Shown here: positions 1 to 64,000 of the stretch, piece by piece
How the letters are laid out: each line of letters opens with the position of its first letter
Numbering within the stretch: position 1 is the first letter of the stretch
Assembly (NCBI RefSeq): GCF_000282215.1
Contig: NZ_AKJS01000107.1
Span: forward strand, 1-64,000
Length of the DNA: 64,000 nucleotides
Source of the DNA: Pseudomonas sp. GM21
Lineage (GTDB): Bacteria; Pseudomonadota; Gammaproteobacteria; Pseudomonadales; Pseudomonadaceae
Direction: 5' to 3'
Program-made: the position numbers and the translations under genes
The notes under the pieces: generated by a model
Database searches by the model: none
The model's input: only the letters and a program-made list of their open reading frames with translations
What the model was told of the DNA's origin: nothing

Positions 1-448
1 GGCCCCTGCCATTACGGCGGGTCGACATGAACAACACCATAAAGTCCTGAACGGCACCCGCCAGCACGACACCGGCGATCAGCCAGAGCGTACCGGGCAG
101 GTAACCCATCTGCGCCGCCAATACCGGACCGACCAGAGGCCCTGCGCCGGCGATGGCCGCGAAGTGGTGACCGAAAAGAATGTGTTTGTTGGTCGGAACA
201 TAGTCCAGACCGTCATTATTGAGCACTGCGGGGGTGGCCCGTCGCGGGTCGAGTTGCATTACATTGTTAGCGATAAACAGACTGTAGTAGCGATACGCAA
301 CCAGATAAATGGCCACCGCAGCGACCACAATCCACAAGGCGTTGATCGCCTCACCTCGGCGCAATGCCACTACACCCAGGGCGCACGCACCGACGATTGC
401 CAGCAGAAGCCAGGGTAAGTGGCGTAGCAGGCTATTATTATTTTTCAT
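1..448 (-). CDS. cstA: Carbon starvation protein A (5' part, cut by window edge)
   Basis: Reading leftward from the ATG at 448 gives a hydrophobic protein beginning MKNNNSLLRHLPW, with two membrane segments in the first 70 residues. It then carries the CstA landmarks NKHILFGHHFAAIAGAGPLVG and, near the edge, GAVQDFMVLF. CstA proteins are inner-membrane peptide or pyruvate transporters induced by carbon starvation. About 149 residues are visible and the rest lies outside the window. The family assignment is firm; the substrate is not decided by the sequence. Confidence 0.93.
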   Translation of the reverse strand, partial: MKNNNSLLRHLPWLLLAIVGACALGVVALRRGEAINALWIVVAAVAIYLVAYRYYSLFIANNVMQLDPRRATPAVLNNDGLDYVPTNKHILFGHHFAAIAGAGPLVGPVLAAQMGYLPGTLWLIAGVVLAGAVQDFMVLFMSTRRNGRG

Positions 449-608
449 TTTATGATTCCAGCCAGAGTGGACAAGAAAGACAGCCACCCCGAGTTTAGCT
501 CGCCTGACGGCAAAGGCCATACCCCGATATGGGTCTAGACACCCGTCTGCGCTGGCAGACCTTGATAATGCGGGTCTATAGTCAGCGTACCTTTTCGAGG
601 ATCGCGCC

Positions 609-977
609 ATGATTGCGCACGCAGCTGACCGCCGTCGCTTCAAACGTATCGCGTTCGATGCCAGAACCGAACTGAGTCAGGGGGAGTACATCTGGCCAGT
701 GAAGTTGATCGACCTGTCACTCAAGGGCCTGCTGATCGAGAAGCCAGAGCCGTGGATGGGTAATGGAGAGTGGCATTTCCTCGTCGATATTCATCTCACC
801 GATGACGTTGCCATCAAAATGGATGTGCAACTGACCCACGAAGATCATGGCCAACTCGGCTTCGTCTGCAAACACATCAGCCTGGAATCCATCGAGCGCC
901 TGCGGCGGTTGATCGAACTCAACCTGGGGGATCCAGAGGAACTGGAACGCGAACTCGGCGCCCTGATCGAAGTTTGA
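609..977 (+). CDS. PilZ-domain protein, probable c-di-GMP receptor
   Basis: A 122-residue single-domain protein. It shows the two c-di-GMP binding motifs of PilZ: RRRFKR at residues 8-13 (RxxxR) and DLSLKG at 35-40 (D/NxSxxG). Short PilZ proteins act as adaptors that bind c-di-GMP and then a partner protein. The partner cannot be told from the context, since the gene stands alone between cstA (divergent) and radA (convergent). The start at 609 is the only one that includes the first motif. Confidence 0.88.
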   Translation: MIAHAADRRRFKRIAFDARTELSQGEYIWPVKLIDLSLKGLLIEKPEPWMGNGEWHFLVDIHLTDDVAIKMDVQLTHEDHGQLGFVCKHISLESIERLRRLIELNLGDPEELERELGALIEV

Positions 978-993
978 AGCGACCACAAATCCA

Positions 994-1088
994 CTGTGGG
1001 AGCCGGGCTTGCCCGCGATGACGGTTTTCAATTTCAACATCATCATTGAATGACCGATCGCTATCGCGGGCAAGCCCGGCTCCCACAG
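994..1088. repeat. REP-type inverted pair between PilZ gene and radA
   Basis: Two perfect 26-base arms (994-1019 and 1063-1088) containing GTGGGAGCCGGGCTTGCCCG face each other across 43 bases. This is the usual doublet form of Pseudomonas REP sequences. It lies between convergent genes and may also act as a transcription terminator. Confidence 0.88.
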
Positions 1089-1097
1089 GGGCGTGGT

Positions 1098-2465
1098 TTA
1101 TTCGAACAACGCGTCGAGGGCCTGCTCCAGACGCGTCACCGCAATAATCTGCAACCCCGGCGGGGCCTCTTTGGGCGCATTGCCCTTGGGCACGATGGCG
1201 CGCTTGAAGCCGTGCTTGGCGGCTTCTTTCAGACGCTCCTGACCGCTAGGCACCGGGCGCACTTCGCCGGAAAGACCGACCTCGCCAAACACCAACAGAT
1301 CATGCGGCAATGGCCGATTGCGCAGACTGGACATCACCGCCGCCATCAACGCCAGGTCAGAGGCAGTTTCCAGGACCTTCACCCCGCCAACCACGTTGAG
1401 GAACACGTCCTGATCGTGGGTCGGAATGCCGCCGTGACGGTGCAAGACCGCCAGCAACATCGCCAGACGATTCTGATCCAGCCCCAGCGTAACCCGGCGC
1501 GGATTGGCTAAATGGCTGTCGTCCACCAACGCCTGGACTTCCACCAGCATTGGCCGTGTGCCTTCCCACGTCGCCATGACCACACTGCCCGGGACTTCTT
1601 CCTGAGCGCGGGTGAGAAAAATCGCCGATGGATTGGAAACTTCTTTCAGGCCTTTGTCGGTCATGCCGAACACACCCAATTCGTTGACTGCGCCGAAACG
1701 GTTTTTTACCGCACGCAGCAATCGCAAACGCCCATCGGATTCGCCTTCGAAATACAGAACGGTGTCGACCATGTGCTCCAGCACGCGAGGACCAGCCAGT
1801 GCGCCTTCTTTAGTCACGTGGCCCACCAGGAAAATCGCGGTGCCGCTCTGCTTGGCATAACGCACCAGCAAAGCCGCGCTCTCGCGAACCTGGGAGACGC
1901 CGCCCGGCGCCGATTGCAGTTGTTCGGTGAAGATCGTCTGAATCGAGTCGATCACCATGACTTTGGGCTTTTCCAACCGGGCCGTGGCGATGATCGTTTC
2001 GATGCAGGTTTCGGTCATCACCCGCAGTTGATCCTGAGGCAAACCCAGCCGACGGGCGCGCATGGCCACTTGCTGCTGCGACTCTTCGCCGGTGACGTAC
2101 AGCGCTGGCATGCTCTTGGCGAGGTTGCACAAGGTTTGCAGGAGGATGGTCGATTTACCGATGCCAGGATCACCACCGATCAATACGACCGACCCGTCGA
2201 CCAAGCCACCACCCAGCACCCGATCGAGTTCGCTGGAGGCCGTGGAAAAGCGCGGAATTTCTTCAACACTGACTTCGGCCAGGGTCTTGATCTGGGCCTG
2301 TTGGCCGGTCCAGCCAGTGCGACCGCTCGGGGCGGCGGCGCCACCGCTTTCCACCATGGTTTCGGTCAGCGTGTTCCAGGCCCCGCACTCGCCGCACTGG
2401 CCAGCCCACTTGGGGAAGGTGGAGCCGCACTCGGTGCAGCCGTACATGCGTTTGGCCTTGGCCAT
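1098..2465 (-). CDS. radA: DNA repair protein RadA
   Basis: A 455-residue branch-migration ATPase of homologous recombination. Visible parts in order are an N-terminal zinc finger (Cys10, 13, 24, 27), Walker A GDPGIGKS at about 98-105, the RadA-specific KNRFG motif at about 254-258, and a C-terminal Lon-protease-like domain. The frame extends five codons further upstream, but the family start MAKAKRMYGC fits 2465. Length and motifs are standard. Confidence 0.97.
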   Translation of the reverse strand: MAKAKRMYGCTECGSTFPKWAGQCGECGAWNTLTETMVESGGAAAPSGRTGWTGQQAQIKTLAEVSVEEIPRFSTASSELDRVLGGGLVDGSVVLIGGDPGIGKSTILLQTLCNLAKSMPALYVTGEESQQQVAMRARRLGLPQDQLRVMTETCIETIIATARLEKPKVMVIDSIQTIFTEQLQSAPGGVSQVRESAALLVRYAKQSGTAIFLVGHVTKEGALAGPRVLEHMVDTVLYFEGESDGRLRLLRAVKNRFGAVNELGVFGMTDKGLKEVSNPSAIFLTRAQEEVPGSVVMATWEGTRPMLVEVQALVDDSHLANPRRVTLGLDQNRLAMLLAVLHRHGGIPTHDQDVFLNVVGGVKVLETASDLALMAAVMSSLRNRPLPHDLLVFGEVGLSGEVRPVPSGQERLKEAAKHGFKRAIVPKGNAPKEAPPGLQIIAVTRLEQALDALFE

Positions 2466-3244
2466 CTGAACCCCCGGCAAAAACCGCGATGATAGCTCAG
2501 CTGACGTCGTTCAGCGCATCGCTGCGGTGTGGATCTCATCGATGCTTATCGCACTTCCTGATTACCGGTGTTCTCGGCAACTTTTGGAGCGTTGAGTGTC
2601 GATACAGGAAAACACTCAGCCTTGAATAAGCAACCTGCCAAAGATGCTCACCCACAATCAAGGCAGGCAGATGCCATTGCAACTTTAAAAATTGTCCAAC
2701 TTTTCGCGCAGAAATCCCGAGAAAGATCTTTGTTTCGCTGAACGCCCCCATATTAAACCTATACAAGCCTTGAGCTTTCAAACGCTAACCGTACAAGCTT
2801 CACCTTTAAATATCGCCTTGTTTCAATATATGCAAACAAGCCGTTGATCATTTGACAGAAGTCCTGACCCTACACACTTGTAACTGATTCGGATCGAACT
2901 ATTAACGCTTTGCGAATGAAGCAGACCGAAAAGTTTTACACCGCACGACCCCGTTACCGTCGGCGGTGTAGAACCCAGTGTCGAAACCGCGAATATCACG
3001 CAAGTCTTGCGGTCAACGGTCGCCAGCGAACACCTCCACCCATGCCAGGTCGCCGAGGTCATCGGTCAGGATCACGGTGAAGGTCCATGGACGTCGGTGC
3101 CACGCATGACAGCACGCGCTTTCAAACTAAATGCCGACAGGCAGGTCGATTACCTCGAGCATTGTAATTCGGTGTTTCGAGCAAGAGCTGCCGCGCTGAT
3201 TTACACTGCGTTCACCAACCTCATCTGTAACAGGGAAATAACCT
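2466..3244. other. Long intergenic stretch between radA and mscL
   Basis: About 780 bases without a convincing gene. The left two thirds are AT-richer than the surroundings. The right part holds a hairpin (TACACCGC at 2938-2945 with GCGGTGTA at 2963-2970) and the gene remnant listed next. Open frames of about 80 codons here show no family features. The mscL promoter should lie near the right end. Confidence 0.5.
2935..3115 (-). pseudogene. Possible remnant of an unidentified gene
   Basis: The minus strand reads as ordinary protein (PWTFTVILTDDLGDLAWVE), meets an in-frame stop, and continues in the same frame as DIRGFDTGFYTADGNGVV before decaying. Codon use resembles a real gene and no start is present. 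This looks like the tail of a dead gene. I do not recognise the family, so it may be chance. Confidence 0.3.
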
Positions 3245-3658
3245 ATGGGCGTGATAAGTGAGTTCAAGGCCTTCGCGGTCAAAGGTAACGTGATCGACAT
3301 GGCGGTCGGCATCATCATCGGTGCAGCCTTCGGCAAGATCGTTACCTCGTTTGTCGGCGACGTGGTCATGCCACCCATTGGCTTGCTGATCGGCGGGGTG
3401 GACTTCAGTGATCTGGCCATTACGCTCAAGGCAGCCGAAGGCGATGCCCCGGCCGTGGTGTTGGCCTACGGCAAATTCATCCAGAGCTTGATTGACTTCA
3501 TCATTGTCGCTTTCGCTATTTTCATGGGGATCAAAGCGATCAACCAACTGAAGCGCGAAGAGGCTGCTGCCCCATCGCTACCACCGGTTCCGAGCAAGGA
3601 GGAAGAGTTGTTGAGCGAGATCCGTGATCTGCTCAAGGCCCAGAACAATCAGCCCTGA
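3245..3658 (+). CDS. mscL: Large-conductance mechanosensitive channel MscL
   Basis: A 137-residue inner-membrane channel that opens under hypo-osmotic stress. The N-terminal amphipathic helix ([17 protein letters not shown]) is followed by TM1 ([11 protein letters not shown]), a periplasmic loop, TM2 ([19 protein letters not shown]) and the charged cytoplasmic helix. Length is typical. It is followed by a strong terminator shared with the convergent reductase gene. Confidence 0.97.
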
Positions 3659-3673
3659 ACGCTGGTTACATTT

Positions 3674-3704
3674 AAAAACGGCGCCCGTGAGGCGCCGTTT
3701 TTTT
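3674..3704. terminator. Bidirectional rho-independent terminator, mscL / fpr
   Basis: A perfect 12-base stem (AAAAACGGCGCC at 3674-3685 with GGCGCCGTTTTT at 3691-3702) around the loop CGTGA, with A and T tracts on both sides. It can stop transcription from either direction and sits exactly between the two convergent genes. Confidence 0.93.
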
Positions 3705-4479
3705 ACCAAAAGTTTTCCACAGCCACCTGGCCTGGTCGTCTGCTGAGGCTCAGGTGCATGTCACGCTGTTTGAGCAGCTTGCGCGTGTCATCGATCATCT
3801 GCGGGTTACCGCAGAGCATGACCCGCGAGTGCTCGGGGGTCAGCGCCACGCCTGCTGCCCGCTCCAGTTCGCCATTTTCGATCAGCGTAGTGATCCGCCC
3901 GCTCAGGGCGCCGGGGTGTTGTTCGCGAGTGACGGTGGCGATGAACTGCAATTTGTGGGCGTTTTCGGCCAGATAGTCGCGCTGCCCCAACTCGGCGATC
4001 AACGCCTGATACGCCAGCTCCCGGGCTTCGCGCACGCTGTAGACGAGGATAATGCGTTCGAACCTTTCCCAGACCTCAAAGTCTTGCAGGATAGACAGAA
4101 ACGGGGCAATGCCGGTACCTGTGGATAACAGCCACAGATCACGCCCATCGACAAAACGATCAGGGGTCAAATAGCCAAAGGCCTGGCGGTCGACCAGCAA
4201 CGTATCGCCGGCCTCCAGGCGACTCAGCTCGCTGGTGAACTCCCCGCCCGGCACGACAATGGAGAAGAACTCGAGAAATTCGTCATGGGGTGCCGAAACC
4301 ATGGAATAAGCACGCCAGACTGTACTGCCATCGGCCTTGGTAACGCCTAATCGGGCGAACTGCCCTGCCCTGAAACGAAAACCCGAATCCCGGGTAGCCC
4401 GCAAGGTAAACAGGTTCGGGGTCAACGGCTGGACGTCGAGCAAGGTTTGGCGGGTGAACTTATCGGCGCTGGCGGTCAT
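3703..4479 (-). CDS. fpr: Ferredoxin--NADP(+) reductase
   Basis: A 258-residue FAD enzyme of the bacterial Fpr family that moves electrons between NADPH and ferredoxin or flavodoxin. Seen are the FAD-binding RAYSMVSAP (RxYS), the NADP-binding GTGIAPFLS, and a C-terminal VENFW ending in the family's aromatic residue. I chose the ATG at 4479 because GGAGCG lies just before it; an ATG at 4491 is in frame. It is divergent from the LuxR gene. Confidence 0.93.
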   Translation of the reverse strand: MTASADKFTRQTLLDVQPLTPNLFTLRATRDSGFRFRAGQFARLGVTKADGSTVWRAYSMVSAPHDEFLEFFSIVVPGGEFTSELSRLEAGDTLLVDRQAFGYLTPDRFVDGRDLWLLSTGTGIAPFLSILQDFEVWERFERIILVYSVREARELAYQALIAELGQRDYLAENAHKLQFIATVTREQHPGALSGRITTLIENGELERAAGVALTPEHSRVMLCGNPQMIDDTRKLLKQRDMHLSLSRRPGQVAVENFW

Positions 4480-4661
4480 GGGTCGCTCCATTGGACTGAC
4501 CTGGCCAGTGTCGCGCAAAGCAGACGATGTAAACACCGGTGATTTGTAGTGTCTTTGAAAAGGAGATCTCTTGTTATTGATATAGCCTGACTATATGTTG
4601 CTGAGGCATACACCGACTCGTACAAAAAACGACACATTGAATGATGCACGCCATGTGACTT

Positions 4662-4682
4662 AGTTGTACTAGCTGTACAACT
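4662..4682. promoter_or_regulatory. Perfect palindrome in the fpr-ppoR intergenic region
   Basis: Arms AGTTGTAC (4662-4669) and GTACAACT (4675-4682) are exact reverse complements around a 5-base centre. Size and symmetry suit a dimeric regulator. It lies 142 bases before the LuxR start and 183 bases before fpr, in an AT-rich divergent promoter region. The regulator is not shown by the sequence; PpoR itself is one candidate. Confidence 0.55.
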
Positions 4683-4740
4683 TCTAAGAACCGAACATAC
4701 AGCTCAGAAAATTTTCAAGAACAAAATAATTGCAGCATAT

Positions 4741-4760
4741 GTGTAGGATTGCTCCTACAC
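4741..4760. promoter_or_regulatory. 20-bp palindrome resembling a lux box before ppoR
   Basis: Arms GTGTAGGA (4741-4748) and TCCTACAC (4753-4760) are exact reverse complements around TTGC, 20 bases in all, the length of a classical lux box. It ends 63 bases before the LuxR start codon. The resemblance is partial (TGTAGGA on the left side), so binding by PpoR is an inference. Confidence 0.5.
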
Positions 4761-4823
4761 TCGGCACGTTCTGGATCACGGATCCAATTTACACCCCAAA
4801 GATATCCGCATGGAGCTGCTGCA

Positions 4824-5534
4824 ATGGAGATGTGGAAGGAATCACAGTTAAGACAGATATCCGATGCCAAGGAAATAAATTCTGCGTATGACGTTTCACT
4901 CAATCTCGTTCAGAGTCTTGGCTTCACCTTCTGTGCTTTTTCAATTACATCCCCCGCAGAAGCGCATCATCTCGACACAGTAAGTTTTAATAACTACCCG
5001 CTCGAATGGAATACGAAATATCACCACGACCATTTCGGTGACATAGATCCAATACGGAAACATTGCAATCAATCAGAACTGCCGATTCTTTGGGAGGATG
5101 AGCTTTTCTCAAAGGCGCCTCAGCTCCGGCAGGCGCAAAAAACACTAGGCTTGCAGTATGGCTGGTCACAATCGATTCATGACGGCAACGGTCTTCGCAG
5201 CATGTTTAGCCTGGCCAGAAGCAACAACCCGATCACTGCCTATGAATTGTATGAAAATCTGGGTTACGCCATTTTCATCAACCACCAATTGCATCGGCAC
5301 GTAGCGCAAAAACTGCGTCATTGCCGGCCGGGCGCATGCGTCCCTCATTTGTCGACACGTGAAATCGAAATTCTCAGATTGTCGGCCGACGGCAAGACGG
5401 CGTATGAATGCTCCAGAATTCTCAGCATCAGTGAACGTACCATCAATTTCCACGTGCACAGTGCAATCCAGAAATTTGGCGTGAACAACAAGATTGCAGC
5501 GGTGATAAAGGCTGTGAGGACGGGGGCCATCTGA
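4824..5534 (+). CDS. ppoR: Orphan LuxR-type regulator (PpoR family)
   Basis: A 236-residue two-domain regulator. The N-terminal acyl-homoserine-lactone domain keeps the six conserved positions as W62, Y66, D75, P76, W90 and G113. The C-terminal helix-turn-helix begins LSTREIEIL and runs through KTAYECSRILSISERTINFH. No luxI synthase gene is nearby, so this is a LuxR solo. Its position after fpr and before rlmG matches my memory of ppoR in P. putida. The ATG at 4824 has a GGAG nine bases upstream; the longer frame to 4749 would run through the palindrome. Confidence 0.83.
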   Translation: MEMWKESQLRQISDAKEINSAYDVSLNLVQSLGFTFCAFSITSPAEAHHLDTVSFNNYPLEWNTKYHHDHFGDIDPIRKHCNQSELPILWEDELFSKAPQLRQAQKTLGLQYGWSQSIHDGNGLRSMFSLARSNNPITAYELYENLGYAIFINHQLHRHVAQKLRHCRPGACVPHLSTREIEILRLSADGKTAYECSRILSISERTINFHVHSAIQKFGVNNKIAAVIKAVRTGAI

Positions 5535-5711
5535 GTCCACGCCACGCCAGGAAAACCTGCGAGTAATCCAGCAGAAAAAAACGTACCATTTGCGGTCCCC
5601 TGAGTGATGTCGTGTATAACTTCACGACGCAGTGCACTCAGACGGCCCAGCCCGCGACAACGCCTCCGGCAGCGGGACACCACACTCGTTGATTACCCAG
5701 AGCCTCGCCTC

Positions 5712-6836
5712 ATGCCCCTGCTCGAAACGCCCTTCGCCCAACTCGATCTGATCCGTCAACCAGAACAGCAGAATGAACCGCTGCAAGCTTTCGATGCAGC
5801 CGACGAATACCTGCTCAACCATCTCGCCGAACAACATCCTTCGGCCGAAACTCGGGTACTGGTGCTGAACGATAGTTTTGGCGCATTGGCCGCCAGCCTC
5901 GCGGGCAAGGTCCGGGTGATCAGCAGTGGCGACTCGTTTCTGGCGTTTCAGGGGCTGGAAAAAAATCTGATCCGTAACAACCAGGCGTTTGACGCCGTAC
6001 CGAGCGTGCCCGCCAGCGAAGCGTTCAACGGCCCGTTTGACCGGGTATTGATCCGGGTGCCGAAAACCCTGGCGCTGCTGGAAGAACAGCTTATTCGCCT
6101 GCAAGGCCAGTTGGCGCCGGGCGCACAGGTGATTGCTGCGGCGATGATCAAGCATCTGCCACGTGCTGCCGGTGATCTGCTTGAACGCTACATCGGCCCG
6201 GTGCAAGCCTCTTTGGCGGTGAAAAAGGCCCGGCTATTGATCGCCACCCCAGAAACAAAAGCCCCTGTCGTGTCCCCCTACCCTTCGCGCTATCAACTCG
6301 ATGAACCGGCCATTGAACTGCTGAACCACGCCAATGTGTTTTGCCGCGAAGGACTGGACATCGGCACCCGGGCCTTTCTGCCACACCTGCCAAAGAACCT
6401 CGGCACTGCGCGAGTCGCGGACCTCGGTTGCGGTAACGGCGTGCTGGCCATCGCCAGTGCGCTGCAAAACCCTCAGGCGCAGTACACGCTGGTGGACGAG
6501 TCGTTCATGGCGGTGCAATCGGCCACTGAAAACTGGCGCGCGGCGCTCGGTGACAGAGAAGTCATTGTGCGGGCCGGCGATGGCCTCGCGGGGCAGGAAT
6601 CTCAATCCCTGGACGTGGTGCTGTGCAATCCGCCGTTCCATCAGCAACAAGTCGTCGGCGACTTCCTCGCCTGGCGCATGTTCCAGCAGGCCCGAGAGGC
6701 GCTGGTGGTGGGCGGTGCGCTGTATATCGTCGGCAACCGTCACTTGGGTTACCACAGCAAGCTTGCACGACTGTTCCGTGGTGTAGAGCAAGTGGCCGCC
6801 ACGCCAAAATTCGTGATTCTCAAAGCCCGCAAATAA
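5712..6836 (+). CDS. rlmG: 23S rRNA (guanine-N2)-methyltransferase RlmG
   Basis: A 374-residue enzyme with an N-terminal degenerate methyltransferase-like half and a catalytic C-terminal half. The latter shows the SAM motif VADLGCGNGVLAIA and the base-amino methylation motif VLCNPPFHQ (NPPF). This layout is shared by RlmG (G1835) and RsmC (G1207); length and neighbourhood favour RlmG. The open frame runs further upstream to 5604, but MPLLETPF is the expected beginning. Confidence 0.87.
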   Translation: MPLLETPFAQLDLIRQPEQQNEPLQAFDAADEYLLNHLAEQHPSAETRVLVLNDSFGALAASLAGKVRVISSGDSFLAFQGLEKNLIRNNQAFDAVPSVPASEAFNGPFDRVLIRVPKTLALLEEQLIRLQGQLAPGAQVIAAAMIKHLPRAAGDLLERYIGPVQASLAVKKARLLIATPETKAPVVSPYPSRYQLDEPAIELLNHANVFCREGLDIGTRAFLPHLPKNLGTARVADLGCGNGVLAIASALQNPQAQYTLVDESFMAVQSATENWRAALGDREVIVRAGDGLAGQESQSLDVVLCNPPFHQQQVVGDFLAWRMFQQAREALVVGGALYIVGNRHLGYHSKLARLFRGVEQVAATPKFVILKARK

Positions 6837-6902
6837 GCCCGAAAAAAACCTTCCACACAGGAGGGTTGTAAATCCGCGCCCCAAGGCAACGGGATGGGAT
6901 CT

Positions 6903-7070
6903 TTAGTGCGTGGTCAGGCCTGCAGCATTCATGAACATGCGCATCAGGCTGGCCACGATAAACAGGGCGCCGACGCTACCGGCCCAGATCAGGGCCAGCC
7001 AGCCGAGCCGCTGCCACAGCGGTTTTTTTTCGGCTTCTTCGATGTCGTGCAGGGAATGTTTGCCGGTCAT
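6903..7070 (-). CDS. DUF2474 small membrane protein of the cio operon
   Basis: A 55-residue protein with one clear membrane helix (LGWLALIWAGSVGALFIVAS) after a charged N-terminus. It follows cioB by 82 bases on the same strand. Small single-helix proteins (CydX/CydP types) commonly accompany bd-type oxidases, and DUF2474 members are usually found beside cioAB. A role as an accessory subunit is inferred from position. A longer frame starting at 7172 overlaps cioB and a repeat and is not favoured. Confidence 0.78.
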   Translation of the reverse strand: MTGKHSLHDIEEAEKKPLWQRLGWLALIWAGSVGALFIVASLMRMFMNAAGLTTH

Positions 7071-7090
7071 GCATCGATCCTCAGTAGATC

Positions 7091-7151
7091 GATGGCGCCG
7101 CTGAGGGCGCCATCGTCGGAACGCCGCCCGGAGCAGGCTCGCTCCCACAGT
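7091..7151. repeat. Stem-loop and REP element between cioB and the DUF2474 gene
   Basis: A 9-base stem (GATGGCGCC at 7091-7099 with GGCGCCATC at 7106-7114) is followed by a REP variant (GGAGCAGGCTCGCTCCCAC). The same variant recurs inverted at 27701-27740. Inside an operon such a structure may lower expression of the distal gene or stabilise the upstream mRNA. Confidence 0.7.
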
Positions 7152-7152
7152 G

Positions 7153-8160
7153 TTAGTGATAACCGTCTTCATGGGTCACCTTGCCGCGGAACACATAGTA
7201 GCTCCAGAAGGTGTAACCCAGGATGAACGGGATGATGAACAACGTACCCACCAGCATGAACCCCTGGCTTTGCGGCGGTGAAGCCGCGTCCCAGATCGAG
7301 ATCGACGGTGGCACGATGTTCGGCCACAGACTGATGCCCAGACCGCTGTAGCCGAGGAAAATCAGCACCAGGGTCAGCAGGAACGGCATGTAGTGCGCAT
7401 GGCGGGCGACGGCGCGGATCAAACCGTACATCGTCGCCAGCACCAGAATCGGCACGGGCATGAACCAGAACAGATTAGGCAGCGTGAACCAGCGAGCGGA
7501 AATCTCAGGGTGAGTCAATGGCGTCCAGATGCTGACGATACCGATCACCGCCAACACCACGAAGGCCAGCGGCCGGGCCAGGCCGTACATTTTCTTCTGC
7601 AGTTCGCCTTCGGTCTTCATGATCAGCCAGGTGCAACCGAGCAGCGCATAAGCCACCACCAACGCCAAGCCGCAAAACAGTGTGAACGGTGTCAGCCAGT
7701 CCAGTGAACCACCGGCGAACTGACGATTGACCACCGGCAACCCATCAATGAAGGCCCCCAATGCCACACCCTGGAAGAAGGTCGCGGTGACGGAGCCACC
7801 GATAAAGGCCATGTCCCAGAGGTGACGCTTATCGTCCTTGGCCTTGAAGCGAAACTCGAATGCCACGCCACGGAAGATCAGCCCGATCAGCATCAGGATC
7901 AGCGGCAGGTACAGCGCCGAGAGCACCACTGAATAAGCCAGCGGAAACGCGCCAAACAACGCAGCGCCGCCCAGTACCAGCCAGGTTTCGTTACCGTCCC
8001 ACACCGGGGCGACGGTGTTCATCATCACGTCACGGTCGGTCTTGCCCGGGATGAACGGGAAGAGAATTCCGATCCCGAGGTCGAAACCGTCCATGACCAC
8101 GTACATCATGATGCCGAAGATGATGATCACGGCCCAGATCAGCGGAAGATCAATACCCAT
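7153..8160 (-). CDS. cioB: Cyanide-insensitive terminal oxidase subunit II
   Basis: A 335-residue CydB-family integral membrane protein with about eight helices. The N-terminal signature MYVVMDGFDLGIGILFPF is typical of subunit II, and WDGNETWLVLGG follows. It pairs with CioA to form the bd-type quinol oxidase that reduces oxygen and tolerates cyanide. It starts 3 bases after the cioA stop, so the two are translationally linked. Confidence 0.95.
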   Translation of the reverse strand: MGIDLPLIWAVIIIFGIMMYVVMDGFDLGIGILFPFIPGKTDRDVMMNTVAPVWDGNETWLVLGGAALFGAFPLAYSVVLSALYLPLILMLIGLIFRGVAFEFRFKAKDDKRHLWDMAFIGGSVTATFFQGVALGAFIDGLPVVNRQFAGGSLDWLTPFTLFCGLALVVAYALLGCTWLIMKTEGELQKKMYGLARPLAFVVLAVIGIVSIWTPLTHPEISARWFTLPNLFWFMPVPILVLATMYGLIRAVARHAHYMPFLLTLVLIFLGYSGLGISLWPNIVPPSISIWDAASPPQSQGFMLVGTLFIIPFILGYTFWSYYVFRGKVTHEDGYH

Positions 8161-8163
8161 GGT

Positions 8164-9603
8164 TCAAATCTCCTTGGTCAGGCTGGGGCCGTGGTCACTG
8201 GCACCATCATCGTCAGCGGCGGACAGCGGACGGGCCGGCGTACGTTTCTGGCCTGGACCACCGTCATTGGTTTCCTTGCCTTCGTCGATCTTCGGCCCTT
8301 TGCGCACCAGGCGCATCATGTAGCCCAGACCGGTGCCGAACAGCGCGAAATACACCACAACGAACAGAATCAGCGTGATGCTCATCTGCATGAAACTATG
8401 GTGGGATGAAGCGTCCGCCGTACGCATCAGACCGTAGACCACCCACGGCTGACGACCGATTTCGGTGGTAAACCAACCCGCGAGGATCGCGATCAGGCCA
8501 GATGGCCCCATCCACAACGCCAGGTAAAGGAACGGCCGCGAGGTGTACAGCCGGTCACGCTTGCGCAGCAACAGGCTGCACAAACCGGTGAAAATCATCA
8601 GCAGGCCCATGCCGACCATGATTCGGAACGACCAGAACACAATGGTCGAATTGGGCCGGTCTTCAGGCGGGAACTCCTTGAGCGCTGGCACTTGCTTGTC
8701 CAGCGAGTGGGTGAGAATCAGGCTGCCCAGATACGGAATCTCGACGGCGAATCTGGTTTTCTCTTCTTTCATGTCCGGCCAGCCGAACAGGATCAGCGGA
8801 GTCGGCTCATCACCGTGATTTTCCCAGTGCCCTTCAATCGCAGCGATTTTCGCCGGCTGATACTTGAGAGTATTGAGACCGTGGAAGTCACCGATGACGG
8901 CTTGAATCGGTGCCACGATCAACGCCATCCACATGGCCATCGACAGCATCGTGCGGATGGCCGGGTTGTCCTTGCCGCGCAGCAAGTGCCAGGCCGCCGA
9001 AGATCCGACGAAAAACGCCGTGGCCACGAACGCCGCCGTTGCCATGTGCAGAAGTCGATAGGGGAACGAAGGGTTGAAGATCACCGCCAGCCAGTCGGTG
9101 GGGATCACCTGGCCATTAATGATTTCGAAACCCTGCGGTGTTTGCATCCAGCTGTTGGAGGCCAAAATCCAGAAGGTCGAGATCAGTGTGCCGATGGCCA
9201 CCATGACCGTGGCGAAGAAGTGCAAATTGCGTCCGACCTTGTTCCAGCCGAACAGCATGACACCCAGGAAACCGGCTTCGAGGAAGAAGGCTGTCAGCAC
9301 CTCGTACGTCAGCAATGGCCCGGTCACCGAACCGGCGAAGTCCGAAAAGCGGCTCCAGTTGGTGCCGAATTGATAAGCCATCACCAGCCCGGAGACCACG
9401 CCCATGCCGAAGTTGACGGCAAAGATTTTCGACCAGAAATGGTACAGGTCGCGGTATGTGTCGTTATGGGTTTTCAGCCACAAGCCTTCGAGCACCGCCA
9501 GGTAACTCGCCAGGCCAATGGTGATGGCAGGGAACAGGATGTGAAACGAGATAGTAAACGCGAACTGAATTCGGGCGAGATCAAGTGCCTCTAAACCGAA
9601 CAT
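8164..9603 (-). CDS. cioA: Cyanide-insensitive terminal oxidase subunit I
   Basis: A 479-residue CydA-family protein carrying the haems and the quinol site. The N-terminus MFGLEALDLARIQFAFT with FHILFPAITIG holds a conserved haem-ligand histidine, and the Q-loop is short, as in the CIO subgroup. The ATG at 9603 is chosen over a start at 9654, which would add 17 unrelated residues. The ANR-type box upstream suggests oxygen-dependent control. Confidence 0.95.
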   Translation of the reverse strand: MFGLEALDLARIQFAFTISFHILFPAITIGLASYLAVLEGLWLKTHNDTYRDLYHFWSKIFAVNFGMGVVSGLVMAYQFGTNWSRFSDFAGSVTGPLLTYEVLTAFFLEAGFLGVMLFGWNKVGRNLHFFATVMVAIGTLISTFWILASNSWMQTPQGFEIINGQVIPTDWLAVIFNPSFPYRLLHMATAAFVATAFFVGSSAAWHLLRGKDNPAIRTMLSMAMWMALIVAPIQAVIGDFHGLNTLKYQPAKIAAIEGHWENHGDEPTPLILFGWPDMKEEKTRFAVEIPYLGSLILTHSLDKQVPALKEFPPEDRPNSTIVFWSFRIMVGMGLLMIFTGLCSLLLRKRDRLYTSRPFLYLALWMGPSGLIAILAGWFTTEIGRQPWVVYGLMRTADASSHHSFMQMSITLILFVVVYFALFGTGLGYMMRLVRKGPKIDEGKETNDGGPGQKRTPARPLSAADDDGASDHGPSLTKEI

Positions 9604-9764
9604 AAGTCTTCCTCTGTCAGGTAATACGGCTGCTGGCTGGAAGCCTGCACCCAACGGCCCCCACGGTTATGGAGTGCGGCGAATTCGAATTCGTTCTTTT
9701 TTTAACAGCATCACAACGCAGGGAGTCTGGCCGGATGGCCGTCGGATCAATTCCTTTTGGTGTT

Positions 9765-9778
9765 TTGATCTGGATCAA
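9765..9778. promoter_or_regulatory. Perfect ANR/FNR box upstream of cioA
   Basis: TTGATCTGGATCAA matches the ANR/FNR consensus TTGAT-N4-ATCAA exactly. It lies 161 bases before the cioA start and 223 bases before the divergent MFS gene. In P. aeruginosa ANR represses cioAB at low oxygen (known); the same here is an inference. The rest of the 9604-10001 gap holds no gene that I can see. Confidence 0.8.
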
Positions 9779-10001
9779 TCAATGTTGAAAGAGTAGTCCC
9801 ATTTCCGGCCATGACCCGCGTGGTCTTTTGCCGCGTGACAACTTGCCCCATGACCTTGGACATGCGTCGCAATACTTTCCCTGTGGGAGAGTTGGGCATT
9901 TTCGGGATCGGTATCTAGCTAACTAAATTTCTGGTGGCTGCAACTTTTGGTTACAGGTTGGTGATAATCTCGCCCTTCCCCTCTCCCAGATTTCCCCGCA
10001 G

Positions 10002-11240
10002 ATGCCCAGCCAAGAGCCCTTGCTGTTACGTCACCACCGTCCTTTCATCGCTTTCTGGCTGGCTCGGGTGTTTACCGCCAGTGGTTTTCAGATGCTCACG
10101 GTGGCTATTGGCTGGAACCTGTATCAACTGACCGGTAACGTGCTCGATCTGGGTCTGGTCGGATTGGTGGAATTTGCGCCGCGCGTGCTGTTCTTGCTGC
10201 ACACCGGACACGTCGCGGACCGCTATGACCGGCGTAAAGTCGCGGCGATTTGCCAGTCCCTGCAAGCGCTGATTGCCTTGTCGCTGGCCATTGGCAGTGC
10301 CACCGATCATGTCACCCGAGAGATGATTTTCATCCTTGCGTTCCTGCTCGGTGCTGCGCGTTCATTTGAAATGCCCACTACTCAAGCCCTGTTACCGAGC
10401 ATCGTGCCCAGCGCGCTGTTTCCCCGCGCCGTGGCCGCCGCACAGTCGGCACAACAATCGGCCACCATTGTCGCCCCGGCGCTCGGTGGTTTGCTGTATG
10501 CCTTCGGCAGTGTCTGGGTGTATGGCCCGACGGTGATTATCTACATCATCGCCTGCGTATTAATGCTCAACCTGCCGGCCCGACAAACGCCGCTGAACAA
10601 GGGCAAGGCGACGCTGGATTCATTGCTGGCAGGCATCCGCTTCATTCGCAGTCGCCCGGACATTCTCGGGGCGATCTCTCTGGACCTGTTTGCAGTCTTG
10701 CTCGGTGGCGCGACGGCGCTGCTGCCAGTGTTTGCCAAGGACATCCTGCTCACAGGCCCGTGGGGGCTGGGCCTGCTGCGTTCCGCACCGGCAGTCGGCG
10801 CGTTATTGATGTCGTTGTTCCTGGCTCGATATGCGGTTGAGCGCAACGTCGGACGGGTGATGTTCACGGCGGTGGGTGTGTTCGGCGTGGCCACCATCGC
10901 CTTCGGCCTCTCGACCTCGTTCTGGTTCTCGCTTGCGGTGCTGGTGGTGCTGGGCGCGGCAGACATGATCAGCATGGTGATCCGCGCCTCCTTCGTGCAG
11001 CTGGAAACCCCGGACGAAATGCGTGGCCGGGTCAGCGCCGTCAACGGCCTGTTCATCGGCGCGTCGAACCAATTGGGCGAGTTCGAATCCGGGCTGACGG
11101 CCCACTGGTTCGGCACCGTGCCAGCAGTGGTCATGGGCGGGATCGGCACCCTGGTGGTGACCGGGGTCTGGGTGAAACTGTTCCCAAGCCTGGCCAACCG
11201 CGACCGCATGCATGTGCCGGTGGAAGAAGTGAAGGTCTGA
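10002..11240 (+). CDS. MFS exporter (EntS/MFS_3-like)
   Basis: A 412-residue protein with about twelve membrane helices. The inter-helix motif HVADRYDRRKVAAICQSLQA is the MFS loop 2-3 signature, and a second copy near 330 reads EMRGRVSAVNGLF, common in the MFS_3 exporters related to the enterobactin exporter EntS. No siderophore genes are adjacent, so the substrate is unknown. It is divergent from cioAB and followed by higBA. Confidence 0.78.
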   Translation: MPSQEPLLLRHHRPFIAFWLARVFTASGFQMLTVAIGWNLYQLTGNVLDLGLVGLVEFAPRVLFLLHTGHVADRYDRRKVAAICQSLQALIALSLAIGSATDHVTREMIFILAFLLGAARSFEMPTTQALLPSIVPSALFPRAVAAAQSAQQSATIVAPALGGLLYAFGSVWVYGPTVIIYIIACVLMLNLPARQTPLNKGKATLDSLLAGIRFIRSRPDILGAISLDLFAVLLGGATALLPVFAKDILLTGPWGLGLLRSAPAVGALLMSLFLARYAVERNVGRVMFTAVGVFGVATIAFGLSTSFWFSLAVLVVLGAADMISMVIRASFVQLETPDEMRGRVSAVNGLFIGASNQLGEFESGLTAHWFGTVPAVVMGGIGTLVVTGVWVKLFPSLANRDRMHVPVEEVKV

Positions 11241-11296
11241 ACCAAGTAGCTGGCATAAATTTGCCGACCAGGTGCAATACATAGATACCGCCTTCG

Positions 11297-11317
11297 GTGT
11301 AATGTATCGCCTTACAC
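11297..11317. promoter_or_regulatory. Candidate HigA operator before higB
   Basis: The inverted repeat GTGTAA (11297-11302) / TTACAC (11312-11317) has 9 bases between its arms and lies 7 bases before the higB ATG. It overlaps a plausible -10 region (AATGTATC). HigA antitoxins repress their own operon by binding palindromes at this position, so self-regulation is the likely role. Confidence 0.55.
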
Positions 11318-11324
11318 TCAACCC

Positions 11325-11603
11325 ATGATCAAATCCTTTCAGCACAAGGGCCTTCGTGGCTTCTATGAAACAGGTTCGACTCGCGGGATTCGCGCAGACC
11401 ATGCGAAGCGTCTGTCTCGAATGCTTCAGTTCATGGACCGGGCAGCACTACCCGGCGACCTCGATATTCCGGGATGGCGGCTGCATCCACTCAGAGGGCA
11501 ATTGGCCGAATTCTGGTCACTGAGTGTTTCAGGGAACTGGCGAGTTGTTTTTCGGTTTATCGGTTCAGACATCGAACTGGTCGACTATCTGGACTACCAC
11601 TGA
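11325..11603 (+). CDS. higB: HigB-type toxin, RelE/ParE superfamily
   Basis: A 92-residue protein of the HigB family: MIKSFQHKGLRGFYETG at the start, the core PGWRLHPLRG, and the C-terminal WSLSVSGNWRVVFRF that carries the conserved arginines. Members cleave mRNA on the ribosome (known for HigB). No Shine-Dalgarno is visible before the ATG, whereas the antitoxin has a strong one. The antitoxin follows after 13 bases. Confidence 0.92.
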   Translation: MIKSFQHKGLRGFYETGSTRGIRADHAKRLSRMLQFMDRAALPGDLDIPGWRLHPLRGQLAEFWSLSVSGNWRVVFRFIGSDIELVDYLDYH

Positions 11604-11616
11604 CAGGAGGCAGGCA

Positions 11617-11904
11617 ATGCCCATGCACAACCCGCCACACCCTGGCGAAACTCTATTGATGGATGTCTTGCCCGAACTCGGCATCAGCGTTACAGAACTG
11701 GCCCGCCATCTGGGTTTTGCACGGCCGCACCTTTCTCGGGTATTGCATGGTCACGCGCCGATCAGCCCGGACTTGGCGGTGCGCCTGGAGCGAGCGGGAA
11801 TTGGCAAGGCACGCATGTGGCTAGGGGTTCAGACCGATTTCGATCTCTGGCAAGCAGAACACCGCGAGCAACCGGCGATAGAACCCATTGCCATTCACGC
11901 CTGA
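11617..11904 (+). CDS. higA: HigA-type antitoxin, XRE helix-turn-helix
   Basis: A 95-residue protein beginning MPMHNPPHPGETL, the usual HigA opening. The helix-turn-helix spans about residues 23-45 (ISVTELARHLGFARPHLSRVL). A GGAGG site sits before the ATG at 11617. It neutralises HigB and probably represses the operon through the palindrome at 11297-11317. A longer in-frame start at 11524 would overlap higB and is not favoured. Confidence 0.92.
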   Translation: MPMHNPPHPGETLLMDVLPELGISVTELARHLGFARPHLSRVLHGHAPISPDLAVRLERAGIGKARMWLGVQTDFDLWQAEHREQPAIEPIAIHA

Positions 11905-11910
11905 CATTTC

Positions 11911-12462
11911 CTATACCAGCAACTCCCCCGCCACCCCTCCACGCGTGGCTTTGCCGCAAAGTTGTTCCACTAATGTCAGGGCAAATGCCAAGGCGGCCCC
12001 GGAACCCTGGGCGGTCACGCAGTTGCCGTCGACCACTACCGGTTGGTCGACGAAGTTGCAGCCCAACAGCTGATGACTGGCCGAGGGCAGGCACGTCATG
12101 CGCCGCTGACGCAACACACCAAACTGTTGCAGCGCGACCGCCGGGGCTTCGGCGATACCCGCGAACAAGCGCCCGGCGGCGGCCTGATCCTTGATCAGTT
12201 GTTGCAGGGGTTGATGAGCGGCCAGGTGTTGTGCGCCAACGGCGCCGCCAGGCAACGCGATCAGGTCGAACGTCTGGGCCAGCAAATCCACCAGCATGGC
12301 ATCGGCCGTCAGTCGCGTGCCACGGGCGCAGGTGAGCATGCGCCGCCCCTCGATGCTGGCCACCACCACTTCAACGTTGGCGCGGCGCAGCACATCGATC
12401 AGGGTCACTGTTTGCAGGTCATCAATGCCCTCGGCGAGGGTAATCAAAGCTCTAGAGGTCAT
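11911..12462 (-). CDS. DJ-1/PfpI-family protein lacking the nucleophilic cysteine
   Basis: A 183-residue single-domain protein of the DJ-1/YajL/ThiJ family. The conserved acidic residue is present (LAEGIDDLQTVTL). At the nucleophile elbow, where YajL-type proteins read AAICAAPA, this protein reads AGIAEAPA, so the cysteine position is alanine (codon at 12151-12153). Cysteine-dependent deglycase or chaperone activity is therefore doubtful. It is convergent with higBA. The start at 12462 fits the family better than 12477. Confidence 0.82.
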   Translation of the reverse strand: MTSRALITLAEGIDDLQTVTLIDVLRRANVEVVVASIEGRRMLTCARGTRLTADAMLVDLLAQTFDLIALPGGAVGAQHLAAHQPLQQLIKDQAAAGRLFAGIAEAPAVALQQFGVLRQRRMTCLPSASHQLLGCNFVDQPVVVDGNCVTAQGSGAALAFALTLVEQLCGKATRGGVAGELLV

Positions 12463-12542
12463 GAGTGCAGTCCACAAGATGATCTTTAAAGCTTAGTCAG
12501 CTTTCCTCACGCTTGTTCGGGCGCAGCCGTTACTTGCTGCCG

Positions 12543-12998
12543 TTATTTGATATAGAGCTGCGTCGACAGGGTGTTGCCCGGCGCGTTGATCGAGGTATTG
12601 CTGAAGGTGAATACGCCGTTCTGCTTGCCGGCAAGGTCCAGGACATACAGGTACCCGACGGTTTTTCTACCGGCGGTGCACTCGGTCAGGTTACCGGTAT
12701 CAAACGCACAGACCGGCGTGCGGGTGCCGTTCAGTTCAAAACCGTCCAGCGCCACAAATGCCTGACGTCCATAGCCGACTTCCAACACATAGACCTTGAT
12801 ACTCGGGCCGCTGTGGTCGCAGCGCGTCTGTTCCTGCCCCTCGGCAATGTCTTCAAAACCACACCCTGGCGATTCGACCTTGAGCACTTTCAGCTGGCTC
12901 AACGGTGGCGCCATCGCGGCGCAGGCGTTTTGCGCGCCCAGCAACAAGGCAAATACGACGCCAATCACGGCGATCACAGGCTTTTTCATGCAATACAT
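12543..12998 (-). CDS. Secreted DUF4879-like protein
   Basis: A 151-residue protein with a signal peptide (MYCMKKPVIAVIGVVFALLLG, cleavage near AQNACA). The mature part has four cysteines that could form disulfides (SPGCGF, QTRCDH, PVCAFD, TECTAG), followed by a beta-rich end. It resembles DUF4879 proteins of Pseudomonas, whose function is unknown. The start at 12998 has GGGAG five bases upstream; an ATG at 12989 is also possible. Confidence 0.68.
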   Translation of the reverse strand: MYCMKKPVIAVIGVVFALLLGAQNACAAMAPPLSQLKVLKVESPGCGFEDIAEGQEQTRCDHSGPSIKVYVLEVGYGRQAFVALDGFELNGTRTPVCAFDTGNLTECTAGRKTVGYLYVLDLAGKQNGVFTFSNTSINAPGNTLSTQLYIK

Positions 12999-13212
12999 AG
13001 CGTCTCCCAAAACCGGCGCGCAGTATGGCTCACTTCACTTGACGGCAAAACATCGACGACGATCGCAGCCATAAGCAGCCATAACCCCACGCGACTGGTA
13101 TGATGCGCGGCTTTTTCCGGCCCACTGTAATTTCCCAGGCGCGTTCAGCGGTCTGTGCTTTGCTGTTGAGGTCGATACATTCACGGCGCCGGGCGCGCCA
13201 CGGGGAGCGGAC

Positions 13213-14508
13213 ATGCTGGAAAGGCTGTTTCAACTCAGAGCACACAACACCAACGTGCGGACCGAGATTCTGGCGGGCGTCACGACTTTCTTGGCCATGG
13301 CCTACATTCTGTTCGTCAACCCGAGCATCATCGGCGAGACCGGCATGGACAAGGGCGCGGTGTTCGTGGCCACCTGTCTGGCCGCGGCCTTTGGCTCCAC
13401 AATGATGGGCCTGATCGCCAACTACCCGATCGCGCTGGCGCCGGGCATGGGCCTCAACGCCTTCTTCTCCTACACCGTGGTCCTGCACATGGGCCATACC
13501 TGGCAAGTGGCGCTGGGCGCGGTGTTCATCTCGGCGGTGTGCTTCTTCCTGCTGTCGATCTTCCGCATCCGCGAATGGATCATCTACAGCATCCCCTTGC
13601 CGCTGCGCTCGGCGATTGCGGCCGGTATCGGCCTGTTCCTGGCGCTGATCGCCCTGCACAACGCCGGCATCGTAGTCAGCAACCCGGCGACCATGGTCGG
13701 CCTCGGTGACCTGAAACAACCGGCGCCGATTCTCGCAACCCTGGGTTTTGCCCTGATTGTTGCCCTCGAAGCGCTGAAAGTGCGCGGAGCGGTGCTGATC
13801 GGCATTCTGGTGGTGACCATCATTTCGATCGTGATGGGCTTCACCCCGTTCGGCGGCGTGATGTCGATGCCGCCCTCCCTGGCCCCGACCTTCTTGCAAC
13901 TGGACATCAAAGGTGCACTCGACATCGGTCTGATCAGCGTGATTTTCGCCTTCCTGTTTGTTGACCTGTTCGACAACTCCGGCACCCTGATCGGCGTCGC
14001 CAAGCGCGCCGGCCTGATGGATAAGGACGGCCACATGCCGAAAATGGGTCGCGCGCTGGTCGCCGACAGTACCGCGGCCATGGCCGGCTCGCTGTTGGGC
14101 ACCTCGACCACTACGAGCTATATCGAATCCGCAGCTGGCGTGAGTGCCGGTGGCCGCACCGGCCTGACCGCCGTTGTGGTGGCGCTTCTGTTCCTGCTGG
14201 CGCTGTTCTTCTCGCCATTGGCCTCCAGCGTTCCGGCATTCGCCACGGCACCGGCCCTGTTGTTCGTCGCCGTACTGATGACCTCCGGCCTGGCCGAAAT
14301 AGAATGGGACGACATCACCGTTGCCGCACCGGTCGTGATCACCGCGCTGGCCATGCCGTTTACATATTCCATCGCCAACGGCATCGCCTTCGGTTTCATT
14401 TCCTGGACCGCGATCAAGCTGCTGTCCGGGCGTACCCGTGACCTGAACCCGGCGCTGGTGATTCTGTCGATTCTGTTCGTGATCAAGCTGGGTTGGTTCA
14501 ACGCATGA
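13213..14508 (+). CDS. NCS2 (AzgA-type) purine permease
   Basis: A 431-residue integral membrane protein of the AzgA subgroup, which takes up adenine, guanine or hypoxanthine by proton symport. Landmarks are [23 protein letters not shown] at the start, [35 protein letters not shown] and the [14 protein letters not shown] motif. GGGGAG precedes the ATG. Its stop overlaps the trmA start (ATGA at 14505-14508), so the two genes are coupled. Which purine is carried is not decided by the sequence. Confidence 0.9.
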
Positions 14509-15584
14509 CTTTTGATTCCCAGGCCTACGCCGTTCAGCTCGAAGAAAAGGTCACGCGCCTGCGTGACCTGCTGGCCCCGTTCGATGCGCCAGAAACTGTG
14601 GTGTTCGACTCACCGCTGCAAAACTTTCGCCTGCGCGCCGAATTCCGCCTGTGGCGTGAAGCCGGTGAGCGGCACTACGCGATGTTTTCCCAGGAAGACA
14701 AACGTACGCCGATCCTGATCGAAGAATTTCCAATCGCCAGCGTGCGCATCAATCAGTTGATGCCACAGCTCAAAGCGGCATGGAAAGCCAGTGCGGCGCT
14801 GAGCCACAAGCTGTTTCAGGTGGAGTTCCTGACCACCCTGGCCGGCGATGCGATGATCACCCTGTGCTATCACCGCCCGCTGGACGAGCATTGGCATGCA
14901 GCCGCCACGAAACTGGCTGCTGACCTGAACGTCAGTATCATCGGTCGCTCGAAAGGCAAACGCGAAGTAATCGGTCACGACTATGTAGTCGAGAGGCTCG
15001 ATGTCGGCGGCCGCACTTTCAGCTATCGCCAGCCGGAAGGCGCGTTCACCCAGCCCAACGGCACCGTGAACCAGAAGATGCTCAACTGGGCTTACGAGGC
15101 ATTGGGCGATCGCAGCGACGATTTGCTGGAGTTGTACTGCGGCAACGGCAACTTCACCCTGCCGCTCGCCACTCGCGTACGCAAAGTGCTGGCCACCGAA
15201 ATCAGCAAGACCTCGGTCAACGCAGCCCTGAGCAACCTCAGCGAAAACGCCGTGGATAACGTTACGTTGGTGCGTCTGTCCGCTGAAGAGCTGACCGAAG
15301 CGCTGAACGAGGTCCGCCCGTTCCGTCGCCTGCACGGCATCGACCTCAAGAGCTACGAGTTCGGTAGCGTATTCGTCGACCCGCCCCGTGCCGGCATGGA
15401 CCCGGACACCTGCGAGTTGACCCGACGCTTCGACAACATCCTCTACATCTCCTGCAACCCGGAAACGCTGGCGGCGAACATCGCCCAGCTGCATGACACG
15501 CATCGCATCACTCAGTGCGCGATGTTTGACCAGTTCCCGTGGACGCATCACATGGAATCCGGGGTGTTGTTGACCCGCCGTTGA
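14505..15584 (+). CDS. trmA: tRNA (uracil-54-C5)-methyltransferase TrmA
   Basis: A 359-residue SAM enzyme that makes m5U54 in the T-loop of tRNAs. Seen are the SAM motif [15 protein letters not shown], the catalytic aspartate loop [15 protein letters not shown] and the nucleophilic cysteine in [12 protein letters not shown]. The [15 protein letters not shown] substrate segment is present. It overlaps the permease gene by 4 bases and ends at a good terminator. Confidence 0.96.
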
Positions 15585-15605
15585 TTGCAGTTGCCTGTAC
15601 AAATC

Positions 15606-15630
15606 AGCCGTCATGACGACGGCTTTTTTG
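15606..15630 (+). terminator. Rho-independent terminator after trmA
   Basis: Stem AGCCGTC (15606-15612) with GACGGCT (15618-15624), a 5-base loop, and a run of T. It closes the permease-trmA operon. Confidence 0.9.
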
Positions 15631-15638
15631 TGGGCGAA

Positions 15639-16085
15639 TCAAAGAGCCGAATCCGCCTTGCGCGGGCGCCCGCCCTTTTTGCCATTGGCCCGCGCAGCCT
15701 CGGCCTTGGCAACACTGCTCTGACGACCATTGCGCGCGGCGATGACTGAAGACGCCATGTCCATCAGTGGCTTGCTCGCTGAAATCAATCCAGCGATGGA
15801 CACCTGTAAATCCCTGCCTTCATGGCAGAGCGCGGTTCCCGAAAAACCGACCTTCAAATCAACGAAGTCCCCATCGTCAAAGCCATCAAACTCCGGGTAG
15901 TTCTTCGCCGGTAGCAGGACGCCACTGCCGTCCTCAAAGCCGATGACCAGGCAATGTCCTGACCATGTCACTGCTGTGGCATTCAAACCGCTACGGCGAC
16001 TCAATTCGCCTCGCTGAATCGCCTGATCCAGTGATTCTTCCGTGACGGGGCGATCCGCCTGAATGCTCGCCTGTATGGTTTTCAT
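15639..16085 (-). CDS. DUF2442 protein with basic AT-hook-like tail
   Basis: A 148-residue protein. The central part (TWSGHCLVIGFEDGSGVLLPAKNYPEF) is of the DUF2442 type. The last 25 residues are basic and end GKKGGRPRKADSAL, which resembles an AT-hook and suggests DNA binding. It overlaps the upstream DUF4160 gene by 4 bases (ATGA). DUF4160/DUF2442 pairs have been suggested to be toxin-antitoxin-like; here the DNA-binding tail would suit the antitoxin role. Confidence 0.77.
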   Translation of the reverse strand: MKTIQASIQADRPVTEESLDQAIQRGELSRRSGLNATAVTWSGHCLVIGFEDGSGVLLPAKNYPEFDGFDDGDFVDLKVGFSGTALCHEGRDLQVSIAGLISASKPLMDMASSVIAARNGRQSSVAKAEAARANGKKGGRPRKADSAL

Positions 16086-16510
16086 AATTCGATTTCCACT
16101 CCCTCCACAGCCCCCAACAGGGCCAACAACGTTTTGTTCGCTTCGGCTTCGTAACTGGCCGAGCCAATCAGGTAGGTCGTGCTGGCAATACGTTTCATCA
16201 CCACCACTTCATTGCCCTCCCAATCCCACAACTGATTATCAAGGCAAGCTGTGCGCAATTTGCTCCACCAGATGCCACGTGCTCGCCGTAAATGCGCCGG
16301 TTGCCGCAGCGCCTGACGCAATCCCTCCAACACCGCTGAAGGGGGGCGCTGCGAATGAGGGACGACATCCCACAGCTCCACGCCGTTGTGCCAGAAACTG
16401 AATTTGAAGCGTGCGCTCCACGTTCGGGCATCAACGTGAACATGAGGCGGGCAATGTTCATCGCGCAGCATGACGACCAATGAAAAGCCCTTGTAGCGAC
16501 ATACATTCAT
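16082..16510 (-). CDS. DUF4160 protein, first gene of a two-gene unit
   Basis: A 142-residue protein with the DUF4160 core EHCPPHVHV near residues 18-26 and a second region ending in VEGVEIEL. It is translated just before the DUF2442 gene and overlaps it. The upstream inverted repeat touching the start region suggests self-regulation. Toxin activity is an inference from gene pairing only. Confidence 0.75.
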   Translation of the reverse strand: MNVCRYKGFSLVVMLRDEHCPPHVHVDARTWSARFKFSFWHNGVELWDVVPHSQRPPSAVLEGLRQALRQPAHLRRARGIWWSKLRTACLDNQLWDWEGNEVVVMKRIASTTYLIGSASYEAEANKTLLALLGAVEGVEIEL

Positions 16511-16511
16511 G

Positions 16512-16527
16512 CTAACCCATCCGTTAG
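16512..16527. promoter_or_regulatory. Inverted repeat at the start of the DUF4160 gene
   Basis: CTAAC (16512-16516) and GTTAG (16523-16527) are perfect arms around 6 bases, ending one base from the DUF4160 ATG. A protein bound here would block ribosome access or the promoter. The remaining 240 bases up to the LysR gene must carry both divergent promoters; nothing else is evident. Confidence 0.45.
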
Positions 16528-16773
16528 GTTATAGAGTACAAAGATTCTCCTTTCCTTGAAGAACCCGATGACAGGTGCTGATCCGTTTGATGATCAATCC
16601 GACTTTCAGACTAGCGCTTGAGCACTTTTTGACTGCCCGATTACCGCGCCAAATAGTAAGCAATCCTTTCACCACACCTGCAAAAAGCCGCCGCTTCTGT
16701 TGAGTACTGCCACGACGATTTCATCTAAAGTGACGCCATTGAGTCCCTCATTTGATCCCCGGTGTAATCAATC

Positions 16774-17685
16774 ATGCAGCGAGTCTTCGATGATCTTCAG
16801 CTGGGCAGCATCGAACTGTTTTGCCTGGCGGCCGAGGCCGGGAGCTTTACCGCTGCCGCGCTGGTGGCGGGTGTGACGCCGGCCGCCGTCAGCCGTTCGG
16901 TATCGCGCATGGAAGAACGCCTGGGCGTGCGGCTGTTCGCGCGCACCACCCGTAGCGTGAAGTTGACCGACAGTGGCCGCCGGTATTACGAAGAATGTCG
17001 TCAGGCATTGGCACAACTGGTCGAGGCGCAACGCGAGGTCATGGGCCAGCAGCAACAACCGTCCGGCACGTTGCGGATCAGTATCCCCACGACGTATGCA
17101 CACCACCGGATCTTGCCGTTGCTACCGGCGTTTCGGGCGCGCTTTCCCGAGGTAAAGGTCGAGTCGCACATCAGCAATCGCAATATCGATTTCGTTGGCG
17201 AGGGCTATGACATGGCCATCCGCGTACGAGCAATTCCGGACTCAGGCTTGATCGCCCGACATCTGGAGGACGCTGCGTTGGTGCTGATCGCCAGTCCCGA
17301 TTACCTAATGCGAGCGGGCGTTCCACAAACCCTGGACGACCTGGCGCAACACGAATGCATTCAATACGAACTGCCCAGCAGCGGCCGGCGAATTGCCTGG
17401 TTGTTCAATGACAACGGCACACCGCGGGAGATTCTCGCCGAGGGCAATCTCAGCTGCTCCGACGATGTGCTCGGCGGCGTGACCCTGGCCAAACACGGGG
17501 CAGGACTGTTTCAGACGTACCGGTTTATCGTCGAAAACGAACTGGCCGATGGCTCGCTGGTGGAGGTGTTGAAGCCGTACAACGGACGTTCACGACCGTT
17601 CACGTTGCTGTATCCGCAAAGCCGCCATGTGCCCCTGAAGTTGCGCGCCTTTATCGATTTCCTGATTGAGCATCTGCCCCGATAA
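16774..17685 (+). CDS. LysR-family transcriptional regulator
   Basis: A 303-residue regulator with a winged helix at the N-terminus (FCLAAEAGSFTAAALVAGVTPAAVSRSVSRMEERLGVRLF, in two stretches) and a LysR substrate-binding domain from about residue 90. It resembles the CrgA/DsdC-like branch often annotated only as LysR. It precedes the quinate genes in the same direction, so it could regulate them, but LysR genes usually lie divergent from their targets. Confidence 0.87.
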   Translation: MQRVFDDLQLGSIELFCLAAEAGSFTAAALVAGVTPAAVSRSVSRMEERLGVRLFARTTRSVKLTDSGRRYYEECRQALAQLVEAQREVMGQQQQPSGTLRISIPTTYAHHRILPLLPAFRARFPEVKVESHISNRNIDFVGEGYDMAIRVRAIPDSGLIARHLEDAALVLIASPDYLMRAGVPQTLDDLAQHECIQYELPSSGRRIAWLFNDNGTPREILAEGNLSCSDDVLGGVTLAKHGAGLFQTYRFIVENELADGSLVEVLKPYNGRSRPFTLLYPQSRHVPLKLRAFIDFLIEHLPR

Positions 17686-17739
17686 ACGCCGAAACTGTCC
17701 GATCACCGCCCACAAATCACGGCCGAAACATCTCTTCAA

Positions 17740-17766
17740 TTGACCAAACTAACTAGCTAGTACAAT
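17740..17766 (+). promoter_or_regulatory. Candidate promoter of the aroQ operon with an embedded palindrome
   Basis: TTGACC (17740-17745) and TACAAT (17761-17766) look like -35 and -10 hexamers with a short 15-base spacer. The 10-base palindrome ACTAGCTAGT (17752-17761) fills the right half of the spacer. This is where a TetR-type repressor would act, and a TetR gene lies within the cluster. The assignment is by inspection only. Confidence 0.5.
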
Positions 17767-17825
17767 TTATCTCCACAGGCTGAAACGACAGCCGATTCCA
17801 AAAACAATAAGTGGAGAGACCCTCG

Positions 17826-18266
17826 ATGCCCCCTATCGTTCTGGTGCTCAACGGCCCGAACCTGAACCTGCTCGGCACCCGTGAACCGGCGACTTATGGT
17901 CACGAAACCCTGGCAGACATCTCTGCGCTGTGCGGACGTGCCGCTGAAGAATTCGGCCTGGCCGTGGAGTTTCGCCAGACTAACCACGAAGGTGAGTTGC
18001 TCGACTGGATTCACGCCGCTCGCGGTCGTTGCGCCGGGATTGTGATCAATCCGGCCGCGTGGACTCACACCTCGGTGGCGATCCGCGACGCCCTCGTCGC
18101 CAGCGAACTGCCCGTGATCGAAGTTCACCTGTCGAACGTCCACGCTCGTGAGCCTTTCCGGCATCACTCGTTCGTCTCGGCCATCGCCACCGCCGTGCTG
18201 GCCGGCTTCGGCAGCCTCGGCTATCGCCTGGCGCTTGAGCATTTCAGTCTGCAATTGAAGAGGTGA
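17826..18266 (+). CDS. aroQ: 3-dehydroquinate dehydratase, type II
   Basis: A 146-residue type II dehydroquinase with the family markers [15 protein letters not shown] (active-site arginine and tyrosine loop), [27 protein letters not shown] and [17 protein letters not shown]. It interconverts 3-dehydroquinate and 3-dehydroshikimate. Its neighbours are catabolic, so it probably serves quinate breakdown rather than aromatic biosynthesis. The ATG at 17826 follows GGAGAG; a GTG at 17811 is less likely. Confidence 0.93.
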
Positions 18267-18271
18267 ACGCG

Positions 18272-19126
18272 ATGACTCAGCACAACACCGTATTGGCCGG
18301 GCTGATCGGCGCCGGCATTCAGGCGTCCCGCACACCCGCGATGCACGAGCACGAAGGCGACGCGCAGGGCATGCGTTACCTCTATCGCTTGATCGACCTG
18401 GATCAGTTGCAGCTCGATAGCAGTGCCCTGCCCGACCTGCTGATGGCGGCCGAGCGCATGAGTTTCACCGGGCTGAACATCACCTTCCCGTGCAAGCAGG
18501 CGATCATCCCGTTGCTCGACGAACTGTCGCCTGAAGCGCGCGGCATCGGCGCGGTGAATACCGTGGTGTTGAAAGACGGCAAACGCATCGGCCACAACAC
18601 CGATTGCCTGGGTTTTGCCGAAGGTTTTCGCCGGGGCTTGAAGGACGCTGCCCGTGAGCATGTCGTACAAATGGGTGCCGGAGGCGCAGGCGCGGCAGTG
18701 GCCCACGCGCTATTGAGCGAAGGCGTACAACTGCTGAGTATTTTCGACGTGGAAATCAGCCGGGCGCAGGCCCTGGCGGACAACCTCAATCAGCATTTTG
18801 GCGCCGGCCGAGCGGTGTCCGGGCATGAGTTGCCAAGCACCATGGCCCAAGCGGATGGTTTAGTGAATACCACGCCCATGGGCATGAAAAAACTGCCGGG
18901 AATGCCGGTGCCGGTGGAGTTGCTTCGCCCCGAGTTGTGGGTGGCGGAGATCGTTTACTTCCCGCTGGAAACCGAATTGTTGCGCAATGCTCGCGCCCTT
19001 GGTTGCCGCACCCTGGATGGCGGCAACATGGCGGTGTTTCAGGCGGTGAAGGCGTTTGAATTGATCAGCGGCGTGGTGCCGGATGCGCAGCGAATGCTCG
19101 CGCATTTCCAGAGCATGAATGGCTGA
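18272..19126 (+). CDS. Quinate/shikimate dehydrogenase, NAD-preferring type
   Basis: A 284-residue AroE-superfamily enzyme. The substrate loop reads SRTPAMH rather than the SxSPxxH of biosynthetic AroE, the catalytic lysine sits in NITFPCKQAI, and the aspartate in HNTDCLGF. After the glycine-rich GAGGAG the second strand ends IFDVEISRA: an aspartate where NADP enzymes have a basic NRTxxR motif, which favours NAD. Both features recall the C. glutamicum quinate/shikimate dehydrogenase. It starts 5 bases after aroQ; a GTG at 18263 overlapping aroQ is an alternative start. Confidence 0.85.
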   Translation: MTQHNTVLAGLIGAGIQASRTPAMHEHEGDAQGMRYLYRLIDLDQLQLDSSALPDLLMAAERMSFTGLNITFPCKQAIIPLLDELSPEARGIGAVNTVVLKDGKRIGHNTDCLGFAEGFRRGLKDAAREHVVQMGAGGAGAAVAHALLSEGVQLLSIFDVEISRAQALADNLNQHFGAGRAVSGHELPSTMAQADGLVNTTPMGMKKLPGMPVPVELLRPELWVAEIVYFPLETELLRNARALGCRTLDGGNMAVFQAVKAFELISGVVPDAQRMLAHFQSMNG

Positions 19127-19162
19127 GTGGATGCAGTGAGGGGGCAATCCCCTCACTGCATA

Positions 19163-19840
19163 TCAAGCCTGCAGGTAGCGCAACACCGACTCGCAAATCA
19201 TCGCCCGATGACGCTGCTTGATGGCTTCATCCGGCAAGTCGATCTGAAAAATCTCACCGAAGGTATGACGGTTCGACACGCGATAGAAGCAGAACGAACT
19301 GATCAACAGATGCACATCCAGCGCATCAAGTCCGCTTCGGAATACGCCCTCCTCGGCACCGCGACGCAAAATCTCGCCCAGTGAATCGAGGAGCGTATTG
19401 TTCATCGCCTTGATCGCATCGGAGCGCTTCACGAATTCAGCGTTGTGAATGTTCTCGATGCTGACGATGCGCACGAAATCGACATTGCGATCATGGTGGT
19501 CGAACGTGAACTCAACCAGACGACGAATCGCCTCGACCGGCGCCAGCTCGGTCAGGAGCAGACGGTTTTCGGTGCTGCGAATGTCTCCGTAGAGCTTTTC
19601 CAGCACTTCAACGTACAGCTGCTCTTTACTGCCGAAGTAGTAATAGATCATGCGTTTTGAGGTGTGGATGCGCTCGGCGATTGCATCGACGCGAGCCCCG
19701 GAAAGTCCCTGCTGGACGAACTCGACAATCGCCTCTTGAAGGATGTTCTCGCGGGTCTTTTCCGGATTGTTTTTGCGGCTTTTGCGAGGCTCGACGAGGG
19801 GTTCGCCGGGCACTGCGGAGCGTTCAGAAGTCATTGTCAT
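19163..19840 (-). CDS. TetR-family regulator of the quinate/shikimate cluster
   Basis: A 225-residue TetR regulator. The DNA-binding domain covers about residues 28-75 (NILQEAIVEFVQQGLSGARV, then HTSKRMIYYYFGSKEQLY). The C-terminal ligand domain is of the RutR/AcrR-like C-terminal type. It is convergent with the dehydrogenase gene and precedes no other gene on its strand, 103 bases downstream of quiC. Control of the neighbouring catabolic genes is inferred from position. An ATG at 19834 is an alternative start. Confidence 0.88.
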   Translation of the reverse strand: MTMTSERSAVPGEPLVEPRKSRKNNPEKTRENILQEAIVEFVQQGLSGARVDAIAERIHTSKRMIYYYFGSKEQLYVEVLEKLYGDIRSTENRLLLTELAPVEAIRRLVEFTFDHHDRNVDFVRIVSIENIHNAEFVKRSDAIKAMNNTLLDSLGEILRRGAEEGVFRSGLDALDVHLLISSFCFYRVSNRHTFGEIFQIDLPDEAIKQRHRAMICESVLRYLQA

Positions 19841-19943
19841 TGCGGGCTCACGGCCATCACTGCACAGGCTGGCGATTATGGGCCGCGCCGCACAGCGAAG
19901 GAAGCCGTGCGGCAGCGGTTTGTGATCGACGCTTACGATTTTC

Positions 19944-21845
19944 CTACAACTTGGCCTGACGAATGGCCCCGCTGCGGGATTTGGCCATCGCCGCCAGTCG
20001 AACCGCGACGTTGGCCGCGCCGTAACCAGCATAGCCGTTCTTGCGCTGAATGATTTCAAAGAAGAACCGCCCTTCGAACGGCTCGGTGTACACATGAAAC
20101 AGCTCGCCGCCCTGGGCATCGCGGTCGTACAGAACGTTGTAATAGGCCAGTTCGCTGAGGAATTCGTCATCGAAGTCGAAGCGCGCGGCGAGGTCATCGT
20201 AGTAATTGAGCGGGATATCCAGCAACGGCACGCCCGCCTCTTTCGCCCGGCTGACTTGGGCAAAGATGTCATCACAATCAAACGCGATGTGATGCACACC
20301 AGAACCGCGATAACTCGACAGCGCATGTGAGATTGCGGTGTTGCGGTTCTCGGAAATGTTCAACGGCAAGCGGATCGAACTATCACGGCTGCGTAGCGCG
20401 CGACTTTTTACCAGGCCGTACGGGTCGGGCAACACCACTTCGTCATCGGCTTCGAAATCCAGCAAGCTCTTGTAGAACAGCACCCAACTGTCGAGGCTGT
20501 CGGCTGGCAATGCCATGGCCATGTGGTCGATACGCTTGAGGCCGCCACTGGACACGGCGGCTGGGTCCAGATTGAAGTCGGTGCCGTAGACGTCAGCGTC
20601 CTGGTCCACCAGATAAATCAGGCTGCCATCCGGTGCACGTACCGCCGCCAATTCCAATTCATTGGGGCCAACCAGTCCGCGATACGGCTGACCTTTGTAA
20701 GCCACGGCCCGTGCCAGCGCGCTCGCACTGTCTTTGACTCGCACGGCGGTGGCGCACAGCGACGGACCATGCGCTTCGAAAAAGCTGTGGGCGAACGAGT
20801 AAGGCTCAGAGTTGAGGATCAGGTTGATATCGCCCTGGCGCAGCAGGCTTACGCTCTTGGAGCGATGTTGCCCGGCCTTGACGAAACCCAGGCGCTCCAG
20901 CCAATGGGAGAGCTTGGCGCCGAGGCTTTCGTCCACGGCGAATTCCAGAAACTCGACGCCGTTGTATTCGCTGGCTTTCGGTGTCTCGAACAAAATTTCC
21001 GGGTGGCCGGCAGGTTTGGCTTCTTGCGCCAGACGCTCGCGGGTTTTCTCTTCGAGGTACAGCAACGAACGCAAACCGTCAGCGGCATTGGCCCGAGGGG
21101 GCGCGGCGCGGAAACCGTCGTTGAAGATTTCCAGCGACAGCGGCCCGGTGTAGCCGCTCTTGATGATCGGTGCGAGGAACCCCGGCAAATCGAATTCGCC
21201 CTGACCCGGAAAGCAGCGAAAATGCCGGCTCCACTCCAGAACGTCCATGGCCAGGATCGGCGCGTCGGCCATTTGCACGAAGAAAATCTTGTCGCCAGGA
21301 ATCTCGGCGATGGCACTCGGATCGCCCTTGAGAGACAGGGTGTGAAAGCTGTCGAGCAACACGCCGAGGTTCGGGTGATCGGCCTGACGGACGATGTTCC
21401 ACACCTGTTGATAAGTGTTCACATGCCGGCCCCAAGCCAGGGCTTCGTAACCGATCCGCAGACCACGCGCGCCCGCGCGTTCGGCCAGCAGGCGCAAGTC
21501 GTCGACGAGGATTTGCTCATCGCCGACAGAATCGGCGGACGCGTTACTGCACACTAACACCAGGTCGGTGCCCAGTTCCTGCATCAAGTCGAACTTGCGC
21601 TCGGCCCGTTCCAGATTGCGCGGCAGTCGGTCACGGCGGCAACCTTCGAAGTCGCGGAACGGTTGAAACAGTGTGATCGCGATCCCGAGATCGGCGCACA
21701 TCTGTTTGACCTCCCGTGGGCTACCGTCGTAGTAGAGAAGGTCATTCTCGAAAATCTCCACCCCGTCAAAACCGGCGGCTGCAATGGCTTCGAGTTTTTC
21801 CGGCAGGGTACCGCTCAAGGAAACGGTGGCAATGGAACGCTGCAT
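19944..21845 (-). CDS. quiC: 3-dehydroshikimate dehydratase QuiC, two-domain form
   Basis: A 633-residue fusion. The N-terminal xylose-isomerase-like TIM barrel (about 1-280) carries the metal ligands E134, D165, H168, Q191 and E239 and converts 3-dehydroshikimate to protocatechuate. The C-terminal half (about 290-633) is a 4-hydroxyphenylpyruvate dioxygenase-like vicinal-oxygen-chelate domain and keeps a full metal triad H441, H519, E597. This is the bacterial QuiC1/QsuB architecture. GGGAG lies seven bases before the ATG. The product enters the beta-ketoadipate pathway. Confidence 0.95.
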   Translation of the reverse strand: MQRSIATVSLSGTLPEKLEAIAAAGFDGVEIFENDLLYYDGSPREVKQMCADLGIAITLFQPFRDFEGCRRDRLPRNLERAERKFDLMQELGTDLVLVCSNASADSVGDEQILVDDLRLLAERAGARGLRIGYEALAWGRHVNTYQQVWNIVRQADHPNLGVLLDSFHTLSLKGDPSAIAEIPGDKIFFVQMADAPILAMDVLEWSRHFRCFPGQGEFDLPGFLAPIIKSGYTGPLSLEIFNDGFRAAPPRANAADGLRSLLYLEEKTRERLAQEAKPAGHPEILFETPKASEYNGVEFLEFAVDESLGAKLSHWLERLGFVKAGQHRSKSVSLLRQGDINLILNSEPYSFAHSFFEAHGPSLCATAVRVKDSASALARAVAYKGQPYRGLVGPNELELAAVRAPDGSLIYLVDQDADVYGTDFNLDPAAVSSGGLKRIDHMAMALPADSLDSWVLFYKSLLDFEADDEVVLPDPYGLVKSRALRSRDSSIRLPLNISENRNTAISHALSSYRGSGVHHIAFDCDDIFAQVSRAKEAGVPLLDIPLNYYDDLAARFDFDDEFLSELAYYNVLYDRDAQGGELFHVYTEPFEGRFFFEIIQRKNGYAGYGAANVAVRLAAMAKSRSGAIRQAKL

Positions 21846-21897
21846 ATTTCGACTCCCGGTGGTGGAGACAATCTTGTTATCGATATCGCACGCTTTA

Positions 21898-22030
21898 TGT
21901 AGCAGCTGGCGAAGCCTGCGTCCGGCTGCGAAGCAGTCGTGAATTCAGGCGACGCGGTCATACAGGTAAACCGCGTGCACAGGGTTTACGACTGCTTCGC
22001 AGCCGGACGCAGGCTTCGCCAGCTGCTACA
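21898..22030. repeat. Inverted repeat with perfect 43-bp arms
   Basis: Arms at 21898-21940 and 21988-22030 are exact reverse complements, each containing TGTAGCAGCTGGCGAAGCCT. The 47-base centre holds a second small stem (ACGCGG with CCGCGT). It belongs to a repeat family different from the GTGGGAGC type. It lies in the 411-base gap between quiC and the MFS gene, which also has to contain both divergent promoters. Confidence 0.9.
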
Positions 22031-22256
22031 AGGATCGCGTTTAACGAGGGGGAATTATTGGCCTGGCGGAATCGCACAGCAATGCAAAGTGTACTATCCG
22101 GTTAGTTTTGCGTGCGATTATCGAACAGAATGGCCTTTGGCGAATTGACGATTTTTTGTCCACTCCGCAACATTTACTCACATTGAGCCCGATCATGAAC
22201 CTCGGGCCCGGTTACCAAAGACCCGGAACACCACATAAAAAGAATCGGTGGACTAC

Positions 22257-23597
22257 ATGACTCCTTCTCAAAGTTCTCCCGTGGAGCACTCCTCCATGAC
22301 TCCTGCCAACGACAGCATCGGCGACAAGATCCGCGGCGCCATGGCAGTCGGCAAAACCCGTTGGGGCATGCTGGCGCTGGTGTTTTTCGCAACGACACTG
22401 AACTACATCGACCGTGCCGCCCTGGGCGTCATGCAGCCCATCCTCGCCAAGGAAATGAGCTGGACGGCGATGGACTACGCCAACATCAACTTCTGGTTCC
22501 AGGTCGGCTACGCCATCGGTTTCGTGCTGCAAGGCCGGTTGATCGACCGGGTCGGCGTCAAGCGCGTGTTCTTCTGCGCCGTGCTGCTCTGGAGTATCGC
22601 CACCGGCGCCCACGGCCTGGCCACTTCGGCCGTCGGCTTTATGGTCTGCCGATTCATCCTCGGCCTGACGGAAGCCGCCAACTACCCCGCCTGCGTGAAG
22701 ACCACGCGCCTGTGGTTCCCGGCCGGCGAACGCGCCGTGGCCACCGGCATCTTCAATGCCGGCACCAACGTCGGTGCGATGTTCACCCCGATGCTGTTGC
22801 CGCTGATCCTTCAGGTCTGGGGCTGGCAAGCTGCGTTCCTGTGCATGGCGGCACTGGGCGCGATCTGGTTGCTGTTCTGGGGCTTGAAGTATTTCAACCC
22901 GGAAGATCACCCGAGCGTCAAACAATCGGAACTGGACTACATCCAGAAAGAAGTCGAGCCGGAACAGGCCCGCGTGCCGTTCTCGAAAATCCTGCGCATG
23001 CGCGGCACCTGGGCCTTCGCCCTCGCCTACTCGATGACTGCACCGGTGTTCTGGTTCTACCTGTATTGGCTGCCGCCGTTCCTCAATCAGCAATACAACC
23101 TGGGGATCAACGTGACCCAGATGGGTATTCCGCTGATCATCATCTACCTGACGGCAGACTTCGGCAGTGTCGGTGGCGGGATCCTCTCCTCGTTCCTGAT
23201 CGGCCGCGGGGTCAACCCGATCAAGGCGCGATTGATGTCCATGTTCCTGTTCGCCTGCTGCATCATCGGCGTGGTCATGGCGGCCGGTTCGAGCAGTCTG
23301 TGGGTCGCGGTGGCCGCCATCTCCCTGGCCATCGGCGCGCACCAGGCCTGGACCGCGAATATCTGGAGCCTGGTGATGGACTACACGCCTAAACACATGA
23401 TGAGTACGGTATTTGGTTTTGGCGGCATGTGCGCAGCCATCGGCGGGATGTTCATGACGCAGTTGGTCGGCCACATTCTGACCGTCACCAACAACAACTA
23501 CACCGTGCTGTTCACCCTGATCCCGGCGATGTACTTCATTGCCCTGATCTGGATGTACTTCATGGCACCGCGCAAGATTCCTGCCGTTACCGAATAA
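22257..23597 (+). CDS. MFS anion:cation symporter, probable quinate/shikimate-pathway carrier
   Basis: A 446-residue MFS protein with twelve helices. It has the opening of the anion:cation symporter family (WGMLALVFFATTLNYIDRAALGV), the loop motif GRLIDRVGVKRVF and FILGLTEAANYPACVK. Members take up hexuronates, galactonate, phthalate and quinate-like acids. Its place beside quiC suggests quinate, shikimate or dehydroshikimate. The ATG at 22257 follows GGTGG; an ATG at 22296 is possible. Confidence 0.85.
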   Translation: MTPSQSSPVEHSSMTPANDSIGDKIRGAMAVGKTRWGMLALVFFATTLNYIDRAALGVMQPILAKEMSWTAMDYANINFWFQVGYAIGFVLQGRLIDRVGVKRVFFCAVLLWSIATGAHGLATSAVGFMVCRFILGLTEAANYPACVKTTRLWFPAGERAVATGIFNAGTNVGAMFTPMLLPLILQVWGWQAAFLCMAALGAIWLLFWGLKYFNPEDHPSVKQSELDYIQKEVEPEQARVPFSKILRMRGTWAFALAYSMTAPVFWFYLYWLPPFLNQQYNLGINVTQMGIPLIIIYLTADFGSVGGGILSSFLIGRGVNPIKARLMSMFLFACCIIGVVMAAGSSSLWVAVAAISLAIGAHQAWTANIWSLVMDYTPKHMMSTVFGFGGMCAAIGGMFMTQLVGHILTVTNNNYTVLFTLIPAMYFIALIWMYFMAPRKIPAVTE

Positions 23598-23616
23598 AGA
23601 AAGGTCACCACAATCC

Positions 23617-23708
23617 CTGTGGGAGCGAGCCTGCTCGCGAAAGCGTACTGTCATTCAACATCGGCGTTGACTGACCTGACGCCTTCGCGAACAGGCTCGC
23701 TCCCACAG
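23617..23708. repeat. REP inverted pair after the MFS gene
   Basis: CTGTGGGAGCGAGCCTGCTC starts at 23617, and its near-complement ends at 23708. It separates two convergent genes and may help end transcription from both. Confidence 0.85.
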
Positions 23709-23721
23709 TTCGTTTGGCAGT

Positions 23722-24600
23722 TTATCGACGACTCTGCTGCCACGCTGCCGCCAAACCGCTGCAGCAAATCACCGCGATCCCGACCACGGTGGTCAGGGTC
23801 GGCGTGTGGGAAAACAGCAGCCAGCCCAGCAGACCGGCAAACACAATCTGGCAATAGCCGAAGGGTGCCAGCAGCGCAGGCGCGGCGTAGCGGAACGCCT
23901 GAGTCAGAAACAAGTGAGCCGTCATCCCGCAAGCCCCCAAGGCCACCATCAGCAAGCCGTGCCCAAAGGTTGGCATTTGCCAGAAGAACGGCACCAGCAC
24001 ACACATCACCAAGGTGTTGCACAGGCCGGCGAAGAAGTTACTGGTAGTCGGGCTGTCGATGTTGCTGAGCTTGCGGGTGAGCAATTGATAGAAGCAGAAA
24101 AACAGCGCCGAGCAGAACGGCAACAGCACCGCAGGCGTGAACAGATCACCGCCTGGGTGGACGATGATCAATACGCCGATAAACCCACAAATCACCGCGA
24201 TCCACTGGCCACGGGTGACGTGCTCACCCAGCAACGGCACCGACAACGCAGTGACCAGCACCGGCGCAAGAAAGTTGACCGCCGTGGCTTCGGCCAACGG
24301 GATGTATTGCAAACCAGTGGTGAAAAACAGACTGGTGCCCAACAGACACAGCGCTCTCATTGTCTGCAGCAAAGGCCGCTTGGTACGCAGCACGCCCAAT
24401 CCGGATTGCGGCAGAAAAATCCCGGCCATCAACAAGGTGTGAACCACATAACGCGCCCAAACGATCATGACCATCGGGTAAAAGCCCAAGAGGTATTTCG
24501 ATATCGCGTCATGGCTGGAAAATAGGAAGGTGGCAAGAACGATCAGCAAAATCCCTTTGAAGGGGCGATTTACGCCGGAGAGCGGGGTGCTGACGGTCAT
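23722..24600 (-). CDS. DMT-superfamily (EamA) transporter
   Basis: A 292-residue protein with ten membrane helices made of two EamA repeats: the first near residues 15-145 (FLFSSHDAISKYLLG at its start), the second near 155-285. AAGGGA lies before the ATG at 24600. The IclR gene sits 140 bases upstream on the same strand and might control it. The substrate is unknown. Confidence 0.87.
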   Translation of the reverse strand: MTVSTPLSGVNRPFKGILLIVLATFLFSSHDAISKYLLGFYPMVMIVWARYVVHTLLMAGIFLPQSGLGVLRTKRPLLQTMRALCLLGTSLFFTTGLQYIPLAEATAVNFLAPVLVTALSVPLLGEHVTRGQWIAVICGFIGVLIIVHPGGDLFTPAVLLPFCSALFFCFYQLLTRKLSNIDSPTTSNFFAGLCNTLVMCVLVPFFWQMPTFGHGLLMVALGACGMTAHLFLTQAFRYAAPALLAPFGYCQIVFAGLLGWLLFSHTPTLTTVVGIAVICCSGLAAAWQQSRR

Positions 24601-24740
24601 ATGGGTTCCCTTGTGCCTGGCGAATTCCAATAATTTAGAACCTGGTTCCAGATTCCTATACAAGCATAAGCCGAAAGTGTTCGAACAACGCACGGTTTTC
24701 CGATGAACAGAGTTCACATTGGAGTGGGGGTATGTCCGAG

Positions 24741-25517
24741 TTAACTGAACAACTCTGAAGCAAGGCTCGCTGCCGACAACTCTTGGGCAAACGCCAACAA
24801 CAGCGGTGCCAATTCATGCAGCCGCGCCCCGGGCATGCGCGCACTGGGTCCGGCTATGCTCAACACCCCGATTACCCGCCCTTCGCTCGGGTGTCGCACC
24901 ACGGCAGCAATGGCCGAGGTGCCCACCGCCGAACTCTCTTCAACCCAGGCGTAACCCTGTTCGCGCGCCAGACGCAGACGCTCCAGCAGTTCAATATTGG
25001 AACGTGGCGCATTCGGCCCCAGGTCCTTCGGCCGCTCATCGCCCTGACGCTCTACCAGCGACAACGCTTCGGCATCGCTCATGCACGCCAGCCACGCGTG
25101 GCCCGACGCGGTATAGAACAACGGCGCATCGCGGCCCATGTCCGGGTCGTATCGCAGGCCGGACCGCGCGCCTTGAGACTTGGCGATCCAGATCTGCCGC
25201 TCGCCTTCAATGACGCCCAGGCGCACCAGTTCACCGGTTTCCTCCGCCAGGCGATCCAGCACCGGCTGCACGATATCCGCACCACTGCCCGCCAGATAAC
25301 GAAACCCCATCGCCACCAGTTTGGTCGACAGGTGATAGCGCAGGTTATCCGGATTCTGCCGCACGTAACCCAAGCGGATCAGCTCGGCAAGCAAGCGATG
25401 GGTCGCGCTTTTAGGGATGTCCAGTTGCTCTGCCAACGTCTGCATCGGCAGACCCCGAGGGTCACTGGTAAGACTTTCCAGCACGCTGAAAACACGTTCG
25501 ATCTGACTGCCGGCCAT
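24741..25517 (-). CDS. IclR-family transcriptional regulator
   Basis: A 258-residue regulator. The N-terminal winged helix (IERVFSVLESL through LDIPKSATHRLLAEL) is followed by the IclR effector domain with TASGHAWLA and YAWVEESSAVGTSAIAAVV. The start at 25517 gives the family's usual length; the frame stays open much further upstream without similarity. It may regulate the EamA gene downstream. Confidence 0.9.
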   Translation of the reverse strand: MAGSQIERVFSVLESLTSDPRGLPMQTLAEQLDIPKSATHRLLAELIRLGYVRQNPDNLRYHLSTKLVAMGFRYLAGSGADIVQPVLDRLAEETGELVRLGVIEGERQIWIAKSQGARSGLRYDPDMGRDAPLFYTASGHAWLACMSDAEALSLVERQGDERPKDLGPNAPRSNIELLERLRLAREQGYAWVEESSAVGTSAIAAVVRHPSEGRVIGVLSIAGPSARMPGARLHELAPLLLAFAQELSAASLASELFS

Positions 25518-25757
25518 GGGAGATTCCACACACAATTTGCCTGATTCTAGAAGATGAACCGGATAACGCGAAATCTGGAACTCAACGGTCGATAAGTAGT
25601 GGCCATTAACCCATTCCATAAAAACCCGTCGCCTTAAGGAATTCGACGGGCTATCCATGTTCCTACAGGGGCACACACAGAATCCCGGACGACCGGACTG
25701 GCGTCGTTCCACCGCACCAGCAACACTCATCTCCACGGACAATCAGAGGATTCCCAC

Positions 25758-26651
25758 ATGCTATGGAAAAAAGGCCGACGCAGCGACAACGTGGTCGATG
25801 CCCGTGGTGATGATGTCGGCGGTGGTGGCGGTGGGATGCGTTTCGGTGGCGGCAAGGGCTTGAGCCTGACCGCGATTATTCTGATTGTCGGCATCGGCTG
25901 GATCACCGGGCAGGACCCGCTGCAGATCCTCGGACAACTCACCGGGCAAATGAGCGAGCAATCGGCACCGGCCACCAACCAAACCCGCAAGGCGCCGCCG
26001 GCCAATGACGAAGGCGCCGAATTCGTGCGTTCTATCCTTGGCGATACCGAAGACACCTGGGGTCAGATTTTCCAGCAGGCAGGTCGGCAATATAAAGACC
26101 CGACCCTCGTGCTGTTCAGCAATCGCGTCAATTCCGCCTGTGGTCTGGCGACATCGGCAACCGGTCCGTTCTATTGCCCGGCCGACCAGAAGGTCTACCT
26201 GGACATGGCGTTCTTCCAGGAAATGTCGCAACGCTTTGCCGCCGCCGGCGACTTCGCTCAGGCCTACGTGATCGCTCACGAAGTCGGACACCACGTTCAG
26301 ACCTTGCTCGGCGTTTCAGCGAAAATTCAGACTGCCCGCGCGCAAGGCCGGCAAATGGAAGGCGATGGCGGTTTACTCGTGCGTCAGGAATTGCAGGCCG
26401 ATTGCCTGGCCGGGGTCTGGGCCAATCATGCGCAACAGCGTCTGAACTGGCTGGAACCCGGCGATATCGAAGAAGCCTTGAACGCCGCCAACGCCATCGG
26501 CGACGACCGCTTGCAGCAGCAAGGTCAGGGCCGAGTGGTACCGGACTCGTTTACCCATGGCACGTCAGCGCAAAGAATGCGCTGGTTCAAAACCGGATTT
26601 GCACAAGGCCAGGTGGGCCAGTGCGATACCTTTGCGGCGAAAAACCTGTAA
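25758..26651 (+). CDS. ypfJ: Neutral zinc metallopeptidase, YpfJ family
   Basis: A 297-residue membrane-anchored protein. A glycine-rich cytoplasmic N-terminus (MLWKKGRRSDNVVDARG, then GGGGGG) precedes one membrane helix (LSLTAIILIVGIGWITG). The periplasmic domain carries the zinc motif HEVGHH and, 40 residues later, the probable third ligand in LQADCLAGVW. Function in the cell is not established for the family. The stop is directly followed by the ATG of the next gene. Confidence 0.9.
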   Translation: MLWKKGRRSDNVVDARGDDVGGGGGGMRFGGGKGLSLTAIILIVGIGWITGQDPLQILGQLTGQMSEQSAPATNQTRKAPPANDEGAEFVRSILGDTEDTWGQIFQQAGRQYKDPTLVLFSNRVNSACGLATSATGPFYCPADQKVYLDMAFFQEMSQRFAAAGDFAQAYVIAHEVGHHVQTLLGVSAKIQTARAQGRQMEGDGGLLVRQELQADCLAGVWANHAQQRLNWLEPGDIEEALNAANAIGDDRLQQQGQGRVVPDSFTHGTSAQRMRWFKTGFAQGQVGQCDTFAAKNL

Positions 26652-27611
26652 ATGAATAAGTGGCTGTTAGCTGTACTGTTTACCTGCGCAAGTACCCAAG
26701 CTGCCGAGCATGGGGTGAAAGAACTCAGCCCCGGCCGGCTGTTGCTCAAAGAAGGCGAAATGGCGGTGGGCATCGGCCCGACGCCCGAGAAAATCGAACG
26801 TGTGCTGATCATCATCCACGGCCGTTTACGCAATGCTGAAACCTACCGCCAGAGCGCCGAGCAGGCGGCTGAACTGGCAGGACAAAGCCAAACCACGCTG
26901 GTGATCGCCCCACAATTTCTCAACGAAACCGATGTAGCCCTGCATCCCGTGGCTGACACCGTGCTGCGCTGGCAGGGCAATGACTGGATGGCCGGCGGCT
27001 TATCCACCGCCCCGTTTGCGCTGAGTTCCTATGGAGCACTGGATCAGATCATCCAGAGGGTCAGCGACCGGAAACAATTTCCGGACGTGAAACAAATCGT
27101 CATTGCCGGTCATTCCGGTGGTGCCCAGGTGGTTCAACGTTATGCATTGCTGGCTCACGACCAACCGGCGCTCACCGCTGCCGGGGTGAAAATCCGCTAT
27201 GTGGTCGCCAACCCTTCCTCGTATGCCTATTTCGATGAGCGCCGGCCCATGGCATTCGATCACGCGAAATGCCCCGGCTTTAACCGATGGAAATATGGCC
27301 TGACGGATTTACCCCTCTATGCCAGTGGGCAAACGGCGCCGCAGATTGAAGGCAATTACGTCACGCGTGACGTGACGTATCTGCTCGGGAAGCAAGACAT
27401 CGACCCGCAGCATCCGGCGCTGGACAAGGGGTGCGAGGCGCAAGCTCAGGGCGCCAACCGCCTGGCTCGCGGGCACAATTATTTCGATTATTTGCTGCGC
27501 CGCAATCCTCGCGGGGTAAACCAGCAACTGGTCGACGTGCCGGGAGTTGGGCATAACGGGGATGGGATGTTTACGTCGCCGGAGGGGCAGAAGGTGTTGT
27601 TTGGGCAGTGA
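26652..27611 (+). CDS. Exported alpha/beta hydrolase
   Basis: A 319-residue protein with a signal peptide (MNKWLLAVLFTCASTQAA). The fold shows RVLIIIHGRLRNAETY (oxyanion region), the nucleophile elbow AGHSGGAQV and the C-terminal histidine in VPGVGHNGDGMF. It begins one base after the protease stop, so the two are almost certainly co-transcribed. The substrate is unknown; similar proteins are annotated only as hydrolases or lipoprotein-like esterases. Confidence 0.82.
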   Translation: MNKWLLAVLFTCASTQAAEHGVKELSPGRLLLKEGEMAVGIGPTPEKIERVLIIIHGRLRNAETYRQSAEQAAELAGQSQTTLVIAPQFLNETDVALHPVADTVLRWQGNDWMAGGLSTAPFALSSYGALDQIIQRVSDRKQFPDVKQIVIAGHSGGAQVVQRYALLAHDQPALTAAGVKIRYVVANPSSYAYFDERRPMAFDHAKCPGFNRWKYGLTDLPLYASGQTAPQIEGNYVTRDVTYLLGKQDIDPQHPALDKGCEAQAQGANRLARGHNYFDYLLRRNPRGVNQQLVDVPGVGHNGDGMFTSPEGQKVLFGQ

Positions 27612-27700
27612 GTTTGGGGGTGCAGGGTTCCCCTGCAACATAGAATCTCCCACAGTGGATCTCTAGTGGACTCAAATTTTGTATTCCGTAGAGAACCCAT

Positions 27701-27740
27701 GTGGGAGCGGGCTTGCTCCGGGCGGCGTTCCGACGATGGA
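27701..27740. repeat. REP element, long-form variant
   Basis: GTGGGAGCGGGCTTGCTCCG followed by GGCGGCGTTCCGACGATGG. The same variant occurs inverted at about 7106-7151. It lies between convergent genes. Confidence 0.75.
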
Positions 27741-27744
27741 GCCC

Positions 27745-28338
27745 TCAAGCCAACAGCATTTCCCGCAACGCCACACAATCCGCCGCATGCCAATCTGTCA
27801 GCTCCGGCCACGGGTTATCCGGCAAATTCACCAACACCGTCCGCGCCCCCGCCGCTCGCCCGCAATCCAGATCAAACCGGTAATCACCGACCATCACCAT
27901 CTCGCTCGCAGGCACCTTCCAGGCTTCGGCCAGTTTCAGCAAGCCACCGGGATGCGGTTTAGGCGGTGCTTCGTCACGCCCCAGCACATCCTCCACTGCG
28001 AAACAGTCGGCCAGGCCGATGGCCTCCAGCGTGACGTGCGCCAGTTCCCGGGCATTGCGCGTGAGAATGCCCAGGCGATAGCCACGCCCGGCCAACTCCC
28101 GCACCAGCTCAACTGCCCCCGGCGCCGGTTTCGAACCCATCGCCAGATCCCGTTCGTGCTCCAGAAGCCACGCATGTTTAGCCGCCGCTTCATCGGCCGG
28201 CAATGCCGCAAGGTGCGTCAGGATGTCGTCTTCAGCCGGGATCGCCAATGCCACGCGAATCGCCGCGAAGTCATGCACGGCCACCGTCAGGGTGCCGTCC
28301 ATGTCGAACACCCAGTGACGCACCTCGGCCAGGCTCAT
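27745..28338 (-). CDS. HAD-superfamily phosphatase
   Basis: A 197-residue HAD hydrolase with motif I FDMDGTLT, motif II ILTRNA, the lysine in PPKPHPGG and motif III VGDYRFDLDCGRAAG. The cap is small and helical, as in phosphoglycolate-phosphatase-like enzymes. Its ATG overlaps the tesB stop (ATGA at 28335-28338), so it is coupled to the thioesterase gene. The substrate is not known. Confidence 0.88.
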   Translation of the reverse strand: MSLAEVRHWVFDMDGTLTVAVHDFAAIRVALAIPAEDDILTHLAALPADEAAAKHAWLLEHERDLAMGSKPAPGAVELVRELAGRGYRLGILTRNARELAHVTLEAIGLADCFAVEDVLGRDEAPPKPHPGGLLKLAEAWKVPASEMVMVGDYRFDLDCGRAAGARTVLVNLPDNPWPELTDWHAADCVALREMLLA

Positions 28339-29204
28339 GCCCAATCCTTGCGATGGCGAATCAGGCCTTCCTGCGTGACCGACGCCACCAGTTGCCCGGC
28401 GCGGTTGAACACGCTGCCACGGTTAAAGCCACGGGAATTACCGGCCCACGGGCTGTCCATCGCGTAGAGCAACCAGTCATCGGCACGCAGATCCTGATGG
28501 AACCACAGCGCGTGATCGAGGCTGGCGACTTGCATATCTTTGTGCCAGACCGTTTTGCCATGGGGCTGCATCGAGGTGACCAGCAGACCGAAATCCGACG
28601 CATAGGCCAGCAAATATTTGTGTAGTGCCGGCGAGTCGGCCAAGGCACCGTCTGCGCGAAACCAGGCGTACTTGATCGGGTCGGACGGCAGCGGGTTGTA
28701 GGGATCTTTCTCGGTCACCGGGCGAAATTCGATCGGTTTCGGGCACAGCAGTTTTTCGCGCATGTGCTCGGGAATCAGGTGCGCCCGTTGCTGGGTGAGT
28801 TCCAGTTCCGAGGGCAGGTTTTCCGGGCCGACCACAACCGGCATCTCGGCCTGGTGCTCGAAGCCTTTTTCGTCGTACTGGAAGGAGGCGCTGCAAGTGA
28901 AAATCGGATTGCCTTTCTGGATCGCCGTCACCCGGCGCGTGCTGAAACTGCCACCGTCGCGCACCCGGTCCACCTGATACACCACGGGCAACGCGGAATC
29001 GCCCGGCCGCAGAAAATAGCCGTGCATGGAATGCACATGCCGCGCTTCTTCAACCGTCTGACTGGCTGCCGACAGCGACTGACCGATCACCTGACCGCCG
29101 AACAACTGGCGAAAACCCAGGTCCTGACTACGGCCACGGAACAGGTTTTCTTCGATCGGTTCCAGGGTCAGTAAATCGACCAGATCATCCAACACTTGGC
29201 TCAT
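28335..29204 (-). CDS. tesB: Acyl-CoA thioesterase II
   Basis: A 289-residue double-hotdog thioesterase that hydrolyses medium- and long-chain acyl-CoA. Seen are LFGGQVIGQSLSAA, MHGYFLRPGDS near the active site, DGGSFSTRRV and, in the second half, SLDHALWFHQDLRADDW. Length is typical. It heads a two-gene unit with the HAD phosphatase. Confidence 0.95.
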   Translation of the reverse strand: MSQVLDDLVDLLTLEPIEENLFRGRSQDLGFRQLFGGQVIGQSLSAASQTVEEARHVHSMHGYFLRPGDSALPVVYQVDRVRDGGSFSTRRVTAIQKGNPIFTCSASFQYDEKGFEHQAEMPVVVGPENLPSELELTQQRAHLIPEHMREKLLCPKPIEFRPVTEKDPYNPLPSDPIKYAWFRADGALADSPALHKYLLAYASDFGLLVTSMQPHGKTVWHKDMQVASLDHALWFHQDLRADDWLLYAMDSPWAGNSRGFNRGSVFNRAGQLVASVTQEGLIRHRKDWA

Positions 29205-29313
29205 TCAGACTCTCCTCACGCAAAACATTGCCGCGCAGTCTTGGCTGCGACGGGCGATTCAATTTCTGGCCCGGGCCAATAATATGGGAGCCATTGTAAA
29301 CGTCCGCGTCGGC

Positions 29314-29883
29314 TTATCCATGCAAGGTTTGCAGCCATTGTTCACGGGTGATGCGATAGAGCACATGGTGGCGCAGGGGATGATCGGCCGCGAGCCTGGG
29401 ATGCTCGAAGTCATCGGCTGAATCATGGTGCATGCCGATGGCCTGCATGACTTTCTCGGAAGGCGTGTTGGTTTGCGTGGTAAAGGACACGATTTCTTTC
29501 AGCGCCAACCGGTCAAACCCACACCGCAGCGCGGTCCACGCCGCTTCACTGGCGTAGCCCAGGCCCCAATGTTCGCGAGCCAGGCGCCAGCCGATTTCGG
29601 TCGCGGGAGTGAATGGCGCGTCGAAACCCACTACACCCAGCCCTGTAAAGCCGATGAACTGGCTGGTGTCCTTGCGTTGCAGGGCCCACAGGCCGAAACC
29701 ATGCTCGGCAAAATGCCCGCGTACGCGCCCGATCAGCGAGGCAGTTTCCAGCCGACTCAACGGCGCCGGGAAATAGCGCATCACCTGAGGATCGGCACAC
29801 ATCGCCGCAAACTCCGGCAGATCGTCATCGCGCCACTGCCGCAACAGCAGTCGCGCGCTTTCGAGTTCCAGTATTGGCTCCAT
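29314..29883 (-). CDS. GNAT acetyltransferase, RimJ/RimL type
   Basis: A 189-residue N-acetyltransferase. It opens with LESARLLLRQWRDDDLPEF. The acetyl-CoA loop appears as WRLAREHWGLGYASEA, and EIVSFTTQTNTPSEKVMQAIGM is typical of the RimJ/RimL branch. The ATG at 29883 gives the usual start. It is divergent from the deacetylase gene. The acceptor is unknown. Confidence 0.88.
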   Translation of the reverse strand: MEPILELESARLLLRQWRDDDLPEFAAMCADPQVMRYFPAPLSRLETASLIGRVRGHFAEHGFGLWALQRKDTSQFIGFTGLGVVGFDAPFTPATEIGWRLAREHWGLGYASEAAWTALRCGFDRLALKEIVSFTTQTNTPSEKVMQAIGMHHDSADDFEHPRLAADHPLRHHVLYRITREQWLQTLHG

Positions 29884-29957
29884 CGCGTTCCCCCGTTTCC
29901 ATGCTGCAAGTCTACATCGCTGGTAGGATCCTTCTCTCATTCCTACATGAAATCATC

Positions 29958-30878
29958 ATGCCGCTGCCGCTGATTTATCACGAAGACTACAGCCCCGAGT
30001 TCCCGGCGGATCACCGCTTCCCCATGGACAAGTTTCGCCTGCTGCGCGATCACCTGGTGGACAGCGGCCTGACCCGGGACGCCGACCTGCTGCGCCCGGA
30101 ACTCTGCCCTGCGCAGATTCTCGCCCTCGCCCATGATGCTGCGTATATCGAACGTTACATGAGTGGCGAGTTGTCCCGTGAAGACCAACGGCGCTTGGGC
30201 CTGCCCTGGAGCGAAGCTTTGGCCCGGCGCACGGTGCGCGCGGTCGGAGGTTCGTTGCTGGCGGCCGAACAAGCGCTGGAGCACGGACTGGCCTGTCACT
30301 TGGCCGGTGGCACGCATCACGCGCATTACGACTACCCGGCCGGCTTTTGCATCTTCAATGACCTGGCGGTGATCAGCCATTACCTGCTGGAAAGTGGCCG
30401 GGTGAATCGGGTGCTGATCTTCGATTGTGACGTGCATCAGGGCGACGGGACTGCACGAATCCTGCACAACACCCCGGACGCAGTGACGGTTTCCCTGCAC
30501 TGCGAAAAGAATTTTCCTGCACGCAAAGCAGAAAGTGACTGGGACATTCCGTTGCCCAAGGGCATGGGCGATGCCGACTACCTGAAAGTGGTCGACGATG
30601 CGCTCAACTATTTGCTGCCGCTCTATCAACCGGATCTGGTGTTGTATGACGCCGGGGTCGATGTACACAAGGACGACGCCCTGGGTTATTTGAAGCTGAC
30701 GGACGAAGGCGTGGCGGCGCGTGATGAAAGCGTGATGCGCCATTGCCTGGGCCGGGATATCCCGGTGGTTGGGGTAATTGGCGGCGGCTATAGCAAGGAC
30801 CGCAAGGCCCTGGCGCGACGACATGGCATCCTGCATCACAGCGCGCAGCGGGTCTGGCAGTCATCAGGTTGTCATTGA
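29958..30878 (+). CDS. Histone deacetylase-family protein
   Basis: A 306-residue class IV-like HDAC superfamily protein. Active-site segments are GGTHHAHYDYPAGFCIFND (paired histidines), FDCDVHQGDGTA (zinc-binding Asp and His) and YDAGVDVHKDDALG (second zinc Asp). Bacterial members deacetylate small acetylated amines or proteins. The start at 29958 matches the family opening MPLPLIYHEDY. Confidence 0.92.
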   Translation: MPLPLIYHEDYSPEFPADHRFPMDKFRLLRDHLVDSGLTRDADLLRPELCPAQILALAHDAAYIERYMSGELSREDQRRLGLPWSEALARRTVRAVGGSLLAAEQALEHGLACHLAGGTHHAHYDYPAGFCIFNDLAVISHYLLESGRVNRVLIFDCDVHQGDGTARILHNTPDAVTVSLHCEKNFPARKAESDWDIPLPKGMGDADYLKVVDDALNYLLPLYQPDLVLYDAGVDVHKDDALGYLKLTDEGVAARDESVMRHCLGRDIPVVGVIGGGYSKDRKALARRHGILHHSAQRVWQSSGCH

Positions 30879-31014
30879 ACCGTGGGTCTTTACCCACAAT
30901 GCCTGTGGAACTGCCTGTGGATAACCTGAGCGAAAGGGCCTACAGCCCATGCAGCGTATAGGCTACACAGCGATGGTTGTTTTTTAACCACATCTTGAGC
31001 ACACAACAAATCCC

Positions 31015-31105
31015 CTGTGGGAGCGAGCCTGCTCGCGATTGCGGTGGGTCTGCTTGCATCAGTGTTGAATGTGCCACCGCTTTCGCGAGCAGGCTCGCTC
31101 CCACA
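31015..31105. repeat. REP inverted pair before the flavoprotein gene
   Basis: CTGTGGGAGCGAGCCTGCTC (from 31015) faces its complement ending at 31105. It fills most of the 281-base gap after the HDAC gene. The promoter of the following gene must lie between here and 31160 or upstream of it. Confidence 0.87.
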
Positions 31106-31159
31106 AGGGATCAGGCTGGTAGAATGCCCCGCTTATCCCGCCAAACCGCAGCGCATTCC

Positions 31160-32401
31160 ATGACCCAATCCTCCACCGCCCTCTCCCCTCACGTCGCCAT
31201 CATCGGCGGCGGCCCTGCCGGCCTGATGGCGGCTGAAGTGTTGAGTAAGGCCGGGGTCAAGGTTGACCTGTACGACGGCATGCCTTCGGTGGGCCGCAAA
31301 TTCCTGCTGGCCGGGGTCGGCGGCATGAACATCACCCATTCCGAGGCCTACCCGGCGTTTCTCTCGCGCTACGCCGAGCGCGCCCCGCAGATTGCACCGC
31401 TGCTGCGATCCTTTGGGGCTGAGGCGCTGTGCCAATGGATTCATGACCTGGGCATCGAAACCTTTGTCGGCAGCTCAGGCAGGGTGTTTCCAACCGATAT
31501 GAAAGCCGCGCCCCTGCTGCGCGCCTGGCTCAAACGCCTGCGAGACGCCGGCGTAATTATCCACACCCGCCACCGCTGGCTCGGCTGGGACGACAACGGT
31601 GGATTGCGAATCGACAGCCCAGAGGGAGAAAAAACCGTTAAGGCTGACGCCACCCTGCTCGCCCTCGGCGGCGGCAGTTGGTCGCGCCTGGGTTCGGATG
31701 GCGCATGGATGCTGCCGCTGGAGCAATGCGGCGTAGGCCTGGCGCCGTTGCAACCGAGCAATTGCGGTTTCGAGGTGAAGGCCTGGAGCGAATTAATGGT
31801 CAGTAAATTTGCCGGCGCACCGCTGAAAAACATCGCCATCGGCCTCAATGACGACGTGCCAAGGCTCGGTGAATGTGTGATCACGGCCACCGGGATTGAA
31901 GGCAGCCTGATCTATGCCCTGTCGGCACCAATCCGCGAAGCCATCAACCTCAACGGTTGCGCGACCATTCATCTGGACCTGCTGCCGGGCAAGCCTGTGG
32001 ATAAAGTACAGACAGCACTGAGCAAACCACGCGGTTCACGTTCGATGTCCAAACACCTGCACAGTCAGCTGGGCCTTGATGGGGTCAAAGCCGCGTTGCT
32101 GCGTGAACTGACGCCGGCCGACTGCTTCACCGACCCGGCGTTGCTGGCCAAAGCAATCAAGGCACTGCCACTGACGCTGGTTAAAACCCGCCCCCTGGAC
32201 GAAGCCATCAGCAGCGCGGGTGGTGTGCTGTTCGAGTCGATGGATGAACGTTTGATGCTCAAGCCATTGCCTGGCGTGTTCTGTGCGGGAGAGATGCTGG
32301 ACTGGGAAGCGCCGACGGGCGGCTATCTTTTGACCGCGTGCTTCGCCAGTGGGCGTGCGGCGGGGATGGGTGTGGTGGAGTGGCTGAAGCGCCAAGGCTG
32401 A
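31160..32401 (+). CDS. HI0933/BaiN-like flavoprotein
   Basis: A 413-residue FAD protein. The dinucleotide motif is IIGGGPAGLMAAEVL near the N-terminus, then GRKFLLAGVGGMNITHSE, and the C-terminal FAD-contact LPGVFCAGEMLDWEAPTGGYLL. This matches the uncharacterised flavoprotein group seen between the HDAC gene and rhlE in P. putida (from memory). The reaction is not known. Earlier in-frame starts exist but the ATG at 31160 gives the family N-terminus. Confidence 0.88.
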   Translation: MTQSSTALSPHVAIIGGGPAGLMAAEVLSKAGVKVDLYDGMPSVGRKFLLAGVGGMNITHSEAYPAFLSRYAERAPQIAPLLRSFGAEALCQWIHDLGIETFVGSSGRVFPTDMKAAPLLRAWLKRLRDAGVIIHTRHRWLGWDDNGGLRIDSPEGEKTVKADATLLALGGGSWSRLGSDGAWMLPLEQCGVGLAPLQPSNCGFEVKAWSELMVSKFAGAPLKNIAIGLNDDVPRLGECVITATGIEGSLIYALSAPIREAINLNGCATIHLDLLPGKPVDKVQTALSKPRGSRSMSKHLHSQLGLDGVKAALLRELTPADCFTDPALLAKAIKALPLTLVKTRPLDEAISSAGGVLFESMDERLMLKPLPGVFCAGEMLDWEAPTGGYLLTACFASGRAAGMGVVEWLKRQG

Positions 32402-32417
32402 AGACCGAGGCGCACCC

Positions 32418-32492
32418 ATCGCGAGCAGGCTCGCTCCCACACTGGATCTGTATCGTTCACAAATCCCCTGTGGGAGCGAGCCTGCTCGCGAT
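32418..32492. repeat. REP inverted pair between flavoprotein gene and rhlE
   Basis: Perfect arms at 32418-32441 and 32469-32492 (GTGGGAGCGAGCCTGCTCGC on one side) face away from each other across 27 bases. It separates convergent genes. Confidence 0.88.
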
Positions 32493-32518
32493 GGCGTCCT
32501 GACAGACGCCGCCGCTAT

Positions 32519-33856
32519 TTAAGGCTTACGCTTACGCGGCCCAGTGTTGAACACCGGCACTTTGCGCACAGGCTTGATCGAAGGCTCTGGCGCCGAAGCG
32601 TCCCCGCTCTCAACCCACTTGCCCAGGTTGCGCTTGCCGCCGCCACTAGAGGTCTTGGGCTTCTTCGGCTTTTTCGGTTTCTTGACTACCTGTCCGCTGG
32701 CATCGGTATCCGGCACGCGGTGCTCAGGTTCGAAGTCGTGCTCCATTTGCCGAGGCAATGTCTGACGGGTCAACGTCTCGATGGCCGACAGCAGATTCAC
32801 TTCATCGGCGCACACCAGCGAAATCGCCTGCCCGGTGTTACCCGCACGGCCGGTACGACCGATGCGGTGGATGTAGTCCTCGGCCACGATCGGCAGGTCA
32901 AAGTTGACCACCAACGGCAAGTCCTCGATGTCCAGACCACGGGCCGCGACGTCCGTAGCAACCAGGATCTGCACTTCGCTGGCCTTGAAACGGTCCAGCG
33001 CGCGCTGACGCGTGGCCTGAGGCTTGTCACCGTGGATGCCGTCGGCATTGATACCCAGGCCCTGGAGTTTTTCCACCAGCGCGTCGACACCGTTGCGGGT
33101 CTTGGCGAACACCAGCACTTGCTTCCACTTGCCTTTGCGCAGCAAGTGAACGAACAGTTCCGGCTTGCGCTTCTTGTCGACCGTCACAACCCACTGTTTA
33201 ACCGTGTTGGCGGCTACGTTACGCGGGCTGACTTCGATGCTCAGCGGATCGTTTAGCATCTGCCCGGCCAAGGTGCGGATCGCATCCGAGAACGTTGCGG
33301 AGAACAACAGCGTCTGACGTTTCTTCGGCAGCGCCTTGTAGATGTTGCCCAGTTCTTCGGAAAAGCCCAGATCGAGCATGCGATCGGCTTCGTCCAGCAC
33401 CAGGGTTTGCAGCTGATTGAACTTGAGCGCGTTCTGACGGAACAGGTCGAGCAAGCGGCCCGGCGTGGCCACCAGCAGGTCGACGCCTTTGCGCAGTTTC
33501 ATCATTTGCGGGTTGATGCTGACGCCGCCGTATACCGCGTAAGTGCTCAGCGGCAGGTTCTCGGCGTACTGACGCACGGCTTCGTGAACCTGTTCCGCCA
33601 GCTCGCGGGTCGGCACCAGAATCAGTGCGCGTACCGAGTTGGCGGTGACTTTCGGCCCTTCCATGGCCAGCAATTGCAGGAGCGGCAGCGCGAAACCGGC
33701 GGTCTTGCCGGTGCCCGTCTGGGCGGCGGCCATCAGGTCGCGACCGGCCAGCACCGCCGGAATGGCTTGCGCCTGAACCGGCGTCGGAGTCTGGTAGCCG
33801 AGCGTCTCGAGAGAGCGCAGCAAGGGTTCGATCAGGCCAAGGGTGGCGAAAGTCAT
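32519..33856 (-). CDS. rhlE: DEAD-box RNA helicase RhlE
   Basis: A 445-residue ATP-dependent RNA helicase. Motifs in order are the Q motif (GYQTPTPVQAQAIP), AAQTGTGKT, PTRELAEQV, TPGRLLDL, LDEADRMLDLGF, FSATF, ATDVAARGLDIEDL and HRIGRTGRAGNTG. The C-terminus from about residue 385 is lysine- and proline-rich (KKPKKPKKPK), a likely RNA-binding tail. RhlE acts in ribosome assembly and cold-related RNA turnover. Confidence 0.95.
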   Translation of the reverse strand: MTFATLGLIEPLLRSLETLGYQTPTPVQAQAIPAVLAGRDLMAAAQTGTGKTAGFALPLLQLLAMEGPKVTANSVRALILVPTRELAEQVHEAVRQYAENLPLSTYAVYGGVSINPQMMKLRKGVDLLVATPGRLLDLFRQNALKFNQLQTLVLDEADRMLDLGFSEELGNIYKALPKKRQTLLFSATFSDAIRTLAGQMLNDPLSIEVSPRNVAANTVKQWVVTVDKKRKPELFVHLLRKGKWKQVLVFAKTRNGVDALVEKLQGLGINADGIHGDKPQATRQRALDRFKASEVQILVATDVAARGLDIEDLPLVVNFDLPIVAEDYIHRIGRTGRAGNTGQAISLVCADEVNLLSAIETLTRQTLPRQMEHDFEPEHRVPDTDASGQVVKKPKKPKKPKTSSGGGKRNLGKWVESGDASAPEPSIKPVRKVPVFNTGPRKRKP

Positions 33857-33934
33857 GGGAGTACCGTAGGAAAATTCAGCGCGGGTTTTTCAAAACAAGT
33901 GTGCAAAACAAGATGCAATGGCGCGCAGTTTACC

Positions 33935-34861
33935 CTAATTCACACGGGATTCTGTCGGCGCGACTACGGCCGGCTGCTCAGGCACCCGGCGCCACTGCGG
34001 CAAACCGATCAACACCACGGCGCTGATGATCACCAGCATCGCCAGCCCTTCTTCGATGCCGATAGTCTCGCCGACAAACACGATGCCCAACAACACCGCC
34101 ACCGCCGGGTTGACGTAGGCATAGCTGGTCGCCGCCGCCGGACGCACGTTTTTCAACAGATACATATAAGCGTTGAACGCGATAATCGAGCCGAAGAACG
34201 TCAGATACGCCAAGGCCGCCCACCCTTCGATCGCCGGCATGGCTTGCAGATGCTCGCCGCTCAATGCACTGCCGATCAACAGCACCACGCCACCGACCAG
34301 CATTTCCACCGCACTGGCCATCGCCCCCTCGGGCAACGGCAAGTGTTTGCTCCAGACCGAACCGAACGCCCAGGAAGCTGCTGCGAGCACCAGCAACGTC
34401 GCCCCCAGCGGGCTCGATTGCAGGTTCGAACCGAGATTCAACATGGCAATGCCGATCAGCCCGAGCACAATCCCGGCCCATTCGAGACGGGTATTACGCG
34501 CGCCCCAGAAATATCCGCACAACAAGGTAAACAACGGCACCGTCGCAATCGCCAAGGCTGCCACACCGGAGGCCACCCCCATGTGCTCGGCCACAGTGAC
34601 TCCGCCGTTACCGCCAGCGAGCAGCAAGATCCCGATCATGCCGGCCGCTTTCCACTGTGCCCAGGTCGGAGCCGGCGCGCCGCGCCAGCGCAGGAAGGCA
34701 TACATCAGCGTCCCGGCGACCACAAAACGGATTCCGGCGAGCAACAACGGCGGCCAGTACTCCACACCGATGCGGATCGCCAGATAGGTTGATCCCCAAA
34801 TCACGTACAACGCGAAAAAAGCAGCGATCAACGGTAAGGGAAAACGACGTAAGCCAGGCAT
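33935..34861 (-). CDS. yedA: EamA-family exporter YedA
   Basis: A 308-residue membrane protein with ten helices in two EamA repeats (WGSTYLAIRIGVEYWPPLLLA at the start; SYAYVNPAVAVLLG near the end). This matches YedA of the drug/metabolite transporter superfamily. It is divergent from an Lrp-type regulator, a common arrangement for an amino-acid exporter and its regulator. The substrate is unknown. Confidence 0.88.
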   Translation of the reverse strand: MPGLRRFPLPLIAAFFALYVIWGSTYLAIRIGVEYWPPLLLAGIRFVVAGTLMYAFLRWRGAPAPTWAQWKAAGMIGILLLAGGNGGVTVAEHMGVASGVAALAIATVPLFTLLCGYFWGARNTRLEWAGIVLGLIGIAMLNLGSNLQSSPLGATLLVLAAASWAFGSVWSKHLPLPEGAMASAVEMLVGGVVLLIGSALSGEHLQAMPAIEGWAALAYLTFFGSIIAFNAYMYLLKNVRPAAATSYAYVNPAVAVLLGIVFVGETIGIEEGLAMLVIISAVVLIGLPQWRRVPEQPAVVAPTESRVN

Positions 34862-35024
34862 GAGCAGCTCGATGGCAGGACAATGTGAACAGCTATTCTA
34901 GAAAGGCCAACGGCGAAAAATAAGTTACAAAACCTGTTTATAGCGCCGGTACACTTTTCAAAACACGGAGTTCGGCGTTATAAACCGTGCTTTCGAAAGT
35001 CAGTCATTTTCCAGGTGTACGACG

Positions 35025-35483
35025 ATGGATAAATACGACCGCATGCTCCTCGGCGCCCTGCTGGACAACGGCCGTGCGTCTTACGCCGACCTGGCGCGCA
35101 AGGTCAACCTGTCCGCCCCGGCCGTGGCCGAGCGCGTGGCCAAACTGGAAGCCAGTGGTGTGATTACCGGTTACCAGGCGAAAGTCGACATGGCCAAGCT
35201 TGGGCTGCCGATCCAGTGCGTGATCGAACTGCGCCTGAACCAGCATGGCAATCAAAAGGCTTACGACGACTTGATCAAAATCCCGCAATTGACCGAGTGC
35301 CACCGGGTCACGGGCGATCCGTGCGTGATCATGCAAGCGGCGGTGGGTTCGATGCCGGAGCTGGAAGAGTTGATTAACCGGATTGCCAAGTTCGGGTTCA
35401 GCAAGACGTCGATTGTGCTTTCGAGCGCAATAGAAAAACGCGTACCGTTGGGGCACATCGAAGGCAACGGCAAGACGATTTAA
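35025..35483 (+). CDS. Lrp/AsnC-family regulator, divergent from yedA
   Basis: A 152-residue regulator. The helix-turn-helix covers about residues 4-45 (DRMLLGALLDNGRASYADLA, then APAVAERVAKLE), and the RAM effector domain follows with VTGDPCVIMQAAV. The 163-base divergent promoter region suggests control of yedA in response to an amino acid, which is inference. The DNA-binding helix differs from that of the second Lrp gene at 46182. Confidence 0.9.
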   Translation: MDKYDRMLLGALLDNGRASYADLARKVNLSAPAVAERVAKLEASGVITGYQAKVDMAKLGLPIQCVIELRLNQHGNQKAYDDLIKIPQLTECHRVTGDPCVIMQAAVGSMPELEELINRIAKFGFSKTSIVLSSAIEKRVPLGHIEGNGKTI

Positions 35484-35500
35484 AGCTGCAGGAGATCAAA

Positions 35501-35563
35501 TGTGGGAGCAACTGTCTTGATGACTTATTTTTGGGCTTATCGGAAGACAGCTGAACTCCCACA
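35501..35563. repeat. Degenerate REP doublet
   Basis: TGTGGGAG (35501-35508) pairs with CTCCCACA (35556-35563), and inside it CTGTCTT (35512-35518) pairs with AAGACAG (35544-35550). The outer arms match the local REP family, the inner part does not. A further half-REP lies at about 35689-35715. Confidence 0.6.
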
Positions 35564-35570
35564 GCTCCAA

Positions 35571-35648
35571 CCCATGCTTGTGTCGCAATTCCCGCGCCAG
35601 ATGCGCGGTGAGGTTGGCGGCCATTTCAGCATCCTTCATGGCCGGTGA
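35571..35648 (-). pseudogene. Fragment of a second copy of the DnaQ-like exonuclease gene
   Basis: These 78 bases match 36788-36865, inside the intact exonuclease gene, at roughly four bases in five and in the same orientation. The minus strand reads DAEMAANLTAHLARELRHKHG against DAEMAANLTAHLAQELRSKHG in the intact gene. A one-base deletion near 35642 breaks the frame, and similarity stops on the left at the REP element. It is a decayed duplicate. Confidence 0.8.
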
Positions 35649-35720
35649 GATTGCCAACATCCCGTCCCCACAGGTGTCACCTAATTCCTGTGGGAGCGGG
35701 CTTGCCCGCGAAGCGATCTG

Positions 35721-36236
35721 TTAGACGCCGCTGTAATTTGCAGACAACAAACCCGGCATATCCCGCAGGCGCACCCAAGGTTCTTTGCGCCAATGCAGCA
35801 GCCGCAGCGTTCCGCCCGCCCATTCCATCGCCCGCATATGCGGTGCTTGATTCGAAATGGACCCCGTATCTTCCCGCAACATCGGCACCACGTCGTGTGT
35901 CAGCCAACGTCGTAAATGGCGGTTTTCCGGGCAGTAGTGATAGACCAACATCGCGTACACGCCTGACTCGCTGAGCATCAAGGTCTCTTGCGCGTCATCG
36001 CTTCCGGACAAACTCATCACCCGCCGCTGATCCGCATCGAGCTTGAGCGCCTGTCTGCCGTTTATATCTACTCCCATCAACCGGCCGATATCGCGGGCAC
36101 AGAACCAAGGTTCTGCGTGCAATAAAAGTGCGCGCAGCTGGATGTGATGGCGGATGAATGTTTTGGGGGTGAAGTGAGCTGCGCTCGCAACTGATTGCGC
36201 AGAATCTTCAGGGGGATTGGGGGTAACTTTGATCAT
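35721..36236 (-). CDS. BRO-N domain protein
   Basis: A 171-residue protein whose residues 30-130 read as a BRO N-terminal domain (WFCARDIGRLMGVD, SESGVYAMLVYHYCPENRHLRRWLTHDVVPMLRE in part). BRO-N domains are DNA-binding and typical of phage antirepressors. There is no second antirepressor domain and no other phage gene nearby. It is flanked by the exonuclease remnant and the intact exonuclease, and is preceded by a structured leader. A domesticated or mobile single gene is likely; the role is unknown. Confidence 0.83.
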   Translation of the reverse strand: MIKVTPNPPEDSAQSVASAAHFTPKTFIRHHIQLRALLLHAEPWFCARDIGRLMGVDINGRQALKLDADQRRVMSLSGSDDAQETLMLSESGVYAMLVYHYCPENRHLRRWLTHDVVPMLREDTGSISNQAPHMRAMEWAGGTLRLLHWRKEPWVRLRDMPGLLSANYSGV

Positions 36237-36281
36237 GGCGAATAATCCATCGAAAAGTTGGAGATACCAGCATCACTTGCA

Positions 36282-36475
36282 GGTGATGGGTGGCAGCTGT
36301 GTACGAGTCTGCAAGACCGAGTCGATAGATAACCCCGGCAGACCCAAAGGTCACCCCGTACACAGCCACCATAAATCGATGGTCGCCAAGTAAAGCGACG
36401 CGATTATAGGTGCGACTGTAGTTATCTACCAAACCTCGACGAGCTTGCAGGCCCGGTCGCTGAATTGGCAGCGAC
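36282..36475 (-). other. Structured leader region upstream of the BRO-N gene
   Basis: Three nested or successive stems: GGTGGC-AGC-TGTGTACG (36289-36305) with CGTACACAGCCACC (36357-36370), enclosing GTCTGC (36307-36312) with GCAGAC (36338-36343); GTCGC with GCGAC inside AATCG/CGATT (about 36374-36406); and GTCGCTG (36456-36462) with CAGCGAC (36469-36475). The minus strand also has a 74-codon open frame (36208-36432) that overlaps the BRO start. Whether it acts as RNA, as peptide or as DNA is open. Confidence 0.5.
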
Positions 36476-36595
36476 GTCCCAGAGGTTATCGATGCCGCAG
36501 GTACGGGGCAAGACGGACAAATTCCTAATATTTGGTAGGAGCAATCATCGAATTTGAGGCGTGGTTAAACACAAGAACAACGTCAGACACCGACC

Positions 36596-36678
36596 CTGTG
36601 GGAGCGAGCCTGCTCGCGAAGCGATTTACCATTCAACATTGATGTCGACTGACACTCCAAGCAGGCTCGCTCCTACAG
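36596..36678. repeat. REP inverted pair before the exonuclease gene end
   Basis: CTGTGGGAGCGAGCCTGC (36596-36613) faces GCAGGCTCGCTCCTACAG (36661-36678) with one mismatch. It lies just past the 3' end of the exonuclease gene. Confidence 0.83.
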
Positions 36679-36694
36679 GGGATTGGCGGTGGTT

Positions 36695-37306
36695 TTAGAA
36701 CCCGCGATGGCGCTTGAGATGTTCATTGATCTTCGCCGCCGGCACTTTCTGCAAGCTGCACAGCAAATCATGGGACAACTCGCGCAACCCATGCTTGCTC
36801 CGCAGCTCTTGCGCCAGATGCGCCGTCAGGTTGGCGGCCATTTCGGCATCGGCCATGGCCCGGTGAGCCTTGCCGGTATCGGGCAAGTTGGCGAAGGTGG
36901 TGAGGGTGCCGAGTTTGTGATTCGGCGCAGCCGGCATTAGCCGACGGGCCAATAGCAGTGAGCATGCAAAGTTCTGCAACCGCGTGCGCTTGATCCGCCC
37001 CAGCTCAAAGTCCCAGAACTTCTGGTCGAACGCCGCGTTGTGCGCCAGCAGCGGCGTGATGCCGACAAACTCGTTGACCTCGTTCATCACTTGCTCGGCC
37101 GACGGCGCGGTGCGCAGCATGGCGTTGCTGATGCCGGTCAGTTGCTCGATGAAAGCCGGGACGCGCACGCCGGCATTCATCAGGCTTTGGTAACGCTCGA
37201 CGATGCGCCCCTGTTCAAGAATCACCACGGCAATTTCCGTGGCCCGGCAGCTGCTGCTCGGGGAGATCCCGGTGGTTTCAAAGTCGATGACTGCTATGCG
37301 TTCCAA
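36695..37306 (-). CDS. DnaQ-like 3'-5' exonuclease
   Basis: A 203-residue DEDDh exonuclease: DFETTG (residues 8-13), the second acidic motif in HNAAFDQKF, and HRAMADAEM with the catalytic histidine and last aspartate. It is short, without polymerase III contact regions, so it is not the proofreading subunit itself. Substrate could be DNA or RNA. A decayed piece of a paralogous copy lies at 35571-35648. The NYN-domain gene follows upstream on the same strand 22 bases away. Confidence 0.88.
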   Translation of the reverse strand: MERIAVIDFETTGISPSSSCRATEIAVVILEQGRIVERYQSLMNAGVRVPAFIEQLTGISNAMLRTAPSAEQVMNEVNEFVGITPLLAHNAAFDQKFWDFELGRIKRTRLQNFACSLLLARRLMPAAPNHKLGTLTTFANLPDTGKAHRAMADAEMAANLTAHLAQELRSKHGLRELSHDLLCSLQKVPAAKINEHLKRHRGF

Positions 37307-37328
37307 ACCTGTTTCAACTCCGTAAAAG

Positions 37329-37808
37329 TCAATTCTTGAGCAGCAACGCGCCTTCGATGGGCACGTAACGGCTGGCGGCGCGGATCAGCGAATTGGCGGT
37401 CAGGCCCGGCACGCCGTAGGCCACCGCTTGCACGCCGTGTTTACTGATGATGCGCTCCAGCAGCATGTCAAAATCACCATCGCCGGAGGCCAGCACCACT
37501 TCGTCAACATGATCGGCGGCGTCCATGATGTCGAGGGTGATGCCCACATCCCAGTCGCCCTTGGCCGAACCGTCACTGCGCTGGATGTAGGGTTTGAGCT
37601 TCACGGTGAAGCCGAGATTGCGCAGGATCTGCTGAAACTGCTGCTGTTTGCTGTCACCACGATCGATCGCGTAGGCATAGGCCTCGACGATCTCGCCCTG
37701 CTTGCTGATATCGGCCCACAACGCGGCGTAGTTGAAATGGCAACCATAGGCCTGACGCACGGTGTAATAGAGGTTTTGAACATCGGCGAACACTGCGATT
37801 TTTTTCAC
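37329..37808 (-). CDS. NYN-domain protein (LabA/DUF88 type), probable RNase
   Basis: A 159-residue PIN-like protein. Acidic residues expected at the active site are in VFADVQNLYY, DWDVGITLDIMDA and LASGDGDFDMLL. It ends shortly after the single domain. NYN proteins are putative RNA nucleases. It lies 22 bases upstream of the exonuclease on the same strand, so an RNA-processing pair is possible but not shown. Confidence 0.88.
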   Translation of the reverse strand: MKKIAVFADVQNLYYTVRQAYGCHFNYAALWADISKQGEIVEAYAYAIDRGDSKQQQFQQILRNLGFTVKLKPYIQRSDGSAKGDWDVGITLDIMDAADHVDEVVLASGDGDFDMLLERIISKHGVQAVAYGVPGLTANSLIRAASRYVPIEGALLLKN

Positions 37809-37946
37809 CGCGGACTTCCTCTTGGCGCACAGGCGCGCAGGCGAGATCAGGCACCGGGCCCGAAAAGTTGCCCAGTATGCCAGCCCGAAGGATTGTTCCG
37901 CGAATAATCGGCCTGGGGCACGGTTGTGCCCCGGACGAATGGCGTG

Positions 37947-38711
37947 TCAGACGAAGGAATCGTCGTCGCCGCCGAAGAACGATGAGTCGTCATCACTGTA
38001 ATCAGTGTCGGCAAAGTCGCCCTGATTGCTGGAGTTGTCAGCCAGGCGCTGGTCGTCGCCCCAGCCATTACCGCTATCGCTCTGATCGCTGACCTGAGCC
38101 GGCTCTTCCTTGATCACTTCAGCCACTTCCGGCTGCTGGTTTTGATGGAACAGGCTGCTGATACCTTGTGCCAGCATCACGCCACCCGCCACACCGGCCG
38201 CGGTCTTCAGCGCACCACCGAGAAAACTGTTGCCCCCCGCCGGAGCCTGCTGTTGCGGGATGTAATTTTGTTGAGGCGGTGCTGCGCCGAAGTTTTGCTG
38301 TGGCGATTGCGAATTGAACGACGGCCGCGCCGGCTCACGCCAGCCGCCCGTGGACGACACTGCACTCTGGGTTGGAGCTGGCTGCGGATCGCGGGCACTG
38401 CCCCCGAAGATGCTCGACAAAAAGCCACCACCGCTCGGCGCCGGTGCCGCTGCCTGAGCCTTGGCCGATTGCAGTTCGGCCTGCAATTGCTGCACCTGCC
38501 GGGTCAGTTGTTTGTTCTGCTCGTCGAGACTCTTGAGGGCGACTTCCTGAACCAGAATCGCCTGGGTCATGAAATAGCCGGCCGCAGGCTGGCGAGTCAG
38601 GTGTTCCTTGATCCGCGCCTCAGCCTGGGCGTCGCGCGGGGCTGAATCCGTTTCGGCCTGCTGTAGCCGGGAAAACAGTCCATCGATCAGGGTTTGTTCT
38701 TCGCTGTTCAT
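37947..38711 (-). CDS. DUF2076 protein
   Basis: A 254-residue protein. The conserved N-terminal part (NSEEQTLIDGLFSRLQQAE, FMTQAILVQEVALKSL) is followed by a coiled coil (about 60-85), a glycine/proline/glutamine-rich centre, a hydrophobic stretch (FLGGALKTAAGVAGGVMLAQG) and a highly acidic tail ending DDDSSFFGGDDDSFV. This is the DUF2076 layout; the function is unknown. Confidence 0.88.
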   Translation of the reverse strand: MNSEEQTLIDGLFSRLQQAETDSAPRDAQAEARIKEHLTRQPAAGYFMTQAILVQEVALKSLDEQNKQLTRQVQQLQAELQSAKAQAAAPAPSGGGFLSSIFGGSARDPQPAPTQSAVSSTGGWREPARPSFNSQSPQQNFGAAPPQQNYIPQQQAPAGGNSFLGGALKTAAGVAGGVMLAQGISSLFHQNQQPEVAEVIKEEPAQVSDQSDSGNGWGDDQRLADNSSNQGDFADTDYSDDDSSFFGGDDDSFV

Positions 38712-38889
38712 GGCGACCTCGTAGATTGCCGGGGAAATCGTCGCCCTTCTCCACTGCGGAAAAGGTGCTCATCGGTAATGGAGGCGAGTGCAGGATGTTT
38801 CAATGAGCTTTACCGAACGTTTACGTTTGCGCCCAAAAGGGTTTCATCGGTTAAAGTGGGCCACTGCTTCCAACCTGCGATACCGACTG

Positions 38890-39564
38890 ATGAATCCGTT
38901 AGATGTACTGCGTGACTCCCTGTATTTCTTCAAGCGCAATCTGCGCCAGATCGTGCAGCTGTGCCTGCCGCTGGTGATCTTCGAGTCGCTGCTGCAACAA
39001 GTGGTCGACCACTCCACCGAGCCGGACAGTTTTCCCGGCGTCAGTGTGATCGTCGGCTTGCTGGTTTATCCGCTGTACACCGCCGCCCTGATTCTGTTTC
39101 TCGACGCTCGCAGTCGTGGCGAATCGCCGGGCAATCGCGCGTTGCTGTCGAGAGCCGCTTACCTGTGGCCGCGCTTCGCCCTGCTGACCGCCCTGAACAC
39201 CCTGCTGATCCTGCTCGGCCTGTCGCTGTATTTCCTGCCCGGTATCTATCTGATGGTGACCCTGGCGTTCGGCGAATACCTGCTGGTGCTGCGAGGCCTG
39301 GCTCCGTTGGCGGCGATGAAGGAAAGCCTGCGCCTGACCCGTGGACATTTCATGCGCATCCTGGTGTGCATTTTGTGCGTGATGGGGCCGTTGTGGCTGC
39401 TCAAGGGCGCAACGCTGGCGGTCTACCCCGAGCCGCAGAACCCGGTGATCTCGCTACTGATCGACAGTGCCCACAGCTTCCTGCAACTGTTCACCAGCGT
39501 GGTGCTGTTTCGCCTGTTCATGCTGATCAGCGAGGTCCCTGAAAAAATCGATGGGCCACTCTGA
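38890..39564 (+). CDS. YciC-family inner-membrane protein
   Basis: A 224-residue protein with about six membrane helices, beginning MNPLDVLRDSLYFFKRNL and containing LYFLPGIYLMVTLAFGEYLLVL and ESLRLTRGHFMRIL. This pattern fits the YciC (UPF0259) family, function unknown. The start at 38890 removes 34 residues of unlikely upstream translation. The phosphatase gene follows after 66 bases in the same direction. Confidence 0.78.
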   Translation: MNPLDVLRDSLYFFKRNLRQIVQLCLPLVIFESLLQQVVDHSTEPDSFPGVSVIVGLLVYPLYTAALILFLDARSRGESPGNRALLSRAAYLWPRFALLTALNTLLILLGLSLYFLPGIYLMVTLAFGEYLLVLRGLAPLAAMKESLRLTRGHFMRILVCILCVMGPLWLLKGATLAVYPEPQNPVISLLIDSAHSFLQLFTSVVLFRLFMLISEVPEKIDGPL

Positions 39565-39630
39565 CCTTGGGTGACCACCCGTCACTCGGTTATGCTCAGG
39601 GTCAATTTCCGTAACGCTATAAGCCGAGCC

Positions 39631-40707
39631 ATGACCCGACTGCTGCGCTACACCTTGCTGGGATTGTTGATCGTGATCGGCCTGACCGGCCTGATGATTT
39701 ACAACTGGACCTGGCGCCCCGAAGCCCGGGAAGTGCTGCCGGTCAGTTGCAGTACCCCGGCGCCACCCCTGGTTCCCGGCCAGGCGCTGAAGGTGATGAC
39801 CTGGAACGTCCAGTACCTGGCGGGCAAGCGCTACGTGTTCTGGAATGACCTGGCTTCCGGCACCGACGACTCCCCCACCCCCGAAGACATGGCCTTCAGC
39901 CTCGATGAAGTGGCGCGGGTGATTCGCGACGAGCAACCGGACGTTGTGCTGTTGCAGGAGCTCGACGACGGCGCCAAGGCCAGTGATTACCAGAACCAGC
40001 TCAAACTGCTGCAGGAACGGGTCGCCGACCTGTACCCATGCAGCGCCCACGCCTTCGACTGGAAGGCTGACTTCATCCCGGATCCGCACATCTTCGGCAG
40101 CGTTGGCCGGCAACTGGCAACCCTCAGCCGCTTCAAGATCGAACAAGCCCAGCGCCTGCAATTGCCGCTCGCGACCGCCAACCTGATCAGCCGTCAGTTC
40201 CAAGCGAAAAATGCCTTGCTGGTGACCTACCTGCCGTTGAGCGACGGCGGCCAGATTGCCGTGTTCAACACCCACCTGGATCGCGTAACCCAACCTGACG
40301 AGACCCTGCAAGCGCAAGTCTCGGCCGTGGCCAGGGAGCTCGACAAACTCGAAAGTAGCGGCACGCCGTGGCTGCTCGGCGGCGATTTCAACCTGTTGCC
40401 GCTGGGGCAATACCAACGCCTGCCCAGCGAGCAGCGCACACCCTATTCCGCCGACAGCGCCTTGCATGTGTTGTGGGACAAATACCCGATGATCCCGACC
40501 AACAACGAAGCCGGCGGAATCGACCGCGCGCGCTGGCTGACCCACTACCCGAACGATCCTGGCCTGAACGGCCCGGACCGGACCGTCGACTATCTGTTCT
40601 ACAGCCCACGCATCAAACGGGTCGAGGCGCTGGTCAGGCAGGACGATACCTTGCGCATCTCCGACCACCTTCCCGTCATTGCGCGGTTCCTGTTGCCGGC
40701 CAACTGA
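39631..40707 (+). CDS. Endonuclease/exonuclease/phosphatase-family protein, membrane-anchored
   Basis: A 358-residue protein with an N-terminal anchor helix (YTLLGLLIVIGLTGLMIYNW). The EEP fold follows: MTWNVQYL, VVLLQELDD, NTHLDRV, LLGGDFNLLP and ISDHLPVIA, which give the metal and catalytic residues. The enzyme would act in the periplasm. Substrate unknown (phospholipid, nucleic acid or phosphoester). Confidence 0.88.
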   Translation: MTRLLRYTLLGLLIVIGLTGLMIYNWTWRPEAREVLPVSCSTPAPPLVPGQALKVMTWNVQYLAGKRYVFWNDLASGTDDSPTPEDMAFSLDEVARVIRDEQPDVVLLQELDDGAKASDYQNQLKLLQERVADLYPCSAHAFDWKADFIPDPHIFGSVGRQLATLSRFKIEQAQRLQLPLATANLISRQFQAKNALLVTYLPLSDGGQIAVFNTHLDRVTQPDETLQAQVSAVARELDKLESSGTPWLLGGDFNLLPLGQYQRLPSEQRTPYSADSALHVLWDKYPMIPTNNEAGGIDRARWLTHYPNDPGLNGPDRTVDYLFYSPRIKRVEALVRQDDTLRISDHLPVIARFLLPAN

Positions 40708-40720
40708 CAATGCAAAAACT

Positions 40721-40744
40721 TGTGGGAGCTGGCTTGCTCCCACA
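40721..40744. repeat. Single REP hairpin after the EEP gene
   Basis: TGTGGGAG (40721-40728) with CTCCCACA (40737-40744). It sits between convergent genes and can act as a terminator. Confidence 0.75.
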
Positions 40745-40768
40745 GGGTTCTTCGCAATTATTGAGGGA

Positions 40769-43285
40769 CTATTTACGCGGTTTGATCCGCGCAGTCGCTT
40801 CAGCTACCAATGGATCATCCGGCCAGTAATGTTTCGGGTAACGGCCCTTCAAATCTTTCTTGACCTCGGCGTAGGTGCTGCGCCAGAAGTTCGCCAGATC
40901 CTGAGTCACCTGCACCGGCCGCCGCGCCGGAGACAGCAGATGCAGCTTCACCACTTGCCGCCCACCAGCAATGCGCGGGGTCTCGGCCAGGCCAAACAAT
41001 TCCTGCAAGCGCACCGCGAGAATGGGCGGCTGCTCGCTGTAATCCAGACGAATCGATGAACCTGACGGCACGCTCAAATGATGCGGTGCCAGCTCATCGA
41101 GCCGTTGGGGCAGCGGCCACGGCAGCAGGTTGTGGACGATGCTCGACAGGTCCAGATTGGCAAAATGACTGAGCCGCGAAACTTTGCCCAGATACGGCAT
41201 CAGCCACTGTTCGAGGCTTTTGAGCAACGCGGTGTCGCTGACATCCGGCCACTCGCTCTCGCCCTTGCCGGCTATATCCAACTGACGCAACAAGGCAACC
41301 CGCGCCTGCCACTGACGCAGCTCCGGGGTCCACGGCAACAACTCCAGGCCTTTGCGCCGCACCAGATTGACCAGTGCCTGACTGCGCGCGGTTTCGTCGA
41401 GGCCGGTCAGTGGTTCGCGGCTGATTATCAACTCGCCAACCTTGCGCTGACGCTCGGCGCGCAACACGCCTTCGCGCTCATCCCAATCCAGTTGATCGAC
41501 GCAACGCACCTGCTCGGCCAACACTGAATCGAACAGCTCCGGATCGAATTCCGCCGCCAGATAAATCCGTTCCTCGCGCTGGCCCTGACGACTGCTAAGG
41601 TCGGCAATCACCAGCCACGCCTGTTTCATCAGGCTGTCAGCCTCGGCGAACAACGCCGCGCGCCCGTTGGCCAAGCGATATTCCGCACCACCTGCACGGC
41701 GTTGCTGGGCAACGCGGTCGGGATAGGCCAGCGCCAGCAGCGCGCCGAGCCAGCGCGGATGATCGGGGTCGCTGACCGGCTCCGAGGCTTTTGCGCGCAG
41801 ATAACCGCGATACTGCCGTGCCAGTTGCCGGGCCCGTTGCACACCGCCCTGAGCACCCCGCGCGGCGCGTTCTTCGCCGGACAGCAGCACCAGGCGGCTG
41901 TGTAAATCGGCGCCGGCACCGCGCAAAATATCCCGCTCACCGAGCAACGCCGCGACATCGCAGGCCATGTCAGCCAAACCGAGTGCCTGGCCGCGCAACA
42001 ACAAATGCGCGATGCGCGGATGTGCCGGCAGTTCGGCCATGGCCTGGCCATGGCGGGTCAGCGCTTCGCCCTCCAATGCACCCAGCCGATCCAGCAAGTC
42101 CTGCGCTTGTGCATAAGCGGCGGCGGGAGGTACATCCAGCCAGACCAACTGACCCGGTGTCACGCCCCAACGCCCGAGTTGCAACGCCAGACCTGCAAGG
42201 TCAGCCGAGAGAATTTCCGCACTGCCGTAGGCCGCCAGTTGCTCGTGCTGATCCTGCGACCACAAGCGATAACACACGCCCGGCTCCAGGCGCCCTGCCC
42301 GCCCCGCACGCTGGGTAGCGCTGGCCTTGGAGATACGCTGGGTGTCGAGACGGGTCATGCCGCTGCCGGGGTCGAAACGCGGCACCCGCGCCAGCCCGGC
42401 ATCGATCACCACGCGCACGCCGTCAATGGTCAGGCTGGTCTCGGCGATGTTGGTCGCCAGCACCACTTTGCGCTTGCCCGCCGGTGCCGGATCAATCGCC
42501 GCGCGTTGGGCATTGAGGTCCAGATCACCGTGCAACGGACAGAGCAGCACCTGCGGGCTATCGCCCAGCGCATCGGCCAGTTGTTGATGCACGCGACGGA
42601 TTTCCGCTTGTCCCGGCAGGAATACCAATACGCTGCCGGTTTCGTCGTTCAACGCCTCAAGGATGGTCTGCACCAGCCGTGGCTCGATAAATTCACCAGC
42701 CTGAAATGGCCGGCCCCAGCGCATTGCCACCGGGTACATCCGGCCTTCACTGCGTAGAATCGGGGCATCGTCGAGCAACCCGGCCAGGCGTTCGCCTTCC
42801 AGAGTCGCCGACATCAAAAGAATTTTCAGTGGCTGATCGTCGCGAAACAGCTCCCGGCCGTTCAGGCTCAGGGCCAACGCCAGATCGGCGTCGAGGCTGC
42901 GCTCGTGGAATTCGTCGAAGATCAGCAGACCAACGCCTTCCAGTGCCGGGTCATCCTGCAAACGGCGCGTGAGAATGCCTTCGGTAACCACTTCAATACG
43001 TGTGTTGGGCCCGACCTTGCTGTCCAGCCGAATCCGATAGCCGACGGTTTCACCGACCTTCTCGCCCAATTCACTGGCTAGACGCTCCGCCGCCGCCCGT
43101 GCTGCCAACCGGCGCGGTTCAAGCATCAGAATGGTCTGCCCGGCCAGCCAGGTCTCGTTGAGCAAGGCCAAAGGTACGCGGGTGGTTTTACCGGCGCCAG
43201 GCGGTGCTTCGAGCACGGCTTCGTGGCGTGTCGCCAAGGCTTCACGCAGGGCGGGTAAAACTTCATCAATCGGCAAAGAAATCAT
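40769..43285 (-). CDS. hrpB: ATP-dependent helicase HrpB
   Basis: An 838-residue DEAH-family helicase. Motif I is PPGAGKTTRVP, motif II reads DEFHERSLD (DEFH in place of DEAH, which HrpB proteins commonly show), motif III SATLEG, and motif VI QRAGRAGRLEPG. The long C-terminal HrpB-specific domain is complete. The cellular role is poorly known. The ATG at 43285 gives the normal start. Confidence 0.95.
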   Translation of the reverse strand: MISLPIDEVLPALREALATRHEAVLEAPPGAGKTTRVPLALLNETWLAGQTILMLEPRRLAARAAAERLASELGEKVGETVGYRIRLDSKVGPNTRIEVVTEGILTRRLQDDPALEGVGLLIFDEFHERSLDADLALALSLNGRELFRDDQPLKILLMSATLEGERLAGLLDDAPILRSEGRMYPVAMRWGRPFQAGEFIEPRLVQTILEALNDETGSVLVFLPGQAEIRRVHQQLADALGDSPQVLLCPLHGDLDLNAQRAAIDPAPAGKRKVVLATNIAETSLTIDGVRVVIDAGLARVPRFDPGSGMTRLDTQRISKASATQRAGRAGRLEPGVCYRLWSQDQHEQLAAYGSAEILSADLAGLALQLGRWGVTPGQLVWLDVPPAAAYAQAQDLLDRLGALEGEALTRHGQAMAELPAHPRIAHLLLRGQALGLADMACDVAALLGERDILRGAGADLHSRLVLLSGEERAARGAQGGVQRARQLARQYRGYLRAKASEPVSDPDHPRWLGALLALAYPDRVAQQRRAGGAEYRLANGRAALFAEADSLMKQAWLVIADLSSRQGQREERIYLAAEFDPELFDSVLAEQVRCVDQLDWDEREGVLRAERQRKVGELIISREPLTGLDETARSQALVNLVRRKGLELLPWTPELRQWQARVALLRQLDIAGKGESEWPDVSDTALLKSLEQWLMPYLGKVSRLSHFANLDLSSIVHNLLPWPLPQRLDELAPHHLSVPSGSSIRLDYSEQPPILAVRLQELFGLAETPRIAGGRQVVKLHLLSPARRPVQVTQDLANFWRSTYAEVKKDLKGRYPKHYWPDDPLVAEATARIKPRK

Positions 43286-43394
43286 GCTGGCTCCCAAACA
43301 GAGCGGCGAGTATAACGACGAACTGCCGGGCGTTCGTCAGGGTCCTAATTCATATCGACGCCTTTTCGTTTTGAAATTACCCAGGAGATTTCAT

Positions 43395-43814
43395 ATGCGT
43401 GTTCCCTTTCGCCTGATTGGCGGTGTATTGGTCGCCACCCTGCTGACCCAGGTTACGGCTTGCGGCTCGATTTTCTACCCCGACCGCCGAGGGCAGATCG
43501 ACGGCAAGATCGACCCGGTCGTTGCGGCACTGGATGCCGTGGGCCTGCTGTTCTACATCATCCCCGGCCTGATCGCTTTTGCGGTCGACTTCGCCACCGG
43601 CGCGATTTATCTGGAGCCAGGCAAGACCGCTCAGGTAGCCCCGGAAAAACTCAAGGAAGCAATCGGCGCCGACGGCAAGGTCGATAACCACAAGTTGCAG
43701 ACTATTCTCGAAACGGAACTGGGCCGCAGCTTCCCGCTGGACGACCCACGCCTGATTCAACACAAGGGCAGCGCCCAGCAACTGGCGATGTTCGGCCTGC
43801 AACCCGCCGCGTAA
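43395..43814 (+). CDS. Small lipoprotein, function unknown
   Basis: A 139-residue protein with a lipoprotein signal peptide: hydrophobic stretch then LTQVTAC with the lipid-attachment cysteine at 23. The mature part includes a hydrophobic segment (LDAVGLLFYIIPGLIAFAVDFATGAIYL) and a charged C-terminus. CAGGAG precedes the ATG. The metal-transporter gene begins 22 bases after it, so they may be co-transcribed. Similar Pseudomonas proteins are uncharacterised. Confidence 0.82.
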   Translation: MRVPFRLIGGVLVATLLTQVTACGSIFYPDRRGQIDGKIDPVVAALDAVGLLFYIIPGLIAFAVDFATGAIYLEPGKTAQVAPEKLKEAIGADGKVDNHKLQTILETELGRSFPLDDPRLIQHKGSAQQLAMFGLQPAA

Positions 43815-43836
43815 ACCAAAAGGAACCGCCGCACTT

Positions 43837-44730
43837 ATGATTTCCAGCTCCGAACACGCCCGCCTGCTGCGGCTGGCGACCCGTGCCTCGGTGGCAGTGG
43901 CGTGTACGCTGATTGTCGCCAAAGGTATTGCGTGGTGGTTGAGCGGTTCGGTGAGCATGCTCGCCGGGTTGACCGACTCGGCGCTCGACGGCATCGCGTC
44001 ACTGCTCAACCTGCTGGCAGTGCAATACGCCTTGCGCCCGGCCGATGACGATCACCGTTACGGGCATGGCAAGGCCGAGTCGCTGGCGGGCATGGCCCAG
44101 GCGTTGTTCATTGGTGGCAGCGCGGTGTTGATTGCCTGGCAGGCGTTTGAACGGCTACAACATCCGGAACCGGTGGGTGCGCCGTGGATCAGCATCGGCG
44201 TGATTGTGATGTCCCTGGCGCTGACGCTGGCGTTGCTGGTTTTGCAACATCGCGTCGTCAAGGCAACGGGCTCCAACGCGGTGCGCGCCGACTCGTTGCA
44301 CTACCGCTCGGACATGCTGCTCAACGGCAGCATTCTGGTGGCGCTAGTGCTGGCCGGGTTTGGCTGGCATCGGGTCGACCCCTGGTTCGGTCTGGGGATT
44401 GCCGCGTACATTCTTTGGAGCGCGATCCAGATCGCCCGGGAAAGTTTTACGGTGTTGATGGATGAGGAGCTGCCGCCGGACGTCAGTCAGCACATGCTTG
44501 AATTGGCGTGCAGTGTGCCAGGGGTTTTGGGTGCGCATGATCTGCGCACGCGAGTTTCCGGCAGCCAGTGGTTCGTGCAATTGCACCTGGAACTGCCGGG
44601 GGATTTGACCTTGTCAGTCGCCCATGGCATCAGCGATCAGGCCGCCGATGCGATTCACGCCGCCTACCCGCGAGCCGAAGTGCTGGTGCACGCCGATCCT
44701 ATGAAAGCAGCTTCGAGCTACAAGCCTTAA
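43837..44730 (+). CDS. fieF: Cation diffusion facilitator, FieF-like
   Basis: A 297-residue CDF transporter with six helices and a cytoplasmic C-terminal domain. The metal site residues appear as DSALDG (helix 2) and HYRSD (helix 5), the DxxxD/HxxxD pair of FieF-type Zn/Fe exporters, and HRYGHGKAESLAG lies between. Export of zinc or ferrous iron in exchange for protons is expected. Confidence 0.9.
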   Translation: MISSSEHARLLRLATRASVAVACTLIVAKGIAWWLSGSVSMLAGLTDSALDGIASLLNLLAVQYALRPADDDHRYGHGKAESLAGMAQALFIGGSAVLIAWQAFERLQHPEPVGAPWISIGVIVMSLALTLALLVLQHRVVKATGSNAVRADSLHYRSDMLLNGSILVALVLAGFGWHRVDPWFGLGIAAYILWSAIQIARESFTVLMDEELPPDVSQHMLELACSVPGVLGAHDLRTRVSGSQWFVQLHLELPGDLTLSVAHGISDQAADAIHAAYPRAEVLVHADPMKAASSYKP

Positions 44731-44755
44731 GCTTGAAGCTTGAAGCTTGAAGCTT
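44729..44755. repeat. Short tandem repeat AAGCTTG x4
   Basis: The 7-base unit AAGCTTG recurs (AAGCTT four times, 44729-44755) at the very end of fieF. AAGCTT is itself a palindrome. It is the kind of repeat that changes copy number by slippage. It overlaps the fieF stop codon region. Confidence 0.8.
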
Positions 44756-44762
44756 ATATCTG

Positions 44763-45746
44763 CTACTGAACCTGATAACCGCGACTGCTCAGGCAGTTGC
44801 CCTGAGCCTGGCGATAGGTTTGAACCACCGACGGGTCCGGTTGATAGGTTGCGGTTCGCGGGTCGAAACCACTCTGCTGCACCGCGTATTGATAGCACTC
44901 GTAACCATCCTGATTGACCTGCTCTGCCGACTGCCCATTGGCTGGATACGCCTCTACGTCATATCCGTTGCTGGCGACTTGCGGCTGCTGTTGCGGTTGA
45001 AAGGTGCCAACCGGTGGCTCGACCACGACGTAATCCCGGGTGCTCTCCTCATAGGCGTAATACGAGCCCGCCGCCAGGAACAGCACCGACCCGCCGATCA
45101 ACACCTGCTCCGCGTACTCCGGCAAATAGCTGACGCGAATCCCGCGTGGTGGTTCAACCACCACATAGCGTGGGCCCAGCGGGCGATACCAGTAACCACC
45201 GGAGTAGAAATAATCCAGGCCACGGTAAGGCACGCGGTACTCACGATCCGGGAAGCGGTCGATCACGTGTCCGGGGCGATATTGCGGGCCGGGTCCCCAA
45301 CCATTACCGTGGCCACTCGGGCGCCCCTGCCATTGATTGTCATTGGTTGGCGCACCGATATAGCCGTTCCAGTGCGGGTTGTTGTCATTGCGTCGCGGCA
45401 CGTCCTGATAGTAACCACGCTGCGGCGGCTGGGTCTGGCGCACGGTGTCGGGCCGGGGCTGGATCGGCAGGTCATTGGCCGGCAGTTGTGGCGGGGGCGG
45501 CGGCGATCGAACCGGATTGTTGAAGTCGGGCTGCGGCCGGCTCTGCCACTGGCCATTGTTCTGATTCTGGCCGTTGTGCTCGAAATGGCGGTTGTGTTCG
45601 CCACGATTGACGTCGTTGTTCTGCGGATACGGCGGATTATTGCCACCATCGGGCCCACGGTTTTGTTGATCATCGGCCAGCGATTGCGCAGTGAAACTGA
45701 CACACAACAAACCAACACCGGCCAAACGCCAGATGCGCGACTTCAT
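44763..45746 (-). CDS. Exported DUF6515-like protein, Pro/Asn/Gln-rich
   Basis: A 327-residue protein with a signal peptide (MKSRIWRLAGVGLLCVSFTAQSLA). Residues 25-150 are rich in N, P, Q and G and probably disordered. The conserved part has tyrosine-rich YFYSGGYWYRPLGPRYVVVEPP, a hydrophobic stretch (QVLIGGSVLFLAAGSYYAY) and a cysteine pair near the end (YECYQYA, GNCLSSRGY). This fits DUF6515 outer-envelope proteins of unknown function. The start at 45746 is preferred over 45758. Confidence 0.72.
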   Translation of the reverse strand: MKSRIWRLAGVGLLCVSFTAQSLADDQQNRGPDGGNNPPYPQNNDVNRGEHNRHFEHNGQNQNNGQWQSRPQPDFNNPVRSPPPPPQLPANDLPIQPRPDTVRQTQPPQRGYYQDVPRRNDNNPHWNGYIGAPTNDNQWQGRPSGHGNGWGPGPQYRPGHVIDRFPDREYRVPYRGLDYFYSGGYWYRPLGPRYVVVEPPRGIRVSYLPEYAEQVLIGGSVLFLAAGSYYAYEESTRDYVVVEPPVGTFQPQQQPQVASNGYDVEAYPANGQSAEQVNQDGYECYQYAVQQSGFDPRTATYQPDPSVVQTYRQAQGNCLSSRGYQVQ

Positions 45747-45859
45747 GCTCTTCCTCACTGCGGGTTGGAGCCTGTACGTAAGACTGGAAAAGCACAGGCC
45801 GGTTCTGCAACAGGTTATCAGTCGCGAAACTTATTTATTGAGGGCGGAACATAACTGGC

Positions 45860-46140
45860 GGGAAAAAGAAAAGGGAGACCCGTCGGCCTCCCTTTGAGAA
45901 CTTCGTCCGTGCTCGACGCTTTTGACGTCGGCTCACCTCACGCCGTCTTGTGGACAGTGTGCAGCTCGGGGGCCGGCACATCCCCGGTGGGGGTGGCGGC
46001 CGCGGCTGGCCTGATTGGGCGAGCCGCTGTGGACTGTTTGTCCGAGCAGTGATTCTGGTGATAAGAATAGGCCTGAGGCGCCGGCAGAGGATTGCGAAGA
46101 TTGCTTAATTAAACACCACTTGCGCAATTTTTAACCCTGG
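45860..46140 (-). ncRNA. Candidate leftward small RNA, 5' end uncertain
   Basis: Evidence is the terminator at 45870-45895, a possible minus-strand promoter before it (TTGCGG about 17 bases from GTTAAA, near 46130-46160), and a stem CGACG/CGTCG at about 45914-45930 inside. The stretch has GC-rich and AT-rich parts unlike the flanking genes. An open frame of 64 codons (45933-46127) lacks any family features. I call it an RNA with low confidence; a short coding gene is possible. Confidence 0.35.
45870..45895 (-). terminator. Rho-independent terminator for leftward transcription
   Basis: Read on the minus strand, AAAGGGAG pairs with CTCCCTTT around a 10-base loop and is followed by TTTTCTTTTT. 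No T-run follows on the plus strand, so it ends a leftward transcript that begins between here and the divergent Lrp gene. The only open frame on that side is the weak one within 45933-46127. Confidence 0.75.
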
Positions 46141-46181
46141 ATAGATAATCTGCCGCAATAGTTACGACAAGGGACTGATTG

Positions 46182-46661
46182 ATGAGCAAACTCGACCGAT
46201 ACGACTTGAGCATTTTGGCGGAATTGCAGCGTGATGCGCGCATCTCCAACCAGGAACTGGCCGAACGCATCGGCCTGTCGCCTTCGCCATGCTCGCGCCG
46301 GGTCAAGCAACTGGAGGACGATGGCTACATATCCCGCCAGGTCGCCCTGCTGGACCGCAAGATGCTCGGTCTGAGCCTGACGGCTTACGTGCTGATCGGC
46401 ATGGACCGGCACACGCCGGAACGATTCGAGAACTTCGAAGCGGCGATTCGGACTTTGCCGCAAGTGCTGGAATGCAGCCTGGTAACGGGGATGGATGCCG
46501 ACTATCAGTTGAAGGTGGTGGTACCGGACATGGATCACTACCAGAAACTGCTGCTGGGGCACCTGACCCGGATTGAAGGGGTGACCAGCGTGCGGTCGAG
46601 TTTTGTGTTGAACCAGGTGCTCAACAGTACCGAGTTGCCGCTGACTCATCTGCGCAGCTGA
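46182..46661 (+). CDS. Lrp/AsnC-family regulator
   Basis: A 159-residue regulator with the Lrp helix-turn-helix (LSILAELQRDARISNQELAERIGLSPSPCSRRVKQLE, residues 8-44 in two pieces) and a RAM domain with LVTGMDADYQLKVVV. It starts with MSKLDRYD at the ATG 46182. The divergent partner would be the leftward transcript discussed above. Effector and targets are unknown. Confidence 0.9.
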   Translation: MSKLDRYDLSILAELQRDARISNQELAERIGLSPSPCSRRVKQLEDDGYISRQVALLDRKMLGLSLTAYVLIGMDRHTPERFENFEAAIRTLPQVLECSLVTGMDADYQLKVVVPDMDHYQKLLLGHLTRIEGVTSVRSSFVLNQVLNSTELPLTHLRS

Positions 46662-46671
46662 GGACGCCATC

Positions 46672-46731
46672 GCGGGCAAGCCCGCTCCCACAAGGTTTTG
46701 TGTCAGACGCAAAACCTGTGGGCTTGCCCGT
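46672..46731. repeat. Inverted repeat, REP-related
   Basis: CGGGCAAGCCC plus CACAAGGTTTTG (46672-46700) faces CAAAACCTGTGGGCTTGCCCG (46710-46731), with an inserted GCTCC in the left arm. It lies after the Lrp gene and could end its transcript. Confidence 0.72.
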
Positions 46732-46849
46732 GAAGAGACCGGCACAGGCGACGAATGACTGCGACACACCGACGCAGGTCAATGCTCCGCCAATTCTCAG
46801 TGGCGTATACTCCAGCGCCTTTTAGTCTCGCCTACGCTGGAGATGTTCG

Positions 46850-47059
46850 ATGGATCCTGCAGTATTTGAAGAGTGGATGATGACTGGCCTTGTCAGCATC
46901 CTGATCATTTTCATGGGTTTCATCGTCTGGGATCTGGCGAAGAAGTCCAAGGCCGGGCGCTTTGGCTCGCTCATTCTGTTCTTTGTCCTGGGCCTGGGCG
47001 TGGCCGCGTTCATCATCAAGAGCGTAGTGATCGGCCTGATCGAGTCCGGCACGTTATAA
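46850..47059 (+). CDS. DUF2788 small membrane protein
   Basis: A 69-residue protein with two membrane helices ([19 protein letters not shown] and [21 protein letters not shown]) separated by a basic loop KKSKAGR. It matches DUF2788. Its 3' end overlaps the convergent rluE gene by 6 bases. Confidence 0.85.
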
Positions 47060-47695
47060 ACGCGCCGGCACTTCTTTCCACTGACCCTGATCGAGCCCGT
47101 CGATTGTCCAGTCGCCGATTCTGACCCGCACCAGCCGCAACGTCGGCAAGCCGACCGCCGCCGTCATGCGCCGCACCTGACGGTTTCGCCCTTCGCGAAT
47201 CACCAGCTCCAGCCAGCTCGTCGGCACGCTTTTGCGAAAGCGCACGGGCGGGTTGCGGGGCCACAGTTCCGGCTCTTCAAGCTGGCGCGCCTCGGCCGGC
47301 AAGGTCATCCCGTCGTTCAGTTCGACACCCTCGCGCAACCGCTGCAATTGCTCGGCACTCGGCTCACCTTCCACTTGCACCCAATAGGTCTTGGCCAGTT
47401 TGTGTTTCGGGTCGGCAATCCGCGCCTGGAGCTGACCATCGTTGGTCAACAGCAGCAAACCTTCGCTGTCACGGTCCAGCCGTCCTGCCGGGTAAATCCC
47501 CGGGATGTCGATGTAATCCTTGAGCGTCGCGCGCCCTTCGCCGTCACTGAATTGGGTCAGCACGTCGAACGGTTTATTGAAAAGGATCAGCTTCGGCTCG
47601 GCCGGCGGCGCTTTGGCGACACGGCGCGGGGCTGAGGAGGATGGCGCAGGCTTCGCGCCAGGGCGGCGAGAAACGGGACGTTGTGGACGGGACAT
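47054..47695 (-). CDS. rluE: 23S rRNA pseudouridine synthase RluE
   Basis: A 213-residue RsuA/RluE-group enzyme. A basic, proline-rich N-terminus (about 1-35) precedes the domain. The catalytic aspartate is in [19 protein letters not shown], followed by [12 protein letters not shown] and the C-terminal [29 protein letters not shown]. There is no S4 domain, as in RluE, which modifies U2457. Confidence 0.9.
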
Positions 47696-47763
47696 GGGGA
47701 AAGAAACATCTAACGGTCAGGGCTGCTAATGCTAGTTCCCTGACCGCTAAATGACCATGTCTG

Positions 47764-49227
47764 TCAGCGAAATGGTGGCTCGTCGAAGCTGCGCAGTTTG
47801 CGCGAGTGCAGCGAGTTGAGTTCGGTGCGCAAAAGGTCCACTGCCTCGATGCCGATCTTCAAGTGCTGGCTGACTGCACGCTCATAGAAGGCGTTGGCCG
47901 ATCCCGGCAGTTTGATTTCACTGTGCAACGGTTTGTCCGAGACACACAGCAATGTGCCGTAGGGCACACGCAAACGATAGCCTTGGGCGGCGATGGTGCC
48001 GCTTTCCATGTCCACCGCTACAGCGCGAGACAGGTTGATCAACGGACGTTCCTGGGCCCAACGCAATTCCCAGTTGCGGTCGTCGTAAGTCAGCACGGTG
48101 CCGGTGCGCAGGCGTTTTTTCAGCTCATCGCCCTTTTCGCCGGTGATGTTGGCCGCCGCTTGTTGCAACGCCATCTGCACTTCAGCCAGGGCCGGAATCG
48201 GAATGTTCGGTGGCACGACCCGGTCGAGAATCCCGTCGCGGCGCATGTAAGCGTGCGCCAGTACGTAGTCGCCAATGGTCTGCGACTGACGCAAGCCGCC
48301 GCAGTGCCCGATCATCAGCCAGCAATGCGGACGCAGCACCGCCAAGTGGTCGGTGATGTTCTTGGCGTTGGACGGGCCGACGCCGATGTTCACCAGGGTC
48401 ACGCCGTGGCCATCGCTGGCGATCAGGTGATAGGCCGGCATCTGGTAACGGTGCCAGACCACGCCCGCCGCAATCGCCGATGCTTCGCCGTGATCCATGC
48501 TCTTTTCGATGATCACGTTGCCCGGCAAGACCATGCGCACAAAACGCGGGTCGCTGCGCAATTGCTCCAGACCATGGACGATGAACTGGTCCACGTAGCG
48601 GTGGTAGTTGGTCAACAGAATCCAAGGCTGCACATGACGCCAGTCACTGCCGGTGTAATGCACCAGTCGGCGCAGGGAAAAGTCCACGCGCGCCGCATCG
48701 AACAGCGCCAGTGGCAGCGGGTCGGTGTTTTCCCAATCGTACAAGCCATCGGCAATGCCATCCGTCGCGGCGGACAAATCGGTACTCGGGAATACTCGCG
48801 CCAGCACGGCAGCGGTCACACCGGAGCCGGCCAGTTCATCGCCCTGCTCGACCACATACGGATAAGGAATGTTTTGCTGACTGATGCCGACTTCGACGGT
48901 CACGGTGAAGTCGTGCATCAACGGCACGAGTTGTTCCAGCAGGTATTTACGGAAAGCGGCCGGATGGGTGACGGTGACACTGTAGGTCCCCGGCAGTTGA
49001 ACCTTGGCGTAGGCGCGCGTGGTCTGCGGGACTTCGCCCTGACAGTGATAGGTCAGGCGCAGTTCGGGATAACGAAACATCGCACGCTGTTCGGCGTCCG
49101 GCTCGACACGATCCTTGAGGTAACGCTTGAGCGCCTGATTCAGCGCGGTGGTTGCACGATTGTGCAAGTGCGCAAGCTGGTCCACGGCTTGCTCGGCGGT
49201 TTGAACGACAATAAAAGCTTCGGTCAC
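47764..49227 (-). CDS. amn: AMP nucleosidase
   Basis: A 487-residue enzyme that splits AMP into adenine and ribose 5-phosphate. The N-terminal Amn-specific domain is followed by a purine-phosphorylase fold: VNIGVGPSNAKNITDHL, MIGHCGGLRQSQTIGDYVLA and the purine-site AVDMESGTIAAQGYRLRVPYGTLLCVSD in parts. I prefer the GTG at 49227, which has AGGA eight bases upstream; the ATG at 49236 has its Shine-Dalgarno too close. Confidence 0.93.
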   Translation of the reverse strand: MTEAFIVVQTAEQAVDQLAHLHNRATTALNQALKRYLKDRVEPDAEQRAMFRYPELRLTYHCQGEVPQTTRAYAKVQLPGTYSVTVTHPAAFRKYLLEQLVPLMHDFTVTVEVGISQQNIPYPYVVEQGDELAGSGVTAAVLARVFPSTDLSAATDGIADGLYDWENTDPLPLALFDAARVDFSLRRLVHYTGSDWRHVQPWILLTNYHRYVDQFIVHGLEQLRSDPRFVRMVLPGNVIIEKSMDHGEASAIAAGVVWHRYQMPAYHLIASDGHGVTLVNIGVGPSNAKNITDHLAVLRPHCWLMIGHCGGLRQSQTIGDYVLAHAYMRRDGILDRVVPPNIPIPALAEVQMALQQAAANITGEKGDELKKRLRTGTVLTYDDRNWELRWAQERPLINLSRAVAVDMESGTIAAQGYRLRVPYGTLLCVSDKPLHSEIKLPGSANAFYERAVSQHLKIGIEAVDLLRTELNSLHSRKLRSFDEPPFR

Positions 49228-49322
49228 GATCAGCATCCTGTGTTCTGACTTGCAGACCTTCATCTTGCCTGCATCGTCGCTTCACGGGAACAGTGGCGGC
49301 TACACAAATGCCAAGTCCAGCG

Positions 49323-49367
49323 CGGATCCAATGTGGGAGCGAGCCTGCTCGCTCCCACAGGGATCCG
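49323..49367. repeat. REP hairpin with an extra outer stem
   Basis: TGTGGGAGCGAG (49332-49343) pairs with CTCGCTCCCACA (49348-49359) over a CCTG loop. CGGATCC (49323-49329) and GGATCCG (49361-49367) extend the stem. It lies between amn and the dehydrogenase gene. Confidence 0.8.
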
Positions 49368-49374
49368 GAGTCGC

Positions 49375-51021
49375 TCACATAAGTGGAGTCGACCGGGTGA
49401 CAATCGCTTCCACATCCAGCCCACGCGGCAACGCGCCATACACCCGCCCCGCTGATCCCAGTCGACTGGTGATAAACGCATCACTGACCGCCGCATTCCC
49501 CGCCTCCAGCAATAGCTTCGCCTGAAGCCCCAACGCAATGTCTTCGGTCAACTGCCGCGCGCGGTACTGAATGTCGCTGGTATCCTTGAACGCCGCCTGC
49601 AACTGGCTGATGTGCGCGGCCAGGCGTTTGTCACCATGGCCATCGCCCAACTCGCTGAATAGCACGTCGAGCACACCCGGCTCTTTCGACAGCGCTCGAA
49701 GTACATCCAGGCACTGCACGTTGCCGGAACCTTCCCACGTCGAATTGACCGGCGCCTCACGGTACAGGCGCGGCAGGATGCTTTCTTCGACGTACCCGGC
49801 GCCGCCCATGCATTCGGCGGCTTCGTTGATCATCGCGGGGGCGCGTTTGCAGATCCAGTATTTGCCCACGGCCGTCACCAGTCGGGCGAATTTCGCTTCC
49901 TGGCTGTCGTCCAGATGATCCAGCGCCTTGCCCATGCGCAGGCTCAAGGCCAGGGCGGCTTCGCTTTCCAGCGCCAGATCGGCGAGTACGTTTTGCATCA
50001 ACGGTTGTTCGCTGAGCAACTTGCCGCCGACGCCGCGGTGAGCGCAGTGATGACTGGCCTGGGTCAGGGCCTGGCGCATCAATGCACTGGAGCCGACCAT
50101 GCAATCGAAGCGGGTCATGGCGACCATTTCGATGATGGTTGGCACGCCCCGCCCTTCTTCGCCAACCATCCACGCCAGCGCACCACGAAATTCCACTTCG
50201 CTGGAGGCGTTGGAACAATTACCCAGTTTGTTTTTCAGGCGCTGGATGTAGAACTGATTGCGCGTGTCATCGGGGCGATGGCGCGGCAGCAGGAAACAGG
50301 TCAACCCCTTGTCAGTCTGCGCCAGGGTCAGAAAGGCGTCGCACATCGGTGCCGAGCAGAACCACTTGTGGCCGACCAGTTCGTAGGCCTGTCCCGGACC
50401 GCTGGCGCCGACCGGATACGCCTTGGTGGTGTTGGCACGCACGTCGGTGCCGCCCTGCTTCTCGGTCATGGCCATGCCGATGGTCACACCGGCCTTGTGC
50501 GCCATGCCGACGTTACGCGGGTCGTATTCGGTAGAAAGGATTTTCGGCAGCCATTGCTCGGCCAGATCCGGTTGCAGGCGCATCGCCGGAACGCTGGCAA
50601 ACGTCATGGTCAATGGGCAACCGCTGCCGGCTTCAGCCTGGCTATGCAGATAACTCATGGACGCGCGGGCCACATGCGCACCCGACTGCGGATGGGCCCA
50701 AGGCAACGAAGTCAGCCCGTGCTCGACCGCTGTGCTCATCAATTTGTGATAGGCCGGGTGGAACTCCACCAGATCAATGCGATGACCATAACGGTCATGG
50801 CTGACGAATACCGGTTTGTTCTGGTTGGCCAGAAACCCGGCTTCCATCAAGGGCCCGCCCGCCAGTGCGCCGTACGCGTCGATCCGCGACTCGGCCCAAC
50901 CAGCCCCGAACCGCCGCGACCATTCCTGCAATGGCAAGTCGATGCGATACAGGTTGGTGCCGTCCAGCGACGGAGGCTGGTTGGTGACTTCGTGGGTTTC
51001 GGCGAACTGATGCAGGTTCAT
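49375..51021 (-). CDS. AidB-like acyl-CoA dehydrogenase
   Basis: A 548-residue flavoprotein of the AidB branch, longer than ordinary acyl-CoA dehydrogenases. Seen are AHKAGVTIGMAMTEKQGGTDVRANTT (FAD-contact), the HKWFCSAPMCDAFL region, and EAAECMGGAGYVEESILPRLYREAPVNSTWEGSGN near the active site, in parts. In E. coli AidB belongs to the alkylation (Ada) response; no ada gene is here. The enzyme activity is uncertain. Confidence 0.9.
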   Translation of the reverse strand: MNLHQFAETHEVTNQPPSLDGTNLYRIDLPLQEWSRRFGAGWAESRIDAYGALAGGPLMEAGFLANQNKPVFVSHDRYGHRIDLVEFHPAYHKLMSTAVEHGLTSLPWAHPQSGAHVARASMSYLHSQAEAGSGCPLTMTFASVPAMRLQPDLAEQWLPKILSTEYDPRNVGMAHKAGVTIGMAMTEKQGGTDVRANTTKAYPVGASGPGQAYELVGHKWFCSAPMCDAFLTLAQTDKGLTCFLLPRHRPDDTRNQFYIQRLKNKLGNCSNASSEVEFRGALAWMVGEEGRGVPTIIEMVAMTRFDCMVGSSALMRQALTQASHHCAHRGVGGKLLSEQPLMQNVLADLALESEAALALSLRMGKALDHLDDSQEAKFARLVTAVGKYWICKRAPAMINEAAECMGGAGYVEESILPRLYREAPVNSTWEGSGNVQCLDVLRALSKEPGVLDVLFSELGDGHGDKRLAAHISQLQAAFKDTSDIQYRARQLTEDIALGLQAKLLLEAGNAAVSDAFITSRLGSAGRVYGALPRGLDVEAIVTRSTPLM

Positions 51022-51117
51022 GACGAGGGCTCCTTTGGGTCAGCCAAGGAAGTCAGTTAAGCACTGCCCCGAGGTTGAACAAAGTGGCATATCCGCCGAA
51101 CTGTCGGCGCTTTCGCC

Positions 51118-53481
51118 CTACCCTGGGCACAACACCCGACGATAGAGCGCGGCCTGCAAATCTTCGAATTTCACCGGTTTGTTCAGGTAATCAATCAAGT
51201 CACCGGTCGGGCAGCGTTCACGATCCACACTCAGAGCCACCACGAACACCGGCAAGTCGGCGCAACCTGGCAAGGCGCGGATCTGGCAGCACAGGGAGAG
51301 GCCGTCTTGAGGCGGCAACTGACCATCGACCAGCACCGCATCAAAGGTTTCACGCTGCAACTGATCGACCGCGCTCAGGCCGTTGTCGGCGGAACGCACC
51401 CGGAACCCGAGCTTGAGCAACATGCCGCGCATCACTAACTGGTTGACGCTGTTGTCATCCACCAACAACACGCTGCAATCCTGCGGTAAGCGCAAACGCC
51501 CAAAATCGCCGCTCATCAACGGTACAGGCGGTCGCTCTACCACCGGCAAATCAAAGTCGACATCTAGCTGGAAGCGGCTGCCGCTGCCCGGCTCGGAGCG
51601 GTGCGTCAAGCGCCCACCGAGCAGTTCGACGAGTTGCCGACAAATCGCCAGCCCCACGCCCAGACCGCCGTATTCGCGAGTCATTGAACCGTCGAGCTGG
51701 AAGAAACGCTGATACATCGTCGCCTCCCCCAGATCGGTGAAGCCGATACCCGTGTCGATCACCGCAAACGACAAAGACAACCGACCGTTTTCCACCGGCT
51801 TGCCCGTCACCCGTAGCGCCAAGCCGCCGACTCGGGTGAACTTGATCGCGTTATCCAACAGGCATTCCAGGCATTGCGTCAGTTTGGTGCTGTCACCGTG
51901 CAAGCGATCCGGCAGTCCCGAGGCTACGTCGACTTTGAAGTCCAGCGACTTGCTCGATGCGTTGACCTCGAACTGCGCGCGCAAGGCATCGACCACGCCC
52001 CGCAAGCTGAACGCTGCAGGGGAAACCTTGAGCGTGCCAGCCTGCAATTCGGTCAGGGTCAGGATGCCGTTGACCATGCGCATCATGTCCCGCGCGGAAC
52101 CGGCGGCGGTTTGCTGGTATTGCTCCAGCTCAGGATCCATCTCGACGGTCTGCATCAACTCCAGCGAACCGATCACACCGTTCATCGGGGTGCGCAATTC
52201 GTGGGTCAGGGTGGCGAGGAATTCATCTTTGAGCTTGTTACCGTGAGCCAGTTGCTGGTTCAGCACTTCGAGTTTTTGACCCGCATCAAACAGCGTTTGC
52301 GCTTGCTGCTCGCGCATGGCGTTGATTCGGTCAGCCAGGGCCAGCGACAACAACGCCACTTCGATCGCTGAGCCGATCTGGCTCGAATACATGGTCAGGA
52401 ACACGTTCGGCAGGTAACCCAGCACCATCAGCGTATTGACGACGCCACCGAGCAAAAACGCCGACCAGGCAATGATGAAATACCGCGCCACACGCAAGCC
52501 ACGCAACCAGGCACACAACCCGGCGGCGAAAATCACCACCGTGAAGGTCAAGGCCAGGGCAGTGGCCAGTCGCAAGGCCAGGGCGTAACTGGCCATCAAT
52601 GACAGCCCGATCACCACTGCGCTGAATGCAATCAATGCCAGCAGCATACGATCGAGCCAGCGCCCGTAAGAACCTGTCTGCAAGAAGCTACGGGCGAACT
52701 GGCTGCCAAACAGCCCGGCGCAACCGATGAAGAATGGTGTGGCGGCGTTGGCCCACCACGGATTGTCAGGCCAGAAATATTCCACAGCCGCGCCGTTGAC
52801 CGACAGCTGATACAACCCGAACGAGGCGATATAGAAAATGTAATAGAGGTAGCTGGTGTCACGCACGCTGAGGTAGATGAACAGGTTGTAAACCAGCATC
52901 CCCAACAACACACCATAGATCAGCCCCAACACATAAAGCCGGACCGGCTGTTCTTCGAGAAAAGCGGTGCTCGACCACAAGGTAACCGGCGCCTGGATCG
53001 AGCCTTGACTTTGCAGGCGCAGGTACACCGTTTGTACCTGGTCAGGCGTGAATTTCAAATCGAACAGGTAGTTGTTCTGGCGGATCTCGCGCGTGGAAAA
53101 CGGTAATGCATCGCCGGTCTGCCGCACCAATTGATAGCTGCCGGCAGCATCGGGCAAAAACAGATCAAGGTGATCAAGGGGCGGATAGGCCAGTTCGAGC
53201 AGCCAGGTGCGTTGTGCTTGCGGGTTGGTCGGGCGGTAGAGCAGGTCGATTTTCAGCCAGAACACCGAACGCGAATAACCGGCGTTGAGCGTCGCTTTGT
53301 CGTGGGTCTTGAAGTTACCGGCCGCGGCTTGCGCACGGACATCGGCGATGGTCGCCTGACCACCCGCGTCTTCGTACACTTGCAGGCTTCGGCCCAAAGG
53401 CAGGCTTTGAGTGAACTCGTCGAACTCGACGGCGCTCGCCATGAGGGGCAAGCAAAGCAGCAATATCAGCAAATAGCGCAT
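51118..53481 (-). CDS. ladS: Hybrid sensor kinase LadS
   Basis: A 787-residue sensor. Order: signal peptide, periplasmic 7TMR-DISMED2 domain (about 25-175), seven membrane helices (about 183-390), histidine kinase domain with H427 (THELRTP), N544 and ATP motifs D576 (DTGIGF) and GGLGVGLAIC, and a receiver with D719 and K768. There is no phosphotransfer domain. In P. aeruginosa LadS acts through the Hpt of GacS and favours biofilm (known); the gene before thiD is at the same place there (from memory). Confidence 0.88.
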   Translation of the reverse strand: MRYLLILLLCLPLMASAVEFDEFTQSLPLGRSLQVYEDAGGQATIADVRAQAAAGNFKTHDKATLNAGYSRSVFWLKIDLLYRPTNPQAQRTWLLELAYPPLDHLDLFLPDAAGSYQLVRQTGDALPFSTREIRQNNYLFDLKFTPDQVQTVYLRLQSQGSIQAPVTLWSSTAFLEEQPVRLYVLGLIYGVLLGMLVYNLFIYLSVRDTSYLYYIFYIASFGLYQLSVNGAAVEYFWPDNPWWANAATPFFIGCAGLFGSQFARSFLQTGSYGRWLDRMLLALIAFSAVVIGLSLMASYALALRLATALALTFTVVIFAAGLCAWLRGLRVARYFIIAWSAFLLGGVVNTLMVLGYLPNVFLTMYSSQIGSAIEVALLSLALADRINAMREQQAQTLFDAGQKLEVLNQQLAHGNKLKDEFLATLTHELRTPMNGVIGSLELMQTVEMDPELEQYQQTAAGSARDMMRMVNGILTLTELQAGTLKVSPAAFSLRGVVDALRAQFEVNASSKSLDFKVDVASGLPDRLHGDSTKLTQCLECLLDNAIKFTRVGGLALRVTGKPVENGRLSLSFAVIDTGIGFTDLGEATMYQRFFQLDGSMTREYGGLGVGLAICRQLVELLGGRLTHRSEPGSGSRFQLDVDFDLPVVERPPVPLMSGDFGRLRLPQDCSVLLVDDNSVNQLVMRGMLLKLGFRVRSADNGLSAVDQLQRETFDAVLVDGQLPPQDGLSLCCQIRALPGCADLPVFVVALSVDRERCPTGDLIDYLNKPVKFEDLQAALYRRVLCPG

Positions 53482-53723
53482 TTAAGCCCCAGCGTGGCCT
53501 GTCCGGTTATCTCAGGAAGCCCCTCATTCCTTTTGAGTAGACGTAAAACCGGCATTACCTGTTATTGGTTTGGATCCACTCTAGCATAGCCGTTGATGGC
53601 CAATGAACACCATTGAAATTTTTCATTCAAAGGCTCTAGCCCGGACATTACAGCCGCACACACAACACAAAACGCGCTGTTTTGCTCAGGTTATGACAGT
53701 GCATCGGCCATTCTGCGCATTCC

Positions 53724-53752
53724 TGTAGCCGCTGGTGAAGCCTGCGGCTACA
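53724..53752. repeat. Hairpin upstream of thiD
   Basis: TGTAGCCGC (53724-53732) pairs with GCGGCTACA (53744-53752) over an 11-base loop. It resembles the core of the 43-bp repeat at 21898 (TGTAGC...GAAGCCTGC). It is 48 bases before the thiD start and is the main feature of the 319-base gap between ladS and thiD. Confidence 0.65.
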
Positions 53753-53800
53753 TAGTCCGTCTCATGACTCGCTGGTCGACTGGTGATAAGCTCGCGCACC

Positions 53801-54598
53801 ATGAATATCTACAGCTCTCGCCCCGTTGTCCTCTGTCTCTCCGGCCACGACCCAAGTGGTGGCGCCGGCTTGCAGGCAGATATCGAAGCCCTGCTCGCTC
53901 AGGGTTGTCATGCGGCCCCGACCGTTACCGCCCTGACCGTGCAAGACACGGTCAACGTCACTGACTTTCGCGTCCTCGATCGTGAGTGGGTGTTGGCCCA
54001 GGCCAATGCCGTACTCAACGACTCCGAAGTCGCCGCGGTCAAACTGGGCATGCTCGGTTCCCTGGAGATGGTCGACACGGTAGTCGAACTGCTCTCCGCG
54101 CACCCGCACCTGCCAGTGGTCTGCGATCCGGTGCTACGTGCCGGTGGTGGTGGACGACTGGGCAAGGATGAAGTCGGCTATGCCATGCGCGAACGCCTGC
54201 TGCCACTGTCCATCATTGCCACCCCTAACTTGCCTGAAGCGCGCATCCTCGCCGAACTGCCCGAAGGCACCGCCGACGAGTGCGCCGAAAAACTGCTGCC
54301 ATTCGTCAAACACCTGCTGATCACCGGTGGCCATGGCGACGAACACGAAATCCACAATCGCCTGTACAGCCGCGACGGCCTCCGCGAAACCTTTACCTGC
54401 CAGCGCTTGCCCGGCAGTTATCACGGTTCGGGTTGCACACTGGCCAGTGCCCTGGCCGGTCGTCTGGCCCAGGGTGAAAACCTCGCCAGTGCCGTGCAGA
54501 CCGCGCTTAACTACACATGGCGAACCCTGCGTGACGCGGAGCAATTGGGCAAAGGCCAGTTCGTGCCGCGCCGTCTGCCGCTGGATTTCTGTTCGTAA
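53801..54598 (+). CDS. thiD: Hydroxymethylpyrimidine phosphate kinase ThiD
   Basis: A 265-residue ribokinase-fold enzyme that phosphorylates HMP and HMP-P in thiamine biosynthesis. Motifs are LSGHDPSGGAGLQADIE at the start, VKLGMLGS, CDPVLRAGGGG, TPNLPEARIL and the anion-hole GSYHGSGCTLASALA. It is followed by thiE in the same direction. Confidence 0.94.
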   Translation: MNIYSSRPVVLCLSGHDPSGGAGLQADIEALLAQGCHAAPTVTALTVQDTVNVTDFRVLDREWVLAQANAVLNDSEVAAVKLGMLGSLEMVDTVVELLSAHPHLPVVCDPVLRAGGGGRLGKDEVGYAMRERLLPLSIIATPNLPEARILAELPEGTADECAEKLLPFVKHLLITGGHGDEHEIHNRLYSRDGLRETFTCQRLPGSYHGSGCTLASALAGRLAQGENLASAVQTALNYTWRTLRDAEQLGKGQFVPRRLPLDFCS

Positions 54599-54630
54599 CT
54601 TCTAATTAGTCATGCGGTGAGGCTTGCTCG

Positions 54631-55254
54631 ATGAAACTACGTGGCCTGTACGCTATTACCGACCGCCAGTTGCTGGCCGGTAAACTGCTTGAGTACGTGG
54701 AGGCGGCGCTGGAAGGCGGCGTCACCCTGCTGCAGTACCGCGACAAAAGCACCGACGAGGCCCGCCGCCTGCGTGAGGCCGAAACCTTGCGCGATCTGTG
54801 CAACCGCTATAAGACCCAGCTGATCATCAATGACGATGCCGAACTGGCCGCACGCCTGAACGTCGGTGTGCACCTGGGCCAGACCGATGGTCCGCTGTCG
54901 CCGACCCGCGCTCTGCTCGGCTCCAAAGCCATCATCGGCTCGACCTGCCACGCGCAGCTCGAACTCGCCGAACAAGCCGCGAAGGAAGGCGCCAGTTATG
55001 TCGCCTTCGGCCGCTTCTTCAATTCCAACACCAAACCCGGCGCCCCCACGTGCAGCCTCGAACTGCTCGATCAGGCCCGCCGCACACTGCACCTGCCGAT
55101 CTGCGCGATTGGTGGCATCACCCTGGAGAACGCCGCGCCACTGGTGGCCCACGGGGCAGATCTGCTGGCGGTCGTCCACGGTCTGTTTGGCGCCGAGAGC
55201 CCTGGTGAAGTGACACGCCGCGCCCGCGCCTTTAACGAACTGCTTTTTAAGTAG
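54631..55254 (+). CDS. thiE: Thiamine-phosphate synthase ThiE
   Basis: A 207-residue TIM-barrel enzyme joining HMP-PP and thiazole phosphate. Landmarks: [66 protein letters not shown] in parts, and [27 protein letters not shown] in parts. It lies 32 bases after thiD and 27 before hemL, one transcription unit. Confidence 0.94.
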
Positions 55255-55281
55255 CTTAAAATCTGATTTGAGAGCCCGACC

Positions 55282-56565
55282 ATGTCTCGTTCCGAAACCC
55301 TGTTTGCCAATGCCCAGAAACACATCCCCGGGGGCGTGAATTCGCCTGTTCGCGCGTTCAAAAGCGTGGGTGGTACCCCGCTGTTTTTCAAACATGCCGA
55401 AGGCGCTTACGTCACCGACGAAGACGACAAGCGTTATGTCGACTACGTAGGTTCCTGGGGCCCGATGATCCTCGGCCACAGCCATCCGGACGTGCTGGAC
55501 GCGGTGCGTAAACAGCTGGAACACGGTTTGTCCTACGGCGCCCCGACCGCGATGGAAACCGAGATGGCCGACCTGGTCTGCTCGATCGTGCCATCAATGG
55601 AAATGGTGCGCATGGTCAGCTCCGGCACTGAAGCAACCATGAGCGCGATCCGCCTGGCCCGTGGCTTCACCGGCCGCGACAACATCATCAAGTTCGAAGG
55701 CTGCTACCACGGTCACTCCGACAGCCTGCTGGTCAAGGCCGGTTCTGGCGCATTGACCCAAGGCGTACCGAGCTCGGCCGGCGTGCCGGCGGACTTCGCC
55801 AAACACACCCTGACCCTGCCGTTCAACGACATCGACGCGGTGGAAACCATGCTCGCCGAAGTCGGCCGTGACGTAGCGTGCATCATCGTTGAGCCGGTCG
55901 CCGGCAACATGAACTGCGTACCACCGGCGCCGGGTTTCCTCGAAGGCCTGCGGACCCTGTGCGACAAGCACGGCGTGGTGCTGATCTTCGACGAAGTGAT
56001 GACCGGTTTCCGCGTCGCCCTCGGCGGTGCACAAGCGCACTTCGGCGTTACGCCGGACCTGAGCACCTTCGGCAAGATCATCGGCGGCGGCATGCCGGTC
56101 GGCTGCTTCGGCGGCAAGCACGAAATCATGTCGCACATCGCGCCATTGGGCCCGGTGTACCAGGCGGGCACGTTGTCGGGTAATCCTCTGGCCATGGCCG
56201 CCGGCCTGACCACCCTGCGCCTGATCAGCCGTCCGGGGTTCCATGCCGAGCTTAGCGACTACACCAGCCGCCTGCTCGACGGCCTGCAACAGCGCGCCGA
56301 TGCCGCAGGCATTCCGTTCGTGACCACGCAGGCGGGCGGCATGTTTGGCCTGTACTTCAGTGGCGCTGACGACATCGTCACCTTCGATGACGTGATGGCC
56401 AGCGACGCGGCCCTGTTCGGTCGCTTCTTCCACTTGATGCTCGAAGGCGGGGTGTACCTGGCGCCGAGCGCTTTCGAAGCCGGCTTCACCTCAATCGCCC
56501 ACGGCGAGGCCGAGTTGAAACTGACGCTGGATGCCGCCGAGCGCGCATTCGCCGCATTGAAATAA
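55282..56565 (+). CDS. hemL: Glutamate-1-semialdehyde 2,1-aminomutase
   Basis: A 427-residue PLP enzyme of the C5 heme pathway that makes 5-aminolevulinate. Seen are the N-terminal [39 protein letters not shown] in parts, the active-site lysine in [11 protein letters not shown] and [17 protein letters not shown]. Its terminator follows 10 bases after the stop. Confidence 0.96.
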
Positions 56566-56574
56566 CGCTCTGCC

Positions 56575-56606
56575 GCTGACGTTGGCGACTGCCAGCGTCA
56601 GCTTTT
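56575..56606 (+). terminator. Rho-independent terminator after hemL
   Basis: GCTGACGTTGGC (56575-56586) pairs with GCCAGCGTCAGC (56591-56602) with one G-T pair, a 4-base loop and a short T-run. It ends the thiD-thiE-hemL unit. Confidence 0.8.
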
Positions 56607-56789
56607 ACCTACATTCGCACCGTTCTTCCTACGCTACTGCTAATAATCTCCCGCAAATTGGGCGATATATTCCCCGCGCAGCAGAAAAACGAGTAAAGAC
56701 TTTGTAAGGTTGGCCCTGCTTATTTCATAATGCGCGCTTATTGGATCCCTCGATGGGTCCGCGCGCCCTTCAGAGGTAAGTCGATTCTC

Positions 56790-57344
56790 ATGAACCGCAC
56801 CGGCCGCGCCCTTTCAATGGGCTGCCTGTTGCTCCTTCAGCCCCTGCTCGCGCTCGCACAAGCAGGCGGCAACTCGTTGTTAATCCCAGCGATGGGTCGC
56901 TGCACCCTCAATACTCAGCCGCAAGACCTGACGCAAGCGCTCGCCGCCTGCCAGAAAGCGTCGGATGAAGGGGATGCGCAAGCGCAATACGAGTTGGGTG
57001 AGTTCTACTACAACGGCAAAAACACGCCGCGCGACCTCAATAAAGCCCTCAGCTATTTCGAAAAAGCCTCCCTGCAAGGCCACGCGCAGGCGCAATTCAA
57101 ACTGGGCACCATGTTCTTCCACGGCGAAGGCGTACCGGCCAACAACATTCAGGCGTACATCGTGCTGAAGATGGCGGCGGTCAATGGCGCGGAAGATGCG
57201 CTGGACACGGCGGATGAAGTGGCCGAGAAAATGCCGCGCGAAGAACTTGAAGTGGCGACTCAAGTGCTGGGACAAATCTTTCGTAAATACCTGATGGAAT
57301 TGCAGAGCGCGGATGGGCGAACGCCGTTTTCGCCACTGCCCTGA
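56790..57344 (+). CDS. Exported TPR/Sel1-repeat protein
   Basis: A 184-residue protein with a signal peptide (MNRTGRALSMGCLLLLQPLLALAQA). Residues 45-125 hold Sel1-like repeats (AQYELGEFYYNGKNTPRDLNKAL, AQFKLGTMFFHGEGVPANNIQAY in parts). These proteins act as protein-interaction scaffolds in the envelope. It sits between hemL and the DUF1820 gene, as in P. aeruginosa (from memory). Confidence 0.87.
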   Translation: MNRTGRALSMGCLLLLQPLLALAQAGGNSLLIPAMGRCTLNTQPQDLTQALAACQKASDEGDAQAQYELGEFYYNGKNTPRDLNKALSYFEKASLQGHAQAQFKLGTMFFHGEGVPANNIQAYIVLKMAAVNGAEDALDTADEVAEKMPREELEVATQVLGQIFRKYLMELQSADGRTPFSPLP

Positions 57345-57369
57345 TTTCTGTATTGATCTGACTGGCCCC

Positions 57370-57460
57370 TTCGCGAGCAAGCCCGCTCCCACAGTTGATC
57401 TCCTGTGAACACAACATTTGTTAACACTAGAGATTCTGTGGGAGCGAGCCTGCTCGCGAA
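57370..57460. repeat. REP inverted pair
   Basis: TTCGCGAGCAAGCCCGCTCCC (from 57370) faces its near-complement at 57436-57460, pointing outward. It lies between the convergent TPR and DUF1820 genes. Confidence 0.85.
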
Positions 57461-57482
57461 TGGGGCGACTCGGTCTTGAGGC

Positions 57483-57812
57483 CTACTTCTCAGGCATCGG
57501 CATCGGAAACGGCATGACATTGCCGACCGCGCCACGGGCTTCGCTGATTTTCGGTGTGCCCAGACGCTCTACCTCGTCGATGCGCACAATCGAATGCATC
57601 GGCACAAAACTGCGTACCACGCCTTCAAACTGAGCCTTGAGCTTTTCTTCGCTCGGATCGACGACCACTTGCGTGCGCTCGCCAAAGACGAACTCTTCCA
57701 CTTCCAGAAAGCCCCACAGATCACTTTGATAGATCTGCTTGGCATACATTTCGTACACCTGGCCCTGGTTGAGGAAAATCACCTTGTAGATTGGAGCTTC
57801 ACGTTTGGTCAT
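57483..57812 (-). CDS. DUF1820 protein
   Basis: A 109-residue soluble protein (MTKREAPIYKVIFLNQGQVYEMYA, then FLEVEEFVFGERTQVVVDPSEEKL) of the DUF1820 family, function unknown. It is divergent from miaB, and the family is usually found beside miaB in pseudomonads. The open frame runs upstream to 58748 antisense to miaB, which is not real coding. Confidence 0.88.
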   Translation of the reverse strand: MTKREAPIYKVIFLNQGQVYEMYAKQIYQSDLWGFLEVEEFVFGERTQVVVDPSEEKLKAQFEGVVRSFVPMHSIVRIDEVERLGTPKISEARGAVGNVMPFPMPMPEK

Positions 57813-57947
57813 GGTGGGCGAGCAACACATTTGGGGATAAAAATGAGGGCGCGAACTATAGCATAGCCGCCGGACGCACAATGGTAGGAACCTTGGAACA
57901 TGTTCCCTATAATGCGCGGTTCTTTGAATCACGTGATGACTGTATCC

Positions 57948-59276
57948 ATGGCCAAGAAGCTTTACATCGAAACCCACGGTTGCCAGATGAACGAGTACGA
58001 CAGCTCGCGCATGGTCGACTTGCTGGGTGAACACCAGGCCCTGGAAGTCACCGCTCGCGCTGAAGATGCCGACGTGATCCTGCTCAACACCTGCTCCATT
58101 CGCGAGCGCGCCCAGGACCGGGTGTACTCCCAGCTCGGCCGCTGGCGCGAACTGAAACTCGCCAACCCGGACATGGTGATCGCCGTCGGCGGTTGCGTGG
58201 CCAGTCAGGAAGGCGCCGCCATTCGTGATCGCGCGCCATACGTGGACGTGGTCTTCGGCCCTCAAACCCTGCACCGCCTGCCGGAAATGATCGACGCCGC
58301 ACGCGCCACCAAATTGCCGCAAGTCGATGTTTCCTTCCCGGAAATCGAAAAATTCGACCATTTGCCCGAGCCACGTATCGATGGCCCGAGCGCCTACGTG
58401 TCGGTCATGGAAGGTTGCAGCAAGTACTGCACGTTCTGCGTGGTGCCGTACACCCGCGGCGAAGAAGTCAGCCGCCCGTTCGACGACGTGATTGCCGAGA
58501 TCATTCACCTGGCTGAAAACGGCGTGCGTGAAGTGACGCTGCTGGGTCAGAACGTCAACGGTTATCGCGGCACGACTCACGACGGGCGCCTGGCTGATCT
58601 GGCCGAACTGATCCGCGTTGTGGCGGCTGTCGATGGCATCGACCGGATTCGCTACACCACGTCGCACCCGCTGGAGTTCTCCGACAGTCTGATCCAGGCC
58701 CACGCCGACGTGCCGGAACTGGTGAAACACCTGCACCTGCCCGTGCAATCGGGTTCAGACCGGATTCTCTCGGCGATGAAACGCAACCACACGGCGCTGG
58801 AATACAAATCCAAACTGCGAAAACTGCGGGCCGCCGTGCCGGGCATCTGCATCAGTTCGGACTTTATCGTCGGCTTCCCGGGCGAAACCGAAAAAGACTT
58901 CGAGCAAACCATGAAGTTGATCGAAGACGTCGGTTTCGACTTTTCCTATTCGTTTGTCTACAGCCAGCGCCCGGGCACTCCGGCTGCCGACCTGGCCGAC
59001 GAAACACCTGAAGAGCTGAAAAAAGAGCGCCTGAACGCCCTGCAACATCGCCTGAACCAGCAGGGTTTCGAGATCAGCCGACAAATGGTCGGGTCGATCC
59101 AGCGGATTCTGGTCACCGATTATTCGAAAAAAGACCCCGGCGAACTGCAAGGCCGGACCGAGAACAACCGTATCGTCAACTTCCGTTGCGACAATCCGAC
59201 CCTGATCGGGCAGTTCGCCGACGTGCACATCGACGCCGCACAACCGCACTCGCTGCGGGGCTCGCTGATCCAGTAA
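57948..59276 (+). CDS. miaB: tRNA-2-methylthio-N6-dimethylallyladenosine synthase MiaB
   Basis: A 442-residue radical-SAM methylthiotransferase that adds the methylthio group at A37. The N-terminal cluster cysteines are in ETHGCQMN (C12), NTCSIRERA and GGCVAS; the radical-SAM cluster is [10 protein letters not shown]-terminal TRAM domain ends the protein. The promoter region has TATAAT at 57908-57913 next to the palindrome GGAACATGTTCC (57895-57906). Confidence 0.97.
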
Positions 59277-59304
59277 CACCAATTTCAATTCAATAGGGAT
59301 CAAA

Positions 59305-59394
59305 TGTGGGAGCTGGCTTGCCTGCGATAGCGGTATAACAGGCAACATCTCTTTTGGATGTGAGTCCCTCATCGCTGGCAAGGCCAGCTCCCAC
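59305..59394. repeat. REP inverted pair between miaB and phoH
   Basis: TGTGGGAGCTGGCTTGCC (from 59305) faces its near-complement ending at 59394 (GGCCAGCTCCCACA). Confidence 0.82.
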
Positions 59395-59467
59395 AGTGAA
59401 GCTGCTTTGTTCTCGAGAGCAGGTTCATCCATTTAAGAGCTTTCGCACCCAGCCCAGTGGCGTTATC

Positions 59468-59491
59468 CTTGATTTCATCTTAATTGCCCCA
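59468..59491 (+). promoter_or_regulatory. Heat-shock-type promoter candidate for phoH operon
   Basis: CTTGATT (59468-59474) and CCCCA (59487-59491), separated by 12 bases, resemble the sigma-32 elements CTTGAAA and CCCCAT. The expected transcription start is a few bases before the TTG start at 59510. The E. coli ybeZYX genes are heat-shock regulated (known), which supports the reading. Confidence 0.45.
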
Positions 59492-59509
59492 GGGCGGCTA
59501 AATACGACC

Positions 59510-60514
59510 TTGAACGCACCCATAGAACCACATCGTTTCATCCTCGAGCCCTTTGAGGCTCGCCGCTTCGCCAATCTGTGCGGGCAATTCGACGAGCATT
59601 TGCGCTTGATCGAACAGCGCCTGACCATCGAGATCCGCAACCGCGGAAACCAGTTCGAATTGATCGGCGAACCCAAACACACCACCTCCGCAGAAAACCT
59701 CCTGCGCCGCCTGTACCGGGAAACCAAAGGTACCGAGCTTTCGCCGGACATGGTTCACCTGTTCCTGCAGGAATCGGCCGTCGAAGAGCTGGACAACGTA
59801 TCGCCGTCCGAACCCTCCGTAGCGCTGCGCACCAAAAAAGGCATGATTCGCCCTCGCGGCTTGAATCAACTGCGTTACGTGAAGGAAATTCTCGGCAACG
59901 ACATCAACTTCGGCATCGGCCCTGCCGGTACTGGCAAGACCTATCTGGCCGTTGCCTGCGCGGTAGACGCGCTGGAGCGCGAGCAGATTCGCCGCATCCT
60001 GCTGGTTCGCCCGGCGGTTGAAGCAGGCGAGAAACTCGGCTTCCTGCCCGGCGACTTGTCGCAGAAAATCGACCCATACCTGCGACCGCTCTATGACGCC
60101 CTCTACGAAATGCTCGGCTTCGAACACGTCGCCAAGCTGATCGAGCGCCAGGTCATCGAAGTTGCGCCACTGGCTTACATGCGCGGTCGCACGCTGAACA
60201 ACAGCTTCATCATCCTCGACGAAAGCCAGAACACCACCGTCGAGCAGATGAAGATGTTCCTGACCCGTATCGGCTTTGGCTCCACAGCGGTCATCACCGG
60301 TGATATCACCCAGGTCGACCTGCCGAAAGGCACCAAATCCGGGCTGCACCATGTGATCGAGGTGCTCAAAGACGTGCCGGGTATCAGCTTCACCCATTTC
60401 ATGCCCAAGGACGTCGTGCGCCATCCACTGGTGCAACGCATCGTCGAAGCTTACGAGCGCTTCGAGAACCGCGTGGCCGAAGAAGCCCCCAAGGACCACC
60501 GCCGCGATGCTTGA
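59510..60514 (+). CDS. ybeZ: PhoH-like ATPase (YbeZ)
   Basis: A 334-residue P-loop ATPase with Walker [13 protein letters not shown], Walker [13 protein letters not shown] and [13 protein letters not shown]. No ATG occurs in frame near the conserved N-terminus; the TTG at 59510 ([19 protein letters not shown]) is the most likely start. YbeZ works with the RNase YbeY in ribosome maturation. It overlaps ybeY by 8 bases. Confidence 0.9.
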
Positions 60515-61001
60515 GCTTGATCTTCAACTGGCTACACAAGCGCCCGCCCCCAGCGAAGCCGAGTTCCGCCAATGGTGCGAACTGGCCCTGCGCCAGCGCA
60601 CAGCCGATTCGGAGATGACCATTCGCCTGGTCGACGAAGAAGAAGGCCGCGAACTGAATCACACCTGGCGGCAAAAAGATTACGCCACTAACGTTCTATC
60701 GTTCCCCGCCGATGTGCCCGATGAGTTTCTCGATATCCCGTTATTGGGCGATCTGGTGATCTGCGTGGCCGTGGTGGAGCGCGAAGCCGCTGAGCAAGGC
60801 AAGGCACTGAAGGCCCATTGGGCACATCTGGTCATTCACGGCTGCTTGCATCTACTGGGTTACGACCATATAGATGACGACGAAGCCGAAGAGATGGAAG
60901 CACTGGAACGAACGTTGCTTGCTGAATTGGGCTATCCGGACCCGTACGCGGACGACGAAACAGAAACATCCCCTATTGTTACAACAAAGGATTCAGAGTA
61001 A
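60507..61001 (+). CDS. ybeY: Endoribonuclease YbeY
   Basis: A 164-residue zinc endoribonuclease of 16S rRNA maturation. The metal motif is [11 protein letters not shown] (HxxxHxxGxxH type); NVLSFPAD lies before it. The C-terminus has a short acidic extension. The start at 60507 overlaps the ybeZ stop, and corC begins 5 bases after its end. Confidence 0.95.
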
Positions 61002-61006
61002 TCGCT

Positions 61007-61846
61007 ATGAGCGAAGATCGATCGAGCAACGGGCAGAAGTCCTGGCTGGGTAAGCTCACCCAGGCTTTTGCCCACGAGCCGAAAAACCGCCAGGAGCTGC
61101 TGGAGCTCCTGCGCGACGCACACCAGAACAAACTGTTGGACAGCGAAGCGCTGGCCATCGTCGAAGGCGCCATCCAGGTTGCGGACCTGCAAGTACGGGA
61201 CATCATGGTCCCTCGTTCGCAAATGGTCAGCATCAAGGCGACCCAGAGCCCTCGCGAGTTCCTGCCTGCCGTCGTTGATTCGGCCCACTCCCGCTACCCG
61301 GTGATCGGCGAAAGCCACGATGACGTGATGGGCGTGTTGCTGGCCAAGGACTTGCTGCCGTTGATCCTCAAGGAGAATGGCGACCGTTTCAACATCAAGG
61401 ACCTGCTGCGCCCGGCCACCTTCGTGCCCGAGTCCAAGCGCCTGAATGTGTTGCTGCGCGAGTTTCGCGCCAACCACAACCACATGGCCATCGTCATTGA
61501 CGAGTACGGCGGTGTGGCTGGGCTGGTGACCATTGAAGACGTGCTGGAGCAAATCGTCGGCGATATCGAAGACGAACACGACGTCGAAGAAGACAGCTAC
61601 ATCAAGCCGCTGCCCAGCGGTGACTTCCTGATCAAGGCGTTGACGCCGATCGAAAACTTCAACGAGTTCTTCGACAGCGAATTTTCCGACGATGAGTTTG
61701 ATACCGTCGGCGGCTTGGTGATGAGCGCGTTCGGGCATTTGCCAAAACGCAACGAAATCACTGAAATCGGCCCTTATCGTTTCCGCATCCTGAACGCCGA
61801 CAGCCGGCGAATTCACTTGCTGCGCCTGACCCCAATTGCCCGTTAA
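61007..61846 (+). CDS. corC: HlyC/CorC-family protein (YbeX)
   Basis: A 279-residue cytoplasmic protein with two CBS domains (IMVPRSQMVSIKATQSPREFLP; FVPESKRLNVLLREFRANHNHMAIVIDEYGG in parts) and a C-terminal CorC_HlyC domain (VGGLVMSAFGHLP). It has been linked to magnesium/cobalt efflux, and more recently to ribosome-related roles alongside ybeY. Confidence 0.94.
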   Translation: MSEDRSSNGQKSWLGKLTQAFAHEPKNRQELLELLRDAHQNKLLDSEALAIVEGAIQVADLQVRDIMVPRSQMVSIKATQSPREFLPAVVDSAHSRYPVIGESHDDVMGVLLAKDLLPLILKENGDRFNIKDLLRPATFVPESKRLNVLLREFRANHNHMAIVIDEYGGVAGLVTIEDVLEQIVGDIEDEHDVEEDSYIKPLPSGDFLIKALTPIENFNEFFDSEFSDDEFDTVGGLVMSAFGHLPKRNEITEIGPYRFRILNADSRRIHLLRLTPIAR

Positions 61847-61854
61847 GGATTGAC

Positions 61855-63378
61855 ATGCTCCGCGTAACCCGCCCCGGCTGGCCCGGTAATCTGCTGGCCG
61901 TGGCGGCCGGTGCAATCACTACCCTGGCCTTGGCGCCGTTCGATATCTGGCCGTTGGCGTTGCTGGCGGTCGGTTTCTTTTACGCCGGTTTACGCGAGCT
62001 GAACCCTCGTCAGGCCTTGGGCCGTGGCTGGTGTTTCGGTTTTGGTCTGTTTGGCGCCGGCACGAGCTGGATCTACTACAGCATTCACCATTTCGGCGGC
62101 GCATCGGTGCTGCTGGCCGGTTTCCTGATGCTGATCTTCACGGCCGCAATTGCCTGGTTCTTTGCCCTGCCGGCCTGGATTTGGGCGCGCTGGTTGCGCC
62201 GTAATGAAGCACCGCTGGCGGATGCCTTGGCATTTGCGGCGTTGTGGGTCGCTCAGGAAGCGTTTCGCGGCTGGTTCCTCACCGGTTTCCCATGGCTGTA
62301 TTCCGGTTACAGCCAGCTTGATGGCCCATTGGCCGGACTCGCGCCCGTGGGCGGGATGTGGCTGATTTCCTTCACCCTGGCCCTGACGGCCGCGCTGATC
62401 TACAACGCGCTGCGTCTGGTGCGCACCGGGCGTAAAGGGTTTATCGCGGCAGGTGCGGTGCTGTTGATCGGACCATGGTTGGTCGGCATGGCACTCAAAG
62501 AACACGCCTGGACCAGCCCGGCGGGTCCAGCGCTAAGCGTCGCAGCGATTCAAGGCAACATCGAACAAAGCATGAAGTGGGACCCGGCGCAGCTCAATGC
62601 GCAATTGGCGCTGTACCGTGACATGAGCTTGCGTTCCAAACGCGCCGACCTGTTGATTTGGCCGGAAACCGCCGTACCGGTGCTCAAGGAGTCCGCCGAG
62701 AGCTACCTGAACATGATGGGTAACTTCACCGCCCAGCGTAATTCGGCACTGATTACCGGCATACCGATCCGTCAGGAAGTGCGTCACGAGAAACGCTTCT
62801 TCAACGGCATTACTGTTGTCGGAGAAGGCGATGGCACCTACCTCAAGCAGAAACTGGTGCCGTTTGGTGAATACGTGCCGTTGCAGGATGTGCTGCGCGG
62901 GCTGATCGCGTTCTTCGACCTGCCCATGTCCGACTTCGCGCGCGGGCCAGCCGACCAGCCGATGCTGCAAGCCAAGGGTTATCAGATTGCTCCATTCATC
63001 TGCTACGAAGTGGTCTACCCGGAATTCGCCGCCAGCCTCGCGGCCCGTAGCGACTTGCTGCTGACCATCAGCAACGACACCTGGTTCGGCACCTCCATCG
63101 GCCCACTGCAACATTTGCAGATGGCGCAGATGCGCGCGCTTGAGGCGGGCCGCTGGATGATCCGTGCGACCAACAATGGCGTGTCCGGGCTGATTAACCC
63201 GTTTGGCCAGATTACCGCGCAGATCCCGCAGTTTGAGCGCGGCGTCCTGTACGGCGAAGTGGTGCCGATGCACAACCTGACGCCGTACCTGCAATGGCGT
63301 TCGTGGCCGCTGATCATTGTTTGCATGCTGTTGTTTGGCTGGGCGTTGATTGCCAGCCGGATGGCCAAGACCGTTTAA
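61855..63378 (+). CDS. lnt: Apolipoprotein N-acyltransferase
   Basis: A 507-residue inner-membrane enzyme that adds the third acyl chain to lipoproteins. Six or more N-terminal helices precede a nitrilase domain with the triad in order: glutamate in [11 protein letters not shown], lysine in [15 protein letters not shown] and cysteine in [12 protein letters not shown]. It starts 8 bases after corC and ends the operon. Confidence 0.96.
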
Positions 63379-63382
63379 GCAA

Positions 63383-63495
63383 GATCGTTCCCACGCTCTG
63401 CGTGGGAATGCATCCCGTGACGCTCTGCGTCACAGCATCAGAAGCGGACGCAGAGCGTCCATGGCGGCATTCCCACGCGGAGCGTGGGAACGATC
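63383..63495. repeat. Nested inverted repeat, second family
   Basis: GATCGTTCCCACGCTCTGCG begins at 63383 and its complement ends at 63495. Each arm is itself a hairpin (CCCACGCTCTGCGTGGG), and two more hairpins (GTGACGCTCTGCGTCAC; GGACGCAGAGCGTCC) lie inside. It is unrelated to the GTGGGAGC repeats. Confidence 0.85.
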
Positions 63496-63499
63496 ATCT

Positions 63500-64000
63500 T
63501 CACCGATAGAAAAGCGAATACCCGATCTGCCCCACCGCTTCATTCAGCAATTGCCCGGATTGCCATAACGACTTGAATTCCGGCATCCAGCCGCCCAGCG
63601 GTCGGGCATTGTCCACGCCTAAAAAACCTACCGGCGCGGGCACCACTTCAAATCCTGCCTTCTGGAAACTCCAGACAGACCGCGGCATATGCCAGGCCTG
63701 AGTCACGACCACCACCCGCTTGACGCCCTGAGGCAATAACACCTCGGCACTGAACTGCGCGTTCTCCCACGTCGTGCGGCTGCGCCCTTCCTGCCAGCGC
63801 ACCGTCACACCAAAATCATCGAGTAGCGAGTCCGCCATCAACTTCGCTTCGGTGGGTGGCTTACCGTAATGCAAGCCTCCGCTGGTCAGAACTGGCAAAC
63901 CGGAAGCCTTGGCCAGACGCGCTGCATAACGCTCGCGCTCCAGCCCCACGCCAGTCGGCTGGTCGGCGCCCCAGGCCGGGTCGCCGCGTTCACGCCCGGA
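63500..64000 (-). CDS. YdcF-family protein (3' part, cut by window edge)
   Basis: The visible 166 residues read [68 protein letters not shown] in parts, the DUF218/YdcF pattern. The conserved T-QAWHMPR and N residues are kept. Related proteins include ElyC, involved in envelope assembly. The start lies beyond the window, so exact length and membrane anchor are unknown. Confidence 0.87.

Follow-up and report, generated by a model that had tools for sequence, protein, structure and literature searches.

The typical high-affinity site of the Bordetella response regulator BvgA consists of inverted TTTCCTA heptads (PMC4314077), which in head-to-head arrangement read TAGGA-N4-TCCTA. A similar core, TARGA-N4-TCCTA, is found in the RcsAB box of E. 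coli, TAAGAATATTCCTA (PMC12388358), and in P. aeruginosa the response regulators RocA1, RocA2 and RocA3, which are associated with unorthodox kinases, have highly similar DNA motifs (PMC12051241); the term 'LuxR' does not occur in the text of the latter paper. The 20-bp lux box ACCTGTAGGATCGTACAGGT carries TGTAGGA as one of its halves, and a lux box located between -35 and -10 yielded a promoter that was repressible by LuxR (PMC4444344).

LuxR solos of subgroup A, which include PpoR, are encoded by luxR genes flanked by ferredoxin-NADP reductase and rRNA methyltransferase genes, without luxI (PMC8546723). Expression of ppoR is minimal at low cell density and rises sharply on entry into log phase, a growth-phase regulation that was ascribed in 2009 to a yet unidentified regulator, PpoR, RpoS, PsrA and GacA being without effect (PMC2703642). 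In an acyl-homoserine lactone (AHL) synthase mutant of P. putida WCS358, ppoR expression was higher and was not restored by added AHLs (PMC2703642).

Gene setting and the two palindromes

The stretch analyzed here (the window) comprises 64,000 nucleotides of Pseudomonas sp. GM21 and contains a locus of this type, with the following features:

3703-4479, minus strand: fpr, the divergent neighbor, ferredoxin-NADP reductase-like by Pfam (best NCBIfam model ferredoxin--NADP(+) reductase, below cut-off)
4662-4682, no strand: palindrome 1, AGTTGTAC-N5-GTACAACT, exact, 21 bp, probably incidental or lineage-specific
4725-4731, plus strand: A/T tract upstream of the promoter, a putative UP-like element located by column conservation
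4741-4760, no strand: palindrome 2, GTGTAGGA-N4-TCCTACAC, perfect, 20 bp
4742-4759, no strand: core dyad of palindrome 2, TGTAGGA-N4-TCCTACA, the proposed BvgA/EvgA/Roc-type operator
4756-4761, plus strand: predicted -10 of the ppoR promoter, TACACT, overlapping the right arm of palindrome 2
4764-4823, plus strand: conserved ppoR leader, containing GGATCCAA at 4780-4787
4824-5534, plus strand: ppoR-like LuxR solo gene, 236 aa, Autoind_bind and GerE HTH by Pfam
5712-6836, plus strand: downstream neighbor, RlmG-like rRNA methyltransferase gene (Pfam MTS; NCBIfam RlmG, below cut-off)

The fpr-like and RlmG-like genes that flank the luxR gene give it the setting of a PpoR-type LuxR solo of subgroup A. 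A profile search of the genome found Autoind_bind in the product of this gene alone, and a genome search for the LuxI family gave no matches, the control genomes being equally silent, so that luxI is at most provisionally absent. In an alignment to optimized RhlR and QscR the product retains a tryptophan, a tyrosine, an Asp-Pro pair and a second tryptophan, which we take to belong to the ligand pocket. A ppoR-like gene is present in 100 of the 149 Pseudomonas genomes searched (E up to 1e-25).

As originally predicted, both palindromes are exact, are separated by 58 bases and are sited between fpr on the minus strand and the LuxR-type gene on the plus strand. A search of the interval 4537-4823 (287 bp) for perfect palindromes (arms of 8 bp, gap 0-8) returned these two distinct ones; repeated on 2000 dinucleotide shuffles of the interval, it returned one palindrome in 65 shuffles and two in none. 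A single such palindrome would therefore arise about 3% of the time, whereas a pair is beyond chance expectation.

The two palindromes differ in kind. The suggestion that they serve two regulators is not supported, because palindrome 1 falls under the refuting condition set with the original prediction, its arms not being conserved among relatives: a search of 56 related loci, covering up to 400 bp upstream, gave no instance of TGTAC-N4-6-GTACA, and in the nearest relative palindrome 1 is altered by several changes across its length. Within its own genome it occurs at one place. That it represents a separate operator, for instance for the fpr side, would be in keeping with its exact 21 bp, with the rarity of one such palindrome in the interval and with the best matches to TTGTAC-N5-GTACAA across the genus, which reach 10/12 in three of 80 loci (3.8%) against 0.7% of single-base shuffles. 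The remaining loci all score lower and none exceeds 10/12, however, and the longer pattern GTTGTAC-N5-GTACAAC is present in eight of 149 genomes, its own included, against three of 149 for the reversed control. A separate operator is accordingly quite unlikely, and palindrome 1 is probably incidental or lineage-specific and outside the explanation proposed below for palindrome 2.

Palindrome 2 in the ppoR promoter

Palindrome 2 was followed in two sets of loci, which overlap and so are not independent (L002 of the first and L087 of the second, for example, are on contigs of the same length). The close set (n = 52) consists of the window and loci L002-L052, all from Pseudomonas, with the non-Pseudomonas homologues L053-L057 excluded; the genus set consists of 80 stretches from 79 genomes, out of 114 listed ppoR-like places, and in 79 of these stretches a divergent fpr is located upstream. 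Comparison of genomes that share this gene order, the check that accompanied the original prediction, supports the view that palindrome 2 is a conserved element of the ppoR promoter with the character of an operator. The core sequence TCCTACACT is matched at 9/9 positions in 44 loci of the close set and at 8/9 in the other eight; in the genus set the match is 9/9 in 59 loci, 8/9 in 16, 7/9 in three and 6/9 in two (single-base shuffles reach a score of 9 in 0.1% and of 8 in 1.4%). The latter two, L159 and L163, were excluded from the column counts, which refer to 78 of the 80 genus loci.

The -10-like element has C or A at one position (TACACT/TACAAT), a variation that is expected for a -10 element, and TACACT, at its presumptive position, is predicted to be the almost invariant -10 of ppoR. 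Approximately 25 bases upstream of the core, the A/T tract occupies columns -28 to -24 relative to TCCTACACT with 0.98-1.41 bits in the 78 genus loci. Visual inspection revealed no hexamer resembling a -35 at the appropriate spacing. The ppoR promoters of the group that includes L158 and L166 read GTAGGTCTTTTCCTACAATC; PpoR of P. putida KT2440 resembles this group, as judged from a hand translation of the primers in PMC2703642.

Conservation of the left arm is more modest, at 0.44-1.01 bits per column in the same 78 loci, with 0.14-0.29 bits in the spacer of 4 bases between the arms. At this offset, GTAGGA is matched in at least 5/6 positions in 35 of the 78 loci, whereas each of 24 other offsets tested gave no such locus; the match is exact in 23 of the 52 close loci. 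For the 7-mer TGTAGGA, all seven positions are present in six of the 78 loci, six in 18, five in 19, four in 19, and three or fewer in 16. When gaps of 0-12 were scanned at ppoR, gap 4 yielded dyads scoring at least 11/14 in 62 of 80 loci, as against five of 80 for the next best gap; since the right arm is nearly fixed at ppoR, this threshold demands only about 4/7 on the left. The left arm is thus enriched at exactly one spacing, but roughly half of the relatives do not preserve it well. In the window, the inverted repeat TAGGA-N4-TCCTA of BvgA/EvgA/Roc-type operators is exact, and its gap of 4 is the one preferred over 12 other gaps.

These counts could also be accommodated without an operator, by regarding TCCTACACT as a conserved -10 region, possibly that of a specialized sigma factor, and the left arm as a promoter feature or the product of chance. 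Conservation is much stronger in the right arm, as the -10 alone would explain, and the low number of loci (35 of 78) with a left arm of at least 5/6 weighs against an operator, as does the nearest relative, which has no left arm and in which the regulator (see below) is 100% identical and ppoR 86% identical. Enrichment of the left arm at a single offset and gap speaks against the promoter-only interpretation, as does the strong conservation of both arms at a second promoter described below, and this interpretation appears rather unlikely.

Between the promoter and the start of ppoR, GGATCCAA is present in 47 of the 52 leaders of the close set, surrounded by GTGCC...GGCAC, by eye a possible short stem. 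RNAalifold applied to the 52-sequence alignment gave four pairs, for none of which both partners had changed, and hence no supported fold; an arm-swap test of the leader gave 2 of 500 permutations, a weak signal confounded by relatedness. The leaders of 21 of the loci L116-L145, a ppoR group with products starting NWRNTRLPKL or similar, are without GGATCCAA, and by eye many of them show TTGGG...AGGACGTA...CCCAA, which may form a hairpin that includes a GGA motif.

The same dyad at a response-regulator gene

A search of the genome of the window for the dyad, allowing at most one mismatch in the 14 specified bases, returned two places, ppoR and C17:68418 (reversed-pattern control, one place). 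A REP repeat, first suspected from the TGTAGGA/TCCTACA arms, was rejected, since the 18-bp dyad occurs in the 6.6 Mb once exactly and once with a single mismatch. The dyad at C17:68418 begins 106 bp before a response-regulator gene (G000:C17:68524-69147), which is located between a dGTPase gene and a gene for a 1214-aa hybrid kinase. The regulator (208 aa) consists of Response_reg and GerE domains, and the BvgS-like kinase contains SBP_bac_3 (two stretches), PAS, HisKA, HATPase_c, receiver and Hpt domains. The best NCBIfam model for the kinase is EvgS, below cut-off; for the regulator it is EvgA, with 168 bits against 58 bits for RcsB, both below cut-off, a difference from the RcsAB system, the box core of which resembles the dyad. 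The dgt-regulator-kinase gene order is similar to that of roc2 / PA3043-PA3045.

A match to the regulator (E up to 1e-50) was obtained in 126 of 149 genomes, a count that includes paralogues, and the loci of 60 of these 126 genomes were compared. At positions -115 to -98 of the regulator promoter, the dyad scores at least 10/14 in 59 of the 60 genomes, so that the regulator gene carries the site at its own promoter in nearly all of them; the exception, L240, scores 6, and single-base shuffles reach 10 at these positions in 1.0%. The consensus is TGTAGGA-N4-TCCTATATT, with approximately 1.1-2.0 bits per column in both arms, and a -10-like TATATT coincides in part with the right arm. Dyads scoring at least 11/14 were found at gap 4 in 55 of the 60 loci, the next best being gap 9 with 16. 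Over 400 bp, the best match lies outside -115 to -98 in four of the 60 loci (L240, L260, L276 and L277), three of which also match at 10 or 11 within that interval.

Palindrome 2 is thus a conserved dyad, operator-like in character, that the ppoR promoter shares with a gene for a BvgA/EvgA/Roc-type regulator. Its core is identical to the head-to-head BvgA heptads, and the BvgAS-like partner proteins and the site at the regulator's own promoter are further likenesses to the BvgA system. BvgA sites are usually positioned upstream, whereas the Pseudomonas dyad overlaps the -10, and its conservation extends to the outer TG/CA bases.

A paralogous BvgA-type regulator gene, approximately 67% identical, is present at C23:21774 of the same genome and in nine others (L280-L289), and degenerate TGTARGA-like half-sites scoring 9-11/14 are located at about -136 to -112 of it in the 10 genomes; for scale, a score of at least 10 is reached by 12.8% of 400-bp single-base shuffles. 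With these weaker similar sites upstream, the paralogue is a second candidate for the binding protein.

In nine of the 60 genomes with a fetched regulator locus, no ppoR-like gene was matched at 1e-25, and all nine keep the dyad with at least 10/14 (G126, 13; G092, 10; G066, 13; G094, 13; G018, 13; G020, 13; G026, 13; G050, 13; G061, 11), eight of them with at least 11. Regulator identity is 68% in G061 and 80-84% in the others. Since these genomes keep the dyad, PpoR is not needed to maintain it at the regulator promoter there.

This bears on the original proposal that palindrome 2 may be a lux box or PpoR site, in which case it would be an autoregulatory lux-type site of PpoR itself. Besides the location of the dyad at ppoR and the GerE HTH of PpoR, such a role would fit the altered ppoR expression of the WCS358 AHL-synthase mutant noted above, and palindrome 2 does share with the lux box ACCTGTAGGATCGTACAGGT its 20-bp length and its TGTAGGA half (PMC4444344). 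TGTA and TACA are, however, separated by 10 bp in the dyad, 4 bp more than the 6 bp of that lux box. The lux box consensus itself, NNCT-N12-AGNN, is absent, positions 3-4 of the 20-mer being GT and positions 17-18 AC. With the dyad preceding the response-regulator gene in nine of the nine compared genomes without a ppoR-like match, and with ppoR reported as not autoregulated in P. putida (PMC2703642), a lux box or PpoR site must be considered unlikely.

Another candidate sharing part of the sequence was a GacA site of the TGTAAG-N6-CTTACA type. Palindrome 2 of the window matches 10 of the 12 specified arm bases of the rsmY upstream activating sequence TGTAAGCATTCTCTTACA by hand count (PMC4353343). 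At the left-arm position that discriminates between the two types of site, the genus loci prefer G over A (G in 56 and A in 19 of 78), and ppoR expression was unchanged in a gacA mutant of P. putida WCS358 (PMC2703642). The GacA box was set aside on these grounds as very improbable, its likeness to the dyad notwithstanding. GacA has the same kind of HTH.

Across the 149 genomes, 100 carry both a ppoR-like gene and the regulator or its paralogue, 26 the regulator only and 23 neither, and none carries a ppoR-like gene alone. The chance of this nesting of ppoR-like genes within regulator-bearing genomes is 9e-14, a value that ignores phylogeny and therefore overstates the case; the nesting may reflect clade structure. 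The best regulator match has an identity of 67% in ppoR-bearing G034 and of 70% in G080.

Proposed control of ppoR and further occurrences of the dyad

On balance it seems likely that palindrome 2 is the operator of a NarL/FixJ-family response regulator of the BvgA/EvgA/Roc type that controls both ppoR and itself, probably as a repressor. The most likely binder would be the regulator adjoining the BvgS-like hybrid kinase, a dimer of which would bind TGTAGGA-N4-TCCTACA with its right half-site overlapping the ppoR -10. With the same dyad over the -10-like TATATT of its own promoter, the regulator would control itself and ppoR jointly, blocking RNA polymerase until repression is relieved or altered by the signal of the kinase. 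Repression is the likeliest effect because the site covers the -10; operators inside the core promoter commonly repress, and the lux box between -35 and -10 mentioned above provides a parallel. Negative control of ppoR together with negative autoregulation of the regulator is therefore favored by analogy; confidence in the site is moderate, that in the sign of the effect lower.

The BvgA/EvgA/Roc-type regulator is also a candidate for the ppoR regulator left unidentified in 2009. The higher ppoR expression in the AHL-synthase mutant of WCS358 is unexplained by control through a response regulator.

Sites were also sought beyond the two promoters. TARGA-N4-TCCTACAMTC matched in 27 of 149 genomes, against one of 149 for the reversed control; of its 28 places, 14 are at ppoR, seven before nhaA and seven scattered. 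The seven before nhaA, each in a different genome (L060, L062, L068, L069, L074, L082 and L084, at about 1501-1519), read TAGGA-N4-TCCTACACTC and lie beside a cysteine synthase/desulfhydrase-like gene, the gene names having been tested in L069 only. TGTARGA-N4-TCYTACA is present in 36 of 149 genomes (control, one of 149); 30 loci were fetched, of which nine were set aside as ppoR, and in six of the other 21 TGTAGGA-N4-TCCTACA precedes a tssB-like gene of type VI secretion, as was tested and confirmed for two (L186 and L199). These six (L175, L181, L186, L187, L188 and L199) carry the dyad at about 1501-1518, followed by TATA in five (not L187). A mutant of P. plecoglossicida in the ppoR-like gene pplR had lower tagF (PMC11543582), an effect that may or may not be linked to the tssB dyads.

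As a tentative extension, AHL sensing may be gated throughout the genus by a BvgAS/Roc-type phosphorelay, the regulator of which would occupy the -10 region of its own gene and of ppoR and in some genomes would also be positioned before a type VI secretion operon; we hold such a circuit to be possible and rather less than probable. If true, a quorum-signal receptor would be linked to a BvgAS-like two-component system, and eavesdropping on the signals of neighbors would be switched by an unrelated periplasmic signal. With ppoR widespread in Pseudomonas, one conserved site and one regulator family can now be named as candidates for its control. The site appears from its sequence to be of a known kind, and the putative regulatory link to ppoR would be the new part; no description of a link between ppoR and a BvgAS-like system was found among the open-licence papers listed or read.

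Elsewhere in the window, two palindromes with the same arms, TTCCCACG-N5-CGTGGGAA, are located at 63388-63408 and 63470-63490, 82 bases apart, and palindromes of the GTGGGAGC type, which we take to resemble Pseudomonas REP elements, are found at 40721-40744 and 49333-49358.
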